Part shown: piece by piece, positions 1-64,000 of the stretch
Position numbering within the stretch: the stretch's first letter is position 1
Layout: every line of letters begins with the position of its first letter
Translations under genes and position numbers: made by a program
Source of the DNA: Elusimicrobiales bacterium
Lineage (GTDB): Bacteria; Elusimicrobiota; Elusimicrobia; Elusimicrobiales; UBA9959
NCBI GenBank assembly: GCA_024681855.1
Contig: JAILAB010000055.1
Location: 1-64,000 of the forward strand
Length of the DNA stretch: 64,000 nt
Reading direction: 5' to 3'
The notes under the pieces: generated by a model
The model's input: the letters and a program-made list of their open reading frames with translations, nothing else
What the model was told of the DNA's origin: nothing
The model's database searches: none

Positions 1-2
1 CT

Positions 3-848
3 GCCAATGCTAATGCTTTTTACATAAGCGGCAGCGCTGGCACCGTGAGCGGCGAAGATGATTACAAGGCCACGAATGTGAATGTGCTTTTGGGCATGGA
101 AAATTTTGCCATAGAGCCTTCATGGAAGAACTATTCTGATGAGAATACCAATGATTACAACACATACGCTTTGCGCCTGGCTAGGGAAACTTCCGTATAC
201 ACTCTTGGCATTTACGGCGGCCTTACTCCGGATGTGGACAGCAAGACTCCTCCTGCCACGACTTATTCTAATCAGTTTGTTGGCGCGGATTTTACCATAT
301 CCCTCAATCCGATAGGCGGCAATAATTCCAGGCTCGTCGGCCCTGGCAATCGCGGAATATCTGTCGGCGGCGACGGCATTACCCGTGTAGACGTCGGTGC
401 GGGCATTAAGTATGCGAAGCACAAAACCGAAGCGGCTGGAGCTGCGGACCTTGAAACAGAGCAGACCGAATATCAGATTTTCGCTGGCGCTAAAATACTC
501 ATGCTTAACCTTTCCGGCGGCATAACCAAATATGACTACGGCGATAGCGACAGCCCTGTTTTCGGTTATATCAATGGCGTGAACTATGCCATACTCGGAA
601 TGAGGCCTGATACTGCCTTTAACATTAAAATGGACATTCCCTTCTTCCCCATAGTTACTCCTTATCTCGGTTATTCCACCGTCAAATATGATGTTCCTGC
701 CGGAGTGAAAGATCATTCCAATAACTATGAGTTTGGCGCATATCTTGATTTCGCCATGCTTACGGCTAATGTCAGCTATCAGATAAGGGAATACGACGGG
801 CATAATGACGGCTTCCTTTCTGCCGGCGTAGGCCTTAAGTTTGAGTAA
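3..848 (+). CDS. Outer-membrane beta-barrel protein, 5' truncated by window edge
   Basis: Frame stays open upstream of the GTG at 45 to the window start (ANANAFYISGSAGTVSGEDD...); alternating beta-strand pattern, C-terminal GVGLKFE. Confidence 0.6.
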   Translation, partial: ANANAFYISGSAGTVSGEDDYKATNVNVLLGMENFAIEPSWKNYSDENTNDYNTYALRLARETSVYTLGIYGGLTPDVDSKTPPATTYSNQFVGADFTISLNPIGGNNSRLVGPGNRGISVGGDGITRVDVGAGIKYAKHKTEAAGAADLETEQTEYQIFAGAKILMLNLSGGITKYDYGDSDSPVFGYINGVNYAILGMRPDTAFNIKMDIPFFPIVTPYLGYSTVKYDVPAGVKDHSNNYEFGAYLDFAMLTANVSYQIREYDGHNDGFLSAGVGLKFE

Positions 849-888
849 TATTTTTTCATAAGCGAACGTGATTTTCACGGCATAAGAA

Positions 889-2907
889 ATGTACGAGAAT
901 CTTGCTGCCAAATATCGTCCAATGACTCTTTCTGACCTTATTGGCCAGGAAGCCGTGAAGACTACGCTTAAAAATGCGGTAAAGCTGAACCGCGTGGCTC
1001 ATTCCTATGTGTTCTATGGGCCGCGCGGCTGCGGCAAAACCACAGTGGCACGCATTCTGGCTAAAACTCTTAACTGCCATGCGCCGGATAAAAACGGAGA
1101 GCCTTGCGGAAAATGCCCTTCATGCCTGGAAATAACGGAATCCAATTCCCTTGACGTAATAGAAATTGATGCTGCCTCAAATACTGCCGTAGACAATGTG
1201 CGCAGCGTTATAGTGGAGCAGGTAAACTTTGCTCCTTCGCGCGATAAATATAAAATCTACATACTTGATGAAGTCCACATGCTTTCCAAGGGCTCTTTCA
1301 ATGCTTTGCTGAAAACTCTTGAGGAACCTCCCTCGCATGTGGTGTTCATAATGGCTACCACGGAGCAGGAGAAGGTTCCTGCCACAATATTGTCCCGCTC
1401 TCAATGTTTCCGCTTTAAATTTATTCCTGAACATGACATAGCGGAAAGGCTTAAGCATGTTGCTGAGCTTGAGAAAATTGCGATTGATTCTGAATCTTTG
1501 AGCCTTATTGCTAAGTCTTGCGGAGGAGCTATGCGCGATGCCCTTACTCTGCTTGACAGGGCTGCTTCTTTTTGCGGAAATGAAATATCAATCGGCATAC
1601 TGAATGAGCTTTTAGGCAGGCCTGACGAGGAGCTTCTGCAGCTGCTAATGCTTTCTCTGGTAAACAGGGATTCTGCTGCTCTTCATTCTTCATTTGACCG
1701 CATAATGTCTGAGGGATATGATGCCCTTACAGTATTAAGAGAGCTTAGAAATGCCCTTTCAGATGCTTTTTTTGCTATGCTGAAAGGGGAAAAAACCGGG
1801 CCGGCCAAATGGCTGCCAGCTTCTGTTTCTGCCTGGAATATTGCCAAGCTCTCCAGAAAGCTCACTGTTCTTATAAAGGAAACTCAGTATTCTGATACTC
1901 CTGCCATATCTGCGGAAGTAGGTCTTTTTACGCTTATAGACATACCGCAGGATCTGAACGCTCTTGTCAAGAGGCTTGAAGATTTGGAAAAACAGCTTGA
2001 TTTCAGCAGACAGGAAAATGATGAGCTTATTCTATACCAGTCTTCGCCATTAAAAAAAAAAGATGAGCCGAACCTAGAGGAAGCTCATGGAACAGTTGCC
2101 AGCCAGCCGGCCGCTGCTTCTTATAAGCCTTTTAATTCCGCTTCATTTGCTGAAGCCTGGAGAAAAACATTAGGGCGTATATCAGCGGAGCGGCCTACGC
2201 TTTACAATGCTCTTGCGGAATGCGGCATGCGCCATGACGATAAAGGCACTGTAACGCTGGTGGCAACGAATCCTTTTTATGCTAACAGGGTTTCTTATGC
2301 CTTGGAAACATTAAGCGAGCTGATGAGCGGCTTTCTCGGCAGGAAAATTGATTTTATTGTTACTTCCGGTGCGGCTGCGCTAAAATCTTCCGAAAAGATT
2401 AGCATGCCTTTGAATCCCGAAAACATTGCTCCGGCAGCCAGCCAGCCGGTCTTAGGCTCAGCAAAAAAAAATGAACCGCAAGCTGACAATGCTTTTTCTG
2501 ACGGGGATCCTGTTCCTGAAACAGGAGAGGAAGCTGAAATAACGGAGACTGAGGATTCTCCTTCATCGGCGGTTAATGAAAAATCTGCCGCCAATGAGGC
2601 GGTATTTAAGCCAGCCGCTGCTGTGGCAAAACCTGCAGGCAATATGTTAGGGCAGAAACAAAATTCTTATGGCAAAGGCTCTGTTAGGACTGAAGGTAAG
2701 GCAATGCCTGCTGCTCAAAATTCCAAAGGCTCTAATTTGCAAAGCGCTCATTTGACTAAGGAAAACGGAGATAAGCCGCGCGGTAATCCGGCAAGGCATA
2801 AGGCTGCCTCGCTTGAATATGTTCCGCCAGAAGAGATGCCAGCTGAGTTTTCCTCGCTTAAAGAAATTTTTGGGGCTGCGATCACAAGGATAAATAAAGT
2901 GTTATGA
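889..2907 (+). CDS. dnaX: DNA polymerase III subunits gamma/tau
   Basis: YRPMTLSDLIGQEAVKTTLKNAV, GPRGCGKTTVARILAKTLNC, zinc-finger CGKCPSC, LDEVHMLSKGSFNALLKTLEEPP. Confidence 0.97.
   Translation: MYENLAAKYRPMTLSDLIGQEAVKTTLKNAVKLNRVAHSYVFYGPRGCGKTTVARILAKTLNCHAPDKNGEPCGKCPSCLEITESNSLDVIEIDAASNTAVDNVRSVIVEQVNFAPSRDKYKIYILDEVHMLSKGSFNALLKTLEEPPSHVVFIMATTEQEKVPATILSRSQCFRFKFIPEHDIAERLKHVAELEKIAIDSESLSLIAKSCGGAMRDALTLLDRAASFCGNEISIGILNELLGRPDEELLQLLMLSLVNRDSAALHSSFDRIMSEGYDALTVLRELRNALSDAFFAMLKGEKTGPAKWLPASVSAWNIAKLSRKLTVLIKETQYSDTPAISAEVGLFTLIDIPQDLNALVKRLEDLEKQLDFSRQENDELILYQSSPLKKKDEPNLEEAHGTVASQPAAASYKPFNSASFAEAWRKTLGRISAERPTLYNALAECGMRHDDKGTVTLVATNPFYANRVSYALETLSELMSGFLGRKIDFIVTSGAAALKSSEKISMPLNPENIAPAASQPVLGSAKKNEPQADNAFSDGDPVPETGEEAEITETEDSPSSAVNEKSAANEAVFKPAAAVAKPAGNMLGQKQNSYGKGSVRTEGKAMPAAQNSKGSNLQSAHLTKENGDKPRGNPARHKAASLEYVPPEEMPAEFSSLKEIFGAAITRINKVL
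2052..2088 (+). promoter_or_regulatory. Candidate dnaX programmed frameshift/transcriptional slippage site (A10) with -1 frame TGA and downstream hairpin
   Basis: TTA-AAA-AAA-AAA-GATGAG; -1 shift reads AGA TGA; ATGAGC(2063-2068)/GCTCAT(2083-2088) stem. Confidence 0.7.
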
Positions 2908-3497
2908 AAGCATTGGACGAGCTGATTTCCGCTTTTCGCCGTTTCCCTGGCGTTGGCCCTAAGCAGGCAGAGCGTTTTGCTCTTTATGTCGTGCGCGCTT
3001 CCGGCCCTGAAATTGACCGGCTGGCGGAAATACTTCATAATGTGAAGGAAACCATAGGCTATTGCCGGGAATGCTGGGATTATACGGAAAAAGGCCTGTG
3101 CTCCATCTGCTCAGATAGCGCCAGGGATCATTCCGTTTTATGCGTGGTTGAGCGGCCACAGGATGTTGCCGCTATAGAAAAATCTAAAACATTTAATGGC
3201 GTATACCATGTGCTTCATGGTTCCATTTCTCCGCTTGCGGGAATCAATTCATCGCAGATAAAATTTAAGGAACTTGCTGAACGCGTAAAAAATTCTGGCG
3301 GCGGGTTTAAAGAGATAATACTGGCTCTCAATCCTGACTCGGAGGGGGAAGCCACTGCAATTTATATTACCAATGCCCTTAAGCCATACGGCGTTAAACT
3401 TACCAGGCTTGCATGCGGCGTGCCATTAGGCGGAGACATTGATTATATGGATGAAGTTACTTTAGGCTGTGCTCTTAGAGGAAGGACCCTTGTCTGA
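2904..3497 (+). CDS. recR: Recombination protein RecR
   Basis: FPGVGPKQAERFALYV, zinc finger CRECWDYTEKGLCSIC, Toprim region; ATGA overlap with dnaX. Confidence 0.95.
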   Translation: MKALDELISAFRRFPGVGPKQAERFALYVVRASGPEIDRLAEILHNVKETIGYCRECWDYTEKGLCSICSDSARDHSVLCVVERPQDVAAIEKSKTFNGVYHVLHGSISPLAGINSSQIKFKELAERVKNSGGGFKEIILALNPDSEGEATAIYITNALKPYGVKLTRLACGVPLGGDIDYMDEVTLGCALRGRTLV

Positions 3498-3498
3498 T

Positions 3499-5469
3499 AT
3501 GCTGCTTTCTTATTATAAAAGGCCCTTGGTCATATTGTTAATTCTGCTATGCGGGCTTATAATTGCCTTTAAAAAGCATTTCGTAAAGCCTCCTGATATG
3601 CCTAAGTTCAGCATGCCGAGGCTTGGCGCGCTTGTTGAAGGCCGAATAGCAGAATACCCCGTGAACAGTAACGGAAAATATCGTTTTGAGCTGGATAATG
3701 TTTCTGTATACCATAAGCCGATAAAATCTTCGCTCATGGCATATACCAATGACATAAAAGGCCTGTCGTTTGGTGACAGAATAGGTTTTGTGGCCGATCT
3801 TTACGAGCCCTCAAAAAATTATATCCCGGGCGGCCTGAATTGGGCATCTTATCTTTTCAAGCGCGGCATAAGCGCAGAAGCCAGGGCTGTTTCCCCGATT
3901 GATTCCATAAGCCCTGCACCTAAATACATTCAGGCGGCTTCAAATTTCCGCAGCCGCATTCTAAACGCTTTTTTGAAAAATCTGCCTGAGCAGGAAGCCG
4001 CCGTGCTTTCCGGCATAGTCATTGGGGAAAAACGCAGCGTTGATGAGAAAATCAAGGAGGCTTTCCAGAAATCTGGAGCAATGCATTTGCTGGTTGCCTC
4101 TGGCTCAAATGTGGGCTTTGTTGCGGTTATGGTATATGCCGCATGCGCTGTTTTTGGGCTTCGGCGCCGCTATTCAGGCTTTCTGGCTTTGGCTGCTGCC
4201 GGTTTTTATGTGCTTGCCTGCGGCCTTGACGCTCCTCTTGTGCGGGCATACATAATGTTTGCCATAGGAATTGCTGCTTTTGCGTGCCGAAGGGAAAGCG
4301 GCGGTTTCCATTCCCTTGTGCTTGCTGCTTTTATATTAATAGTTATGTCCCCAAGGTCTTTGTTTGACATTGGCTTTCAGATGTCTTTCCTTGCCGCATA
4401 CGGTCTTATCGCAGGAACCTCTATATGGGATTCCCGCCTGCGCCATGTTTGCGATTTGCTTTTCAATTTGCGCAAAACAAAGAAAGGCATGTTCATGTCA
4501 GGCTTTGTTTATAAAATTTTAAGCTTGGCAGCCATAAGTTTCTTTGCGCAGCTGTTCCTTTATCCGCTCATGGCTGTTTATTTTCATCAGATTTCGGCAG
4601 TGTCCCTTATTTCAAATATACTGCTGGTGCCTGCGGCTGGCATAGCAATGTTTATGGGCTTTGTTTTGGCTTTCTGCTCGCCTTTTGCTCCTGCCGCAGC
4701 CGTGGTTTCGTTTTTTGTTTCAATGTTCATGAAGGTTTTCATATTTTTGATTAATCTTTTCGCAGCTTTCCCTTTAGCTTCATTTAACGTGCCGGAACCT
4801 TCTTGGCTGATTATAAGCGGTTATTATGTGCTTGCATGGACTATGCTTCATTGGCCGCTGCTTGGCTTTACCAAATATCTTTTCCCTTCCTTTGGCATTT
4901 TCCTTATTCTTGCGCAGCCTGTTTTTGGCCTGCTCGGAAACCTGAAGGTTAAGGAGCATGTGCTTTTGTTTGGCAATAGCAAAACTTCTTCCGCTCTTAT
5001 TGTTGAGAAAAAAGGAATTTTTCTTGTGAATCCGGGGCAGAACGGCAAAAAACTTGCGGATGCCGTTTATGCGGAAGGAAAATACAGCCTGAATGCCGTT
5101 CTGTTCACTTCCTTGGAAGAAAATAATTTTAAGGGGCTCGCAGAGCTTTCCCGTAAGGTTAGGATAAAAAACATATACCTTCCTTTTGGGCCTATGAATG
5201 ATGAAATGTACAATGCCCTTTCGCCAGCCCGCCATTCCGGAGCAAATATACAGCAGGTATGGCCTGTTTCCAGCGGCACTGTGCATTTGGCCTGGCCGGA
5301 GCAGGTTTACGGATATGCCGGTCGCGGAGAGCCTTATGACTGGAGGGTTTATTCCGTCATGGTAACAGGCAACGGGCGCTGCGCATCTGTTATGAAGAAT
5401 GGACGCTGGAGCACGCCTGAATGCCGTGAGCCTGGGGATCAGCTTATAACTGACATAAAATTTGAATGA
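3499..5469 (+). CDS. comEC: ComEC/Rec2-type DNA uptake protein with degenerate C-terminal MBL domain
   Basis: Competence-domain motif SGAMHLLVASGSNVGFVA, many TM segments, C-terminal beta-lactamase-like fold lacking HxDxDH; ATG at 3499 preferred over 3469. Confidence 0.85.
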   Translation: MLLSYYKRPLVILLILLCGLIIAFKKHFVKPPDMPKFSMPRLGALVEGRIAEYPVNSNGKYRFELDNVSVYHKPIKSSLMAYTNDIKGLSFGDRIGFVADLYEPSKNYIPGGLNWASYLFKRGISAEARAVSPIDSISPAPKYIQAASNFRSRILNAFLKNLPEQEAAVLSGIVIGEKRSVDEKIKEAFQKSGAMHLLVASGSNVGFVAVMVYAACAVFGLRRRYSGFLALAAAGFYVLACGLDAPLVRAYIMFAIGIAAFACRRESGGFHSLVLAAFILIVMSPRSLFDIGFQMSFLAAYGLIAGTSIWDSRLRHVCDLLFNLRKTKKGMFMSGFVYKILSLAAISFFAQLFLYPLMAVYFHQISAVSLISNILLVPAAGIAMFMGFVLAFCSPFAPAAAVVSFFVSMFMKVFIFLINLFAAFPLASFNVPEPSWLIISGYYVLAWTMLHWPLLGFTKYLFPSFGIFLILAQPVFGLLGNLKVKEHVLLFGNSKTSSALIVEKKGIFLVNPGQNGKKLADAVYAEGKYSLNAVLFTSLEENNFKGLAELSRKVRIKNIYLPFGPMNDEMYNALSPARHSGANIQQVWPVSSGTVHLAWPEQVYGYAGRGEPYDWRVYSVMVTGNGRCASVMKNGRWSTPECREPGDQLITDIKFE

Positions 5470-5565
5470 TTTGCTGCTATGGCTAATATTATGCTTTGCC
5501 ATTTGCGGCAGAGCTTAATATTAATGCCAGCCGCAGCTTATAAAGATTTATTACGGAAATTTATT

Positions 5566-7263
5566 ATGGAAAAAGAAAATACTGAATCAGAATCTAAAAG
5601 AAATTTCATTAGGGACATGATTGACCATGACAATGAGACCGGCCGCTTTGGACATAAGGTTCATACGAGATTTCCGCCTGAGCCAAATGGATATATACAT
5701 ATCGGCCATGCCAAGTCAATATGCCTTAACAGCGGAATAGCCAAGGATTATGGCGGAGAATTCAATCTCCGTTTTGATGACACTAATCCCTCTAAGGAAG
5801 ACCAGGAGTATGTTGACAATATAATTGATGACGTGAAATGGCTCACTGACGGTTTTTATAAAGGCAAAGCTCTTTTTGCGTCAGATTATTTCCCGCAGAT
5901 GTATGAATGGGCAGTGCAGCTTATAAAAGCAGGCAAGGCCTATGTGTGCGATCTTTCTCCCGAAGAAGTGAGCAGATACAGAGGGGAGCCTGGAAAGCCT
6001 GGCCGGGAAAGCCCATACCGCAACCGCACAGTTGAGGAGAACCTGGCTCTTTTTGAAAGAATGAAGAACGGTGAATTTCCGGATGGAAGCCATACGCTGC
6101 GCGCGAAAATTGACATGGCGCATCCAAATCTGAATATGCGCGATCCTGTTATGTACCGCATACTTCATGCCTCGCATCACAGGCAGGGGAACAAATGGAA
6201 TATTTATCCCATGTATGACTGGGCGCACGGGCTGGAAGACTCAATAGAGGGTATAACTCATTCAATATGCACTTTGGAATTTGAGGATCACCGCCCGCTT
6301 TATGACTGGTTCATAGATCAGCTTCCGGGCATACATCATCCGCAGCAGATTGAGTTTGCCCGCCTGAATCTCAGCTATACCGTAATGAGCAAGCGCAAAC
6401 TGCTTGAACTGGTTAAGGGCGGATATGTGGACGGCTGGGACGATCCCCGCATGCCAACAATTACCGGCATACGCCGCCGGGGATACACGGCATCTTCCAT
6501 ACGCTCATTCCTGGACGGAATAGGCGTGGCTAAATTTAACAGCACCATTGAGCTTGGCCTGCTGGAAAATGCGATACGCAATGAGCTGAATGAGAATGCC
6601 CTAAGAGCAATGGCAGTGCTAAAACCTGTAAAAATAATAATCGATAATTATCCTGACGGCCTTGTGGAAGAAATGGAAGCTTCTAATCACCCGCAGAAGC
6701 CTGAATCCGGCGTGAGAAAACTGCCGTTCTGCAAGGAAATCTACATAGAGGAAGACGATTTTCGGGAAGTGCCTCCGCCGAAGTATTTCAGGCTTGCTCC
6801 CGGGAAAGAAGTACGCCTGCGCTCCGCGTATATAGTAAAATGCGTTTCTGTGGAGAAAAATGCTGACGGCAGCATCAAAGCCGTGCATTGCACTTATGAC
6901 CCGGAAAGCCGCGGAGGCAATGCTCCCGACGGCCGCAAGATAAAAGGCACAATACATTGGGTTTCCGCCCGCCATGCCGTTAAGGCTGAAATACGCCTGT
7001 ATGACACTCTTTTTAAAGTGCCTAACCCTGAAGATGTTGAAGAAGGGCATGATTACAAGGAAAATCTTAATCCGGCATCGCTGACCAGAGTAAATGCTTA
7101 TGTAGAGCCTATGCTGGCCAAGGCAGAGAAAGGCAGCCGCTGGCAGTTTGAAAGACTGGGCTATTTCTATGTTGATCCGAAAGATTCAAAAGAGAATGCT
7201 CCGGTATTTAACCGCATAGTTACGCTAAAGGACACTTGGGCAAAACTGTCTAAGAAAAAATAA
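5566..7263 (+). CDS. glnS: Glutaminyl-tRNA synthetase
   Basis: [39 protein letters not shown] at 5566 preferred over ORF start 5479. Confidence 0.95.
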
Positions 7264-7300
7264 TTTGGAGTAAACTGTCATATTGCCAAAACAAAATTAA

Positions 7301-8140
7301 ATGAACCAAATAAAAAGCCTGGTAATGTTTTATAATTCCCAAAGGGAAAAGGCTGCTGCTTATGCAGGAGAGCTGGAAAAATTATTAATTGGCAAGGTCA
7401 TCCTGAAAAAAATCTGCGTTTTTGCGGAGCATGAAAAGCTTCAGCCGGCAGATGCAGCCTTGGCAGTGGGAGGCGATGGCACGGTGCTTCATGCTGCCAG
7501 AAATGCAGTGTCTGCCGGCATTCCTGTTTTAGGCATAAATGCGGGCAGCCTTGGTTTTTTGAGCGGCATAACAAGGGAAGACTTTATATCTGCATTGCCG
7601 GATTTTCTTTCAGGAAAGTTCGTGCAGACGGAAAGAATGCTTCTATGCGCTTCTGTTCGCCGTAAAGGAAATACTGTTTTTGGCCCTTTTCCGGCTCTTA
7701 ATGACTGCATAATAAGATGTGCAGACACCAGAGCATTTGGCTTGAAAGCCATGAGGGGGGGGCGCCTTATCACAAAGTATTTTGGAGACGGACTGATTAT
7801 AGCTACGCCAAGCGGATCAACTGCCTATAGCCTGGCTTCAAGCGGGCCTATAGCCGTTCCTGAGCAGGATCTTTTTATTCTTACGCCAATATGTCCGCAT
7901 GCGCTTACCCAGAGGCCGGTGATTCTTTCTACGGATAAAATGCTTTCTGTTGAACTTCTTGGCACAAAAAGCGGCAGCCACCGCTATAGCGTTTCTCTAG
8001 ATGGCCAGGTGGTATTTCCTTTGCGGAATGGGGATATTGTTGAAATATCAGAGCATACGCAAAAATTAAAGCTGATTGTTCCTGAATCATACGATTATTT
8101 CGCTGCTTTGCGGGCAAAGCTGAGGTGGGGGGAACGTTAA
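7301..8140 (+). CDS. nadK: NAD kinase
   Basis: GGDGTVLHAAR, GINAGSLGFL, TPSGSTAYSLASSGPI. Confidence 0.95.
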   Translation: MNQIKSLVMFYNSQREKAAAYAGELEKLLIGKVILKKICVFAEHEKLQPADAALAVGGDGTVLHAARNAVSAGIPVLGINAGSLGFLSGITREDFISALPDFLSGKFVQTERMLLCASVRRKGNTVFGPFPALNDCIIRCADTRAFGLKAMRGGRLITKYFGDGLIIATPSGSTAYSLASSGPIAVPEQDLFILTPICPHALTQRPVILSTDKMLSVELLGTKSGSHRYSVSLDGQVVFPLRNGDIVEISEHTQKLKLIVPESYDYFAALRAKLRWGER

Positions 8141-8156
8141 TCGCCCCTCTTTAAAA

Positions 8157-9809
8157 ATGCTTAATAAACTTACCATAAAGAATTTTGCTGTTATGGAGGC
8201 TTTGGAGCTTAAAGCTGAGCCTGGCCTGAACATACTGACTGGGGAAACTGGCGCGGGAAAATCAATAATACTGTCAGCGCTAGGATTTCTTCTTGGAGAG
8301 CGGGGAAGCTCTGATATTGTACGGCCTGGAACAGATTCCGCTTTTGTGGAAGGGGAATTTTCCGCATCAGCGCTGCCGGAAGCAGCCGTTAAATCTTTCA
8401 ATATTAAGAACAGTTATGTTAAAATATCCCGCTCTGCTTTTGCTAATGGCAAAAGCAAGGCTTATCTGAACGGGCATGTCATTTCAGCGGCCCGCCTTTC
8501 AGAGCTGGGCAGCCTTTTGGTGGATTTTCATGGCCAGAATGAGCATCAGAGCCTTCTTAAGCCTGAAATACAGCGGGCTCTTCTTGACAGATATGGAAAA
8601 CTGGAAAAAGAAGCTGAAACGGTTTCTTCCCTGCATTCTGAAACCATGCGTCTTCGTGCACGCCTTTCAAATGTGTCTCTCTCTGAAAGCGAGAGAGAGC
8701 GGCTTATTGATTTATACCGCTATCAGCTTAATGAGATAGAAAATGCCTCATTGAAGAAAGGTGAGAAGGAAGAGCTTGAGGCCGTATGGCCTAGAATGAA
8801 GAATGCAGACAGGCTTTCCGCATTGTCAGGCGCGGTTTTGGAACAGCTTGACGCCGCGTCGGCAGCGGCGGAAAAAGGCCTTGATAAATTTAGGCAGCTT
8901 GTCTCTGAGGATTCGCATTTTTCTGATGATGCCGGCAGGCTGGAAAGCGCAGCCATAGAGCTGCAGGACCTTTCGCAGGGACTTAAATCATATATGGAAG
9001 ATCTGCGCTCAGATCCTGAGGAAGTGAACCGCTGCCTTGCCCGCATGGAGCAGATAAAAAGAATTGAAAAAAAATATGGCGGGGATTTTGAGGCAGTGCA
9101 GAAAACTGCGGAAGATTTGCGCTCTAAAATAAACAGCCTTGAAGACATGTCTCTTGACAGGGAAGAGACGGAGAGGCTTCTTACCGAAGCGGAAAAAAAA
9201 CTTTCTTCTGCCGCCGCTGCGCTAAGCGGCAAAAGAAAATCAGCAGCCAAAAAGCTTTCAGAAGAAGTAATAAAAGAGGCAGATGGCCTGGGCTTTAAGG
9301 AAACAAGATTTTGCGCTGACGTTTTCTATGATGAAGAAAAGATAATGTCATCAGGAGGCGATCAGGTTGAATACCTTTTTACCGCAAATCCGGGGTATCC
9401 GCTGCGTCCATTGCGATATAGCGCCTCTGGAGGCGAGCTGGCGCGCATTATGCTTGCGCTAAAAAATGTGCTTGCCAGAGAAGACCGCATAGAAACTCAG
9501 GTTTTTGATGAGGTTGATACCGGCTGCGGTGCGGTAACAGGCAGGCTTGTTGGCAAAAAGCTTTTCAAGCTTTCCCAAAGCAAGCAGATTTTCTGCATAA
9601 CTCATTTAGCCCAGGTTGCCGCATTTGGCAAAAATCACATATTTGTCAAAAAAATCATTAAAAACGGAATGGCTTCCGCAGAGGCTCATAAGCTTACGGA
9701 AAAAGAGAAGGAAACAGAAATAGCGAGAATGCTTGGCGGCAAGCCTGAAGCCGATGAGCTTAGCCTTGAACAAGCGCGCAGGCTTATAAAAGAAAGCAGC
9801 CGGCTTTAA
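8157..9809 (+). CDS. recN: DNA repair protein RecN
   Basis: N-terminal LTIKNFAVMEALELKAEPGLNILTGETGAGKSIIL, SGGELARIMLALK, DEVDTGCGAVTG. Confidence 0.95.
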   Translation: MLNKLTIKNFAVMEALELKAEPGLNILTGETGAGKSIILSALGFLLGERGSSDIVRPGTDSAFVEGEFSASALPEAAVKSFNIKNSYVKISRSAFANGKSKAYLNGHVISAARLSELGSLLVDFHGQNEHQSLLKPEIQRALLDRYGKLEKEAETVSSLHSETMRLRARLSNVSLSESERERLIDLYRYQLNEIENASLKKGEKEELEAVWPRMKNADRLSALSGAVLEQLDAASAAAEKGLDKFRQLVSEDSHFSDDAGRLESAAIELQDLSQGLKSYMEDLRSDPEEVNRCLARMEQIKRIEKKYGGDFEAVQKTAEDLRSKINSLEDMSLDREETERLLTEAEKKLSSAAAALSGKRKSAAKKLSEEVIKEADGLGFKETRFCADVFYDEEKIMSSGGDQVEYLFTANPGYPLRPLRYSASGGELARIMLALKNVLAREDRIETQVFDEVDTGCGAVTGRLVGKKLFKLSQSKQIFCITHLAQVAAFGKNHIFVKKIIKNGMASAEAHKLTEKEKETEIARMLGGKPEADELSLEQARRLIKESSRL

Positions 9810-9860
9810 AAAGTCTTTCAGCGGCATTAAATTAATATGCTAAAATAAACATTATATATG

Positions 9861-9897
9861 TGCTGTACTTATTGGTACGGCAGAGAGGTTTTTTTTT
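9861..9897 (+). promoter_or_regulatory. Hairpin plus T8 run directly before the gltX ATG
   Basis: TGCTGTAC..GTACGGCA stem (one G-T pair) then GAGAGG then TTTTTTTT. Confidence 0.3.
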
Positions 9898-11349
9898 ATG
9901 CGCGTAAGATTTGCACCGTCCCCGACGGGACATCTTCATTTAGGCGGGGCCAGGACAGCCCTGTTCAATTACCTTATGGCACGCCGCTACGGCGGAACAT
10001 ACATATTGCGCATTGAGGACACTGATGAGGAACGTTCCACAAAGGAATCTGCGCAGAGCATTTTTGAAAGCCTGGCATGGCTTGGCCTTAACTGGGATGA
10101 GGGCGCAATGCCGGAGGGCCCGGAAAAAGGCAAGGATGGCCCCTATGTGCAGAGCGTGCGTGAGGCCGCAGGCATATACCGCAAATATGCGGACCAGCTC
10201 ATAGCAGAGGGCAAAGCGTATAAATGTTATTGCTCGCATGAAAAGTTTGATGAGGAACGCAAGCAGTCCGAGTATGAGAAACAGGGCAGCAATGTGCGTA
10301 AATGCGGCTGCCGCAATCTTACTCCGGAGCAGCAGTCTGAAATGGAAAAACAGGGCCGCAAGCCTGTTGTTCGCTTCGCCATGCCGGAAGAAGGCAAGAC
10401 TGAATGGGATGATCTTGTGCGCGGCCATGTTTCTTTTGAGAACAGCCTGCTTACAGATTTTGTCATGCTTAAAGCGTCCGGCTATCCCACATACAATTTT
10501 GCATGCGTGATAGACGACCATCTGATGTCTCTCACGCATATACTGCGCGGCGATGACCATGTTTCCAACACGCCTTTGCAGATACAGCTTTATAAGGCGC
10601 TTGGCTGGGAATGCCCCGTTTTTGGGCATATTTCCATGATTTTAGGGCCGGACGGGAAACGACTTTCAAAAAGACACGGTGCAACAAGCATAGGCGAATA
10701 CCGCAAAAACGGTTTTCTCCCGCAGGCTATGTTCAATTATCTGGCATTGCTCGGCTGGTCCAACAGCGAAAGCCAGCAGATTTTCAGTCCCGGAGAACTG
10801 GAACAGAAATTTGACGTGAAAGGCTGCCAGCCAAGCCCGGCTGTGTTTGACACGGAAAAACTGATATGGATGAACGGCGAGTATATGAGAATGCTGCCAC
10901 CGGAGGAAATACTGAAACATGCCATGCCTTTTATAGAGCAGGCAGGAATTGATGCTTCAAAAGGCCCTAAGCTGATTGACCTGATAGCCTTAGAGCATGA
11001 GAAGTTTCATCTGCTCACAGATGTTCCTAAAAGGCTTGACTTTTTCTATAAAGACCCTGTATATGACCAGGAAGCTATTGAAAAAGTGTTCAAAAAGCCG
11101 GAAGTGCCTGAAATATTAAAAGGAATTGCGGAGCTTTATTCCGGCATAGAAAGTTTTGTAGCGGAGGAAATAGAGCCTGCCACAAGGGCATGGGCTAAAG
11201 AGCATAAATTCAAGAACGGACAAGTGTTTCACCCTGTAAGAGTTGCGCTTTCCGGAAGGACTGACGGCCCTACATTATTTAAAATGATAGAATATATTGG
11301 AAAAAGTGAGACCATAAGGCGCCTTGAGATGGCGCAGGGACTTTTCTAA
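9898..11349 (+). CDS. gltX: Glutamyl-tRNA synthetase
   Basis: RFAPSPTGHLHLGGARTALFNYL, KRLSKRHGATS. Confidence 0.97.
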   Translation: MRVRFAPSPTGHLHLGGARTALFNYLMARRYGGTYILRIEDTDEERSTKESAQSIFESLAWLGLNWDEGAMPEGPEKGKDGPYVQSVREAAGIYRKYADQLIAEGKAYKCYCSHEKFDEERKQSEYEKQGSNVRKCGCRNLTPEQQSEMEKQGRKPVVRFAMPEEGKTEWDDLVRGHVSFENSLLTDFVMLKASGYPTYNFACVIDDHLMSLTHILRGDDHVSNTPLQIQLYKALGWECPVFGHISMILGPDGKRLSKRHGATSIGEYRKNGFLPQAMFNYLALLGWSNSESQQIFSPGELEQKFDVKGCQPSPAVFDTEKLIWMNGEYMRMLPPEEILKHAMPFIEQAGIDASKGPKLIDLIALEHEKFHLLTDVPKRLDFFYKDPVYDQEAIEKVFKKPEVPEILKGIAELYSGIESFVAEEIEPATRAWAKEHKFKNGQVFHPVRVALSGRTDGPTLFKMIEYIGKSETIRRLEMAQGLF

Positions 11350-11428
11350 TTTTTATTGCCTGTGCGGATGCATAAGGAGATTCCGCATGGCAAGTTTTTT
11401 GTTTTGATGGAATTTTGAACTTGGTTTT

Positions 11429-14400
11429 ATGAAATATTGGCTTTATTCCGATGGGAATATTTTGGGACCTTATGAGCCGGCAGAATTGCTGGCCGCTCCC
11501 GATTTTACGGAAGAAAGCCTGATTTGTGATGAGGATTCTATCAATGCCAGCAGAGATGACTGGAAGCCTGCGGCTCAATTCCCGGAGTTTGCCAAGCTGA
11601 TGAATGACATTTCCTCCAAGGGAAGCTCAAGCAATAATAATGCCGCTGCAGAAACAGATGCGGCTTCGTCTGAAAGCAATTCTTATGCGGAAGATAATGA
11701 TTTGACTCCATCAGGATTTCAGTCATCGCATGATAATAGCTCTGACATAGCTGGCGGATCTGAATTTCCTTCTTTTGAAGACAGCCTGCATTCTAAAGAA
11801 TCTGGAAGCATTGAGGACTCTTCCGAAGATGTTATTAATGCCAGCGCTGCTGATACGCCTTTCAGTAATGCAAGCATGCCTGAGACTGAGTTATCATCAC
11901 ATGGCCTGTCTGCTGGAAAATCTCCTTCCGATCTTGAGACAAGACTTAATGGAGAAGGTTTTGATTTTGATTCAGTAAGCGTGTCTCCTACATCTTTCGG
12001 TCCTGAAAAAACCGATATACCAGATGAACATAAATCTTCTGCTGCCGCAGAAGAAAATCAAAGTGCTTTGCCTCAGGAGACTGAGGCTGAGCTTATATCC
12101 AATGGCGAAGACCCTATAGAGGATTCTGACCACGGGGTAAATTCTGCCTCTTTGCAAGCAGCAACCGCAGACTTTAAGAAGAAACTTGAAAAAGAGGCAG
12201 AACTGTCTGGCCGGAGAACAGTAGCAGAATCCGATAAGAATAATGCTAAGCTTTCAGAAGGCCCGGTAACAATGGGAGATTTTCTTTCTTCATTAGAAAA
12301 TATACTTGGAGAAGAAGAAAGAAAAAGTCTTGGCGCAGACAAGCCTCCTGCGGAAGTAAGCTCTCTTCAGCAGGAAATGCTTTCGGCGGGAATAGGAGAA
12401 GGAGAGCCGAAAAAAGAGCGCAATGTTAAGGAAGAGCTTGAGTCAGTGCGCCTGGAAAAAGATCTTCTTTTAGGTCAGATAAGCCTTCAGGAAATGAATG
12501 AAGGCAATATCCGTCAGAGAATAAGCGATCTTATTCAAACCTTTAAGAGCAATGCGCATAAAAAAGGCGGCAAGAGCGTTTTTGATGATGACCCTGATTC
12601 CATGCCTAGGAAGCGCGAACTGGAATTGGAATCCATCCCTGTAAATAAAAAAGACAGTTTTGGCAGCGACACAGATGACGGCGGCCAGAATTTTTCATCT
12701 GTGTTTTTATCTGAATCCTCGGGCGATTCATATCCCAGTTCGGAAGATGCCATTGAAACAGAAATTGATGACAGCGAGGCTGCTACGATAAAAACTTCCG
12801 TAAATGGCAGGAGACGCCATGCTGACAATTATGATGTGTCTAATGCCTCTCAGGGAAGGCCTCCAATATATGTTTATGAGCTGAAACAGAGCGAGCAATC
12901 TCCCGATCTGAAGGAATCGGTAACTAAGGTAAGCCTTTCAGATGATTTTCGCAGCGGACAGATAGATTTTGATCTTGACGAGGAAGATCAGTCTTTAAAC
13001 CTCCTGCCGCAGCAGGCTGGCGGAATAACTTATGACTTTACCATACTGTCAGGCAAGCCTGCAAGCATTGCTGAGCTGAAAGAAAAAATAGAAAGGAATC
13101 GTTCCGCTGCTAGAAGAACCGTTCTTATAAGCAGGTCTGTTGGCACAGAAGATTCTGCAAAGAGCAGTGCTGAAAGCGCTTCAGCTGAAGCTGCCGCGCT
13201 TGCCGCATCTTCTCTTGCGGACAGTAAAAAAGAGAAATCTTCTGATGATATTAAGTCCCAGGCTGAACAGGCGGCATCCGCTGTGGAAGATTTGGCTTCT
13301 TTGGAAAACAGCGAAAGGAATATTGATCGCGAAGCGTCAGCGGAAAAAAGCTCTGGGCATGCTCCGGCTGTTTCAGGCATTAAATCTTCTATGCTGTCAA
13401 AGCGGCACAATAAGGCAGCTAAGGAGGAAGAACGCCAGGAAAGTGAAGAAGATGAAGGGCCTCTCCTTCAGGAAATTACGCCTGAAACAGATCATGATTC
13501 AGATAAAGGCTCTGATTCAGATGCTGTGCTTGCGTCTATGGATGATGAGGACAGGCTTCTTAGGGAAACTTATGAGGCCATAATGGCAGGCAAAGATCCT
13601 GCCATGCTTGTTTCATCTCATGCGAAAAAAACAGAGCAGCAGTCATCATCAAATGCTTGGGAAGATATGTTTGATGCCGGCAATCTGCTCCAGGCTGCAT
13701 CTATAGAAGACATTGGCAAACAAAATGCTCAGGAAAGCTTTGCCGATTCAGCGAATCCGTTCAAGGCTGCTGATATATATGCCACACCGCAGCAGAATGT
13801 TCAGGCTGATGATTTTCCTTCTGATATGTCAATGCCTGGGGATAGCGGGGCAGGCGGCTCTTTTATTAACATAGAGCCAGTATCTTCTTATCCTAGCCAG
13901 TCTGTTTCATCAGATCCTTCCAGCTATTATGTGGACAGCCCGGATTCTGCTGTTGCCCAAAACCCTGATATGTCAGGCGGATATGTCGGCACTCAGGATG
14001 AAATTACTCAGTCTGCCAGGATGATACAGGAAAATCTTGGCGATTCTGCTTCTATAACAATTTCACATCAGCAGCTGGAAAGCATGGATTCTCAAGATGA
14101 ACCGGCTGAAGCTCAGCCTGTTCCCCATGAAATCCCATTGGAATCAGAGCGGGAAGCTTTGGATCAGCCTTCAGAAACGGAAAATATTTCCGTCTCTGCA
14201 ATTGCTCCTGTTTCAGAGAAGAAAATTGTGGATCTTCCTTCTGAGCGCGCTGAACATGATAAAGAGCCTAAAGTAATAAAAACAATACCTGCCAGCCTCT
14301 CGTCAATACATCGTTCCATACGCACTACAGAAAGAGTTTCTGATCCGGATGCTAGCGGGCATAATGAGACTGATCTTGATAATATGCCGGATTTCAATAT

Positions 14401-15811
14401 TGAGCTGGCATCATTAGACAGCAATCGTGTTAAAGGCCCTGTTCCTGCTTCTTTATCTGCTATCACTAAGCTTGACAAAAAGAAAGAGGAAGACAACAAA
14501 GAAATTGTTTTGGATATAAAATCAGTTGAGCCAGCCTCAGTAAGAACTGATGAGCCTGCTCCTCTTGCCTTAGAATTGTCCGGCATGACAATGGATTCTG
14601 GCAATTTATCTAATGCCCTTCCTGTATTGGAGATTAATGCTGGCAATCTGAATGCTGGCAATATATCAAAAGGCAAAGATAAAGTCCAAGTGAATTATTA
14701 TGGTTCGGATGGTCCGGATGAAGTTAAGCCCACAGTTGCTCTGCCGGTGGAAAAGGAAGCATTGTCTTCTGAGTCTAAAATTGCTAGCCAGCAGCCTAAA
14801 GCTGGAACTTTAAGCACTGTTCTGCAAGACAATATGAAAAAAGACGAAGCTCCGGCTATTAATCCTTCAATGGTTCAGTCTGGCCGGAGAAATGGCAGCA
14901 ATAAGCTTCTTCTGCTTGCTCTCGGTATGATATGCTTCCTTCTTTTCGCTGTACTTGCGCTGTTTATGCTTAGCGGCAGGTCAGGCGGAAGCAGTGCTGC
15001 GAATATAGCAAAAACTGCGCCAGAACAATTGCAGGAACAGCAGCCGGATATTCAGGAATCTGCGCCAAATACTTCTGGCAGTGAGGCTCAGCCTTTGCCT
15101 GCTGAGTCTTCGCAGCCTGCACAGCAGGAAATGCCTGTTCAGCAGCCAGCTCCTGTTTCCCAGCAGCCAGATGCTCAAGAGGAACCTGCTGGCATGACTT
15201 TAGCCAAAGCTGCTCCGCCTGTTACTGCCACAGATAAGCTTACGCGCGCTGTTGATATTGTGAAGGAATACAGGCTTTCTGGCGGAAGGGGAACAATAAG
15301 CACCTGGTTCTCTAATTCATTCCTTGGCTCAGCCCAGTCCTCTGGCGGTGAGTGGAACGCAACGCCCCTTCACGAGGATATTTATGTAGTTCAGTACCGC
15401 CTGCCGCGTTCAAGGCAGGATCCTCTCATATATCAGTTTGAAGTGGATGTGGCAAAAGATGCCTTGCTAAGAGGCATAAATAATAATGCTATAGAGCTTT
15501 TGGATACTGGAAATTCTGCCAGGCAGAGAGCTGTTCCGTCGCGTAATGCTTATGAATCGGAAGCTTCGTCAATGGCGAGTTCTTCCAATAAGCAGCCGGC
15601 TGCCAAGAAAGAAACTCTTCTTCAGAAAGCTAAGAAAAAATTTGCGCCTAAGAAGAAGTCTAAAAAGACTAAGGAAATTAATCAGCTTCCTTTGCCGCCT
15701 GCTCCTAAGAAACGTTATTCTCAGACAGTCCCGACGGGGTTTGAGCAGCCTGAAGAAGATTCTAATGAAGCTTTCTTAAAAGCCATGGAGTCAGACGAAG
15801 AGCTTTTTTAG
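11429..15811 (+). CDS. Large acidic low-complexity protein: N-terminal GYF_2-like domain, single TM near C-terminus, C-terminal extracytoplasmic domain
   Basis: MKYWLYSDGNILGPYEPAELL...DDWKPAAQFPEF; TM LLLLALGMICFLLFAVLALFML preceded by GRRNGSNK. Confidence 0.75.
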   Translation: MKYWLYSDGNILGPYEPAELLAAPDFTEESLICDEDSINASRDDWKPAAQFPEFAKLMNDISSKGSSSNNNAAAETDAASSESNSYAEDNDLTPSGFQSSHDNSSDIAGGSEFPSFEDSLHSKESGSIEDSSEDVINASAADTPFSNASMPETELSSHGLSAGKSPSDLETRLNGEGFDFDSVSVSPTSFGPEKTDIPDEHKSSAAAEENQSALPQETEAELISNGEDPIEDSDHGVNSASLQAATADFKKKLEKEAELSGRRTVAESDKNNAKLSEGPVTMGDFLSSLENILGEEERKSLGADKPPAEVSSLQQEMLSAGIGEGEPKKERNVKEELESVRLEKDLLLGQISLQEMNEGNIRQRISDLIQTFKSNAHKKGGKSVFDDDPDSMPRKRELELESIPVNKKDSFGSDTDDGGQNFSSVFLSESSGDSYPSSEDAIETEIDDSEAATIKTSVNGRRRHADNYDVSNASQGRPPIYVYELKQSEQSPDLKESVTKVSLSDDFRSGQIDFDLDEEDQSLNLLPQQAGGITYDFTILSGKPASIAELKEKIERNRSAARRTVLISRSVGTEDSAKSSAESASAEAAALAASSLADSKKEKSSDDIKSQAEQAASAVEDLASLENSERNIDREASAEKSSGHAPAVSGIKSSMLSKRHNKAAKEEERQESEEDEGPLLQEITPETDHDSDKGSDSDAVLASMDDEDRLLRETYEAIMAGKDPAMLVSSHAKKTEQQSSSNAWEDMFDAGNLLQAASIEDIGKQNAQESFADSANPFKAADIYATPQQNVQADDFPSDMSMPGDSGAGGSFINIEPVSSYPSQSVSSDPSSYYVDSPDSAVAQNPDMSGGYVGTQDEITQSARMIQENLGDSASITISHQQLESMDSQDEPAEAQPVPHEIPLESEREALDQPSETENISVSAIAPVSEKKIVDLPSERAEHDKEPKVIKTIPASLSSIHRSIRTTERVSDPDASGHNETDLDNMPDFNIELASLDSNRVKGPVPASLSAITKLDKKKEEDNKEIVLDIKSVEPASVRTDEPAPLALELSGMTMDSGNLSNALPVLEINAGNLNAGNISKGKDKVQVNYYGSDGPDEVKPTVALPVEKEALSSESKIASQQPKAGTLSTVLQDNMKKDEAPAINPSMVQSGRRNGSNKLLLLALGMICFLLFAVLALFMLSGRSGGSSAANIAKTAPEQLQEQQPDIQESAPNTSGSEAQPLPAESSQPAQQEMPVQQPAPVSQQPDAQEEPAGMTLAKAAPPVTATDKLTRAVDIVKEYRLSGGRGTISTWFSNSFLGSAQSSGGEWNATPLHEDIYVVQYRLPRSRQDPLIYQFEVDVAKDALLRGINNNAIELLDTGNSARQRAVPSRNAYESEASSMASSSNKQPAAKKETLLQKAKKKFAPKKKSKKTKEINQLPLPPAPKKRYSQTVPTGFEQPEEDSNEAFLKAMESDEELF

Positions 15812-15899
15812 AACACGGCAGTCTTTTTTATGATAAAATATTATTGAAGTCTCAAAAAATTCTATTTAAAAACTTGTTAAAATTTTAGGAGAAGCATTT

Positions 15900-16976
15900 A
15901 TGGTAACAATGAGTGATTTGTTTATCTATATGCACGAACATGGTGCCTCAGACCTGCACATCACTGCCGGGACAACGCCAATGGTACGTGTTGACGGACA
16001 GCTTGAGCCGACGCCTTTTGATAAGCTTACGCCAGATCTCTGCCAGTCTCTTATATTTTCCCTTATGACAGATGCCCAGAGGCAGCGTTTTGAAGCTACA
16101 AATGAGCTGGACTTTGCTTTTGGCATTAAAGGCATGGGACGTCTCCGAATGAACGCATATCGCCAGCGGGGAATAATAGGCGCTGCCATACGTTCTATCC
16201 CAGCAAAATATAAAACATTCGAGGAACTGAATCTCCCTCCTGTTGTATATGATTTAATGAAACTTACAAAGGGCCTTCTGCTTATTACCGGCCCCACAGG
16301 CTCCGGAAAATCAACTACTTTGGCCTCTATGATTAATTATCTGAATGAGCATCAGAGCTATCATATAATGACCATTGAAGACCCTATTGAATACGTGCAT
16401 ACGCATAAAAAGAGCATTGTCAACCAGCGTGAGGTAGGCGCAGACACTGAGAGCTTTAGCGCTGCCTTGCGCCATGTATTGCGTCAAGATCCTGACGTAA
16501 TTCTTATCGGTGAGCTTCGCGACCTTGAGACTATAAATGCTGCTCTGAATATTGCAGAAACCGGCCACTTAGTGCTTGGCACTCTGCACACATCTGATGC
16601 CGCTCAGACAATTAACCGTATCATAGACGTATTCCCTCCTCATCAGCAGGAACAGATACGCGTGCAGCTTTCATTTGTGCTTCAGGGAGTGTTTGCCCAA
16701 CAGCTTCTGCCTCTTGCTAATGGCAAGGGCCGCACGCTCTGCTGCGAAGTTATGATATGTACTTCTGCTATAAGGAATCTAATCCGTGAACAAAAAGTTG
16801 AGCAGGTTGCCACTGCCATACAGACCGGCGGAAACAGGGGCATGGTAACAATGAACCAGTCTCTCATTGACCTTTACAGAAGACAGAAAATAACATATCA
16901 GGAAGCTGTAAACCGCTCTCCAGACCCTGAAGACCTGAAAAAATTGATGCAGAAGACCTTGTCTGTCATGGGATAA
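15900..16976 (+). CDS. pilT: Type IV pilus retraction ATPase PilT
   Basis: HITAGTTPMVRVDGQL, GPTGSGKSTTLASMI, GELRDLETINAALNIAETGHLVLGTLHT. Confidence 0.95.
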   Translation: MVTMSDLFIYMHEHGASDLHITAGTTPMVRVDGQLEPTPFDKLTPDLCQSLIFSLMTDAQRQRFEATNELDFAFGIKGMGRLRMNAYRQRGIIGAAIRSIPAKYKTFEELNLPPVVYDLMKLTKGLLLITGPTGSGKSTTLASMINYLNEHQSYHIMTIEDPIEYVHTHKKSIVNQREVGADTESFSAALRHVLRQDPDVILIGELRDLETINAALNIAETGHLVLGTLHTSDAAQTINRIIDVFPPHQQEQIRVQLSFVLQGVFAQQLLPLANGKGRTLCCEVMICTSAIRNLIREQKVEQVATAIQTGGNRGMVTMNQSLIDLYRRQKITYQEAVNRSPDPEDLKKLMQKTLSVMG

Positions 16977-17013
16977 TCCTTTAAGACAGAATCTGTATTC
17001 AATAGTTTTCTTT

Positions 17014-17044
17014 AAAAGGCGGGATTTTATCCCGCCTTTTTTAT
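17014..17044 (+). terminator. Rho-independent terminator after pilT (bidirectional)
   Basis: AAAAGGCGGGA-TTTTA-TCCCGCCTTTTTTA. Confidence 0.9.
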
Positions 17045-17102
17045 TATATGATTCATGCTTAAATAATGGCTTTTACATTATATATGCCTGCTGATTTGCC
17101 TA

Positions 17103-17774
17103 TTAAATGAAGCCTTTTTCTTTCATGCTTGAATATCCGTTACTGCTGACGATTATATGGTCAAGCAGCTCAATGCCTAGCAGCTTTCCTGCTTCAGTAA
17201 GCCTTTTAGTTGTTTTTATATCTTCATTAGATGGCTCAATATATCCTGAAGGATGATTGTGCGCTACGATGATGCTTGCGGCAAGATTCCTTATTGCCGG
17301 TTCAAAAACCTCTCGAGGATGAACCAGGGAAAGATTAAGCGTTCCAATGCTTATTATTTCCTTGTGTATTTCCTGATTTCTTGTATCCAGATAAAAGGAT
17401 ACAAAATGTTCTTTTTTAGAGCCCCTTATTTCCCTAAGCTCTTCCCAAATGTCTTGGGGCTTTAGGTATATATTATTTTTCTTATCTGAAAGAAATCTTT
17501 TTCCCAGTTCAAATATAGCTGCTGTCCTGCATGCCCTTGCCGGCCCAAGGCTATTAAATACGCTTAAATCAGCGCAGCTGGCATAAGGCAGTCCATGCCT
17601 GCCAAAATGAGAAAGTATGCTTTCTGAAAGAGCCAGAACTCCTAATTCCCTTGTGCCTGTGCCTATTATGATTGAAAGAAGTTCACTGTCGCTGAGTTTT
17701 CCAGGCCCATATCTGAGCATTTTTTCCCGAGGGCGCTCTATGACTGGCAGATCTGAAATAACGGATATGTTCAT
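17103..17774 (-). CDS. radC: RadC family JAB-domain protein
   Basis: RPREKMLRYGPGKLSDSELLSIIIGTGT, VAHNHPSGYIEPSNEDIKTT. Confidence 0.95.
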   Translation of the reverse strand: MNISVISDLPVIERPREKMLRYGPGKLSDSELLSIIIGTGTRELGVLALSESILSHFGRHGLPYASCADLSVFNSLGPARACRTAAIFELGKRFLSDKKNNIYLKPQDIWEELREIRGSKKEHFVSFYLDTRNQEIHKEIISIGTLNLSLVHPREVFEPAIRNLAASIIVAHNHPSGYIEPSNEDIKTTKRLTEAGKLLGIELLDHIIVSSNGYSSMKEKGFI

Positions 17775-17820
17775 ATATTAAGCTCCTTTGAAATGACTTT
17801 ATTGAATTATAGCAGTGTCA

Positions 17821-17856
17821 GGCGACAGCGTATTGTCGCCTCTTTTGTTTTTTATA
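17821..17856 (+). terminator. Terminator-like hairpin in divergent intergenic region
   Basis: GGCGACA-GCGTAT-TGTCGCC followed by TCTTTTGTTTTTT. Confidence 0.6.
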
Positions 17857-17869
17857 TAATTTTCCGAAA

Positions 17870-18262
17870 GTGCCTAATAATGCGGGCAATGCATATATTA
17901 TAATGACATGTTATTGCAGAACAGATAATAAAATTAAGCGCAGGTATGAGCGTGAAAGAAAATCATATCCTTTATTTTACCGCATGACCTGGGAGGCTTG
18001 CCTGAACATACCTGCAGGGCAAACTAGAAGCTATGCGGAGCTTGCTGCCGCAATTGGAAGGCCTAAGGCTGCCAGGGCTGTAGCTTTGGCATTAAAGCAT
18101 AATCCGTTTGCTCCGTTTGTGCCTTGCCATAGGGTTATATGTTCTGACGGTTCTCTTGGCGGTTACTCTGGCCCTGGGGGAATAAATGCTAAAATGAAGC
18201 TTCTTATGTCAGAGGGGATAGCAATAGAGAGCCGAGGCAGCAAATTTTTTGTCGTAAAGTGA
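17870..18262 (+). CDS. Methylated-DNA--cysteine S-methyltransferase-like protein (C-terminal MGMT domain)
   Basis: IPAGQTRSYAELAAAIGRPKAARAVALALKHNPFAPFVPCHRVI..GGYSG; N-terminal start uncertain. Confidence 0.85.
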   Translation: MPNNAGNAYIIMTCYCRTDNKIKRRYERERKSYPLFYRMTWEACLNIPAGQTRSYAELAAAIGRPKAARAVALALKHNPFAPFVPCHRVICSDGSLGGYSGPGGINAKMKLLMSEGIAIESRGSKFFVVK

Positions 18263-18291
18263 GTTTACCTGCTTATTAGCAAAGAATTATA

Positions 18292-20667
18292 TTACTTCTT
18301 TAAAGGAATTGTAGCGTCTTCATCCTGCGGATTCAGAAAATCCAGCGGTGAATCATCTGACTGAGAGGAATATGAGTTTATCATCTGTAATGTTCCGGCA
18401 TTATCTGTTCCAGTGTTGTCCTGATCCTGGTTTATTGAATTATCCTCTGCTGGCGCTATAGATTCTCCAGGATTTAATGGCATATCCGGAAGAAGTTCTT
18501 CCGCTGATTCTGGCTGGCTGTTTTCCTGTTCATCGTCCTTGGACTGTTTTTCCGTATTTTTCTTTGTTGGCACAAGTTTTGTTTTAGGGGCAGTTTTTTT
18601 CTTTTTTATAGAATATCTTATATGGCTTATTTTAGTCCCTGGGAAATAAAAATCAAGTATTTCCCGATATGTTTTTCCATAGCGTCCTGCCAGGCTTGCC
18701 GATCCGCTTTGGCACAGTCCTATGCCATGCCCCCATCCTCCGCCATAAATCCAGTAATTTTGTATTGTTCCGTCTTTGCGTCTGTTTACTTCCAAATCAA
18801 ATAAGGTGCTTTTAAGAGAGGTAAAGCCGAGAATATTTCTTATCAGATGTTCCCTTGTTATAGTTACAGAGCCTTTTTTCCCTGTTATTTTTAGGGAGTT
18901 AACATTGCCAGCGCGGGATCTTTGTAAAGGAACAATTTCTGTTATTTCGCCTATTTTATGGCTGCGGTTCACACGCAGTGTTATGTCTTTTTGGCGAAGT
19001 ATTTTCATCCACCTGTATTTTGAAGGCGACACGCGTTGCGGATCATTGCAGTTTCCCGGGGGAAGATTCGTCAGTGAAATATGAAGATCCCATGGATCCA
19101 GCGGCTGTTTAGGGTGATCGGGGTCTCCGTCATCATGAGAAACTAAATATGGCACCTTTGCCCAGCCGTTGACTTCTCCTGAAGCCTGTATCCAGCCTCC
19201 GCAGCTTGCATGGAAAAAAGTTTCAGCAGGCCTGTTCTTATAGGTAAGTATTTCTCCCTCCGTGTCCATGACTGCCTTGCTTGTGGTATTTCTCTCATAA
19301 TGCTTGCCATTGTAAGCCTGGCAGTGCTGGCCGTCGCATATATGGTATCCGTCTGTCTTGTGCTTTCCTCCGCGCATTCTGCGTATAAGTATCTGAGTTC
19401 TGGCTATTACTGCTTGCGCCTTAAGCGATTCAAATGGCCATTGCGGGCTTACTTCGCTTGGCACTACGCCCAGCAGATAAAGCTCTGATTCTATCACATT
19501 AACTACGCCTATGCCCCGTCCTCTTATCGGGAAAAACTCTATCACTCCCCGGTATTGCTTGTCTCCGTTTCTAAAATAAGGATTTCTGTTCTTGCTGCTG
19601 GCCTCAAATATGATTGTTCCATTTTTTGTTTTTGGCGTTATTATGACAGTTCCGGTGAATGGGCCTATGGAAGCTCCTTTAAGGTTTTTCATCGTAAAGC
19701 TGCCATTGTTCCATATTGCTGTCCATGTTTCGTCTGGCGCAGCCGTGGCAAAAACTTTCTTTGAGTTTTTCCCTGTTATCGTAAAGCCGTTGAAGGATTT
19801 TATTTTAAGTAAATTATTTATGCCCTGCTTGCCCATATTATTTGTGCCAAGCCCTACCCTGAGCTTTACAGATTTCATGAGTTTTTTTACAGCATCTACA
19901 GGCTCCATCTTTAATGGCTTATAAATTTTAAAAGGCATGCGGGAATCTTCCGGCTGCCTTAGAAATTTGCCAGGCAGCCTTTTTTTCATTTTAAGGGCAA
20001 CCGGATGATTCGGAGCTGCTTCAAGAACTTTTACATACTGATTCCATGCATATTTGTCTTTTTTTTGTCTTACGTAAATTCCCGCCAGCGGCAAGCGTGC
20101 TTCTACGAATGTCCAATCTTTCCTTAACGCGCTTATAAGCAGTTCTTCAGCTTTGTTATACCTCTTGAATTTCATATAATTCCAGGCAAGTATATAGTCT
20201 ACTCCGGCGAAATTAGGGCGCATGGTTTTATATTTGTCTAAATGCTGGGCCATTAGCTCTTCCTCGCCTATATTTCCATAAACACTTCCAAGCCCCAGCT
20301 CTGCGCGCGATAATTTTTCATCTAATTGTAAGGCTTTTTCAAAATAATTTTTAGCTTCATCATATTCAGCCGAATGGAATTTAAGCCAGCCTAGCTCAGA
20401 ATAGATTTCAGCATTGTTAGGATCTCTTAGCAGGGCTTTTTCCAGCATCTCTGCGGCTTCTTGCGTTTTGCCGGCCTGTCTGAGGCACATAGCTGCATTC
20501 ATTAGCGGCCTTGCCGTTTCATTTTTTTCACCTTCCAAGGCATAAGCTTCCGCAGCTTTCGTAAGAAAGCCTTCCCGGAAAAGGTCATAAGGAGTTTTTT
20601 CCTCTGCCGCTCTTGCTGGCAATAGTTGAAAGAGCAAGAGGAAAAATAGAATAATAAGGCGTAGCAC
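18292..20667 (-). CDS. TPR-repeat protein with SpoIID/LytB domain, signal peptide and disordered C-terminus
   Basis: TPR repeats at N-terminus; YLLGVVPSEVSPQWPFESLKAQAVIARTQ, GGWGHGIGLCQSGS. Confidence 0.85.
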   Translation of the reverse strand: MLRLIILFFLLLFQLLPARAAEEKTPYDLFREGFLTKAAEAYALEGEKNETARPLMNAAMCLRQAGKTQEAAEMLEKALLRDPNNAEIYSELGWLKFHSAEYDEAKNYFEKALQLDEKLSRAELGLGSVYGNIGEEELMAQHLDKYKTMRPNFAGVDYILAWNYMKFKRYNKAEELLISALRKDWTFVEARLPLAGIYVRQKKDKYAWNQYVKVLEAAPNHPVALKMKKRLPGKFLRQPEDSRMPFKIYKPLKMEPVDAVKKLMKSVKLRVGLGTNNMGKQGINNLLKIKSFNGFTITGKNSKKVFATAAPDETWTAIWNNGSFTMKNLKGASIGPFTGTVIITPKTKNGTIIFEASSKNRNPYFRNGDKQYRGVIEFFPIRGRGIGVVNVIESELYLLGVVPSEVSPQWPFESLKAQAVIARTQILIRRMRGGKHKTDGYHICDGQHCQAYNGKHYERNTTSKAVMDTEGEILTYKNRPAETFFHASCGGWIQASGEVNGWAKVPYLVSHDDGDPDHPKQPLDPWDLHISLTNLPPGNCNDPQRVSPSKYRWMKILRQKDITLRVNRSHKIGEITEIVPLQRSRAGNVNSLKITGKKGSVTITREHLIRNILGFTSLKSTLFDLEVNRRKDGTIQNYWIYGGGWGHGIGLCQSGSASLAGRYGKTYREILDFYFPGTKISHIRYSIKKKKTAPKTKLVPTKKNTEKQSKDDEQENSQPESAEELLPDMPLNPGESIAPAEDNSINQDQDNTGTDNAGTLQMINSYSSQSDDSPLDFLNPQDEDATIPLKK

Positions 20668-20690
20668 TATTTTTTTATGATATTAAATTA

Positions 20691-20719
20691 TTGACATGTT
20701 ATTCCAGAAATTATGGAAT
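20691..20719 (+). promoter_or_regulatory. TTGACA -35-like element with inverted repeat ATTCCA-N7-TGGAAT
   Basis: Direct sequence, upstream of ECF sigma gene. Confidence 0.4.
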
Positions 20720-20782
20720 AAATTAAAAATATTAGTGAGAAATGTTAATGCTTTTCGTACTTATTTTGGGATATTAATTTAG

Positions 20783-21370
20783 ATGACAGATTTTACTGAG
20801 GAAAAGCTGGCCGCAGACTTTGCTAAAGGAAAGACAGAAGCCTTGGAAGAGCTGATTAAGCGCTGTCAGTCAGATTTGTTTGGCTTTCTGCTTGGCATGA
20901 CCGGACGGAAAGACATTGCGGATGATTTGTTTCAAGAAACTTTTTTAAAGTTCGTAAGAAGACCTCAGTTATATAAAGATGGTTTTAAATTTAGGGCCTG
21001 GATTTTTACAGTGGCCAAAAATGCCGCTTATGACTATTTCCGCAGGGAAAAAACGCATAACAGCATTAGCCTGTCTGGCTCTTTTGAGGATGGCAGCTCG
21101 GATTCTGAAGGGGCTGCAGTGTTAGGCTTAAGGGGCCTTGAAAATGATCAGCCGGACAAGAGGCTGGAAAACGAAATGCTGGGGGAAAACATACGGGCTG
21201 CGCTTTTGTCTGTTTCCCCAGAACAAAGGGAAGTTTTTTATCTTAGGCATTATTCCGGCCTTAGCTTTAAGGAAATAGCTGCGCTTCTTAATGAGCCTAT
21301 AGGCACAGTGCTTGCCCGCATGAGCCGCGCTACAGCAGCATTGCGCAAAGAACTTGTTGATAAGGACTGA
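20783..21370 (+). CDS. RNA polymerase ECF-type sigma factor
   Basis: DIADDLFQETFLKFVRR (sigma2), LSVSPEQREVFYLRHYSGLSFKEIAALLNEPIGTVLARMSRA (sigma4). Confidence 0.93.
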   Translation: MTDFTEEKLAADFAKGKTEALEELIKRCQSDLFGFLLGMTGRKDIADDLFQETFLKFVRRPQLYKDGFKFRAWIFTVAKNAAYDYFRREKTHNSISLSGSFEDGSSDSEGAAVLGLRGLENDQPDKRLENEMLGENIRAALLSVSPEQREVFYLRHYSGLSFKEIAALLNEPIGTVLARMSRATAALRKELVDKD

Positions 21371-21451
21371 TTTTTTGTTAGCTGCAAAATTATTGCAAGA
21401 AAATTTCTTGCATGAATGCAATAAAACAGCATATTGGAGCGTTATATAAGT

Positions 21452-21913
21452 ATGAATGAACAGAATTGCCAATTTGAGGAAAAGACAATCCTCTGTTTTT
21501 TTGGGGAGCTTCCTGATTCTGAAATTGAATCGGCAAAGAAGCATATTTCTTCTTGCGGGATCTGCTCAAAAACAGCCAGAGCGCTAATGCTGGCGGATAA
21601 AGCTCTTTTATCTGAAAAAAATATGCCGGCGCGTTCTACAGCAGCATTTATATTAAGCCAGGCAGAAAACAGCGGCAGCACTGTTTCTACATTTAAAAAG
21701 AAGGCATTGGCTTTTGTTTTTGCGGCTGTAATTGCCATAGCGTCATTTGCCGTAATATCTGGCCGGGGCCGCTTTTCGGCTCATCTTGACACAGCATCTG
21801 TTTCTGATGTCCAGCAGCTTTTGGAACTGTCTTTTGATTCAGACATATATATGCTTGAAGAGGAACTTTCCGCTCTTGAGCTGTCTGAAGATATTTTGGA
21901 AAGCAGTTTCTGA
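21452..21913 (+). CDS. Putative anti-sigma factor, zinc-finger type with one TM
   Basis: HISSCGICSKTARALM (HxxxCxxC) and TM KKALAFVFAAVIAIASFAVISG; directly downstream of sigma gene. Confidence 0.75.
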   Translation: MNEQNCQFEEKTILCFFGELPDSEIESAKKHISSCGICSKTARALMLADKALLSEKNMPARSTAAFILSQAENSGSTVSTFKKKALAFVFAAVIAIASFAVISGRGRFSAHLDTASVSDVQQLLELSFDSDIYMLEEELSALELSEDILESSF

Positions 21914-21960
21914 AAAGCATGATTTATTGTCTAAAATGAATAATGAATAAGGAGAAAACT

Positions 21961-22764
21961 ATGAAACTAAAAAATCTCTTGCTTGTTGGCGCTGTTTGCG
22001 CTCTTGCCGTACCGCAGGCTTTTGCTGCAGAAAATGACAAGCCTAAGAATGAACAGAAGCCGGTATTTGAGCATCCTTTACGCGGGCCTGAACATGCCAA
22101 TGCCGAAAGAAACAATGATATGCCTTTTATGCATGATCCTTGTCCTTTCTGCGATCAAGATTTGCTTGAATGCGGCAATATGGGCATGAACAAAAATGAG
22201 AAATGGAATAAGAAAAACAAGAAAAATAAGAAAGACTGGAAAGCATTTCATAAACAATTCCGCCAGATGCCTGGTGGTATGTTCCAGAGAATGAAGAATG
22301 TCAAGAATCAGTCTGATGATGACATATTGTCTATGGTTAAGGAAGCGGATTCTGCCTTTGCAAAAAAACTTAAAAGCATGAAAGAAGAATCCCCTGAACA
22401 GTATAAGCGCGCATTAATGGCTCTTCATTTCAAGCTATTTTTTATAAAAGATAAAAAGAATGACAAAGAAAAAGAACTCATTAGCAAAGTGGTTGCCAGC
22501 GTAAGCCTGGAAACCGAAGTTCGCGAGCTTGAGCTTAAATACCGCAAGGCTCCAAAAGAAGAGAAGGAGGCCTCTAAGGCAGAATTGAAAGCCAGTCTTG
22601 AAAAACTTTTTGATCTGCGCATTGAGGAACAGCAGAGCCGCCTGAAAAAAATGGAGGAAAATATTGCTGAACAGAAAGAAAAGATTAATGCTAAAAAAGC
22701 TTCAAAAGATCGCATAGTTGAATCAAGGCTGGAAGAAATATCAGGAGAAAAATTCCGCTGGTGA
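21961..22764 (+). CDS. Exported coiled-coil protein with CPFC motif, possible Spy/ZraP/CnrX-like sensor
   Basis: Signal peptide MKLKNLLLVGAVCALAVPQAFAA; CPFC motif; charged helical C-terminal half. Confidence 0.55.
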   Translation: MKLKNLLLVGAVCALAVPQAFAAENDKPKNEQKPVFEHPLRGPEHANAERNNDMPFMHDPCPFCDQDLLECGNMGMNKNEKWNKKNKKNKKDWKAFHKQFRQMPGGMFQRMKNVKNQSDDDILSMVKEADSAFAKKLKSMKEESPEQYKRALMALHFKLFFIKDKKNDKEKELISKVVASVSLETEVRELELKYRKAPKEEKEASKAELKASLEKLFDLRIEEQQSRLKKMEENIAEQKEKINAKKASKDRIVESRLEEISGEKFRW

Positions 22765-22792
22765 ATTTATCCCTGCATTAAGAAATGAATGG

Positions 22793-22825
22793 AAGGAAGC
22801 CCTTAAAATGGGCTTCCTTTTTTTT
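22793..22825 (+). terminator. Rho-independent terminator of the sigma operon
   Basis: AAGGAAGCCC-TTAAAAT-GGGCTTCCTT then T run. Confidence 0.93.
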
Positions 22826-22953
22826 GACAATGCCGCATGGCAATGCTGCAATTTATTTATTGTATTTATGGCTGAAATAGATTTATCTTTGCTCATTATG
22901 TTATAATGTCAGTGGGGAGATACTGTCATATTATAACCTCTGATGAAGCTTAT

Positions 22954-22983
22954 TTGACATGCCGGTTGCTGTTATGCTATTAT
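22954..22983 (+). promoter_or_regulatory. Sigma70-like promoter of ribosomal protein operon
   Basis: TTGACA-N18-TATTAT followed by about 280 nt leader before rplC. Confidence 0.65.
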
Positions 22984-22989
22984 AAATAA

Positions 22990-23262
22990 TAGTGCAGTAA
23001 TTGCCGCCGCATTGGCGGTCTCTTTGAAAAAGAGGTTTTTATTGTTTACGCCGTCGCGTTCTGCGGAATACCTTCGGCGGCCCTATAGCAGAAGCAGGAA
23101 CTATGTCTCTTCTGCTGCGGGTTGAATCATAGAAACTGTACGTCTGTGTGTTTTTCCGTATCCGGAAATTAAAAGATTTCCGAATAGGGCGTTTTTTTGT
23201 TTCTATGAGCCGCGCCGCTGCCAAGAGGGCATGCGCGGTTATTTTAGCTAAAGGAGCTAATA
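22990..23262 (+). promoter_or_regulatory. Highly structured 5' leader of the rplC operon (candidate r-protein autoregulatory RNA)
   Basis: Stems: CCGCC/GGCGG; CTCTTT/AAAGAG + T5; CGCCG/CGGCG; AGCAGAAG/CTTCTGCT; CATAGAAAC/GTTTCTATG; CGGAAAT/ATTTCCG; CCGCGC/GCGCGG. Confidence 0.6.
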
Positions 23263-23268
23263 AAGGTC

Positions 23269-24018
23269 ATGAGTGAAGAAAATAAACAGCCTGAAGCCGC
23301 AAAGGCTCAGGAAATGCCGAAAGAACATAAATTCTTGGTCGGCGAGAAGCTTGGTATGACCCAAGTTTTTGGAGAAGACGGAACGCTCAAGGGCGTTACT
23401 GTAATTAAAGCCGGCCCCTGCAAAGTGGCTTATACCAGAACAGCTGAAAAAGACGGTTATTCCGCTGTATGCCTTGGTTTCGGCGAAAAAAAAGAAAAAA
23501 ATGCCACCAGGCAGGAAAAGAAGCTTGCTGCTAAGCTTGCCGTATCCCCGCTTAGGCATCTTCGCGAATTTCGCGTAGAAAACCTTTCTGGCGCGGAAGC
23601 AGGCCAGGTCGCTGGCGTTGAGAGATTTGTTGCTGGTGATTATGTTGACCTTCAGGGCATAAGCAAGGGAAAGGGCTTTGCTGGCGGAATGAAACGCCAC
23701 AATTTTAAAGGCCAGCCTGCAAGCCATGGCGCATGCGATAGAGAACGCGCTCCAGGCTCTTTGGGCTCACGCCGCTCCCTTGGCCGCGTAATGCCTGGCC
23801 AGAGAATGGCCGGACATCTTGGAAATGAAAAAGTTTCCGTTCAGAAGATGAAAGTCATAAAAGTCATTCCTGAAGAGAATCTTATCCTTATTAATGGCGG
23901 AGTGCCAGGCCCTGTGGGCAGCATTGTGTGCATAAGAAACACAAATAAGCGCATTCCCAAGCCCTCTGCTTCTCAGCCTAAGAAAAAAGGCGCTAAGACA
24001 GATAAAAAGAAGAAATAA
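23269..24018 (+). CDS. rplC: 50S ribosomal protein L3
   Basis: LVGEKLGMTQVF, GFAGGMKRHNFKGQPASHG; N- and C-terminal charged extensions. Confidence 0.97.
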   Translation: MSEENKQPEAAKAQEMPKEHKFLVGEKLGMTQVFGEDGTLKGVTVIKAGPCKVAYTRTAEKDGYSAVCLGFGEKKEKNATRQEKKLAAKLAVSPLRHLREFRVENLSGAEAGQVAGVERFVAGDYVDLQGISKGKGFAGGMKRHNFKGQPASHGACDRERAPGSLGSRRSLGRVMPGQRMAGHLGNEKVSVQKMKVIKVIPEENLILINGGVPGPVGSIVCIRNTNKRIPKPSASQPKKKGAKTDKKKK

Positions 24019-24039
24019 GCCTGAACGGAGTCAAGCAAC

Positions 24040-24666
24040 ATGGAAACAAAACTCTTAAATATTAAAGGTAAAGAAATCGGAACTTCCAGCGTCCCTTCAG
24101 TTTTGTCGGTAGAACCCGATCAGCACTTCCTGCATGAAATAGTCCGCTATTACCTGGCTAATAAGCATCGCGGAACTGCCTGCACGAAGACACGCTCAGA
24201 AGTGTCTGGCGGCGGACGCAAGCCATGGAAACAGAAAGGAACAGGCCGCGCGCGCCAAGGCTCAACCCGTTCGCCTATATGGAGAAAAGGCGGCGTTGTG
24301 TTTGGCCCTAAGCCACGCTCTTATCGCCAGTACCTGCCTAAGCAGAAGCTTTCCGCAGGTTTGTTCCAGGCCCTTTCATATCGCCTCTCTGAAGGCTCTG
24401 TGCTTGTAATTGAAAATCTTGAGTTAGACAAGCCTAAAACGGCAGAGCTCAATGATCTGCGCAAAGCTCTTAACTTTAAAAAGACTGTGCTTTTCGTCAG
24501 CGAGAAGCCTGAAGCAGCTTTCATGACAGCCTCCAGGAATATTCCCGGATTTGGCCTTTGCTTAGCAAAGAACCTGAACGCTTATGAAGTGCTTCGCAAT
24601 GAGAAAATTGTCATAACGGCGGCAGCCCTCAAGGAAATAGAGGACAAGGCCTCCAAGGAGAACTAA
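24040..24666 (+). CDS. rplD: 50S ribosomal protein L4
   Basis: EVSGGGRKPWKQKGTGRARQGSTRSPIWRKGGVVFGP. Confidence 0.97.
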   Translation: METKLLNIKGKEIGTSSVPSVLSVEPDQHFLHEIVRYYLANKHRGTACTKTRSEVSGGGRKPWKQKGTGRARQGSTRSPIWRKGGVVFGPKPRSYRQYLPKQKLSAGLFQALSYRLSEGSVLVIENLELDKPKTAELNDLRKALNFKKTVLFVSEKPEAAFMTASRNIPGFGLCLAKNLNAYEVLRNEKIVITAAALKEIEDKASKEN

Positions 24667-24669
24667 GCC

Positions 24670-24960
24670 ATGCATATAACAGAAGTTCTTATCTCCCCTA
24701 TTTTAAGCGAGAAAAGCGTAAATCTTAAAGATGCGCAGAACTGCTATTGCTTTAAAGTTAATCTTAAAGCCAATAAAACTGAAATAAAGAAAGCCGTTGA
24801 GGAAATATTCAAGGTTAAAGTGACTAATGTCAGAACCAGCATTATCTCCGGCAAAATTCACCGCGTGGGCCGCTTCGAGGGTTATAGAAGCGACTGGAAA
24901 AAAGCGATGGTGACTGTTAAGGAAGGCCAGAAAATAGATGTGGCCAGCCTCCCTAAGTAA
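24670..24960 (+). CDS. rplW: 50S ribosomal protein L23
   Basis: ISPILSEKSVNL...KANKTEIKKAVEEIFKVKVTNVRT. Confidence 0.96.
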   Translation: MHITEVLISPILSEKSVNLKDAQNCYCFKVNLKANKTEIKKAVEEIFKVKVTNVRTSIISGKIHRVGRFEGYRSDWKKAMVTVKEGQKIDVASLPK

Positions 24961-24989
24961 CTGACGAGAAAAAGGAAGAATAAGCAATT

Positions 24990-25829
24990 ATGCCAGTGAA
25001 ATCATTCAAACCGTATACGCCTTCAAGGCGCACTATGCAAATGGCGGATTTCTCAGATCTTACAAAAAAAGCTCCTGAGAAACGTCTTATAAAAGGACTC
25101 CGCAAAACCGGAGGCCGCAACAATACAGGCAGGATTATGGTACGCCATATAGGCGGAGGCCATCGCCGCCGTTATCGCGTTATAGACTTCAAGCGCGATA
25201 AATTTGGAGTTCCGGCCAGAGTAGCATCTATAGAATACGATCCTAACAGAAATGCAAGAATCGCTCTTCTCGTATATGCGGATGGCGATAAACGCTATAT
25301 CCCTGCTCCTCTTGGCCTGAAAGTGAACGACAAAGTGGAAAATGGCCCTCAGGCTGAAATCAGCGTTGGCAATGCCATGCCGATGGCAAATATCCCTGAC
25401 GGAACATTCATACATGCCATTGAGATGATTCCCGGAAAGGGAGCTCAGTTTGTACGCGCCGCAGGCGCAATGGCGCAGCTTATGGCCAAGGAAGGCAATT
25501 ATGCTCTTGTGAAAATGCCTTCCGGTGAAATCCGCAAGCTTCTTAAGAACTGCATGGCCACAATAGGACAGGTAGGCAATATTGAGCACAATACAATTAC
25601 TCTCGGTAAAGCCGGACGCAAACGCCATCTCGGTATAAAGCCGACAGTCAGAGGTGCGGCAATGAATGCCACTGATCATCCTCTTGGCGGAGGCCGCGGC
25701 CACTCAAAAGGCAATAACGTTCCGCGCTCACCGTGGAATCAGCCTTCAAAAGGCTTCAAGACCCGCACAAAGTCTAAGATTTGGAATTGGATGATAGTGC
25801 AGGACAGGCGCAAGAATAAAACTGCGTAA
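24990..25829 (+). CDS. rplB: 50S ribosomal protein L2
   Basis: [49 protein letters not shown]. Confidence 0.98.
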
Positions 25830-25841
25830 CGGAGATATATA

Positions 25842-26129
25842 ATGAGCAGATCTTCTAAGAAAGGACCTTATGTAGAACCTTCTCTTCTGGAAAAAATCCA
25901 GAAAATGAATGCGGCCGGAGAAAAGAAACCCCTTAAAACCTGGTCACGTTCTTCCACCATTACCCCTGACTTCATCGGCCATACCTTAATGGTGCACAAT
26001 GGCAGAAAATTCCTGCCTGTCTATATCAATGAGCGTATGGTAGGCCACAAGCTCGGAGAGTTTTCTTTCCCTCGCATGTTCAGAGGCCACGGCGCATCTC
26101 ATACCAAGGAGGCTACGGCATTAACCTAG
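25842..26129 (+). CDS. rpsS: 30S ribosomal protein S19
   Basis: [26 protein letters not shown]. Confidence 0.98.
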
Positions 26130-26158
26130 TTCTTTAGGTATAATACGGAGAAATACAA

Positions 26159-26518
26159 ATGGAAGCAAAGTGCCATCTTAAATATCAACGCTATGGCCGC
26201 CGCAAAGTTGCGCTGCTGCTGAATGCGATTAAAGGAAAAACCCTTTATGAAGCAGGCCATATTCTCAACAACACTCCCATGAGCGCATGCGTTGTTGTAA
26301 ACAAGGCTATACAGTCTGCCGGCGCAAACCTTGCCGTGAAGCTGGGCAGAAAAATAGACCTGAAGCAGGTCTGGGTTACTGCGGCTTATGCCGATCAGGG
26401 CCCGATGAAAATGCTGCACCGCGTGCAGCCCGGCCCGCAGGGCCGCGCAATGCCGTTTAAACGCAAAATGTGCCATATTACAGTATTTGTTTCAGATGTC
26501 AAGGAGGCGAAGCGCTGA
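26159..26518 (+). CDS. rplV: 50S ribosomal protein L22
   Basis: Position between S19 and S3; RRKVALLLNAIKGK..., PMKMLHRVQPGPQGRAMPFKRKMCHITVFV. Confidence 0.95.
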   Translation: MEAKCHLKYQRYGRRKVALLLNAIKGKTLYEAGHILNNTPMSACVVVNKAIQSAGANLAVKLGRKIDLKQVWVTAAYADQGPMKMLHRVQPGPQGRAMPFKRKMCHITVFVSDVKEAKR

Positions 26519-26533
26519 GGCGCCGCGAGAATT

Positions 26534-27262
26534 ATGGGTCAGAAAATTCATCCTAAGGGTCTCAGACTCGGCTATATACAGGACTGGCAGTCACGCTGGT
26601 TCTCTCCTAAGAAAATGCCGGAACTCATTGGCGAAGACTATGCTATACGCAAAATGATCTCAGAGCGTTTTCAGAATGCTTCAGTCAGCGGAATAGACAT
26701 TGAGCGCGCCGGAGCTTATCTGAAAGTAAGCATACACACTGCACGCCCAGGCGTAGTAATAGGCCGCAAAGGCGCCGACATTGAAAAACTGAAGAAGGAT
26801 ATAGAAAAACTTACCGGAAAGCGCAAGGTTTTTGTCAATGTGGCAGAAATCAAAATGCCGGAACTGGATGCTACTCTCGTAGGCCAGTCCATTGCCCAGC
26901 AGCTTGAGAAGCGCATTTCCTTCAAGCGCGCCATTAAGCGCGCAATGGAGAGGACAATGTCTTCTGGCGCCCTCGGCGTTAAGATAATGGCTGCGGGCCG
27001 CCTCGGCGGCGCTGAAATTGCCCGTACTGAGTGGTTCCGCAAAGGCCGCGTGCCTCTTCAGACTATTTCCGCGGATATCGACTATGGTTTCGTTGAAGCT
27101 CATACAACAATGGGTAAAATCGGAATAAAAGTATGGATATTCAAAAAGCTGTTCTTCGCAAAGACCCCTCGCGAGCTTAGGGAGCAGCTGCTAAAACTGC
27201 AAGATGAGAACCCGGCAGAAGTTACCGTGACGGCAGAAGATACCGTCACGGAGCAGGCCTGA
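26534..27262 (+). CDS. rpsC: 30S ribosomal protein S3
   Basis: MGQKIHPKGLRLG, PGVVIGRKGADIEKL, TTMGKIGIKVWIFK. Confidence 0.98.
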   Translation: MGQKIHPKGLRLGYIQDWQSRWFSPKKMPELIGEDYAIRKMISERFQNASVSGIDIERAGAYLKVSIHTARPGVVIGRKGADIEKLKKDIEKLTGKRKVFVNVAEIKMPELDATLVGQSIAQQLEKRISFKRAIKRAMERTMSSGALGVKIMAAGRLGGAEIARTEWFRKGRVPLQTISADIDYGFVEAHTTMGKIGIKVWIFKKLFFAKTPRELREQLLKLQDENPAEVTVTAEDTVTEQA

Positions 27263-27285
27263 TTCTATGTTAAGGAGATTCAACC

Positions 27286-27699
27286 ATGTTGATGCCTAAA
27301 AGAGTTAAATACCGCAAGACGCAGACCCGTCAGAAAATTAAAGGCTTTGCGAAACGCGGAACTTCCTTAGCTTTCGGCGAATTTGGCCTGAAGGCTCTTG
27401 AGCCGCGCTGGATTACAGCCCGCCAGATTGAAGCATGCCGTGTATGTATCGTAAGATACCTGCGAAAAAAGGGCAAGCTGTGGATTCGCATATTCCCAGA
27501 TAAAGCCATCACAAAGCATCCTGCGGAAACCCGTATGGGTAAGGGAAAAGGCGCCCCTGAATTTTGGGTAGCCGTAGTTAAGCCCGGCAGAATTCTGTTT
27601 GAAATAGAAGGTCTTGATGTTGCCACAGCCAAGGAGGTCTTCAGGCTGGCATCTCATAAGCTTCCTATTAAGACTACATTCATTAGCCGCGAGGATTAA
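27286..27699 (+). CDS. rplP: 50S ribosomal protein L16
   Basis: [36 protein letters not shown]. Confidence 0.98.
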
Positions 27700-27714
27700 T
27701 CAGGAGTTTTTTAT

Positions 27715-27939
27715 ATGAAAAGAAGAGAAAAAGAGAGTATCAGAAATCTGAAAGATGACGAAATACTGTCCCAGATTGAAGGACTTAAGAAGACAATCTT
27801 TGAGATTAAATTCAAACGTATGACCGCTCCGGTTTCCAATCCGGTTGAGGCCCGTACTGCTAGGCGCAAAATTGCTCTTATGAAAACAATCCTGAGAGAA
27901 CGCGAATTGGCTAAAGAGAAATCTGCGGAGAATAAATAA
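27715..27939 (+). CDS. rpmC: 50S ribosomal protein L29
   Basis: Synteny and KKTIFEIKFKRMT...PVEARTARRKIALMKTILRERE. Confidence 0.92.
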   Translation: MKRREKESIRNLKDDEILSQIEGLKKTIFEIKFKRMTAPVSNPVEARTARRKIALMKTILRERELAKEKSAENK

Positions 27940-27941
27940 CC

Positions 27942-28214
27942 ATGAACGAAACCGAAGCAAGAGTTAACAGACGCAAAGTGCTGCGCGGAATCGTGACTTC
28001 CGACAAAGCCCTGAAGACGCGCGTGGTAAGCGTTGACCATGTCATTATGCATGGCGTTTACGGCAAAACGCTTCGCCGTGTCCATAAATTTTATGCGCAT
28101 GACGAAAACAATGAGTCTCATGTCGGCGATGTTGTGGAAATACAGAGCACGCGCCCTATGTCAGCCTTGAAACGCTGGCGCATAAGCCGCATTGTTGAGA
28201 AGGCAGTTAAATAA
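27942..28214 (+). CDS. rpsQ: 30S ribosomal protein S17
   Basis: NRRKVLRGIVTSDKALKTRVV, HDENNESHVGDVVEIQSTRPMSALKRWRI. Confidence 0.96.
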   Translation: MNETEARVNRRKVLRGIVTSDKALKTRVVSVDHVIMHGVYGKTLRRVHKFYAHDENNESHVGDVVEIQSTRPMSALKRWRISRIVEKAVK

Positions 28215-28235
28215 GGTTTATACAGAGAGAGTTTT

Positions 28236-28604
28236 ATGATACAGCTGAGAACGATTCTGAACGTTGCCGACAATTCCGGCGCAAAGAAACTTCAGTGCTT
28301 CCACATAAACGGCGGCAGCTATCGCAGGTTTGCCTATCTTGGTGATACCATAGTTTGCTCCGTAAGGGAGGCTAATCCTCATGCCGCCATTAAGAAGGGC
28401 GACGTGGTAAAGGCCGTAGTGGTGCGCGTAGCCAGAGAAGCTCGCCGCCCAGATGGCTCATACATCCGCTTCGACGAGAACGCTGCCTGCATCATTGATG
28501 CTAACGGTGAACCTAAAGGCACCCGCGTTTTCGGTCCGGTTGCCCGTGAGCTGCGCGCAAAGAACTTCCTTAAGATTCTTTCGCTTGCTCCTGAAGTAAT
28601 ATAA
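28236..28604 (+). CDS. rplN: 50S ribosomal protein L14
   Basis: [34 protein letters not shown]. Confidence 0.98.
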
Positions 28605-28617
28605 GAGGCTTGAACCT

Positions 28618-28923
28618 ATGAAATTAAAAAAGAAAGACACGGTTGTCATTCTTGCCGGAAAAGACAAAGGCAAGAAAGGCGAGATAAAAGAAATACTGCC
28701 GGCAAAGCATAAAGTTACTGTAGTTGGCGTTAATATTGTGTCCAAGCACAAAAAGAACACCAAAGACAAACCAGGCGGTATCCATAAAGTGGAAGCCCCG
28801 CTTGACATTTCAAATGTGAGGCTTGTCTGCCCTAAATGTGGAAAAGCCGCAGGAGTAAAAATTGTTTTTCAGGGCGGAGATAAGCACCGCGCCTGCAAAA
28901 AGTGCGGCGAACTCATCATATAG
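28618..28923 (+). CDS. rplX: 50S ribosomal protein L24
   Basis: KKKDTVVILAGKDKGKKGEI, KPGGIHKVEAPLDISNVRLVCPKCGK. Confidence 0.97.
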   Translation: MKLKKKDTVVILAGKDKGKKGEIKEILPAKHKVTVVGVNIVSKHKKNTKDKPGGIHKVEAPLDISNVRLVCPKCGKAAGVKIVFQGGDKHRACKKCGELII

Positions 28924-28935
28924 AGGTAAATTTAA

Positions 28936-29613
28936 ATGGCAAAAGAAACAGCAAAGAAACCAGCCGCCGGAAAACAGGCCAAGAACCAGAGAGGGGGAAG
29001 ACCCTCTCTCCCAGGAACAGGCGTAGTACTTGCAGAAGGCAAGCCGGCTCCTCTTCCCAAGGGCTATAAAGCCCGTATTCAAGAGCTTTATTCCTCAAAG
29101 GTTCTTCCTCAGCTTATGAAAGAGCTTGGAGTGAAGTCTCCGATGCAGGCTCCAAAGCTTTTGAAAATTGTGATCAATGTCGGTGTTACCGAAGCAAAAG
29201 AGAACATACAGGCTTTGGATCTTGTGAAAGAAGATCTTGCTCTTATTACTGGCCAGTGCCCTCAGGTGCGCCGCGCGAAGAAGTCAATTTCTAACTTCAA
29301 GCTGCGCGAAGGCATGCCCATAGGCGTACGCGTAACTCTTCGCGGAACGCGCATGTATGAGTTCCTTGACCGCTTTGTTTCACTTGCGGTTCCCCGCATC
29401 CGCGACTTCCAGGGCTTTGATCCTAAATTCTTTGATGGCCGCGGCAATCTGAACATCGGCCTTAAAGAGCATCACATATTCCCTGAAATAAATATGGAAC
29501 GCTCCCCGAAGGCTCACGGCATGAATTTATCATTCGTTACTGATGCCGGCGATAACCAAAAGGGAAAGATGCTGCTTGAAGAGCTTGGCATCCCTTTCAA
29601 GAAGGCGAAATAA
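28936..29613 (+). CDS. rplE: 50S ribosomal protein L5 with N-terminal extension
   Basis: [46 protein letters not shown]-like core. Confidence 0.97.
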   Translation: [225 protein letters not shown]

Positions 29614-29635
29614 GCGCCACTGAGGAGAAACTAAT

Positions 29636-29821
29636 ATGGCTACATATGCTTGGATGGCAAAGATGCGCAAACCGCAGAAATTTTCCACGCGCCAGCGCAA
29701 CCGCTGTCAGATTTGCGGACGCCCGCGCGGTTATTATCGCGATTTCGGCCTGTGCAGAATATGTCTGCGGAAAATGGCCCACGAAGGCCTTATCCCCGGC
29801 CTGAAAAAATCCAGCTGGTAA
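29636..29821 (+). CDS. rpsN: 30S ribosomal protein S14, zinc-binding type (type Z)
   Basis: [43 protein letters not shown]. Confidence 0.97.
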
Positions 29822-29850
29822 TCCGGCAGCAACATAAGAGGTAAAAAAGA

Positions 29851-30258
29851 ATGGATCCTATTTCAAATATGTTGGTCTCAATAAAGAACGCCTCCGCTAA
29901 GCGGAAAGAAAGAGTTGACATCCCTTATTCTGGGATTAAGGCTGGCGTAGTGAAGCTGCTCAAGGAAGAAGGTTTTATCACTGGTTATAAGCTTGTGGAT
30001 TCTAAGACTGATAAAAACGTGGACAGCCGCGGCGTTATCCGCATTACGCTCAAATACACGCAGGACAAGCAGCCTGTTATTGTAGGAATGCGCCGCATTT
30101 CTAAGCCTGGCTTGCGCATATATCGCGCCTATACAGACATTCCGCGCGTTCGCGCCGCTTTTGGCGTAACGATTCTTTCCACTTCTAAGGGCCTTCTTAC
30201 AGATGAGAAAGCCCGCGAGCAGAAAGTTGGCGGCGAGGTCATCTGCCAGGTTTGGTAA
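29851..30258 (+). CDS. rpsH: 30S ribosomal protein S8
   Basis: MDPISNMLVSIKNASAKRKE, ISTSKGLLTDEKAREQKVGGEVICQVW-like C-terminus. Confidence 0.97.
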   Translation: MDPISNMLVSIKNASAKRKERVDIPYSGIKAGVVKLLKEEGFITGYKLVDSKTDKNVDSRGVIRITLKYTQDKQPVIVGMRRISKPGLRIYRAYTDIPRVRAAFGVTILSTSKGLLTDEKAREQKVGGEVICQVW

Positions 30259-30286
30259 AATATCATTTTAAAGAGGTAATCATCTC

Positions 30287-30847
30287 ATGAGCAGAATCGG
30301 AAAGAAACCCGTCATAATTCCTGAAAAAGTAAAAGTCATTGTGGAAAATGAGAAAGTCCGCGTTGAAGGCCCTCTCGGAAAGCTCTCTTTAGGCATTCCG
30401 GCTGGCATTCTTGTGGCTTCAGACGGAAAGCAGATTAATGTAAGCATTGAAAAAGGCGCAGAGAACAAGGACGCTCTTTTTGGCACAATCCGGGCCCGCA
30501 TTCAGAATATGGTCAGCGGAGTGGTCAAAGAGTTTGAAAAGGTTCTTGAAATCACTGGCGTTGGCTTTAAGGGCGAAGTTAAGGGCAAGCAGATTTCTCT
30601 TCAGCTTGGCTTCTCCCATCCCGTTATAGTGGACATACCTGAAGGCATAAAAATGTCTTTTGATCCTAAGCAGACAACGCTTACCATCAAGGGTATTGAC
30701 CGCGAGGCCGTAGGCAATATTGCTGCCCAGATACGCAGAATAAAGAAAACCGAGCCTTATAAAGGCACGGGCATTAAGTATCAGGGCGAGCACATCATCC
30801 GCAAGGCCGGCAAGACTGCAGCTGCAGGCTCCGGTGCGAAGAAATAA
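30287..30847 (+). CDS. rplF: 50S ribosomal protein L6
   Basis: MSRIGKKPVIIPEKV, EPYKGTGIKYQGEHIIRKAGKTA. Confidence 0.98.
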   Translation: MSRIGKKPVIIPEKVKVIVENEKVRVEGPLGKLSLGIPAGILVASDGKQINVSIEKGAENKDALFGTIRARIQNMVSGVVKEFEKVLEITGVGFKGEVKGKQISLQLGFSHPVIVDIPEGIKMSFDPKQTTLTIKGIDREAVGNIAAQIRRIKKTEPYKGTGIKYQGEHIIRKAGKTAAAGSGAKK

Positions 30848-30867
30848 CACACTGAGGAATAAAAGTT

Positions 30868-31230
30868 ATGATTAGCAAACAGGAAAGATATAAGTTCCGT
30901 AAGGAACGCTCCCGCAGCAAGCTTTTCGCAAACGGGATACGCCGCCCAAGGCTGGCGGTGTATCGCAGCTCCCGCTATCTGTATGCCCAGGTAATTGATG
31001 ACAATACGGGAACTACCATTGCGGCGGCTTCCAGTCTTGACAAAGAGCTCAAGGGACAGCTGAAATCCGGTAAGAACATTGAGACCGCCAAGAAAGTAGG
31101 CATGCTGGTTGCCCAGCGTGCAATAAAAAACAACGTTACCGAGGTATGCTTCGATCGCGCCGGTCTTATTTATCACGGCCGCATTAAAGCCCTTGCAGAC
31201 GGTGCCCGCGAAGGCGGCCTTAAATTCTAA
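30868..31230 (+). CDS. rplR: 50S ribosomal protein L18
   Basis: [48 protein letters not shown]. Confidence 0.97.
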
Positions 31231-31245
31231 CAGGAGAAAGCTCAA

Positions 31246-31800
31246 ATGCTAAAACCCCAAAAACAGTTAAAAACCGATAAACTGACCACTGCCCAAGACA
31301 AGGATCAGATGGATCAGACTGAAATAACTCTTAATGAGGAAAAAGAAGAACAGACTGTTGTTGTTGCCATAAACCGCGTTACAAAGGTTGTGAAGGGCGG
31401 AAAACGTTTCTCCTTTGCCGCTTTAGTGGTAGTGGGAAATGGCAATGGCACAGTAGGTGTCGGCCTTGGCAAGTCAAATGAGGTTCAGTCCGCAATACAA
31501 AAAGGCACATCTGAAGCTAAGAAGTCTCAGATAACCTTCCCGGTTTTAGATTCCACAATCCCGCATGAGATTGAAGGTCACTTTGGCGCAGGGCATGTTT
31601 GGATGAAGCCCGCCATGAAAGGCACCGGCCTCAAAGCTGGCGGCGGCATACGCGCAGTGCTGGAAGCTGCCGGCGTTAAGAATCTTCTTACCAAGAATCT
31701 TGGCGCTCACAATGCTTTCAATACTGTGTATGCCACATTTGATGCCTTAAAACGCCTTAAAACACAAGAAGAAATACGTAAAATAAGAGGAGAAAAATAA
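31246..31800 (+). CDS. rpsE: 30S ribosomal protein S5 with N-terminal extension
   Basis: [40 protein letters not shown]. Confidence 0.97.
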
Positions 31801-31801
31801 C

Positions 31802-32278
31802 ATGGCCTCCATTCATAAACTTACTCCCAAAAAGGGTTCCGTACATCGCCGCAAACGCCTTGGCACAGGCCAGGGCTCCGGCCATGGCCAGACTTGTACC
31901 CGCGGACAGAAAGGACAGCACTCTACTTCCGGCGGAACTAAGCCGAGAGGCTTCCAAGGCGGACAGACTACATTATGGCGCCGCACTCCAAAGAGCGGTT
32001 TCAATAATACTAAATTCCGCACTGAATATGAATGGGTCAATCTGTCAGTTCTTGAAGAATATTTTGACGCAGGCGCTGACATTACTCCTGCTACCCTTAA
32101 AGAACGCGGTTTCGTAAAATGCGGCTGCCGCGTCAAAGTGCTTGGAAACGGCGATCTAAAAAAATCGTTTAAGGTTTCAGCGCATGCTTTCTCCAAGAGC
32201 GCAATCGAAAAGATTGAAAAGGCTGGAGGAAAAGCCTCAGTGCTGGAAGCAAAAAAAACTGAGACGGACAAAAAATAA
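31802..32278 (+). CDS. rplO: 50S ribosomal protein L15
   Basis: HKLTPKKGSVHRRKRLGTGQGSGHGQTCTRGQKGQ. Confidence 0.97.
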   Translation: MASIHKLTPKKGSVHRRKRLGTGQGSGHGQTCTRGQKGQHSTSGGTKPRGFQGGQTTLWRRTPKSGFNNTKFRTEYEWVNLSVLEEYFDAGADITPATLKERGFVKCGCRVKVLGNGDLKKSFKVSAHAFSKSAIEKIEKAGGKASVLEAKKTETDKK

Positions 32279-33603
32279 TGCAAAACGTAACTGATATCTT
32301 CAAAGTACAGGAACTTAAAAAGAGGATATTGTTCGTTATGGGCGCCTTGGCGATATATCGCCTGGGCGCCATTATTCCTATCCCGGGGATTAACACTGCC
32401 GCGCTTCAGGCCCTCTTTAACAATTCAGCAAATTCCCTGCTGGGCTTCCTGAACATATTTTCTGGCGGCGCATTGGGACGGTTTTCAATATTCTCATTAG
32501 GCGTTATGCCATACATCAACGCCTCTATTATTATGAGCCTGGTTCAGGGAGCGCATGTATTCCCTGCTCTCGATAGGCTTCAAAAGGAGGGAGAGAGCGG
32601 ACGCCGTAAAATAATACAGTTTACGCGTTATTTCACGCTGTTCTTAGCTTTCTTCCAGTCTTTAGGCCTTACAATGGCTCTTACGCATATGGGCGGAAGC
32701 GGGCCTTCGCTAGTCAATAATCCTACTGCATCTTTCTATTTTACGACAGTTCTTACGCTTACCACAGGCACAGTTTTTGTTATGTGGCTTGGCGAACAGA
32801 TGACTGAAAGGGGAATAGGAAACGGTATCTCTTTGATAATTTTTGCCGGCATCGTGGATGGCTTGCCCGGAGCAATATCAAAGATGATAAACCTTGTGCA
32901 GGTAGAGGAAGTCAGCTTAATAACGGCTTTGTTCCTTATATGTCTTATAGTCCTAATAACGGCTTTCGTTATATGGGTTGAGACAGCGCAGCGCAAAATA
33001 CAGGTTCAGTATGCCCAGCGCATGGTAGGCCGCCGTATGATGGGAGGAGCTTCCACATTCTTGCCTCTTAAAGTTGACCAGTCCGGCGTTATAGCGGTCA
33101 TATTCGCTATTTCCCTTCTCAGCGTTCCGTATACCATAGGCTCTTTCAATCCTACTGCTTCATGGGCGCAGACCCTTATGAATATGATGAACCATACAAG
33201 CGTATGGTATCAGCTTATCTATGTGGCGCTAATCATATTCTTCTGCTATTTCTATAATTCTGTAAGCATTAATCCTAAAGATTTGGCAGACAATATGAAA
33301 AAATGGGGCGGATTTATTCCCGGCATACGTCCTGGAGAACCTACTGCTCAGCATATAGAATGGGTGCTGAACCGCATCACATTCGCAGGCGCTATTTTTG
33401 TTTCGCTGATTGCTGTATTGCCTGACTATCTGCGGGCAAAATACAATGTTCCATTCTATTTTGGCGGAACATCTCTGCTGATTGTCGTGGGCGTTGCTTT
33501 GGACACAATAGCGCAGACTGAAGCTCATCTCGTCATGCGCAATTATGAAGGCTTTTATAAGAATTCTAAAGTTAAAGGCCGCTGGTTTAATGTAGGCCAG
33601 TGA
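32278..33603 (+). CDS. secY: Preprotein translocase subunit SecY
   Basis: IYRLGAIIPIPGIN, GALGRFSIFSLGVMPYINASIIMSL, MTERGIGNGISLIIFAGIV. Confidence 0.98.
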   Translation: MQNVTDIFKVQELKKRILFVMGALAIYRLGAIIPIPGINTAALQALFNNSANSLLGFLNIFSGGALGRFSIFSLGVMPYINASIIMSLVQGAHVFPALDRLQKEGESGRRKIIQFTRYFTLFLAFFQSLGLTMALTHMGGSGPSLVNNPTASFYFTTVLTLTTGTVFVMWLGEQMTERGIGNGISLIIFAGIVDGLPGAISKMINLVQVEEVSLITALFLICLIVLITAFVIWVETAQRKIQVQYAQRMVGRRMMGGASTFLPLKVDQSGVIAVIFAISLLSVPYTIGSFNPTASWAQTLMNMMNHTSVWYQLIYVALIIFFCYFYNSVSINPKDLADNMKKWGGFIPGIRPGEPTAQHIEWVLNRITFAGAIFVSLIAVLPDYLRAKYNVPFYFGGTSLLIVVGVALDTIAQTEAHLVMRNYEGFYKNSKVKGRWFNVGQ

Positions 33604-33608
33604 AGAAA

Positions 33609-34253
33609 ATGAACATTATTCTTTTAGGAGCTCCAGGTTCAGGCAAAGGCACAGAGGCGAAGAGGCTTGCTGCCGCAACTGGCATGAAGCATGTTTCAAC
33701 TGGCGATATTTTCCGTGCGGAAATATCAGCCAGGACACCTCTTGGCATTGAAGCTGAGTCATATATATCTAAGGGAAATCTCGTGCCAGACAGCATAACT
33801 GTTAATATGGTTAAGTCTCGTCTGGCAGGAGTAGAGAGCGGGCTTCTTTTTGACGGTTTTCCCAGAAGCATAGCTCAGGCTGAAGGCCTTGACGTATGGT
33901 TTAAGGAAACAGGGAGAAAGACCGATGCGGTGATTTTCCTGGATGTGCCTGATGAGAAAATTATAATGCGTCTGGTTTATCGCAGAACCTGCTCTAAATG
34001 CGGGAAGATATATAATCTGAAAACATTAAAGCCTAAGAAAGAAGGAATCTGCGATGAATGCGGCGGAGAGCTTTTGCAGCGGGCGGATGACAGGGAAGAT
34101 GTGATACGACAGAGGCTTGAATCATATCGCAAGCTCACTGAGCCCCTCGTAAGCTACTATAAGAAGGCAGGAATATTCCATGCCGTGGACGGCTCAGGAA
34201 AACCGGAAGAAGTTGACTTAGCTGTATCCTCTCTTTTGGGAATAAACAAATAA
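33609..34253 (+). CDS. adk: Adenylate kinase with zinc-finger lid
   Basis: MNIILLGAPGSGKGTEAKRL; CSKCGKIYN...CDECGG; alternative GTG start at 33600. Confidence 0.96.
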   Translation: MNIILLGAPGSGKGTEAKRLAAATGMKHVSTGDIFRAEISARTPLGIEAESYISKGNLVPDSITVNMVKSRLAGVESGLLFDGFPRSIAQAEGLDVWFKETGRKTDAVIFLDVPDEKIIMRLVYRRTCSKCGKIYNLKTLKPKKEGICDECGGELLQRADDREDVIRQRLESYRKLTEPLVSYYKKAGIFHAVDGSGKPEEVDLAVSSLLGINK

Positions 34254-34254
34254 A

Positions 34255-35004
34255 ATGATTTATATAAAATCCCCTGAAGAGATAGAACTTATGCGTCCGG
34301 CTTGCCGCGCAGTGGCTGTAACATTAAGAAAACTGCGGACTGTTGTTAAGCCTGGCATTTCAACTCTTGACTTAGACCGATTTGCTTTAGACTGCCTTAA
34401 AGAGATGAACGCAAAGCCTGCGTTCCTAAATTACAATGGCTACCCGGCCACGCTATGCGTTTCAGTGAATGAGGAAATAGTTCATGGCATTCCATCTGCC
34501 AAGCGCATCCTTAAAGATGGCGATATTGTCAGCATGGACATGGGAGCCATAATAAATGGTTTTTACGGCGATGCCGCGATAACTGTCCCGGTAGGGACAA
34601 TTTCCGGAGGAGCCGCAAAGTTAATAGAAGTTACCGAACGCTCGCTTGAAATAGGTTTATCCAAAGTAAAAGCGGGTGCGAGGCTTGGTGATGTTTCCAG
34701 TGCCATAGGCAGCTATGCCGAAGCGCATGGGATGGGCGTGATTGAAGAATTTACAGGACACGGAGTGGGCCGCAGGCTGCACGAAGATCCTTCTATTCCC
34801 AATTATGGCTATCCGGGAACAGGCCCTATGCTCAAAGCCGGCATGACGCTGGCAATTGAACCAATGTTATCCCTCGGTGATCCCGATTTGATAATCCTTA
34901 AAGACGGCTGGACTGCGATCACCGAAGATGGAAGCTATGCAGCTCATTTTGAGCATACGGTAGCCGTTACCGAAGACGGCTGCGAAATACTTACAATGGA
35001 GTGA
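34255..35004 (+). CDS. map: Methionine aminopeptidase type I
   Basis: [44 protein letters not shown]. Confidence 0.97.
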
Positions 35005-35039
35005 AAAATACCAGTTATATTTGGTATAATATAGTAAAT

Positions 35040-35261
35040 ATGTCCGATAACGGCGAAAAAATAGAAGTTGAAGGCATCGTAAAAGAAACATTGCCCAATG
35101 CGAGCTTTAGAGTGGAAATTCCTCCCGGAAAGATTATACTTGGCATAATCTCTGGGAAAATGCGCATCCACCACATTAAGATACTCCCTGGCGACAAGGT
35201 TCGCTTGGAGCTGTCTCCCTATGACCTGACCAAAGGTCGGATCGTTTACAGGGAAAAGTAA
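35040..35261 (+). CDS. infA: Translation initiation factor IF-1
   Basis: [44 protein letters not shown]. Confidence 0.96.
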
Positions 35262-35287
35262 ACGCAAAATTGAAGAGGTTATTTGAA

Positions 35288-35401
35288 ATGAAAGTCAGAG
35301 CCAGCGTAAAAAAGATCTGCAATAAATGCGTTATTGTAAAACGCAAGGGCGTGGTCCGTGTGATATGCTCGGATCCCCGCCACAAACAGCGGCAGGGATA
35401 A
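35288..35401 (+). CDS. rpmJ: 50S ribosomal protein L36 (37 aa, absent from ORF track)
   Basis: [37 protein letters not shown] with CxxC zinc-ribbon. Confidence 0.97.
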
Positions 35402-35470
35402 AATAATAGCGCTGCCCAGGCTGAAATGCCGACGGAGCAGCCTTTTAAAGGAATTAAGGAGAAAGTCAGT

Positions 35471-35851
35471 ATGGCTAGAATAGCGGGCATAGATTTGCCC
35501 AAAGAGAAAAAACTATGTGTGGCGCTTGCCAACGTGTACGGCATTGGCCGTCCCCTGGCTGCCAAGATATTGGAGAGTCTTAAAAATCAGATTCCTGCCG
35601 ATATAAGGGTTAAAGACCTCACTGAAGATCAGGTCGGTCTGCTCAACTCTCACATCCAGCATGAGTATAAAGTTGAAGGCGAGTTGCGCCGTGAAGTAAA
35701 TGCGAACATCAAGCGATATGTTGAAATAAGCAGCTATCGCGGTTATCGCCATCGCAGAAATCTTCCGGCTAGAGGCCAGCGCACACGCACCAATGCTCGT
35801 ACGCGCCGCGGAAGAAGACGCACTGTCGGTTCCGGAGGAAAGACTGAGTGA
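35471..35851 (+). CDS. rpsM: 30S ribosomal protein S13
   Basis: [41 protein letters not shown]. Confidence 0.98.
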
Positions 35852-35855
35852 TCTC

Positions 35856-35879
35856 TCGGGCGGTTTTTAATCCGCCCGA
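35856..35879. repeat. Intercistronic hairpin between rpsM and rpsK
   Basis: TCGGGCGG-TTTTTAAT-CCGCCCGA, perfect 8-bp stem, no following T run. Confidence 0.8.
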
Positions 35880-35909
35880 AGTAAACTGAATAACAGGAGA
35901 TTTACAAAA

Positions 35910-36314
35910 ATGGCAGCAAAACAGAATATGGAAAAAGGAAAGCCCCAGGTAAAGCGCCGTCTCCGCACGGTGGCCTTTGCTAAGGTTTACATCAATTGTT
36001 CCTTTAACAATACTATTATTACTTTTACTGATGAAAAGGGCGGCGCAATAGCCTGGTCCACATCAGGCAGCAACGGCTTCCGCGGCACAAAGAAAGGCAC
36101 GCCGTTCGCAGCGCAGATAACAGCATCAAAGGCAGCAGCCCGTGCTCTTGAATATGGCGTTAAGCAGGCCATGGTTCTCGTGAGCGGCCCCGGTCCCGGC
36201 AGGGAAACAGCTATCCGCGGCGTAGCAGCTGCCGGAATACGCATAGTTTCAATCCGCGACATAACGCCGATTCCGCATAACGGCTGCCGCCCGCCCAAAG
36301 CCCGCCGCGTGTAA
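35910..36314 (+). CDS. rpsK: 30S ribosomal protein S11
   Basis: [16 protein letters not shown]-like, [32 protein letters not shown]. Confidence 0.98.
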
Positions 36315-36357
36315 TTGCGGCGGACAGGCAAGAATTAATCAAGGAGATTAGCAAAAG

Positions 36358-36990
36358 ATGTCCAGATATACAGGCCCGATTTGCAAAAAGTGCCAGAAGC
36401 TTTCCCAAAAAATGTTTCTTAAGGGAACAAAGTGCTTCAACAATTGCCCTGTCGATAAGCAGGCGCAGTCAGATAAACGTTTCTCTAATAATGGCCCCCG
36501 CGGCAAAATGTCCGATTACGGCAAGCATCTGCGCGAAAAGCAGATTGCCCGCATGAGCGCTGGAATGAGCGAAGCCCAGTTCCATCGTTTCTTTGTCAAT
36601 GCCGCCAAGACTCCCGGCGGCACAGGCGAAACTCTCATGCGTTATTTAGAAATCCGCTTGGATAATATAGTTCGCCGCTTAGGTTTTGCTGTTTCGCTTA
36701 AAACAGCCAGGCAGCTTGTTAGCCATGGCCATATCCGCGTGAATGGACGCTGCATCAATATACCTTCCTATCTGCTGAAAATAGGCGATGAGATTACTAT
36801 TGATACTGCCCTTCTGGAAACCGCTGGAGTGAAGCAGGGTTTGGAGCATGCCGATAAGGTTGCGCTTCGCCCTAGTTTCCTTGTATGGGATAGCGATAAG
36901 CATTCAGGAAAGCTTGTCCGCTGGCCAGACCGCGCTGAGTCAAGCATACAGGCTGATGATCAGCTTATCATTGAATTCTATTCCAAGTAA
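36358..36990 (+). CDS. rpsD: 30S ribosomal protein S4 (zinc-finger form)
   Basis: Cys-rich N-terminus CKKCQKLSQKMFLKGTKCFNNC; RLGFAVSLKTARQLVSHGHIRVNG. Confidence 0.98.
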   Translation: MSRYTGPICKKCQKLSQKMFLKGTKCFNNCPVDKQAQSDKRFSNNGPRGKMSDYGKHLREKQIARMSAGMSEAQFHRFFVNAAKTPGGTGETLMRYLEIRLDNIVRRLGFAVSLKTARQLVSHGHIRVNGRCINIPSYLLKIGDEITIDTALLETAGVKQGLEHADKVALRPSFLVWDSDKHSGKLVRWPDRAESSIQADDQLIIEFYSK

Positions 36991-37010
36991 TTAACGGAGG
37001 TGTCTGTACA

Positions 37011-37991
37011 ATGTCTGTTTTTACTAAAGAGCTGCTCATACCGCCTAGCATAGTTGTTGAGGAAGCTTCAAAAACCCCTACATATGCAAAATTTACAGCC
37101 GAACCTTATGAGAAGGGATATGGCCATACAATAGGCAATTCGTTGCGTCGCATTCTTCTTTCCAGCATTGAGGGAGCTGCGGTTATTGCCGTAAGCATTA
37201 AGGGAGTCAGGCACGAGTACGACACGGTCAACGGCGTTCAGGAGGATGTGATAAATATTCTCCTGAATCTAAAGAAAATGAGAGTCCGTCTTACTAGCGA
37301 CGAGCCTCAGACCTTGTATCTCTCTGTGAAAGGCAAAAAAGAAGTTACAGCAGCTGATATCGGCGAGAATCCGAATGTTGCGATAATTAACAAAGACTTG
37401 GTTATAGCTCATGTAGAATCGGGTTTTGAACTTGAAGCGCAGATTGAAGTGGCAAAAGGCACGGGATACTATACTTCAGACGAAGTAAAGGCCATGCCTG
37501 GTTGCAATCTTCCTTTAGATTTTATCCCGACTGACGCAGTGTTTTCTCCTATAGTGAAAGTGCACTATAATGTTGAAAATGCCCGCGTAGGCCAGAAGAC
37601 GGACTACGATAAGCTTGTGCTTGAGGTATGGACCGATGGCACGGTGGAACCTGAGACAGTTGTTAATTATGCTGCCGGGCTTCTTCGCAAAGCTGTAACG
37701 CCTTTTGTCGCGGATTCAAAATCTGACGCAAATTCTGCTGACGCAAATTCTGACAAGGAGACGGCTGAAGACCTTGACCTTAAGAAGAAGCTGGATCAGG
37801 GAGTGGAAATGATAGAGCTTTCCGCCCGCGCGGGGAACTGCTTGAAAATGGCAGGCATCCGCACTGTCCGCGAACTCGTAAGCAAAACACAGGAAGACCT
37901 GCTGACCGTTAAAAATTTCGGCCAGAAAACACTGGAAGAAATTAATGAGAAGGTCATAGAAATGGGCCTTACCCTCGGAATGAAAATCTGA
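37011..37991 (+). CDS. rpoA: RNA polymerase subunit alpha
   Basis: EPYEKGYGHTIGNSLRRILLSS, CTD ARAGNCLKMAGIRTVRELV. Confidence 0.98.
   Translation: MSVFTKELLIPPSIVVEEASKTPTYAKFTAEPYEKGYGHTIGNSLRRILLSSIEGAAVIAVSIKGVRHEYDTVNGVQEDVINILLNLKKMRVRLTSDEPQTLYLSVKGKKEVTAADIGENPNVAIINKDLVIAHVESGFELEAQIEVAKGTGYYTSDEVKAMPGCNLPLDFIPTDAVFSPIVKVHYNVENARVGQKTDYDKLVLEVWTDGTVEPETVVNYAAGLLRKAVTPFVADSKSDANSADANSDKETAEDLDLKKKLDQGVEMIELSARAGNCLKMAGIRTVRELVSKTQEDLLTVKNFGQKTLEEINEKVIEMGLTLGMKI
37723..37754. repeat. 15-nt in-frame tandem duplication in rpoA linker
   Basis: GACGCAAATTCTGCT/GACGCAAATTCTGAC, encodes SDANSADANSD. Confidence 0.85.
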
Positions 37992-38018
37992 TCTATTCAG
38001 GAAATTGAGGATATAAAA

Positions 38019-38360
38019 ATGATAAAGAATCTTGGTGCCAAAAAACTTTCCAGAACCGGCTCCCATCGCAGGGCGATGTTCTCCAACATGGCTACAAGCC
38101 TGCTGCTTCACGAGAAGATAGAAACCACGCTTGTGAAAGCCAAGGAACTTACCAGCGTTGTTGAGCAGATCATTACCGATGCAAAAAAAGGACGTCATAT
38201 TGAAGTCCGCCGTGTAATTAAAGACAAGAACGTTTACAAGAAACTGTTTGAAGTCATTGCTCCGCGCTATAAAGAACGCGCATGCGGCTGTGTTCGCGTT
38301 CTTAAGCTCGGACAGCGCAAAGGCGATGCTGCTGAAATAGCATTGGTAAAACTGGTATAG
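38019..38360 (+). CDS. rplQ: 50S ribosomal protein L17
   Basis: SHRRAMFSNMATSLLLHEKIETTLVKAKEL. Confidence 0.98.
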   Translation: MIKNLGAKKLSRTGSHRRAMFSNMATSLLLHEKIETTLVKAKELTSVVEQIITDAKKGRHIEVRRVIKDKNVYKKLFEVIAPRYKERACGCVRVLKLGQRKGDAAEIALVKLV

Positions 38361-38369
38361 TTTAAAAAA

Positions 38370-39407
38370 ATGTTCGATTACTTTTTCAGCTTGTTCTCTA
38401 ACGATATTGCCATTGATCTTGGCACTGCTAATACCTTAGTTTATGTAAAAGGACAAGGGATTGTTTTGCGCGAGCCTTCAGTGGTTGCTGTTGATAAGAA
38501 CAGGCGAAAAGTTCTCGCTGTCGGAAGTGAGGCCAAGAAAATGCTTGGCCGCACTCCGGCAAACATAACCGCTCTCCGTCCCCTGCGGAACGGAGTTATA
38601 GCGGATTTTGATGTAACGCAGGAAATGATAAAGTACTTTATACGTAAAGTACATAACCGCAGAAGCCTTCTGCATCCGCGCATTGTCATAAGCATCCCTT
38701 CCGGCATAACGGAAGTGGAAAAACGCGCTGTGCATGAATCTGCGGAACAAGCCGGTGCGCGCGAGGTACATTTGATTGAAGAGCCTATGGCTGCGTCCAT
38801 AGGGTCAGAGCTTGCAGTTTCAGAGCCGCACGGCAGCATGATTTGCGATATTGGCGGCGGTACCACGGAAGTGGCTGTAATTGCCCTTGGAGGAATGGTC
38901 ATAACACGTTCCCTTGATGTGGCAGGCGATGAGATGGATGAATGCATCGTGCAGTTCTTCCGCCGCAAACATAATCTGGTTATAGGCGAAACAACCGCCG
39001 AACAGGTTAAGGTTCAGATTGGGTCTGTTTTCCCTCTGAAGGAAGAAAAAACAATAGAAGTGAAAGGCAGAGACCAGGCTAAGGGGCTGCCAAGGACGAT
39101 TTTAGTAACATCAGAAGACATAAGGCAGGCCCTTTTAGAGCCTGTCCAACTTATTCTAGACGTAATAAAGCAGGTTCTAGAGGAAACACCGCCGGAGCTG
39201 TCTTCCGACCTTGTAGACAGGGGAATGGTTTTGGCTGGCGGCGGATCGCTGTTGCGCGGCTTCCCGGAGCTTATCCGTAAGGAAACAGAGCTGCCCGTCC
39301 ATAGGGCTGCAGATCCGCTCAGCTGCGTTGCGCTTGGGTGCGGCAAATATCTTGAAGAACTTGATAAAATACAAAATAAGGCGGAACTGCTAAAGCCGTA
39401 CCGCTGA
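38370..39407 (+). CDS. mreB: Rod shape-determining protein MreB
   Basis: [41 protein letters not shown]. Confidence 0.98.
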
Positions 39408-39447
39408 ACATTGCATAGTCCCGGCCTGCTCTCTCATTTAAGCAGTT

Positions 39448-40299
39448 ATGAGAGAAAAAGAGTCGTTTAACATTGCAGCGGCAATATATGCGGCCATATC
39501 GCTTGCCTTGCTGCTTTTTCCTGTTTCGGGTTTTGTGCATACAGTAAGGGCTGTATGCGCATATTCTTTATATCCAGCAATTTATTACGGCGAGCAAGCC
39601 GATTTTTTTCTTAGGGGAGTGCCTGAGAATTTTCGCAAAATTTTTTCAACAGAGCAGGAAAACAGAAATCTTAGGGAAAAAGTCAAATCCTTGGAACTGG
39701 AGCTGGAAAATGCTAGAGCTTCAGTTTCTGAGGCTATGCGTCTCCGAGATGAAATGAATCTTGGAAAAACATTGAAATGGCAGGGATCCTGGGCGCGCGT
39801 TTCAGATAGGGACAGAAGAAACTGGTATGGGTTTATAACTATAAATAAGGGCACTGCGGATGGCGTTCGCATAAATGACACTGTTATATCCCTTCAGTCT
39901 GGCAAAGCCTCTCTAATAGGCCGCGTTTATGAAGCTAATAAAAATTTTTCCCGCATAATGCTTGCTGGCAATAAGGCTTGCTCCATAATTGTTTCTTTAG
40001 GGCATAATGGCAAAGAGGTTCTTGCGGAAGGCACAGGAACTTCTAAAATGAAAATCGTTTATATTCCGGAAGATTTTCCTTTATCTGATGGCATGGAAGT
40101 CTTTACGGCACCAAGCGCATCTCTTTATGTGCCTAATTTGCGCCTTGGAACTTTATCAAAAATTTATAAGCGTGATTCAGAGGTTAGCTTCATCTCTGCT
40201 GACATTGAGCTTTCGGCAGATTTGGATTCCTTAAAGGAAGTTTATGTCATAAGGCATAAACTTCCTGATGACCTGATTCCGCCAGCGGAGGAAAACTAA
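39448..40299 (+). CDS. mreC: Rod shape-determining protein MreC
   Basis: One TM plus coiled coil, GFITINKGTADGVRINDTVI, synteny. Confidence 0.93.
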   Translation: MREKESFNIAAAIYAAISLALLLFPVSGFVHTVRAVCAYSLYPAIYYGEQADFFLRGVPENFRKIFSTEQENRNLREKVKSLELELENARASVSEAMRLRDEMNLGKTLKWQGSWARVSDRDRRNWYGFITINKGTADGVRINDTVISLQSGKASLIGRVYEANKNFSRIMLAGNKACSIIVSLGHNGKEVLAEGTGTSKMKIVYIPEDFPLSDGMEVFTAPSASLYVPNLRLGTLSKIYKRDSEVSFISADIELSADLDSLKEVYVIRHKLPDDLIPPAEEN

Positions 40300-40787
40300 T
40301 GAGAACTTTGGCTGAAGCTTTCTTCTGGATAGTATTGTGTCTTTTCTGCTGGCAGTGGGAAAAATATCTTTCAATATCAGGCTTTAGCCCTGATTTTATA
40401 CTAATTACAGTCCTTGCAGCAGCATCTTTTTCCTCAAAGACAAGAGGCTCGTCATGGGCTTTTCTGCTTGGCCTTTATTCTGATGTTCGCGGCAGCGGTC
40501 CGCTTGGCGCTAATGCCCTTATTTTTACTGCTTGCGCATGGCTTGTGCAGTCAGTGTCTCAGCGTTTTGATTTCTTTGATAAGTTTACGCAGGCAGTTGC
40601 GGTATTTCTTTTTTCTTGGGTGGCTTATCTTATGGGCTGGGTGCTAACAGCTCTTTTTGCCCATGGCTCTGTCTTCTCAATAAAATATCTCTGTTTGATT
40701 CCTTTCTTCAATGCCATAGCTGCGCCTTTTGTGTTTTTTCTGGTGCTTGGCCTTAAGAGCTTTTTCCGTTTCTATGAGAAGAACTGA
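40299..40787 (+). CDS. mreD: Rod shape-determining protein MreD
   Basis: Multi-TM small protein between mreC and PBP2. Confidence 0.88.
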   Translation: MRTLAEAFFWIVLCLFCWQWEKYLSISGFSPDFILITVLAAASFSSKTRGSSWAFLLGLYSDVRGSGPLGANALIFTACAWLVQSVSQRFDFFDKFTQAVAVFLFSWVAYLMGWVLTALFAHGSVFSIKYLCLIPFFNAIAAPFVFFLVLGLKSFFRFYEKN

Positions 40788-40804
40788 AGATATAGGAGCA
40801 GAAC

Positions 40805-42706
40805 ATGGCTGAGGTTCGCCTTCCGGAAAATAGGCTGGATTTTGTTTGGCTTCTTGCTGCCTTTATCACTGCGGTTTTTCTATTTCGCCTTGTTTTTATT
40901 CAGCTCGTGAATACAGAAAAATATAAGAGCATGGCAGATAGAAACAGAACTCAGGTGCTTACGCAGTCTGCGCCTAGGGGCAGAATTTTCTCTGCTGACA
41001 ATGCGGCTATAGCTACAAACAGGCCTTCTTTTAGCTTGATTTATTTCCCGGGGGAAAAAGGATCTTCAGCCCTTTCGGATGCCATGCTTGACAAAATGTC
41101 TTTGGCCATAAGCCGAAGGCTTAACATAAGCCAGGCAGGCGTGCGGGAGATAATAAGGAAAGCCTCAAAGCGCGATAAGCCTGCGCGTATAGCCGAAAAC
41201 CTTTCAGACAGGGAAATGCTGCTAATGTCAGAGCTTGAAGCCGTTTATCCGGGCCTTGAGACTGTGGAAGAAGCCAGAAGACATTATCCTTTTGGAGCAT
41301 ATCTTAGTCATCTTATCGGATATACTGGCAAAATGGATGCCAGGGACTGGGAAAAATTTTCAAAAGAAAGAGCTTATTCCATGGATTCCCTTATTGGAAA
41401 GAACGGTCTTGAAAAAATGTATGAGAAAGTCTTGAAAGGCAAAGACGGAGGCATTTATCTGGAGGTTGATTATCGGGGCAGGCTCATACAGAGGCTTGAA
41501 AGCCGCAAATGGATTTCAGGGTCTGACATATACCTGACAATAAACTCTAAGGCGCAGGCTGCTGCCGAAGCAGGATTGAGGAAGTCTTTAAGCAAAAAAG
41601 GGGCTGTGGTTGCCATAGATCCCAGAAATGGCTCTTTGCTGGCTTTTGCCTCAATGCCTGATTATGATCCGAATCAGTTTGCGCAGCCGTCAGCTGAGCG
41701 TGACAAGAAGCTTGTGCTTCCTGAATTTAATGTTGCCCTGCAAGGCACATACCCGCCAGGCTCTATATTTAAGATAATCACATCAGTTGCCTTGCTTGAA
41801 AGCGGAAAAATACGCCCGGAAGATACGGTCACATGCAATGGGTCCTATGATGCCGGAAGCAGGGTTTTCAAATGCTGGAATCATAAAGGTCATGGCAAAG
41901 CGGATTTCAAAACCGGGCTTGCTAAGTCATGCGATGTTTATTATTATGTGAATTCTCAGAAATGCGGAGCCCTTGCCATAGAGAATTTTGCAAGGGCTTT
42001 CCGTTTGGGAAAGCCTTCAGGGATAGACCTGCCTTATGAAAGAGCAGGAAATGTCTTCGGTCCTGGCCCGCGCGCGGATAAAAAAAGCTATTGGTTTATT
42101 GGCGATACATTAAATCTTTCCATAGGCCAGGGCGAGACCCTCATGACCCCAATGCAGGCAGCGCAGATGATTGCCGCTATAGCGAATGGAGGCATTTTTT
42201 ATAGGCCATATTATATTAATAGGATAGTCAAGCCGGGCGGCGCGGAGAATTTTCATGCCAAGCCTGAGATATTAAGCACTGTTTCCATGAAACCGGAAAC
42301 ACTGCGTCTTGTGCGAGATGCTTTAAATTCAGTCATTGAAGAAGGAACCGGGTATATGGCTAGAATAAAAGGCGTAAAAATGTATGGCAAGACAGGATCT
42401 GCTCAAAATCCTCATGGAGAAGACCATGCCTGGTTTGTTGCTTATGGAACAGTGGGGGACGAGCCTGCTAAAATAGCTGTGGCAGTTTTGGTTGAACATG
42501 GAGCGCATGGCTCTACGGAAGCCGCCCCTATAGCAAAATCAGTGATAGAAGCCGTTTTGGAAGAAGACATAAAGGCTGCTGCGGAGAAATCCATGCCTTC
42601 CTTATCTGAAACTGCTTCTGCGCCTGAGAAAAAGGAATCTTTTGGCTTAAAGAAAAGCTCAAAAACTTCAGAAATGGCAGCGGGAGGCCAGTATATAAAT
42701 GAATGA
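40805..42706 (+). CDS. mrdA: Penicillin-binding protein 2
   Basis: PRGRIFSADNAAIATNRPSF, GTYPPGSIFKI (SxxK), YGKTGSAQNP. Confidence 0.96.
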   Translation: MAEVRLPENRLDFVWLLAAFITAVFLFRLVFIQLVNTEKYKSMADRNRTQVLTQSAPRGRIFSADNAAIATNRPSFSLIYFPGEKGSSALSDAMLDKMSLAISRRLNISQAGVREIIRKASKRDKPARIAENLSDREMLLMSELEAVYPGLETVEEARRHYPFGAYLSHLIGYTGKMDARDWEKFSKERAYSMDSLIGKNGLEKMYEKVLKGKDGGIYLEVDYRGRLIQRLESRKWISGSDIYLTINSKAQAAAEAGLRKSLSKKGAVVAIDPRNGSLLAFASMPDYDPNQFAQPSAERDKKLVLPEFNVALQGTYPPGSIFKIITSVALLESGKIRPEDTVTCNGSYDAGSRVFKCWNHKGHGKADFKTGLAKSCDVYYYVNSQKCGALAIENFARAFRLGKPSGIDLPYERAGNVFGPGPRADKKSYWFIGDTLNLSIGQGETLMTPMQAAQMIAAIANGGIFYRPYYINRIVKPGGAENFHAKPEILSTVSMKPETLRLVRDALNSVIEEGTGYMARIKGVKMYGKTGSAQNPHGEDHAWFVAYGTVGDEPAKIAVAVLVEHGAHGSTEAAPIAKSVIEAVLEEDIKAAAEKSMPSLSETASAPEKKESFGLKKSSKTSEMAAGGQYINE

Positions 42707-44036
42707 TTCTCTTACAGGCTTAAAGAAAAGCCGGATTGATCTTGTCATGCTTTTTTGCATGCTGGCTCTCCTTTTTCTTGGCACTCTGGTTGTTATTTCA
42801 TCTGTGTCCGGAATGCCTCACCATGAACGCATAGTGCGAGTTCAGCTTATGGCAATTCCAATGGGCCTTGCGGCATTCTTTGCCGCATGGAAATTTAATT
42901 ATCAGATTTTTCAGGATCAGTGGAAATTTATTTATGGTTTTCTGCTTGTTTTCCTTGGCGGAGTGCTTATTTTTGGAGTTACTGAGAAAGGGGCCTGTTC
43001 CTGGTATCGGCTTCCATTTTTTTCTGTTCAGCCTTCTGAGTTTGCTCGCCTGGGAGTAATCCTTGTCATGGCTAATTTTCTTGACAAGCGTATTGGCAGG
43101 ATAAAAGAGCTTAAAACAGTCATTGGAGCTTTTGCTATATGCCTGCCAGTGTTTTTCCTGCTCATGCTTCAGCCTGATTTTTCTGCCATAGTGGCCACTT
43201 TCCCAGTGGTTCTTATTATGCTTTTCATAGCCGGAGCAAGCATTTTTCACTTGGCTGTAATACTGGGATATGGTTTTATTTCAGGAATTTTCCCTATATT
43301 GTGGACTCTTATATCACTGCATCCTGAACTGACTGATAATCCTGTTATCAATTACTTCTACGGCCTTTCAGAGTCCTGGGGCAGCGCAGCTGTTTTCATT
43401 GCTGCTGTCGCATTATTGATATATATGCTTTATCTTATGGCCCGCAAGTTTTACGTAGGCATTCCAAAGTTATATTTCGCAGTGGCGGCTTTAGTGATAA
43501 TATGCGGTTTCTTTTCAGGCATGCTTGTTCAGAGCAAAATGAAAGACTATCAGCAGAAAAGGCTGGAAGTTTTTCTGTCCCCTGAGTCAGACCCTCGCGG
43601 GGCAGGATATAATCTGCTTCAGGCGCGCATAGCCATCGGTTCGGGCGGCCTTCTTGGCAAAGGGCTTCATGCAGGCACTCAGTCAAGGCTGGGTTTTGTG
43701 CCTGAGCGCCATACGGATTTTATCTTGGCCGTTGCTGGGGAGGAATTCGGCTTTTTCGGAATGACGCTGATAGCCGGGCTTTATGCGTTGCTAATGCGCC
43801 GTATCATGTCTGCTGCAAAGGTCGCCAGGGATCGCTTCGGATACCTGGTATGCGGCGGAATATTCGCTATGTTTTTAGTGTATTTTTCAGTAAATTTTGG
43901 CATGATGCTTGGTTTTGCCCCAGTTGCAGGCATACCGCTGCCGTTAATATCGTATGGGGGCTCAAACCTTATGGCTACAATGCTTGCGCTAGGCATAGCC
44001 CAGTCCGTTTATTCCAGGAGAAACCGATTTGTATGA
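42699..44036 (+). CDS. rodA: Rod shape-determining protein RodA (SEDS family)
   Basis: QPDFSAIVATFPVVLIML, GLHAGTQSRLGFVPERHTDFI, PLISYGGSNLMA. Confidence 0.95.
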   Translation: MNDSLTGLKKSRIDLVMLFCMLALLFLGTLVVISSVSGMPHHERIVRVQLMAIPMGLAAFFAAWKFNYQIFQDQWKFIYGFLLVFLGGVLIFGVTEKGACSWYRLPFFSVQPSEFARLGVILVMANFLDKRIGRIKELKTVIGAFAICLPVFFLLMLQPDFSAIVATFPVVLIMLFIAGASIFHLAVILGYGFISGIFPILWTLISLHPELTDNPVINYFYGLSESWGSAAVFIAAVALLIYMLYLMARKFYVGIPKLYFAVAALVIICGFFSGMLVQSKMKDYQQKRLEVFLSPESDPRGAGYNLLQARIAIGSGGLLGKGLHAGTQSRLGFVPERHTDFILAVAGEEFGFFGMTLIAGLYALLMRRIMSAAKVARDRFGYLVCGGIFAMFLVYFSVNFGMMLGFAPVAGIPLPLISYGGSNLMATMLALGIAQSVYSRRNRFV

Positions 44037-44722
44037 AATTGAATGGCTTTAATTTGGGCGAATTGGCTCATAATCTGCCTGATACCCGCATAAGGCTGCG
44101 GTTCAGCCGGCTGGATAAGGCGATTGGCTTTTCCCATGCAGATCAGCTTCGGGAACTGCGCCGCCGGGCTGCCGCGTCAGGCCTGCCATGCTGCGGCAAA
44201 AACATTCCGAAAATGTCGTTCAGCCCGGCCCTTTCGGAAGGCTGCCTCAGCAGTTGCGAATTTGCTGATTTGTATCTATATGATTTTGTGACAGCAGAGG
44301 AAGCTGCGGAAAAAATACATCTTTTTGATGATGATAAGTATGTTCTTATGTCATCTAAGAGAATCCCGGTTTTTTTCCCTGCGGTTGAGGCAGCTGCCAA
44401 TGCGGTAAGATACCGCATTGAGGCTGAAAATGAATTTTCCAAGGCCAGGCTTGCAGAATTCCTTGCGGCCAGTTCTTGGATTTATGAAAGAGTTAAGGCT
44501 TCGGGGAAAATGCAGCGTTTTGACATAAGATCCATATATATAGGTTCTGAAATGTCAGCAGATTCTAAAACGCTCATTCTTACGCTTGCTTTCAGCCAGG
44601 GAGCCAATATAAGGCCAGAGTCTGCCGTGTTAAGCATTTTTGGACAGGACATGAGCATAAAGCTCATAGAGCGCATAGATTTATTATGGAAAGATTCAAA
44701 AGGTGAGCTTAATGCTTTTTAA
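44033..44722 (+). CDS. DUF2344/TIGR03936 (radical SAM-linked) domain protein, stand-alone
   Basis: RIRLRFSRLDKAIGFSHADQLRELRRRAAASGLP; ATGA overlap with rodA; adjacent to rng. Confidence 0.8.
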   Translation: MKLNGFNLGELAHNLPDTRIRLRFSRLDKAIGFSHADQLRELRRRAAASGLPCCGKNIPKMSFSPALSEGCLSSCEFADLYLYDFVTAEEAAEKIHLFDDDKYVLMSSKRIPVFFPAVEAAANAVRYRIEAENEFSKARLAEFLAASSWIYERVKASGKMQRFDIRSIYIGSEMSADSKTLILTLAFSQGANIRPESAVLSIFGQDMSIKLIERIDLLWKDSKGELNAF

Positions 44723-44756
44723 GCTGCCGCAATTTTAAATTTTAGGAGCAATTATT

Positions 44757-46226
44757 ATGGCAAAAGAAAAAGAAGAACTTCAGGAAGAAAGAGTTCACAG
44801 AGAAATTTTTGCGAACAGTTCATTTGAGGAAACCAGAATAGCAATAGTGGAAGACGGAAGGCTTTCTGAGCTTATGTGGGAAAGACGCAGTTCCGGACAT
44901 ATAGTTGGAAATATTTATAAGGCTGTAGTGGAGAATGTCCTGCCCGGAATTTCCAGCGCTTTCATGCGCATAGGAATGGAGAAGAATGCCTATATTTACA
45001 TTTCTGATGTGTTAGGCAATCAGAAAGAACCTATAGAAAAGCTGCTTAAGAAAGATCAGGAAGTTATGGTTCAGGTTACTAAAGATGCCATAAGCACGAA
45101 GGGAATGAAGGTAACAATGGATGTTTCTCTCCCTGGCCGCTACCTGGTGCTTACCCCTTTTCAGGATTTTGTCGGAGTGTCTAAGAGCATTGAGGAAGCG
45201 GAAGAGCGTGCCAGGCTTTCCGAAATAATACGCCGCATTGCCAGCCCTGAGAAGATTGGCAAAAAAGGATGCATAGTTAGGACGGAGGCCGACGGCGCTT
45301 CGGAAAGAGAGCTTGAAAGGGAGCTGAAATTCCTGCTTCGCTTATGGGATAACATACAGAATAAATTTGACCATTCTAAACCTCCCTGCCTGCTTCACAG
45401 GGACATGGACATGACTTTGCAGGTGGCAAGGGATGTCCTTTCCGATGAGACTGACATATATATGCTTGACAACCGGGAAGACTATAAGAATGTGCTGGAT
45501 TTCGTAAGCAAAATGTCTCCGGAGCTAAAAGGGAAGGTTAAGCTGTATGAAGGCAAAACCCCCATATTCAAGGCTTTTGACATAGAAAATGAAATAGAGG
45601 ACATAAGAAAAATAAAAGTTCCATTGCCGAACGGAGGCAGCCTTATCATACAGGAAGCTGAATCATTGTGCGCCATAGATGTAAATACTGGCCGTTTCAC
45701 GGGCAGCAAATCGCAGGAAGAGACTGTAACCGCCACAAACCTTGAAGCAGCCAAGGAAATCGCCCGCCAGCTGCGATTGCGCAATATAGGCGGGATAATC
45801 GTGATAGATTTTATAGACATGAAAAAAGCCTCTAACAGGCATAAATTAGTTGAAGCCCTTGAGCATGCTGTCCGCAATGACAGGGCGAAAATAAGAATTC
45901 TGCCTGTTACTAGGCTTGGACTTGTGGAAATGACAAGAGAAAGAAAGCGGGAAAGCACTTGCAGCCTGCTTACGGAAGAGTGCCCGGAATGCCATGGATC
46001 GGGCCGCGTTCTTTCAAGCGAAAGCATAATAATAAAAATACAGCGCGAGATTTTTGGCCTTACTATGGGCGCTTCCGGCGGGAATCTGCGCATTGTCGTG
46101 CATCCTATTCTATGCGAGATATTGAAAAAGAAACAGGGACTCATTGAGCGTAATATACGCAGGCCGATGAAGATAATGTCTGATCCCCAGCTTACCTGGG
46201 AAGATTACAGGATTGTCCTAGAATGA
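44757..46226 (+). CDS. rng: Ribonuclease G (RNase E/G family)
   Basis: GNIYKAVVENVLPGISSAFMRIGMEKNAYIYISDV, AIDVNTGRFTG, CPECHGSGRV. Confidence 0.95.
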   Translation: MAKEKEELQEERVHREIFANSSFEETRIAIVEDGRLSELMWERRSSGHIVGNIYKAVVENVLPGISSAFMRIGMEKNAYIYISDVLGNQKEPIEKLLKKDQEVMVQVTKDAISTKGMKVTMDVSLPGRYLVLTPFQDFVGVSKSIEEAEERARLSEIIRRIASPEKIGKKGCIVRTEADGASERELERELKFLLRLWDNIQNKFDHSKPPCLLHRDMDMTLQVARDVLSDETDIYMLDNREDYKNVLDFVSKMSPELKGKVKLYEGKTPIFKAFDIENEIEDIRKIKVPLPNGGSLIIQEAESLCAIDVNTGRFTGSKSQEETVTATNLEAAKEIARQLRLRNIGGIIVIDFIDMKKASNRHKLVEALEHAVRNDRAKIRILPVTRLGLVEMTRERKRESTCSLLTEECPECHGSGRVLSSESIIIKIQREIFGLTMGASGGNLRIVVHPILCEILKKKQGLIERNIRRPMKIMSDPQLTWEDYRIVLE

Positions 46227-48484
46227 CAGGCAGAATGTTTTTTTCACTGTTATTAGCGGCATTCATGTTATTAGCTTCGCCTGCATCTTCGCAGGCTGCG
46301 GATTCTGTATTTCTCATAGATGGTGAAAATGCAGGATCTGCTGACACATATATGTATGAAGGCCGTTATTATGTAAGCGCAGCTCAGTCTGCCAGAATTT
46401 TGGGCGGAAAAATGGATTTGCTTCCAGCCTCAGGCCGTGTAGTAATTACGGCAAAGCGCGCAAAGCTGTTTTTTTCTGAGACATCAGACAGTGTTTCTAT
46501 TAACGGGATTAAAAAGTCATATTCCCGCCCTCTTATTATAAGGGCTGGAACTCCGTTTGTTCTTGCCGCATGTCTTGCCGATGAGGATTTGCATAAGGCT
46601 TATGGCCGGAAAATTGCATTTAGCCATGAAAACAGCCGGCCTGTCATGGCAAAAAATGACGGCAGCAATGATTCCTCAGAAAAACAGTCAGCTGCTCCTG
46701 TAGAAGCTCAGCCTAAAACTTCGCAAAATCTTGCGCAGCACTCAAATACTCCGATTGCGGCGCAGCCAAAGCTTCCGCAAACAAATTTCCCTCAAGGAAA
46801 ATCATTGCAGAGCAGTTTGGTTGCCGCAACTTTGAGCAATTCGGAGCCGGTTGCCCATATAACTGAAGCCCGTTGCGGAAAACATTCAGGTAAGACGAGG
46901 CTTGTCTTGAATATAACATCCCAAAGGCCATGGAGCCAAAAAAGGCTTAAGGAGTCTTTTATTCTTTCAGTGCCTGGTGCAGTCTCGGATATTAATTCTT
47001 CAATAGAGTCTTGCGGAAATGAGATAAGCGCAGTTAATTTCATTCGGTCCGATTCAAGAACAGAAATAATTCTTGCTCTGCCTGCATCTGCAGGACATAT
47101 AGAATGCTTTAATCTTTCCTCGCCAGACAGAATTGTTATAGATGCTTATGAGCTTCAGCCTGGGGAAAAAATAGCCTGTTCTGATGAAATATATTCTCGT
47201 GAAAATAAATCATCAGAAACGGGAAATTCTGCTGGTAAAAATAAGATTCCGTCAGCCATTGCCATTGTGCCACAGGCTTCATTTATAGAAGAATCTTTAG
47301 ATGAGCCTGAAAGCGATGAAGAAGATATTTCAGTTTATCCTGTTCTCAGGCCTTTGTCTTCTGGCGGCTCAGCCATTGTAAAGGAAAATGCCAGCCAGGC
47401 TAGACAGACGGGTCAGTATCCTGCTTCCGCATTAAACGCTCAAGATGCTTTTGTTCCGCCGGAAAGCTCTAATTTAAAATTAACAGCCAATGCGAAAAAT
47501 AAAAATACTGAAAGCGCAAAGCCTGAAATTAAGAAAAATTCTTATGCTTCCAATGTTTCAAAAAAGAAGTATCTTGTAGCGAAAAATAAAAAAGGAAAGA
47601 CTATCAGAAAAGCGGCGGTGCCAAACAATAAGGAAACAGTCATGTCTTCTTCTGTTATGGCGGGGCTTAAAGCTTCAGGCTTGAATTATTTGCCGAAAGA
47701 AGAGCCCAAAAAGAAAAAAAATCAGGAACCTTCTTCAACAGTTTCTTATATTAACCGCAGACAAAATGCAAAGGAAGCCTCTCAGCCTGCTTTGCAGGCT
47801 GGCAAGAGAATTGTTGTCATAGATCCTGCGCATGGCGGTAAAGACTTAGGCGGGCCAAGAAAATTCGGTCTGACTGAAAAGCATTTCGCTTTGCTCCTCG
47901 CTAAGGAGATTTATAAAATGTTTGAAGGCAATGAGCATTTTCAGGCAGTCCTTACAAGAAACTCAGATGTTTTTATGCCTCTTAAGGAGCGCAGCCGCAT
48001 AGCAAACGAGATAAAAGCTGATATTTTTATTTCATTGCATGCCAATGCCTCAAGCCGTTCTTCTTCTGCGAAAGGCTTTGAGGTATATTCTCTTTCAGAA
48101 AATATTTCTGATTCTGCTGCGTCAGAAACTTTAGCAAGGGAAAATGCGGTAATGGAACTTGAGAGCGATAGCGAGAGACCGTCGGCTGAGGCTGTTATAA
48201 GCGGAAAAGACGGTTTCAGCATTCGGGAAGAAAGCGCCAGGCTTTCAAACCTTATTTCTTCCGAGCTGGCAAGAGGAACTTCATTTAAGAATAATGGCAG
48301 CAGAAAGGCAGATTTTATAATGCTAAGGCTGCCAGACATGCCAGCCGTATGCGTTTTTGCCGGATATATGACAAATTCAGAAGATAAACAGAAAATTGAT
48401 GACAGACAGATGCGCAAGCGCATAGCCCGGTCCATATATAATGGCATAATGGCATACGGGGAAATGAAAGGCTGGACAAAATGA
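46223..48484 (+). CDS. AMIN + Amidase_3 protein (N-acetylmuramoyl-L-alanine amidase family); catalytic Glu missing
   Basis: VVIDPAHGGKDLGG, EKHFALLLAKEI, ISLHANAS; PAVCVFAGYMTN in place of the PSVLVESGFLCN form. Confidence 0.85.
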   Translation: MTGRMFFSLLLAAFMLLASPASSQAADSVFLIDGENAGSADTYMYEGRYYVSAAQSARILGGKMDLLPASGRVVITAKRAKLFFSETSDSVSINGIKKSYSRPLIIRAGTPFVLAACLADEDLHKAYGRKIAFSHENSRPVMAKNDGSNDSSEKQSAAPVEAQPKTSQNLAQHSNTPIAAQPKLPQTNFPQGKSLQSSLVAATLSNSEPVAHITEARCGKHSGKTRLVLNITSQRPWSQKRLKESFILSVPGAVSDINSSIESCGNEISAVNFIRSDSRTEIILALPASAGHIECFNLSSPDRIVIDAYELQPGEKIACSDEIYSRENKSSETGNSAGKNKIPSAIAIVPQASFIEESLDEPESDEEDISVYPVLRPLSSGGSAIVKENASQARQTGQYPASALNAQDAFVPPESSNLKLTANAKNKNTESAKPEIKKNSYASNVSKKKYLVAKNKKGKTIRKAAVPNNKETVMSSSVMAGLKASGLNYLPKEEPKKKKNQEPSSTVSYINRRQNAKEASQPALQAGKRIVVIDPAHGGKDLGGPRKFGLTEKHFALLLAKEIYKMFEGNEHFQAVLTRNSDVFMPLKERSRIANEIKADIFISLHANASSRSSSAKGFEVYSLSENISDSAASETLARENAVMELESDSERPSAEAVISGKDGFSIREESARLSNLISSELARGTSFKNNGSRKADFIMLRLPDMPAVCVFAGYMTNSEDKQKIDDRQMRKRIARSIYNGIMAYGEMKGWTK

Positions 48485-49287
48485 ACTATTCTTCCAGCCC
48501 GATAGGAATATTTGATTCCGGCCTTGGCGGCCTTACGGTGTTTAAGGCGGTAAAAGATCTTTTGCCTTGCGAAAAGCTTATTTATTTCGGAGACACAGCC
48601 CGCGTTCCTTATGGCACTAAATCAAGGAATGCCGTAATTTCATTTTCAAAAGAAATTTCCGGCTATCTGCTGCTGAAAAAGGTTAAGATGCTTATTGTTG
48701 CATGCAATACGGCAACCTCCCTGGCTTTGCCGGAAATAAGGCGAATGTCCCAGGTTCCTGTATGCGGAGTTATAGAGCCTGGCGTTAAAGCGGCAATTGC
48801 TGCTACGCCTTACGGCGGAAAGATATTAGTCATAGGGACAAAAGCCACGATATCAAGCCATGCCTATGCCAAGGCTCTGGCAAAAGCGAATAAAAACATT
48901 GAGGTTATGGAACAGTCTTGCCCTCTGTTCGTGCCTCTTGTAGAGGAAGGGTGGACAGATAAGGCGGTTACTGAGGAAGCAGCTTTGGAATATCTTGCCC
49001 CTTACCGGTCTAAGAAGATAAATACTCTGATTTTAGGATGCACGCATTATCCGCTAATAGAAAAAGTTGTGCGGCGGGTAATGGGCAATGAAGTGCATAT
49101 AGTCAATTCAGCCATGGCGGCAGCCTATGCTTCGCGTCAGATTTTGCAAGAAAACAATCTTCTTGCTAAATCATTTCGGAAAGGGCCGGACCGCTTCATA
49201 GTAAGCGATGCCCCGGAACATTTTTCCAAAATGGCTGATATGCTATTGGGTCTTAAGCCTGATAAAGTTACGATTAAAAGATTTTGA
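48481..49287 (+). CDS. murI: Glutamate racemase
   Basis: PIGIFDSGLGGLTVFKAV, YFGDTARVPYGTKS, ACNTATS, LGCTHYPLI. Confidence 0.97.
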   Translation: MNYSSSPIGIFDSGLGGLTVFKAVKDLLPCEKLIYFGDTARVPYGTKSRNAVISFSKEISGYLLLKKVKMLIVACNTATSLALPEIRRMSQVPVCGVIEPGVKAAIAATPYGGKILVIGTKATISSHAYAKALAKANKNIEVMEQSCPLFVPLVEEGWTDKAVTEEAALEYLAPYRSKKINTLILGCTHYPLIEKVVRRVMGNEVHIVNSAMAAAYASRQILQENNLLAKSFRKGPDRFIVSDAPEHFSKMADMLLGLKPDKVTIKRF

Positions 49288-49306
49288 TTTATAGATGGAG
49301 AATGAA

Positions 49307-51106
49307 ATGTTAAAGAAAATTTTTTGTTTTTTCCTTTTTCTCTTGTCAGCATTTTCTGCTGCTTATGCTGCGGAAGAAAGGACTATGTTCAAGAATGATT
49401 CTAAGACAGCTGTAATGCCTATATGGATTTCAGACGGCAAAGAATATGTTCAGGCCTCAAAAGCCGCAAAGGCATTAAGCGGAAAGATAGACGTACTTTC
49501 CGCATCAGGCAAGGTAGTGTTTAAAAGCAGGAAGCTGCAAGTTGTATTTAAGGAAACTTCTGATTCCGTGTACACAAATGGCAGCGCTGCTGAATTTTCG
49601 CAGCCCATGCTTGTAAGGGCAGGAATTCCGTATTTATCAATAGAATATCTTTCTTCAGATATTTTCGCAAAAGCATACGGAAAGAAAATTTCTTTCAAAA
49701 ATGAAAAACAGCCGGCAGTGAATGAAAAAGCTTCTTCAACAGCTGTTGCTAAAGATGAGCTTGCTTCGGGCCAGCATGCCATTGAGGTTAAATCCTTGCG
49801 CTGCGGTTCACATGAGGACAGAACTCGCATTGTGCTTAATTTATCTGAGCCTGGCTCGTGGGAAGAGGAGCATACAGCTGATTCTTTTATATTGCGCATT
49901 TCAGGAGCGGTTTCTAGGATATCTGCTCCAGATGGTAAAACTGGCCCTGAGGTCAAAGATGTTTCAGTTGTTAAGACAGAATCTGGCGCTGAATTGCGAG
50001 TGTCTCTGTCATCTGAAGCTGGCGAGATAAAAGTTTTTCGCCTGTCATCTCCAGATAGGCTTGTTTCAGACATTTATAGGGCTAAGCCCGGTTCGGTTCA
50101 CAGCGAGGAATCTGATGATGGCAGCGATTATAATGAGATAGAATCCTTAGCCGCAATGCAGTCAGCGCAGGAAAATGCGTCTGACAACAATGAGGAGAAT
50201 ATTGATATTTATCCTGAATTAAAACCCTTGGATGATTCCGGCATTTCTGCAGGCTCTGCCGGCGTATATGAGTCGGCCTCGGAGCCTGCTCCAGAGACTG
50301 TTGTGGTTACCGAAGAGCAGCGCAGGGGAAAAAAAGTTATAGTCATTGACGCTGGCCATGGAGGGCATGACTCTGGAACTCATTTTGACATAACAAAAGT
50401 AACATATTCCTATAAAAAAAATAAGAAAGGTAAAAAAGTAAAAGTTAAGAATACAAAAGTAATACGCACTATAAAGGAGAAAGATCTTAACCTGCTTCAG
50501 GCGAAAGAGCTGATAAAGCTTTTTGAAAAAGATTCCAGATTTAAGGCTGTGCTGACTAGGGATAAGGACTATTTTGTTACATTGCCGGGACGCAGCACAA
50601 TGGCTAAAAACCTTAAGGCAGACGCTTTCATTTCCCTTCATATAAATTCAGCTGGCAAAAATCCAAACAATGCGTGTAAGCCTCATGGCTTTGAGATTTT
50701 CTCAATGACAGAAGATAAAATGGACAGTGAAGCGCTGGCTGTCGCAGCACGTGAAAATACTGTTTTTTCTGACGAGGAAAGAGAAGCTCTTCTTGCCATA
50801 GAGCAGACTCAAGACACTTTCCTGCAGATGAATGCCAGGAATAGCGGATATCTGCTTGCGGAAGCCATTGCGGAGCAGTTCAAGGCTAAAACCAGCATTC
50901 CTCCCAATGGAGCCACGGGCGTGAAAAAAGCAAATTTTGCGGTGCTTAGAAGAGCCAGGTTTCCTTCCGTTCTAGTGGAATCCGGCTTTTTGTGCAATGC
51001 ATCCGACAGGCCAAAACTGGAAGATCCTAAAGTCAGAAAAAAAATTGCGGAGGCAATATATCATGGTCTGGTCAATTATGGCAAAAATGCAGGCTGGTTT
51101 GATTAA
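49307..51106 (+). CDS. AMIN + Amidase_3 N-acetylmuramoyl-L-alanine amidase
   Basis: VIDAGHGGHDSGT, EKDLNLLQAKEL, ISLHINSA, PSVLVESGFLCN; paralog of 46223..48484. Confidence 0.9.
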   Translation: MLKKIFCFFLFLLSAFSAAYAAEERTMFKNDSKTAVMPIWISDGKEYVQASKAAKALSGKIDVLSASGKVVFKSRKLQVVFKETSDSVYTNGSAAEFSQPMLVRAGIPYLSIEYLSSDIFAKAYGKKISFKNEKQPAVNEKASSTAVAKDELASGQHAIEVKSLRCGSHEDRTRIVLNLSEPGSWEEEHTADSFILRISGAVSRISAPDGKTGPEVKDVSVVKTESGAELRVSLSSEAGEIKVFRLSSPDRLVSDIYRAKPGSVHSEESDDGSDYNEIESLAAMQSAQENASDNNEENIDIYPELKPLDDSGISAGSAGVYESASEPAPETVVVTEEQRRGKKVIVIDAGHGGHDSGTHFDITKVTYSYKKNKKGKKVKVKNTKVIRTIKEKDLNLLQAKELIKLFEKDSRFKAVLTRDKDYFVTLPGRSTMAKNLKADAFISLHINSAGKNPNNACKPHGFEIFSMTEDKMDSEALAVAARENTVFSDEEREALLAIEQTQDTFLQMNARNSGYLLAEAIAEQFKAKTSIPPNGATGVKKANFAVLRRARFPSVLVESGFLCNASDRPKLEDPKVRKKIAEAIYHGLVNYGKNAGWFD

Positions 51107-51127
51107 TTAATCTAAAATTAAGAATAA

Positions 51128-51163
51128 AGAAAAAAGGACTTCATTTTTTGAAGTCCTTTTTTG
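51128..51163 (+). terminator. Bidirectional terminator between convergent genes
   Basis: AAAAAAGGACTTCA-TTTTT-TGAAGTCCTTTTTT. Confidence 0.93.
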
Positions 51164-51181
51164 CTTTAAGATTAGTTTGTT

Positions 51182-52438
51182 TTATTTCCCTTGATTTAAT
51201 TGTTTCCTGTTGGAGGTTAACGGGAAAGAAAGGACAAGCCATAAAGCGGCGAATGCTGCCGCAACGCCAGGATATATGGCCGGAAGAACTGTTATTCCCC
51301 TTATCCCGAAGAATGAAAATATCGCCGCAGTGCTGCCTTTGGCAAATCTGTACATAAATGCATCGGCTACTTGTTTTGCCCTATAGCGCACATCATAAGG
51401 AAGCGGTATGTACAGCGTTTCCTTGGTTGCCCTGAAAAGTGAATAATCCAATCCTTTAAACATTAGAAAAGCAAAAGCCGCTATGCTTAATGAAGGCATA
51501 AATATTAGGAGGATGCATGTTATTACATGTATTGCCGGAATCACCACAAGTATTGTGCGCCGCTTTATATAGTGGAGAATAAACGGGGTAATGCAGAACT
51601 GCATAATGAAAGAAAAAGCATTCACTTTCATCCAGAAACTGCCAAAATACGCCGTTCTTTCGTCAACCGTTGGTATTGCTCCCTGTACAAGCTGAGACCA
51701 GCGGAAATCTAATAACGTTGCCACTACTTGAGTGGAGAAAATGATAAGAGCTATGAAAAGCACAGTTTTGTGTTCCCATATTACGCTCAAATGCAGATGC
51801 CCTTTTTTACCGTTTTTCTCGGATTCCGATGGTTTCGGTTCCCCAGCTCTTTCATAAGCTATTTTTGAAAGAATTGCCGCAGGCACTATGCTTAAAGCTG
51901 AAAAAATAAGAAAATATTCAGTTCCGATTTTTCCCGCATATTGTGAAATAAGAAAGCCGCCCAGCAGCGGGCCTAATGCTGCCATGCCGGCTACAGGGCC
52001 ATTAAATATTTTGCTTTCGCTGTCTTTCAGTACGCTGTTTATGAAAGACCAGTACTGTTCAGAAATAACTACTGAATATGCTTCCTTGAATATGAGAATA
52101 AGAAAGACAAGCCATTTTCCGGCATTGTCTAAAAATATCCATGACAGAAATAATATCAGCGCGCTTATGGCCATGCTTGCAAGCATGGATTTTTTAGCTC
52201 CGATTTTAGAAAGCATTATGCCATAGCAATATATTATTGCTGCCATCATTACCGGAACAAATGCGATGGCATAAGGTTTTGCCGTAGCATCCCAGTATTT
52301 AAGAAATATTGATTCTATAGGAGAGCGCACAAACTCATAGCCGCAAAAAAAGAACATTGCGGATAATCCTGACAATAACACCGCTACTCCGTTTTTTTTC
52401 CCGCGCTCGCTTTTTAAGGTCTCTATAAGTTCTGACAT
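51182..52438 (-). CDS. Multi-TM transporter resembling ATP/ADP translocase (NTT)-like/MFS proteins
   Basis: ISEQYWSFINSVLKDSESKIFNGPVAGMAALGPLLGGFL; DYSLFRATKETLYIPLPYDVRYRAKQVADAFMYR. Confidence 0.7.
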   Translation of the reverse strand: MSELIETLKSERGKKNGVAVLLSGLSAMFFFCGYEFVRSPIESIFLKYWDATAKPYAIAFVPVMMAAIIYCYGIMLSKIGAKKSMLASMAISALILFLSWIFLDNAGKWLVFLILIFKEAYSVVISEQYWSFINSVLKDSESKIFNGPVAGMAALGPLLGGFLISQYAGKIGTEYFLIFSALSIVPAAILSKIAYERAGEPKPSESEKNGKKGHLHLSVIWEHKTVLFIALIIFSTQVVATLLDFRWSQLVQGAIPTVDERTAYFGSFWMKVNAFSFIMQFCITPFILHYIKRRTILVVIPAIHVITCILLIFMPSLSIAAFAFLMFKGLDYSLFRATKETLYIPLPYDVRYRAKQVADAFMYRFAKGSTAAIFSFFGIRGITVLPAIYPGVAAAFAALWLVLSFPLTSNRKQLNQGK

Positions 52439-52475
52439 ATTTATGAAAGCCTTTTATCTTATATTTGCATTATAA

Positions 52476-53483
52476 TTAAGTTCCGCGGCGGCGTTTCTTT
52501 ATTATTACAGGCTTCTTGAAGTTTACTGATAATGAGAAACGGTGAACGTCTCCCAAGTCTCCAAACGGGGAAAAAGCATAGTCAAAAGAATATACATCGC
52601 CGAATTTTATGCCGGCTCCCATGGAAAAATTGTTTGAGCCTTTTACTGAGCTGTCCTTATTTCTAGTGTTAATGCCTCCGCGCAAGGAAATCATTAAATC
52701 TTGTGAAGGGGAAATATTCAATTCAGCTCCGGCGGCATAGAATGTGTCATAGTCATCATATTGTATGGCATCTGCGGTAATTATAAGGTATTCTGTGGCT
52801 TTTGTGATTGAGCCAAAGCGCAAAACCATTGGCAGATCATTTTCCTGTTTGTCAAAGCGCATTGAGCCTATCATATTCTGTCCTGCAAATGCTAATCTGA
52901 ATGTTCTGTTGAAAAACCATGGCGAAAGAATGCCGATATCAGCTGATATTGTGCTGTCCATGTCATCTATTCTGGAAGACACGAATTTTCCGGCTGCTCC
53001 CATTATAAAGCGCTCTTCAGGATCTTTGTTGAATCCTGTTATATAACAGGAGAAGGCTATGCTTAGCATTAGGTCATAAGGCTTAAAGCTGCTGGTTAAT
53101 TCCCCATGCTCGTCTGTCCCTTCTATTGACCCGTAGTTCATGTATTTAGCAGAAAATCCCCATGCTCCCATGTCCCCTGTGTTTTCTGCATATCCAAAAT
53201 AGCTTAATGATGTGTCGGCCAAATACATTGAATGCATCATTGCTATGGACTTGTAACGCACGCTTGTGACTGAGGCAGGATTCCAGTCTAATGCGAAGGC
53301 ATCTTCGCTTGCGGCTGTATATGCTTCACCCATTGCGGAAGCTCTTGCTCCGGAAGCTATTTTCAGAAACTGGCCTGTTTTCGTGCCGGTATCAGAACTG
53401 GAGGCATTCAGCTCCGAAGGCATGATTGCCAGCGCCAGCATCAATGAGGTTAAAAGTGATAAAGCAGTATACCGTTTTTTCAT
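52476..53483 (-). CDS. PorV/PorQ (UPF0164)-like outer membrane protein
   Basis: GTKTGQFLKIASGARASAMGEAYTAASEDAFALDWNPAS; beta-barrel pattern. Confidence 0.85.
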   Translation of the reverse strand: MKKRYTALSLLTSLMLALAIMPSELNASSSDTGTKTGQFLKIASGARASAMGEAYTAASEDAFALDWNPASVTSVRYKSIAMMHSMYLADTSLSYFGYAENTGDMGAWGFSAKYMNYGSIEGTDEHGELTSSFKPYDLMLSIAFSCYITGFNKDPEERFIMGAAGKFVSSRIDDMDSTISADIGILSPWFFNRTFRLAFAGQNMIGSMRFDKQENDLPMVLRFGSITKATEYLIITADAIQYDDYDTFYAAGAELNISPSQDLMISLRGGINTRNKDSSVKGSNNFSMGAGIKFGDVYSFDYAFSPFGDLGDVHRFSLSVNFKKPVIIKKRRRGT

Positions 53484-53486
53484 GAT

Positions 53487-56400
53487 TTACCTCTCAATGG
53501 CAAGCTTATAAGTTTTCTTAACGGATTTGTCATCTTTTGATTGTATGAAAACTATATATATGCCGCTTGCAGCTTCATTGCCATGGGCATTTCGTCCATC
53601 CCAGGAGGCAGATGTTCCCGGGGCATCTATTTCCCTTACCAGTTCGCCTAAGAATGTGAATATTTTTATTTTTGATCCGTTTCCAAAATCCGGCAAATTG
53701 ACGAAATTTACGAAACTATGTGCGGTGTTCGGCTTATACGGATTTGGGTAAATTCTTACTTTGTCTAAGTTTTTGCTTAGGCTTTGTTTTGGTTTTATTA
53801 TCTGGTAAGAGCCAAGATTCCATATTCTTGAAACAATTTTATAATAAGTTTGGCCATTTATTATTTCTGTTTCAGATGAGGAATCCACAGGCCTCCATTT
53901 ATTGGTTGTTGCATCGTAAAATGCAAGCCCCAGCTTCCCAATTTCATAATCTTGCAATCCTAGCGTGTTTTGTATGGCAGATGTGGAATATGCCACTGTA
54001 AGCGTAAGAGGAGCTTCTATGGAATACCTAAATACCCCGGAATCGCTATTATTGTTTACTGTATCAGTATCTATTTCTATTTTCACTCCTATTCCGGTAG
54101 AAGAAACGCTAATGTCCGCAACAGTAGCTTCAAACGGATTATCAAAGTAAGTTGACTTAGGATCTATAAGCGTTAATTTCAGCTGCATATTTGCAGATAA
54201 GCTGTAAGCTGGTATATAAAGCGTAGTTGTGCTGAATACAGTATTTATTTGCAGCGGGTCTGGTGAAGCCCTATCAACATAACTGCTTATAAATGGCACT
54301 ACTTTTACGGTATTGGTTGAAACAAGCACGCAATTGCTTTCATTTCCTGCTTCCGTATTTGTTGTGCGTACTATTACGTAATATTCTTCATTAGGGATAA
54401 GGTTGTCTTCAATAGTGGCAATATATAAAGTTGCTGGTACTGTGCTAGTCCTTAGATTATTAGGACAGCTTCCTCCATTGGGATATGTTAGAGTGGTTGT
54501 AGATATTTGGCTATTTTTATTAGCTATCATTATTTCATATACCGATTCTTCAGAATTATTGCCATGCTGCCAGTGGGCTGTAAATATATTGCTTCCTATA
54601 TCTGTATATGCTTCACATGTGTGGGTTATGTCACAAGGTTTAGGCAAGTCAGGCTGTGTCCATGTGCTAATACTGCTAGATTTGTCAGATGGAGTATCGT
54701 CTTTTATAGCTTTAACCCAAAAATAATATTTAGTATTTGACTGCAGGTTTTCTATCGTAACATCGCCTTTATCTTTTTCATCGGTTTTTCCGCACAGCTT
54801 TGGAAGCGTTGGATTATTACATGATTCTGGGAATTCATCCTTAATATTATAAAATAATATATATTTATAATCTGCATCATAATCATGCTCTGGATTATTG
54901 CCAAATGTCCCTGGCAGGTTTACCCTAACACGGTCTGTCATTGTTGATGATACTATTGTTGCTGGGTTCGGAGTGGCAGCGGCTGTAGTAAATGCAGCTA
55001 TTTCTTTCCAAGGGGTTTTTACATTAATTTGGTTTTGGGCTTGAACTTTCACATGATATGTTGTTACAGGTGATAAGCCCTCGCACACTGCTGTTATAAG
55101 GCCCGATGAGCTTTTGGTGCTGTATGAAATTTCTTCTGATGCAATATCTGTAGAGCATATAACATTAAATGCTGTGCCATCAGGATTGCTTAAAGCGTTG
55201 AAAGTTATAGTAATTAAGCTAGATTTAACATCACTGCTTTGATATTCCGGCAGTTCTGCCTCTGTAACTATTGATGTCGTAGATCCAAAAGATTCAAATA
55301 TCCCTTTGCCCTCTTCATTTATCATTGCCCCTCGTACATAATATCTTGTGTTGGGCAGTATGTTGTAATTTTCATTGCTTTCTATGATTAAATTAGTGTC
55401 ATTGGGGGCTCCTTCCGCATATTTTAAAGGATCAAAATATTGATTTTCGGAAAATTCAAGCCTGTATTTTTCAGCGTCTGATATAGAGAAAGGTGTATGG
55501 TTAACTGAGAAGCTGGAAGAATAGATGTCAGCTATGCTTTGACTGTTTATTGTTGCCGGCAAAGTGAGACCATAGCCGTCAGAATAGCCTGTTTCTTCCT
55601 TGTCTCCAAAAAAAGCAGTGGCAGATATCCAGTACTTAGTGTTTGGAGTTAATCCGGTTGCATTCTTTGTCTGTTCGCCAGAAGAAGGGCTTGGAATATT
55701 AATCGTGCTTACGGCAGTTGTAAAAGTGTCTTCTTTATACAAGTTTATTTTATAGCTGGTTGGAGGCGTTTCGGTGCCGGTAAATTTTATTGTTGCTGTT
55801 GTCTGAAATACTTTATCAAATCTTATGGATTCCGGTTTTCCTGCTGTTTTTGTCTCATAAGTTCCAAGATTTGTTATATTAGGCGTAGACTGGCTGTTAA
55901 ACGTGACCATGCGCACATAATACATTGTTGCAACTTCAAGGCCGGATACTTTTGCTGAGGATTCAGTGTTTGCTGCGGATGTCGAATGAATATGAGAAAA
56001 ATCAGAATGCGTGGACACATCCAAGCGGTATGAGCTGCAGTCTGCAGGATTCAAAGGCGTGAAATTTACTGTTATGCTTTCCCAGTCAGATGACATGCTT
56101 ATTGCGCTTGGATTATTATCTATTTTAGGCGCCAGGGTATATGTTGATATTGTATTTGAATAGCTTGTGCCGCCAAGCTGGTTGATTGCTGCAATTCTGA
56201 ACTGGTATTGTTTATTCGGTTCCAAATCAGAAATGCTGGCTATCATTGAAGTTGAAGTCATTATTCCGGTAAATGCGCTTATGCTTGCGAATCCGTCAAG
56301 TGAAGCTTCCACCCTTAAGTTTCCTCTATGAGCGCTGTTTGCCGCATTGGTCCATCGCAGGGAAACAGAGGATTCGTAAACCTTGTCATTATTTATTTTA

Positions 56401-57065
56401 AGGCTTGTTGGCGGCGTAGGAACGGTCATGGTTGACATAATAATGTCATCTCCATTCTCGTCCTTTTCAAAATTGTATATTCCAATGCTATTTTTTGCCC
56501 CCACTTTGTAATAATATACCGTATTTGGTGTTAATGCGGCTCCGCTGTATGACTGCTCTGTTGTGTCTGCATTGTTAGATAGAAAAAAGGCTTGTGAAAT
56601 CGAATAAATTAGCCTATATTCGGATGCGGCAGGCGAACCTTCGTCTTGCCAAAAAAAAGTATTGGTGTTCTCATTATATCCTTTTTTATGTATTTCCATC
56701 GCCAGTGTTGTTGTGGATATATAATCAGTTATGTCGGCTCCATCAGCTTGAATCTTAAAGTAAAATGTGGTATTTGGCTCAAGATGTTCTGTTATGGATG
56801 TTTCCGTAACGTCAATTCCAGCTGTTTTGCTATATATTGTCCCTGGAAAGCCAGCTTTGTAGTATAAAACCTGATAATTTTTTCCGCTGTCTCCTGAAAG
56901 CGCCCAATTCAGTTTAACTGTAGGAGTGGCCTGATAAGGGCTTTTGAAATCATAAAAGTTTATTGCGTCCGCATATGCGAAGGCAGCCATGGCTGCAAGC
57001 ATTGCCGGCAAAGATAAAAAAGCGATAATGAAGTTTTTGAATATTCTTTTCATTTTGTTTACCAT
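53487..57065 (-). CDS. Exported multi-fibronectin-type-III protein with FlgD-Ig/T9SS-type C-terminal domain
   Basis: About nine FN3-like units with LxPNTxYYxxV motifs; C-term VRIYPNPYKPN...ASWDGRNAHGNEAASGIYIVFIQ...YKLAIER. Confidence 0.85.
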   Translation of the reverse strand: MVNKMKRIFKNFIIAFLSLPAMLAAMAAFAYADAINFYDFKSPYQATPTVKLNWALSGDSGKNYQVLYYKAGFPGTIYSKTAGIDVTETSITEHLEPNTTFYFKIQADGADITDYISTTTLAMEIHKKGYNENTNTFFWQDEGSPAASEYRLIYSISQAFFLSNNADTTEQSYSGAALTPNTVYYYKVGAKNSIGIYNFEKDENGDDIIMSTMTVPTPPTSLKINNDKVYESSVSLRWTNAANSAHRGNLRVEASLDGFASISAFTGIMTSTSMIASISDLEPNKQYQFRIAAINQLGGTSYSNTISTYTLAPKIDNNPSAISMSSDWESITVNFTPLNPADCSSYRLDVSTHSDFSHIHSTSAANTESSAKVSGLEVATMYYVRMVTFNSQSTPNITNLGTYETKTAGKPESIRFDKVFQTTATIKFTGTETPPTSYKINLYKEDTFTTAVSTINIPSPSSGEQTKNATGLTPNTKYWISATAFFGDKEETGYSDGYGLTLPATINSQSIADIYSSSFSVNHTPFSISDAEKYRLEFSENQYFDPLKYAEGAPNDTNLIIESNENYNILPNTRYYVRGAMINEEGKGIFESFGSTTSIVTEAELPEYQSSDVKSSLITITFNALSNPDGTAFNVICSTDIASEEISYSTKSSSGLITAVCEGLSPVTTYHVKVQAQNQINVKTPWKEIAAFTTAAATPNPATIVSSTMTDRVRVNLPGTFGNNPEHDYDADYKYILFYNIKDEFPESCNNPTLPKLCGKTDEKDKGDVTIENLQSNTKYYFWVKAIKDDTPSDKSSSISTWTQPDLPKPCDITHTCEAYTDIGSNIFTAHWQHGNNSEESVYEIMIANKNSQISTTTLTYPNGGSCPNNLRTSTVPATLYIATIEDNLIPNEEYYVIVRTTNTEAGNESNCVLVSTNTVKVVPFISSYVDRASPDPLQINTVFSTTTLYIPAYSLSANMQLKLTLIDPKSTYFDNPFEATVADISVSSTGIGVKIEIDTDTVNNNSDSGVFRYSIEAPLTLTVAYSTSAIQNTLGLQDYEIGKLGLAFYDATTNKWRPVDSSSETEIINGQTYYKIVSRIWNLGSYQIIKPKQSLSKNLDKVRIYPNPYKPNTAHSFVNFVNLPDFGNGSKIKIFTFLGELVREIDAPGTSASWDGRNAHGNEAASGIYIVFIQSKDDKSVKKTYKLAIER

Positions 57066-57313
57066 AAATCAGGCATTCTGCTGCATGTAAATAAAACATT
57101 CATTTCTTATTATATTATAATTTTAGCAGCAATTTCTTGAAAAATCACAAAAAGCGAATATCGTTTCTTTAATGAAGACTGTTTTTAATAGCGCTGAAAT
57201 ATTGATGAAATTTGAATTTTTTATTAAAAACTCATTAGCATGATATTTTTTGAAATAACTCCTTTTTATTTATTACAATTTTGAAAGAGATTTCAATTTA
57301 TATGAGGTGAAAC

Positions 57314-58435
57314 ATGGACTATAATATCCTGGTTATCAATCCCGGATCCACTTCGGATCAGATAAGCTATTTCAGAGGGGAAAAAGAAATATTCCATAAG
57401 ACCGTAAGATATTCTCCGGAAGACCTTAAGCCTTTTGAGCATAAAAGGGCTGTGGAACAGTTTGATTTCCGCAAGACACTTATACTTAAAACAATTCAAG
57501 AAAATAATATTGATATAAATGAAGTCCATGCCTTTATAGGCCTATGCGGGCTGGTTAAGCCTGTGGAAAGCGGCGTTTATGCCGTGGATGACAATGTTAC
57601 CCGTGATCTTTATGCCGGAATTTCTGGAGATCATCCGATTAATCTTGCAGGCATACTGGCCGGATATTTCGCCAAACAGACGGGAGCTAAGGCTTTTGTG
57701 GCTGATCCGCCTGTGGCAGATGAAATGGAACCTTTTACCAAATATTCCGGCATGCCGGAAAATCCCCGCACGCCTTTATTTCACCCGCTTAATCAGAAAC
57801 GCGTGGCGCGCCATGCTGCTGCATCGGTTGGCAAACCCTATGAGGAATGCAATTTTATAATAATGCATGCAGGAGGCGGAGTTTCCGTAGGCGCGCATAA
57901 AAATGGCCGTGTCGTGGACATAAACAATGCTCTTGACGGAGAAGGCCCGTTCACGCCTCAGCGTTCCGGCACAGTGCCCGTTGGCCCGCTTGTGAAATTG
58001 TGCTATAGCGGCAAGTACACATTCCAGGAAATGTATCAGAAAGTGCGCGGGCGGGGAGGGCTTATAGCATATACAGGCACCTCTGACTGCGCTGCGATAG
58101 AGGATTATATCGCTACTGGCAATGTAAAGCCTGGCAGCGGACTTGATCCCAAAAAGGTTTCTAGGGAAGAAGCCAAAAATGTGCTTATAGGCATGGCTTA
58201 TAAAATGAGCAGGGAAATATGCGCTCTTGGAGCGATGTTCGCTGGGGAAACAATAGATGCCGTAATACTTACAGGCGGGCTTGCCCATAGCAAATTCCTG
58301 ATGAGCGAGGTAAAAAAACGTACTTCATGGCTGGCAGACCAGGTTTTAGTTTTTCCTGGAGGAGATGAGATGACTGCGCTTCGAGTTCAGGCTGAGAGGG
58401 CTCTTAATAATCCGAAAATCATAAAAAAATATTAA
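57314..58435 (+). CDS. buk: Butyrate kinase
   Basis: NILVINPGSTSDQISYFRGEKEIF, MHAGGGVSVGAHKNGRVVDINNALDGEGPFTPQRSG. Confidence 0.95.
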   Translation: MDYNILVINPGSTSDQISYFRGEKEIFHKTVRYSPEDLKPFEHKRAVEQFDFRKTLILKTIQENNIDINEVHAFIGLCGLVKPVESGVYAVDDNVTRDLYAGISGDHPINLAGILAGYFAKQTGAKAFVADPPVADEMEPFTKYSGMPENPRTPLFHPLNQKRVARHAAASVGKPYEECNFIIMHAGGGVSVGAHKNGRVVDINNALDGEGPFTPQRSGTVPVGPLVKLCYSGKYTFQEMYQKVRGRGGLIAYTGTSDCAAIEDYIATGNVKPGSGLDPKKVSREEAKNVLIGMAYKMSREICALGAMFAGETIDAVILTGGLAHSKFLMSEVKKRTSWLADQVLVFPGGDEMTALRVQAERALNNPKIIKKY

Positions 58436-58479
58436 GCTGAAGCTTTTTGCATTTCAATTTAGCAAGCAAGAGGATAAAA

Positions 58480-59418
58480 ATGTTTAAGAATTTTGATGAG
58501 CTTTATGATGCCGTGCGCGGCCAGACAAACCGCATTGTTATACCTGGCGCAAATAATATTGAGGTTCTGTCTGCCTGCCGCATGGGCCGCGATGAAGGCC
58601 TTATTTCAGGAGGAATCCTTATCGGCCCTGAGAAACAGATACGTGAACTGGCAGCTCAAGCCGGGCTCCCCCTTGAAGGATTTACGATTATAGATAAAAG
58701 CGATTATTCCGATGTGGACAAGGTTTATTCGGAAATGTGCAATCTTGCTGTCGATCTTGTAAAATCCGGCGATGGCGATTTTCTTGTTAAAGGCCTTGTT
58801 GACACAAAATGGTATATGCGTGGAATTTTGCGCAAGGAGGCCAGGGCTTTTCCTGAAGGGAATCTGTTAAGCCATTTCGCATTATTCCAAACGGAGAATT
58901 ACCATAAAATGTTTGTGATAAGCGATGTGGCAGTAGTGCCGGCCCCTACATTGGAACAAAAAGCTAAGATAATAGAAAATTCTGTAGATATTTTGCGTGC
59001 ATTGGGAATAGAAAAGCCTAAGGTTGCCGCAATCTGTCCTGTTGAAAAAGTAAGCCCTAAAATAACCAGCACCGCTGATGCGGCAGAGCTTGTTAAAATG
59101 AACAGAGAGGGTAAAATAAAGAACTGCATTGTGGAAGGCCCTTATGATGTGTATATAGCTTTCTCTAAACAGTTTGCTGAGGAAAAAGGCATTAAAGGCG
59201 CTCTGGTTCCTGGAGATTTAGACCTTGCGCTTATGCCGGAATTAAATTCAGCAAATGTAATGTATAAGGCTATATGTGTTTTTGGCAGAGGAATAAGAAA
59301 CGCTTCTATACTTACCGGTGTTAATATACCTGTAGTTTTGCCATCGCGCGCGGATTCCCCGGAAACAAAGCTTAATTCAATAGCATTGGCATGCTATCTC
59401 AAGGATAAATTCCGCTGA
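58480..59418 (+). CDS. ptb: Phosphate butyryltransferase (phosphate acyltransferase family)
   Basis: DFLVKGLVDTKWYMRGILRKE, SDVAVVPAPTLEQKAKIIENSVDI; adjacent to buk. Confidence 0.92.
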   Translation: MFKNFDELYDAVRGQTNRIVIPGANNIEVLSACRMGRDEGLISGGILIGPEKQIRELAAQAGLPLEGFTIIDKSDYSDVDKVYSEMCNLAVDLVKSGDGDFLVKGLVDTKWYMRGILRKEARAFPEGNLLSHFALFQTENYHKMFVISDVAVVPAPTLEQKAKIIENSVDILRALGIEKPKVAAICPVEKVSPKITSTADAAELVKMNREGKIKNCIVEGPYDVYIAFSKQFAEEKGIKGALVPGDLDLALMPELNSANVMYKAICVFGRGIRNASILTGVNIPVVLPSRADSPETKLNSIALACYLKDKFR

Positions 59419-59515
59419 CATATTTTATTGCAAGCGTTTTCCAAGCTTATGCGTTTTTTGCTTTGCGATGTTTTTATTTGCAGTTATGGCAGAAAAGAAA
59501 GATTTTAGGATAGGA

Positions 59516-59641
59516 ATGAGCCGTTTCAAAAAAAACAGCGTGGAGGCTTATGCTGCGGCAAAAGGGCGCAATTATGCTCAAGCCCGGCGGCGGCATTGCG
59601 GCAGCCATCGCGGAAACCCTAAGAATTTCCAGATACACTAA
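59516..59641 (+). CDS. Possible 41-aa basic small protein
   Basis: MSRFKKNSVEAYAAAKGRNYAQARRRHCGSHRGNPKNFQIH; AGGA 5 nt upstream of ATG. Confidence 0.35.
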   Translation: MSRFKKNSVEAYAAAKGRNYAQARRRHCGSHRGNPKNFQIH

Positions 59642-59700
59642 TTAAGGCGGAAATGCCTTATTAATGCGTCTATGATTTAAATAGAACAGAGGAGAAAATT

Positions 59701-60099
59701 ATGGCCTGGGATTTTATAAAAAAGATTACTGGGAAAGAAGAAGACAAAAAAACTGAGGCAGCTAAGCTGGAAGGAAAATCTGACAAGCCTGTTTCAGAAA
59801 AAACTGATGAGGAGCTGGAGGCCGAGATAAACGCAATCTCTCCGGACATACTGAAGCAGGCAAAAGAACCTGCTCAGAAAGCAATGATAATCCGTATTTA
59901 CCGCCGCCTGCTTGAAGCCGGAATTGACGTAAATGATGACAAGGCTGTAAAGAAGTGGGTTATGAAGCATCCGGAAATAATAAGAGGCGGAGATGTCATC
60001 CAAGTTAAGACGGTTCATAGAGAGCAGCCGAAAATCGGAAGAAATGATCCATGTCCTTGCGGTTCAGGTAAAAAATATAAGAAATGCTGCGGGAAATAA
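59701..60099 (+). CDS. SEC-C motif small protein
   Basis: C-terminal [23 protein letters not shown]. Confidence 0.88.
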
Positions 60100-60130
60100 C
60101 AATATACTAAAACTAAACTAATTTATGGAC

Positions 60131-60160
60131 AGAGGCTTCTTGAAGGAAGCCTCTTTTTTA
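60131..60160 (+). terminator. Rho-independent terminator
   Basis: AGAGGCTTC-TTGAAG-GAAGCCTCT then TTTTTA. Confidence 0.93.
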
Positions 60161-60268
60161 TTGCCCGAAAGGCCTATGCTTTGTGGCCTTTTGGCCCTTG
60201 ATTTTTAATCTTAATCTAAATATTATATAAATATAGCACTCTAATTTTGCATTGAATGCGAGGCGACT

Positions 60269-63028
60269 ATGTTTAAAAAAATTTTTTCTTTTTTTGCTAT
60301 TTGCGCATTTCTTTATTTTCTTTCTGCTATTCCGGCTTATTCTAGGGGAATGGAAGGCTTGCCTCAGCAGACGGATAATTCACAGTCTGCGCCTGCAGCC
60401 TCAAATGCTTCGGACAACATGTCTGAGGAGCCTCCTGTTAATGGAGGGGAATTTGCAATTCCTGTAGTTGCACCTGCTGCTCCAGATTCTGAAACGCCTC
60501 CGCAACAGTTAAATCCGGCAGAAATGAGCGACTTGCAAATTTTTAAAACTTTTTACGAGGAAAAACCAGCTTTAGCCGCAACGGCAATGCTTAATACCAT
60601 GGATGATGTCCCTGGCTCGGAGCTAGACGATTTTCAGGATTTATTCTGCAATGAAATAGCTGCCATGATAGTGGCTCTTGACTCTAAATTTAAGTCAGGA
60701 GAACTTTCCGCTGCTGATTATTCGGCCCTTACCAAGAGGCTTGGCGGATATGGCCTGTACACATTGCAGACAGACGCTTATGGTGTGGAAAATCCTAATG
60801 CTGGCCTGGGGCTTGGCATAATGGCCATAGACACTATTCCTGTTAAGCCCGGTGTTAATCCTCGCCCATGGCCCTCTGCTGATTTAAAACCTAGCTCTTC
60901 CATGTCCCAGGCTATGCAAGGCACTCTTATTCCTCCACAGAATGGCATTTCTGCTCAGCTTATCCCTGCAAATGGCAATGGCAAGCCTGTTGAGCTTAAT
61001 CCGGTTCTTGCTCTTATCCCAGCGCATAAAGCTGCCAGAGACGGAGATAATGCCTTATTGCAATCCGCATTGCAGAAAGCGGAGGAATATTTCCCTTCTA
61101 AGCCTAAAATTCATGTGGCAGCGGCTTCCCTCTATTATGAATCCGGGGATTACAAGAAATCAATTTATGCTGCTAATCGCGCCATAGGTCTTAGCAAAAA
61201 TGACCCTGCGGCATATAAAGCTAGGGCTTTAGCCAGAAATGCCATGAATGATAGAAAAGGGGCTATAGAAGATGTTAATAGAGCCGTTGCAATCAATCCG
61301 CAGGATGAATCCGCAAGGCTTCTTTCTCTCCTTATCGCAAGCCGGAAACCTATAAAATCTTATAAAACAATAAGTTCCATACAAGGGATGAAAAGACAGC
61401 TTGGAATTAAGACTGATTCTCGCGATGTCGTGCGCAATGAGCCTGTAAATATTGAAACTTCGGCTATTCCTAAAACAGTTCCTTCAGGGAATGACGGCAG
61501 CGTTTCAACAGATTATGCCAAGTCTAAGGCATACACTAAAACGGCTCAGGCAAAAAATCGTCTTGGAGATTATGACAGCGCTATATCATATGCTTCGCTG
61601 GCTTTGGAAAAAGACCCTGATAACCTGGAAGCATATTTGGAACGCGCAAATGCCTATAATTCCCTTGGGCGTTATGAAGATGTGATAAGAGATACCACTT
61701 ATGTTATTGGCAAGGATGAGAGCAATATGCAGGCTTTCAATCTCCGCTCATGGGCATTGAACCGCAATGAAAATCCTAATGATGCCGCTAAGGATGCTGA
61801 GCGCGCAATCGGAATAAACCCAAATTTTGCTGATGCCTGGTTTAATCATGGGCTTGCCGCTGAAAAGCAGGGCGATTATAAGCGCATGCTGGAAGATTTT
61901 AAGCAGGCAGCTGCTTTGAATGAAAATTATGACAGAAAATATCAGGATGCTCTTGCGCAATATGGCGGCCGGGTTCCTGGTTTTTCAGCTTCCGCGCAGA
62001 ATCAGGCAACTGATTTAGGCAGCGAGGTTCAGGAGCCGGTGGCAAGCCCCATTAGCCGCTATTTCATGCTGCTGATTTTTATGCTGGTTGGCGGAACTCT
62101 TATAGCAATAGGTCTTACGCATGTGCTTCAGGGACAAAATACTGCTAAGAATGATCGCAAAGGACGCGACAAAAATCATGGCGGCGCATCAGCAGCTGGA
62201 ATGATACTTTCCCCATCTGTATTTTATGAAGGCGTTGCCACAGGCAAATATAAAATTGAAAAGAAAGTAGGGGAAGGCGCAATGGGCAAGGTTTACCTTG
62301 CAGTTGACAAGTCTCTTGGCCGCAAGGTTGCTATAAAGAAAATGAATGAGGAGATAAAAGTCAACGAGAGGGAAAAACGCCGTTTCCTTGAAGAGGCTCG
62401 CACAGTTGCCTTGCTGCATCATCCTAATATTGTTGAGATATATACAATATTTGAAGAATCGGGCGATGTTTTCCTTGTTTTTGAATACCTGGAGGGCAAA
62501 ACTCTTGATACTGTTCTTAGCAAAGACATAAGGATGTCTTTCAATAGGGTTAAGGGCATATATGAAGAGGTAGCTAAGGCATTAGACTATGCCCATTCAA
62601 AGAATGTGATTCATCGTGATTTGAAACTTTCTAATATAATGCTTACTGCTGAAGGCTATGTGAAAGTCATGGACTTTGGCCTGGCAGGCCGTGCAATAGA
62701 GGCAAGGGTAAATTCAGGGAATAGGGAAGTTGTTGGTTCTCCAGCGTACATGGCCCCGGAACAGGAAGGAGGGGAATCCTCTGTCCGTTCTGACATATAT
62801 TCATTGGGCGTATGCATGTACGAATCTCTTACCGGAGTTCTTCCCTTCCAAGGCCCGGATTTCCTTAGTCAGAAAACTCATAATTTTTATGAGCCTGTTT
62901 CTCAGTGTGTTCCTGGCTTGCCTAAAGCCATAGATGCTCTTTTGGAAAAATGCCTTGACATTGATCCGAGAAAGCGCTTTGCCAGCGCGGAGGAATTCCG
63001 CAAGGCTTTGGACGCTATTCATTCTTAA
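60269..63028 (+). CDS. Signal peptide-TPR-TM-Ser/Thr protein kinase
   Basis: Signal peptide, TPRs, TM YFMLLIFMLVGGTLIAIGL, kinase motifs VGEGAMGKVYLA, HRDLKLSNIM, DFGLAG, GSPAYMAPEQ. Confidence 0.93.
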   Translation: MFKKIFSFFAICAFLYFLSAIPAYSRGMEGLPQQTDNSQSAPAASNASDNMSEEPPVNGGEFAIPVVAPAAPDSETPPQQLNPAEMSDLQIFKTFYEEKPALAATAMLNTMDDVPGSELDDFQDLFCNEIAAMIVALDSKFKSGELSAADYSALTKRLGGYGLYTLQTDAYGVENPNAGLGLGIMAIDTIPVKPGVNPRPWPSADLKPSSSMSQAMQGTLIPPQNGISAQLIPANGNGKPVELNPVLALIPAHKAARDGDNALLQSALQKAEEYFPSKPKIHVAAASLYYESGDYKKSIYAANRAIGLSKNDPAAYKARALARNAMNDRKGAIEDVNRAVAINPQDESARLLSLLIASRKPIKSYKTISSIQGMKRQLGIKTDSRDVVRNEPVNIETSAIPKTVPSGNDGSVSTDYAKSKAYTKTAQAKNRLGDYDSAISYASLALEKDPDNLEAYLERANAYNSLGRYEDVIRDTTYVIGKDESNMQAFNLRSWALNRNENPNDAAKDAERAIGINPNFADAWFNHGLAAEKQGDYKRMLEDFKQAAALNENYDRKYQDALAQYGGRVPGFSASAQNQATDLGSEVQEPVASPISRYFMLLIFMLVGGTLIAIGLTHVLQGQNTAKNDRKGRDKNHGGASAAGMILSPSVFYEGVATGKYKIEKKVGEGAMGKVYLAVDKSLGRKVAIKKMNEEIKVNEREKRRFLEEARTVALLHHPNIVEIYTIFEESGDVFLVFEYLEGKTLDTVLSKDIRMSFNRVKGIYEEVAKALDYAHSKNVIHRDLKLSNIMLTAEGYVKVMDFGLAGRAIEARVNSGNREVVGSPAYMAPEQEGGESSVRSDIYSLGVCMYESLTGVLPFQGPDFLSQKTHNFYEPVSQCVPGLPKAIDALLEKCLDIDPRKRFASAEEFRKALDAIHS

Positions 63029-63110
63029 TGTCTTTCCTATATTCAAAAGGCTCTGTTAAATGCAATCATTGATGCGGCTTGCTTTAAAAGGCAATGCAAA
63101 GGTTTCTCCG

Positions 63111-63208
63111 TTCTGAACTTGTTTTTCGGTATCTCATTAAACCGTAAAGAGGCTAAAAAGTAAATTCAGCATCTCTGCGGTTTAAAGAGGTCCTGAAACA
63201 AGTTCAGG
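63111..63208. repeat. Long imperfect inverted repeat (REP/palindromic-element-like)
   Basis: Outer arms CTGAACTTGTTT / AAACAAGTTCAG; inner TTAAACCG / CGGTTTAA. Confidence 0.7.
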
Positions 63209-63304
63209 ACTGCGAAGTAATATCTGCATTCTTTATAATTACATTGTATCAATGCTCTTTTTATACAGAGCCATAGAGAACATCATTAAAATTTATGCTG
63301 TTGA

Positions 63305-64000
63305 TTATTTTTTCAGCTTGAAGAGTTTCTTATAGGATATTGAAAAACCTGTTTCAAGGCTATTGCCGAAGCCTGGAATTTTCTTTCCTGTCGCATATAG
63401 CCATTTGGCAAAAATATCTAAGGTTAAATCTTTATATAGGCTTGCTGACAGCTTGCTGTTTATTTCCAGCCTGTCAAGCAAGTCTGCCTTTGTGTCATTA
63501 TGGCTTCTTGCAAAACGCCTGTATGATCCGTCTGAGCTTAGCGTAAAAGCTGTTTTAGGAATGGTTATTTCAAATTTATAACCTGTTTCAGCAGCGAACT
63601 GAGTGTAATAAGGGGAATAAGTATAATTTTGCTCTGTGGTTAAGCCTAAGTAAAATTCCTTTACATAATTGCCTTCAAAGAGCTTTAGGCCGCTTTTTCC
63701 GCGTAATATTTTTTTTAGGTTTTCTCCATCATTTTTTGTAAATTCTGTTTCCCAGCCGGCAGATGCAAAAGGGCCTAATGCCAGAGAGCCTAGCCTTCCA
63801 TTAAAATTTTTCCATTTATATTTTGTTTCGCCTTCGTATAGAAGACTGTCAACATTTTCAGATGTGTGGCTAGGGAAAACTATTTTGCCATAATCAGCTT
63901 TTACTCCCAAGTCAAGACGGAAACGCCCTGAATAAAATTCTGAAATTAATGCGGCTGAGCCTCTTATGGTTGTCTGGTTTTCTGTGCTTAGCTGTGATTC
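63305..64000 (-). CDS. Outer-membrane beta-barrel protein, 5' end beyond window
   Basis: Open frame continues past 63910 to window end; alternating beta-strand pattern, C-terminal FSISYKKLFKLKK. Confidence 0.6.
   Translation of the reverse strand, partial: ESQLSTENQTTIRGSAALISEFYSGRFRLDLGVKADYGKIVFPSHTSENVDSLLYEGETKYKWKNFNGRLGSLALGPFASAGWETEFTKNDGENLKKILRGKSGLKLFEGNYVKEFYLGLTTEQNYTYSPYYTQFAAETGYKFEITIPKTAFTLSSDGSYRRFARSHNDTKADLLDRLEINSKLSASLYKDLTLDIFAKWLYATGKKIPGFGNSLETGFSISYKKLFKLKK

What the first reader, a model, noticed from the sequence alone, without database searches (positions are those of the whole stretch)
52476..57065. PorV-like protein paired with an FN3 giant bearing a T9SS-like C-terminal domain
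The large exported protein ends with YPNPYKPN...WDGRNAHGNEAASGIYIVFIQ...KTYKLAIER, a FlgD-Ig/type-A sorting-domain pattern, and the next gene is a PorV/PorQ-like barrel. In Bacteroidota PorV shuttles such CTD cargo in type IX secretion. Suggests a T9SS-like surface adhesin system here.
Basis: partly seen in the sequence, partly recalled or inferred. Interest (0 to 1): 0.6.

Follow-up and report, generated by a model that had tools for sequence, protein, structure and literature searches.

The report
Motor-less type IX-like secretion in Elusimicrobiota
This gene pair encodes a large surface-type protein with a type IX export tag and its likely personal carrier protein; the same genome and almost the whole phylum Elusimicrobiota also have the giant outer-membrane channel SprA that such carriers dock on, but no trace of the motor or sortase that the known Bacteroidota machine needs.

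Summary
Window 53487-57065(-) encodes a 1192-aa fibronectin-III protein whose last 100 residues score above the cut-off of the T9SS type A sorting domain (TIGR04183). Three bases downstream, 52476-53483(-) encodes a PorV/PorQ-family protein. The genome holds five sorting-domain proteins, and each sits directly upstream of a PorV-family gene. The passengers are unrelated (FN3, kelch, papain-lectin, FTP/PepSY-propeptide protein). In 150 genomes of the phylum (Elusimicrobiota) SprA occurs in 131, PorV-family in 136 and the sorting domain in 126. The inner-membrane motor (GldL, GldM), the ring protein GldN and the PorU-type peptidase domain are absent at profile level (one C25 hit in 150). Best reading: the outer-membrane half of a type IX system, with a dedicated carrier per cargo and an unidentified energy source. 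It works like a T9SS but fails the motor and sortase criteria, so it is a new variant rather than a canonical member. Secretion, surface location and adhesion were not shown. The held literature calls T9SS exclusive to Bacteroidota.

The parts
53487..57065 (-). cargo: 1192-aa exported protein, Sec-type signal peptide, six FN3 stretches (Pfam), C-terminal T9SS type A-like sorting domain
   Evidence: ORF; Pfam; signal peptide by inspection
53490..53789 (-). C-terminal sorting domain (last 100 aa): YPNPYKPN...GELVREI...WDGRNAHGNEAASGIYIVFIQ...KTYKLAIER
   Evidence: TIGR04183 28.6 bits > cut-off 23; PorZ CTD E=2e-18; FlgD_ig 27.7 bits; alignment A2 with 35 others
52476..53483 (-). PorV/PorQ-family outer-membrane carrier, 335 aa, translationally coupled to the cargo gene (3-nt gap)
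   Evidence: NF033709 156 bits > 90, PF19572 46 bits > 27; PDB 6h3i_F PorV 1e-9; sequence
57114..57143 (-). candidate promoter of the pair (TTTTCA-18-TATAAT); consensus match only
   Evidence: number of matches is near that in shuffles
51130..51162 (-). candidate intrinsic terminator (14-bp stem, T tract) after the third gene of the apparent operon
51182..52438 (-). TLC/ADP-ATP-translocase-like transporter 37 nt downstream; probably co-transcribed, link to the system not shown
   Evidence: PF03219 44.8 bits

Best explanation
The pair is one cargo-carrier module of a type IX-like outer-membrane export system. Proposed route: the 1192-aa protein is exported by Sec (inferred from its N-terminus) and reaches the SprA homologue's pore. 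The sorting domain is recognised there by the extracellular loops of its own PorV-family carrier, docked at the lateral opening of SprA. The carrier then leaves SprA sideways with the cargo bound. Because no PorU sortase was found, the sorting domain is probably not cleaved by PorU and the cargo probably stays on the surface bound to its carrier, as type B substrates stay with SprF-like proteins. Shown here: presence, homology, gene pairing and phylum-wide co-occurrence of SprA, PorV-family and sorting domain, and lack of detectable motor and sortase. Inferred: direction of transport, carrier specificity, surface retention and adhesive function. The energy for releasing the carrier must come from something other than a recognisable PorL/PorM motor, or from none.
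For: SprA homologue in the genome: TIGR04189 E=1e-40; family profile hits only SprA in the PDB, 5e-20, with three collinear stretches; predicted fold of a 1190-aa fragment of a relative (pLDDT 77.5) matches SprA 8gl8/8gl6/6h3i/6h3j at 4e-49 to 3e-36, next non-SprA 2e-6. All five sorting-domain genes of the genome lie directly upstream of PorV-family genes, with unrelated passengers. Phylum-wide pairing 37 of 57 sampled PorV genes. Co-occurrence in 150 genomes: SprA 131, PorV 136, sorting domain 126; both SprA and PorV 129, neither 12, PorV only 7, SprA only 2. CTD and adjacent PorV sequences co-vary more than within-genome re-pairings (2 of 500 reach the observed value). 32 of 36 sorting domains match TIGR04183.
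Against: No experiment. SprA scores 139 bits, below the TIGR04189 equivalog cut-off of 200. The carriers are below the PorV (70.7 of 250) and PorQ (108 of 220) equivalog cut-offs. No GldL, GldM, GldN or PorU was found, although in Flavobacterium removing the motor traps substrates on the translocon (PMC10994853). The AlphaFold model of the window PorV failed (pLDDT 31, two-sequence alignment). Co-variation could also reflect duplication of the pair as one unit. About a third of sampled PorV genes have no sorting-domain gene next to them.
Confidence: 0.8

Rival explanations
1. A full type IX system is present; the motor (PorL/PorM), ring (PorK/PorN) and sortase exist but are too diverged for the Bacteroidota profiles.
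For: SprA is itself only 30-50% conserved across this phylum and falls below its own cut-off; GldL and GldM are short and harder to detect; no positive T9SS genome was among the controls that rang for these families, so sensitivity was not calibrated; PorK/GldK, PorW/SprE and PorG were not searched.
Against: 0 of 150 genomes have a credible GldM, GldL or GldN hit (best 1.8e-5 for GldL, the rest 0.002-0.01) and 1 of 150 a C25 peptidase, whereas SprA, PorV and CTD are found in 84-91%. SprA's neighbours are LptF/G-like permeases and ComF, not motor genes.
Confidence: 0.15
2. The PorV-family proteins are PorQ-like anchors or ordinary porins: the sorting domain docks the cargo to its barrel, and translocation uses another route (SprA having a different role such as lipid or barrel assembly).
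For: By equivalog score the window protein is nearer PorQ (108 bits) than PorV (71 bits). SprA sits beside LptF/G-like permease genes in 53 of 80 loci.
Against: SprA, PorV-family and sorting domains are lost together in the reduced genomes. The sorting domain is of the type A family whose known role is SprA/PorV-dependent export. Solved SprA-PorV-CTD complexes pair exactly these three families (PMC10994853).
Confidence: 0.12
3. Chance: an FlgD-like Ig domain at the end of an FN3 protein next to an unrelated FadL/PorV-like barrel.
For: FlgD_ig and FN3 are common folds; single-domain scores are modest.
Against: Five of five in the genome and 37 of 57 in the phylum are paired in the same order and strand; Fisher p about 1e-22 against neighbouring ORFs.
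Confidence: 0.01

Closest known systems
Type IX secretion system of Bacteroidota (Flavobacterium johnsoniae, Porphyromonas gingivalis)
   Same: SprA/Sov-family translocon, PorV/PorQ-family barrel, Sec-type signal peptide, C-terminal Ig-like type A sorting domain on unrelated passengers.
   Different: No detectable PorL/GldL, PorM/GldM, PorN/GldN motor-ring parts or PorU C25 sortase; many PorV-family genes per genome, each beside a cargo, instead of one shared PorV for all type A cargo; different phylum.
Type B cargo with dedicated PorP/SprF carriers (SprB-SprF; PMC12618676)
   Same: Carrier gene lies directly downstream of its cargo gene; one carrier per cargo; cargo probably remains surface-bound.
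   Different: Here the carrier is PorV/PorQ-family and the tag is type A-like. A second class in this phylum does use PorP/SprF-like carriers with another CTD subtype, but not in this genome.
PorV of F. johnsoniae (PDB 6h3i chain F)
   Same: Sequence match over residues 15-173 at 1e-9.
   Different: 335 vs 402 aa, below the PorV equivalog cut-off.

Membership tests
Type IX secretion system | SprA/Sov giant outer-membrane barrel translocon | tested here: met
   TIGR04189 1e-40 but below equivalog cut-off; PDB profile 5e-20; Foldseek 4e-49; 131 of 150 genomes
Type IX secretion system | PorV-type carrier | tested here: inconclusive
   Subfamily PorV_fam met (156 bits > 90), PorV and PorQ equivalogs not met; function not tested
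Type IX secretion system | cargo with N-terminal Sec signal and C-terminal sorting domain (TIGR04183 or TIGR04131) | tested here: met
   Isolated domain 28.6 bits > 23; 32 of 36 paired domains match TIGR04183; signal peptide by inspection only
Type IX secretion system | PorL/PorM (GldL/GldM) proton-driven motor | tested here: not met
   No credible hit in own genome or 150 phylum genomes; sensitivity not calibrated on a positive genome
Type IX secretion system | PorN/GldN ring protein | tested here: not met
   0 credible of 150
Type IX secretion system | PorK/GldK ring lipoprotein, PorW/SprE, PorG | not tested
Type IX secretion system | PorU sortase (C25 peptidase) | tested here: not met
   Own genome: only the CTDs of cargos match NF033707; Peptidase_C25 in 1 of 150 genomes
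Type IX secretion system | CTD-dependent export across the outer membrane | not testable with these tools
   Needs experiment
Type B cargo-SprF pair | PorP/SprF-family carrier downstream of the cargo | tested here: not met
   Window carrier is PorV-family; PF11751 absent from own genome

The most novel reading that the evidence does not exclude
Elusimicrobiota carry a natural, motor-less form of type IX export: an SprA translocon that works with many dedicated carriers, each made together with its own cargo, so that carrier departure needs no PorLM motor (single-use carriers, or a TonB/Tol-type or folding-driven energy source). It would be a simpler, possibly older arrangement than the Bacteroidota machine.
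Probability: 0.4. Interest if true: 0.85.

Novelty: new variant of a known kind. Interest (0 to 1): 0.72.

Why it matters
The type IX system is described as exclusive to Bacteroidota (PMC12618676, PMC4793230; no paper in the held library was found that describes it in Elusimicrobiota). A near-universal SprA plus PorV-family plus sorting-domain set in another phylum would extend it and give that poorly known phylum its surface-protein export route. In Flavobacterium the motor is needed to pull carrier and substrate out of SprA (PMC10994853). A lineage that kept the translocon and multiplied the carriers without the recognisable motor makes it testable what the motor is for.

Tried and rejected
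AlphaFold of the window PorV with a two-sequence alignment gave pLDDT 31 and was discarded; only loci from the search for related loci may be used, and just one complete PorV was among them. phmmer of the single SprA sequence against the PDB found nothing; the family profile did. SprA's flanks were searched for system partners: only LptF/G-like and ComF-like genes recur. The idea that the CTD is just a flagellar FlgD Ig domain was rejected because T9SS models score as well or better and the domain is tied to PorV genes. GldL hits at 1e-5 to 0.01 and GldM/GldN hits at 0.004-0.01 in a few genomes were taken as noise: short, partial, scattered.

Full report
The sequence. On the minus strand of the window, 57065-53487 encodes a 1192-aa protein and 53483-52476 a 335-aa protein. 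The stop codon of the first and the start of the second are 3 nt apart, with a GAGG ribosome site overlapping the stop. A transporter gene follows after 37 nt, then a strong terminator-like stem at 51162-51130. A TTTTCA-18-TATAAT match lies upstream at 57143-57114, but matches of that kind are no more frequent than in shuffled sequence. Scored alone, that domain passes the T9SS type A model TIGR04183 (28.6 bits, cut-off 23) and matches the C-terminal domain of PorZ (2e-18) and, less strongly, of PorU (7e-7). In the full-length protein TIGR04183 scores 21.3, just below cut-off. The small protein is a PorV/PorQ-family member well above cut-off and matches the PorV chain of the solved translocon 6h3i.

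The genome. The window lies in a 2.0-Mb, 81-contig assembly about 90% complete. It holds eight loci that match the PorV family (E <= 5e-5), four over the cut-off outright and a fifth over it when its two stretches are summed. A profile of the sorting domain finds five proteins in the genome. Each is immediately upstream, on the same strand, of a PorV-family gene: the window pair, C77 (2138 aa, kelch and FN3), C70 (1466 aa, papain-type peptidase and lectin-like), C40 (1232 aa, FTP/PepSY propeptide domains) and C64 (cut by the contig end). Unrelated passengers sharing one C-terminal domain is what a sorting signal looks like. The other PorV-family loci (C14 beside a pullulanase without the domain, and two at contig ends) are unpaired or undetermined.

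The translocon. One 1852-aa ORF on C11 matches TIGR04189 (SprA/Sov) at 1e-40 and no other NCBIfam model at E <= 0.05. It is below the equivalog cut-off, so three further tests were made. A profile of 21 homologues from the phylum matches only SprA in the PDB, 5e-20, with three collinear stretches. Named relatives are nearly all Elusimicrobia/Elusimicrobiota metagenome-assembled genomes. A predicted structure of a 1190-aa fragment of one relative, from 65 sequences (pLDDT 77.5), matches the four SprA entries at 4e-49 to 3e-36, while the next structure is at 2e-6 with probability 0.44. TM-scores are modest (0.40-0.45 by query length), as expected for a fragment of a closed barrel.

The phylum. 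Over 150 genomes, SprA is found in 131, PorV-family in 136 and the sorting domain in 126. SprA and PorV occur together in 129 genomes and are both missing in 12; 7 have PorV only and 2 SprA only, the latter with SprA matches of only about 1e-7 (Fisher p about 2e-11, not corrected for relatedness). Losses concentrate in one family, mostly one genus with genomes of 0.5-1.4 Mb. Neighbourhoods of 57 PorV-family genes, taken from the better-scoring hits and so not a random sample, were read: 37 have a sorting-domain gene less than 500 bp upstream on the same strand. A profile made only from this genome's five domains hits 30 of 47 immediate upstream ORFs and 13 of 341 other ORFs. Several of the 13 are the real upstream gene with a spurious small ORF between. 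For 61 pairs from 32 genomes, CTD and carrier distances correlate (rho 0.26; re-pairing within genomes gives a mean of 0.13, and 2 of 500 reach the observed value). This favours dedicated carriers, but joint duplication would produce it too.

What is missing. PorU: in the own genome the PorU model hits only the C-terminal domains of three cargos, and the C25 peptidase domain occurs in 1 of 150 genomes. GldM, GldL and GldN: no credible hit in 150 genomes. The search was not calibrated on a T9SS-bearing genome, and diverged versions cannot be excluded. GldK, SprE/PorW and PorG were not searched. SprA's recurrent neighbours are LptF/G-like permeases (53 of 80 loci) and ComF (44 of 80), not partners (the names LptF/G and ComF are read from the sequences, not from a family search).

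Second carrier class. PorP/SprF-family proteins occur in 36 of 150 genomes, not in this one. In all eight loci read, a gene with a different subtype of the sorting domain lies next to, or one or two genes from, the PorP-like gene; in some it is immediately upstream on the same strand, in others it is divergent or separated, and in one locus the carrier ORF was not resolved. This resembles the SprB-SprF arrangement in Flavobacterium (PMC12618676).

Interpretation. In Flavobacterium the CTD binds the extracellular loops of PorV inside SprA, and energy from the motor is needed to release carrier plus substrate (PMC10994853). The Elusimicrobiota set has the three partners of that step and multiplies the carrier. 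The simplest reading is a type IX-like exporter with a cognate carrier per cargo. Without PorU, cargo probably stays bound to its carrier on the surface (inference). What powers carrier release is open. An adhesive role for the window protein is plausible from its FN3 repeats but untested. The system works like a T9SS; by the motor and sortase criteria it is not a canonical one. The held literature states that T9SS is exclusive to Bacteroidota (PMC12618676; PMC4793230), and searches for Elusimicrobiota together with T9SS or PorV found no description. Such proteins are probably already labelled 'PorV/PorQ family' or 'T9SS type A sorting domain' by automatic annotation (from general knowledge, not checked).

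Noticed in passing
L272-L279 (other genomes of the phylum): PorP/SprF-family proteins, mostly 430-750 aa and some with TPR extensions, have a second subtype of sorting-domain gene (ending ...GGVYVYQI...FNGTVVVIR) nearby, sometimes directly upstream; 36 of 150 genomes have the family.
   Followed up: partly
e.g. L180, L186, L192, L208: Some PorV-family ORFs are 630-660 aa, about twice the usual length, suggesting fusion to or extension by another domain.
   Followed up: no
genus g25, family f10: Reduced genomes (0.5-1.4 Mb) have lost SprA, PorV and sorting domains together; two near-complete ones keep only a weak SprA remnant (E about 1e-7).
   Followed up: no
genus g11, family f2: Many 1.3-1.8 Mb genomes keep one SprA, one to six PorV-family matches and zero to three sorting domains: a minimal version whose conserved cargo would be worth identifying.
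   Followed up: no
L233, L234 (genome G006): The only Peptidase_C25 domain among 150 genomes; whether it is PorU-like or a secreted cargo was not determined.
   Followed up: no
window 51182-52438 (-): TLC/ADP-ATP-translocase-like transporter (PF03219 over cut-off, weak MFS match) directly downstream of the PorV-family gene, apparently in the same transcript.
   Followed up: no
window 46223-48484 and 49295-51106 (+): Two large N-acetylmuramoyl-L-alanine amidases with AMIN-like and copper-amine-oxidase-N-like domains, one gene apart.
   Followed up: no
window 60269-63028 (+): 919-aa protein with TPR repeats and a C-terminal serine/threonine kinase domain.
   Followed up: no
window 57314-59418 (+): Butyrate kinase followed by a phosphate acetyl/butyryltransferase, divergent from the cargo gene.
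   Followed up: no
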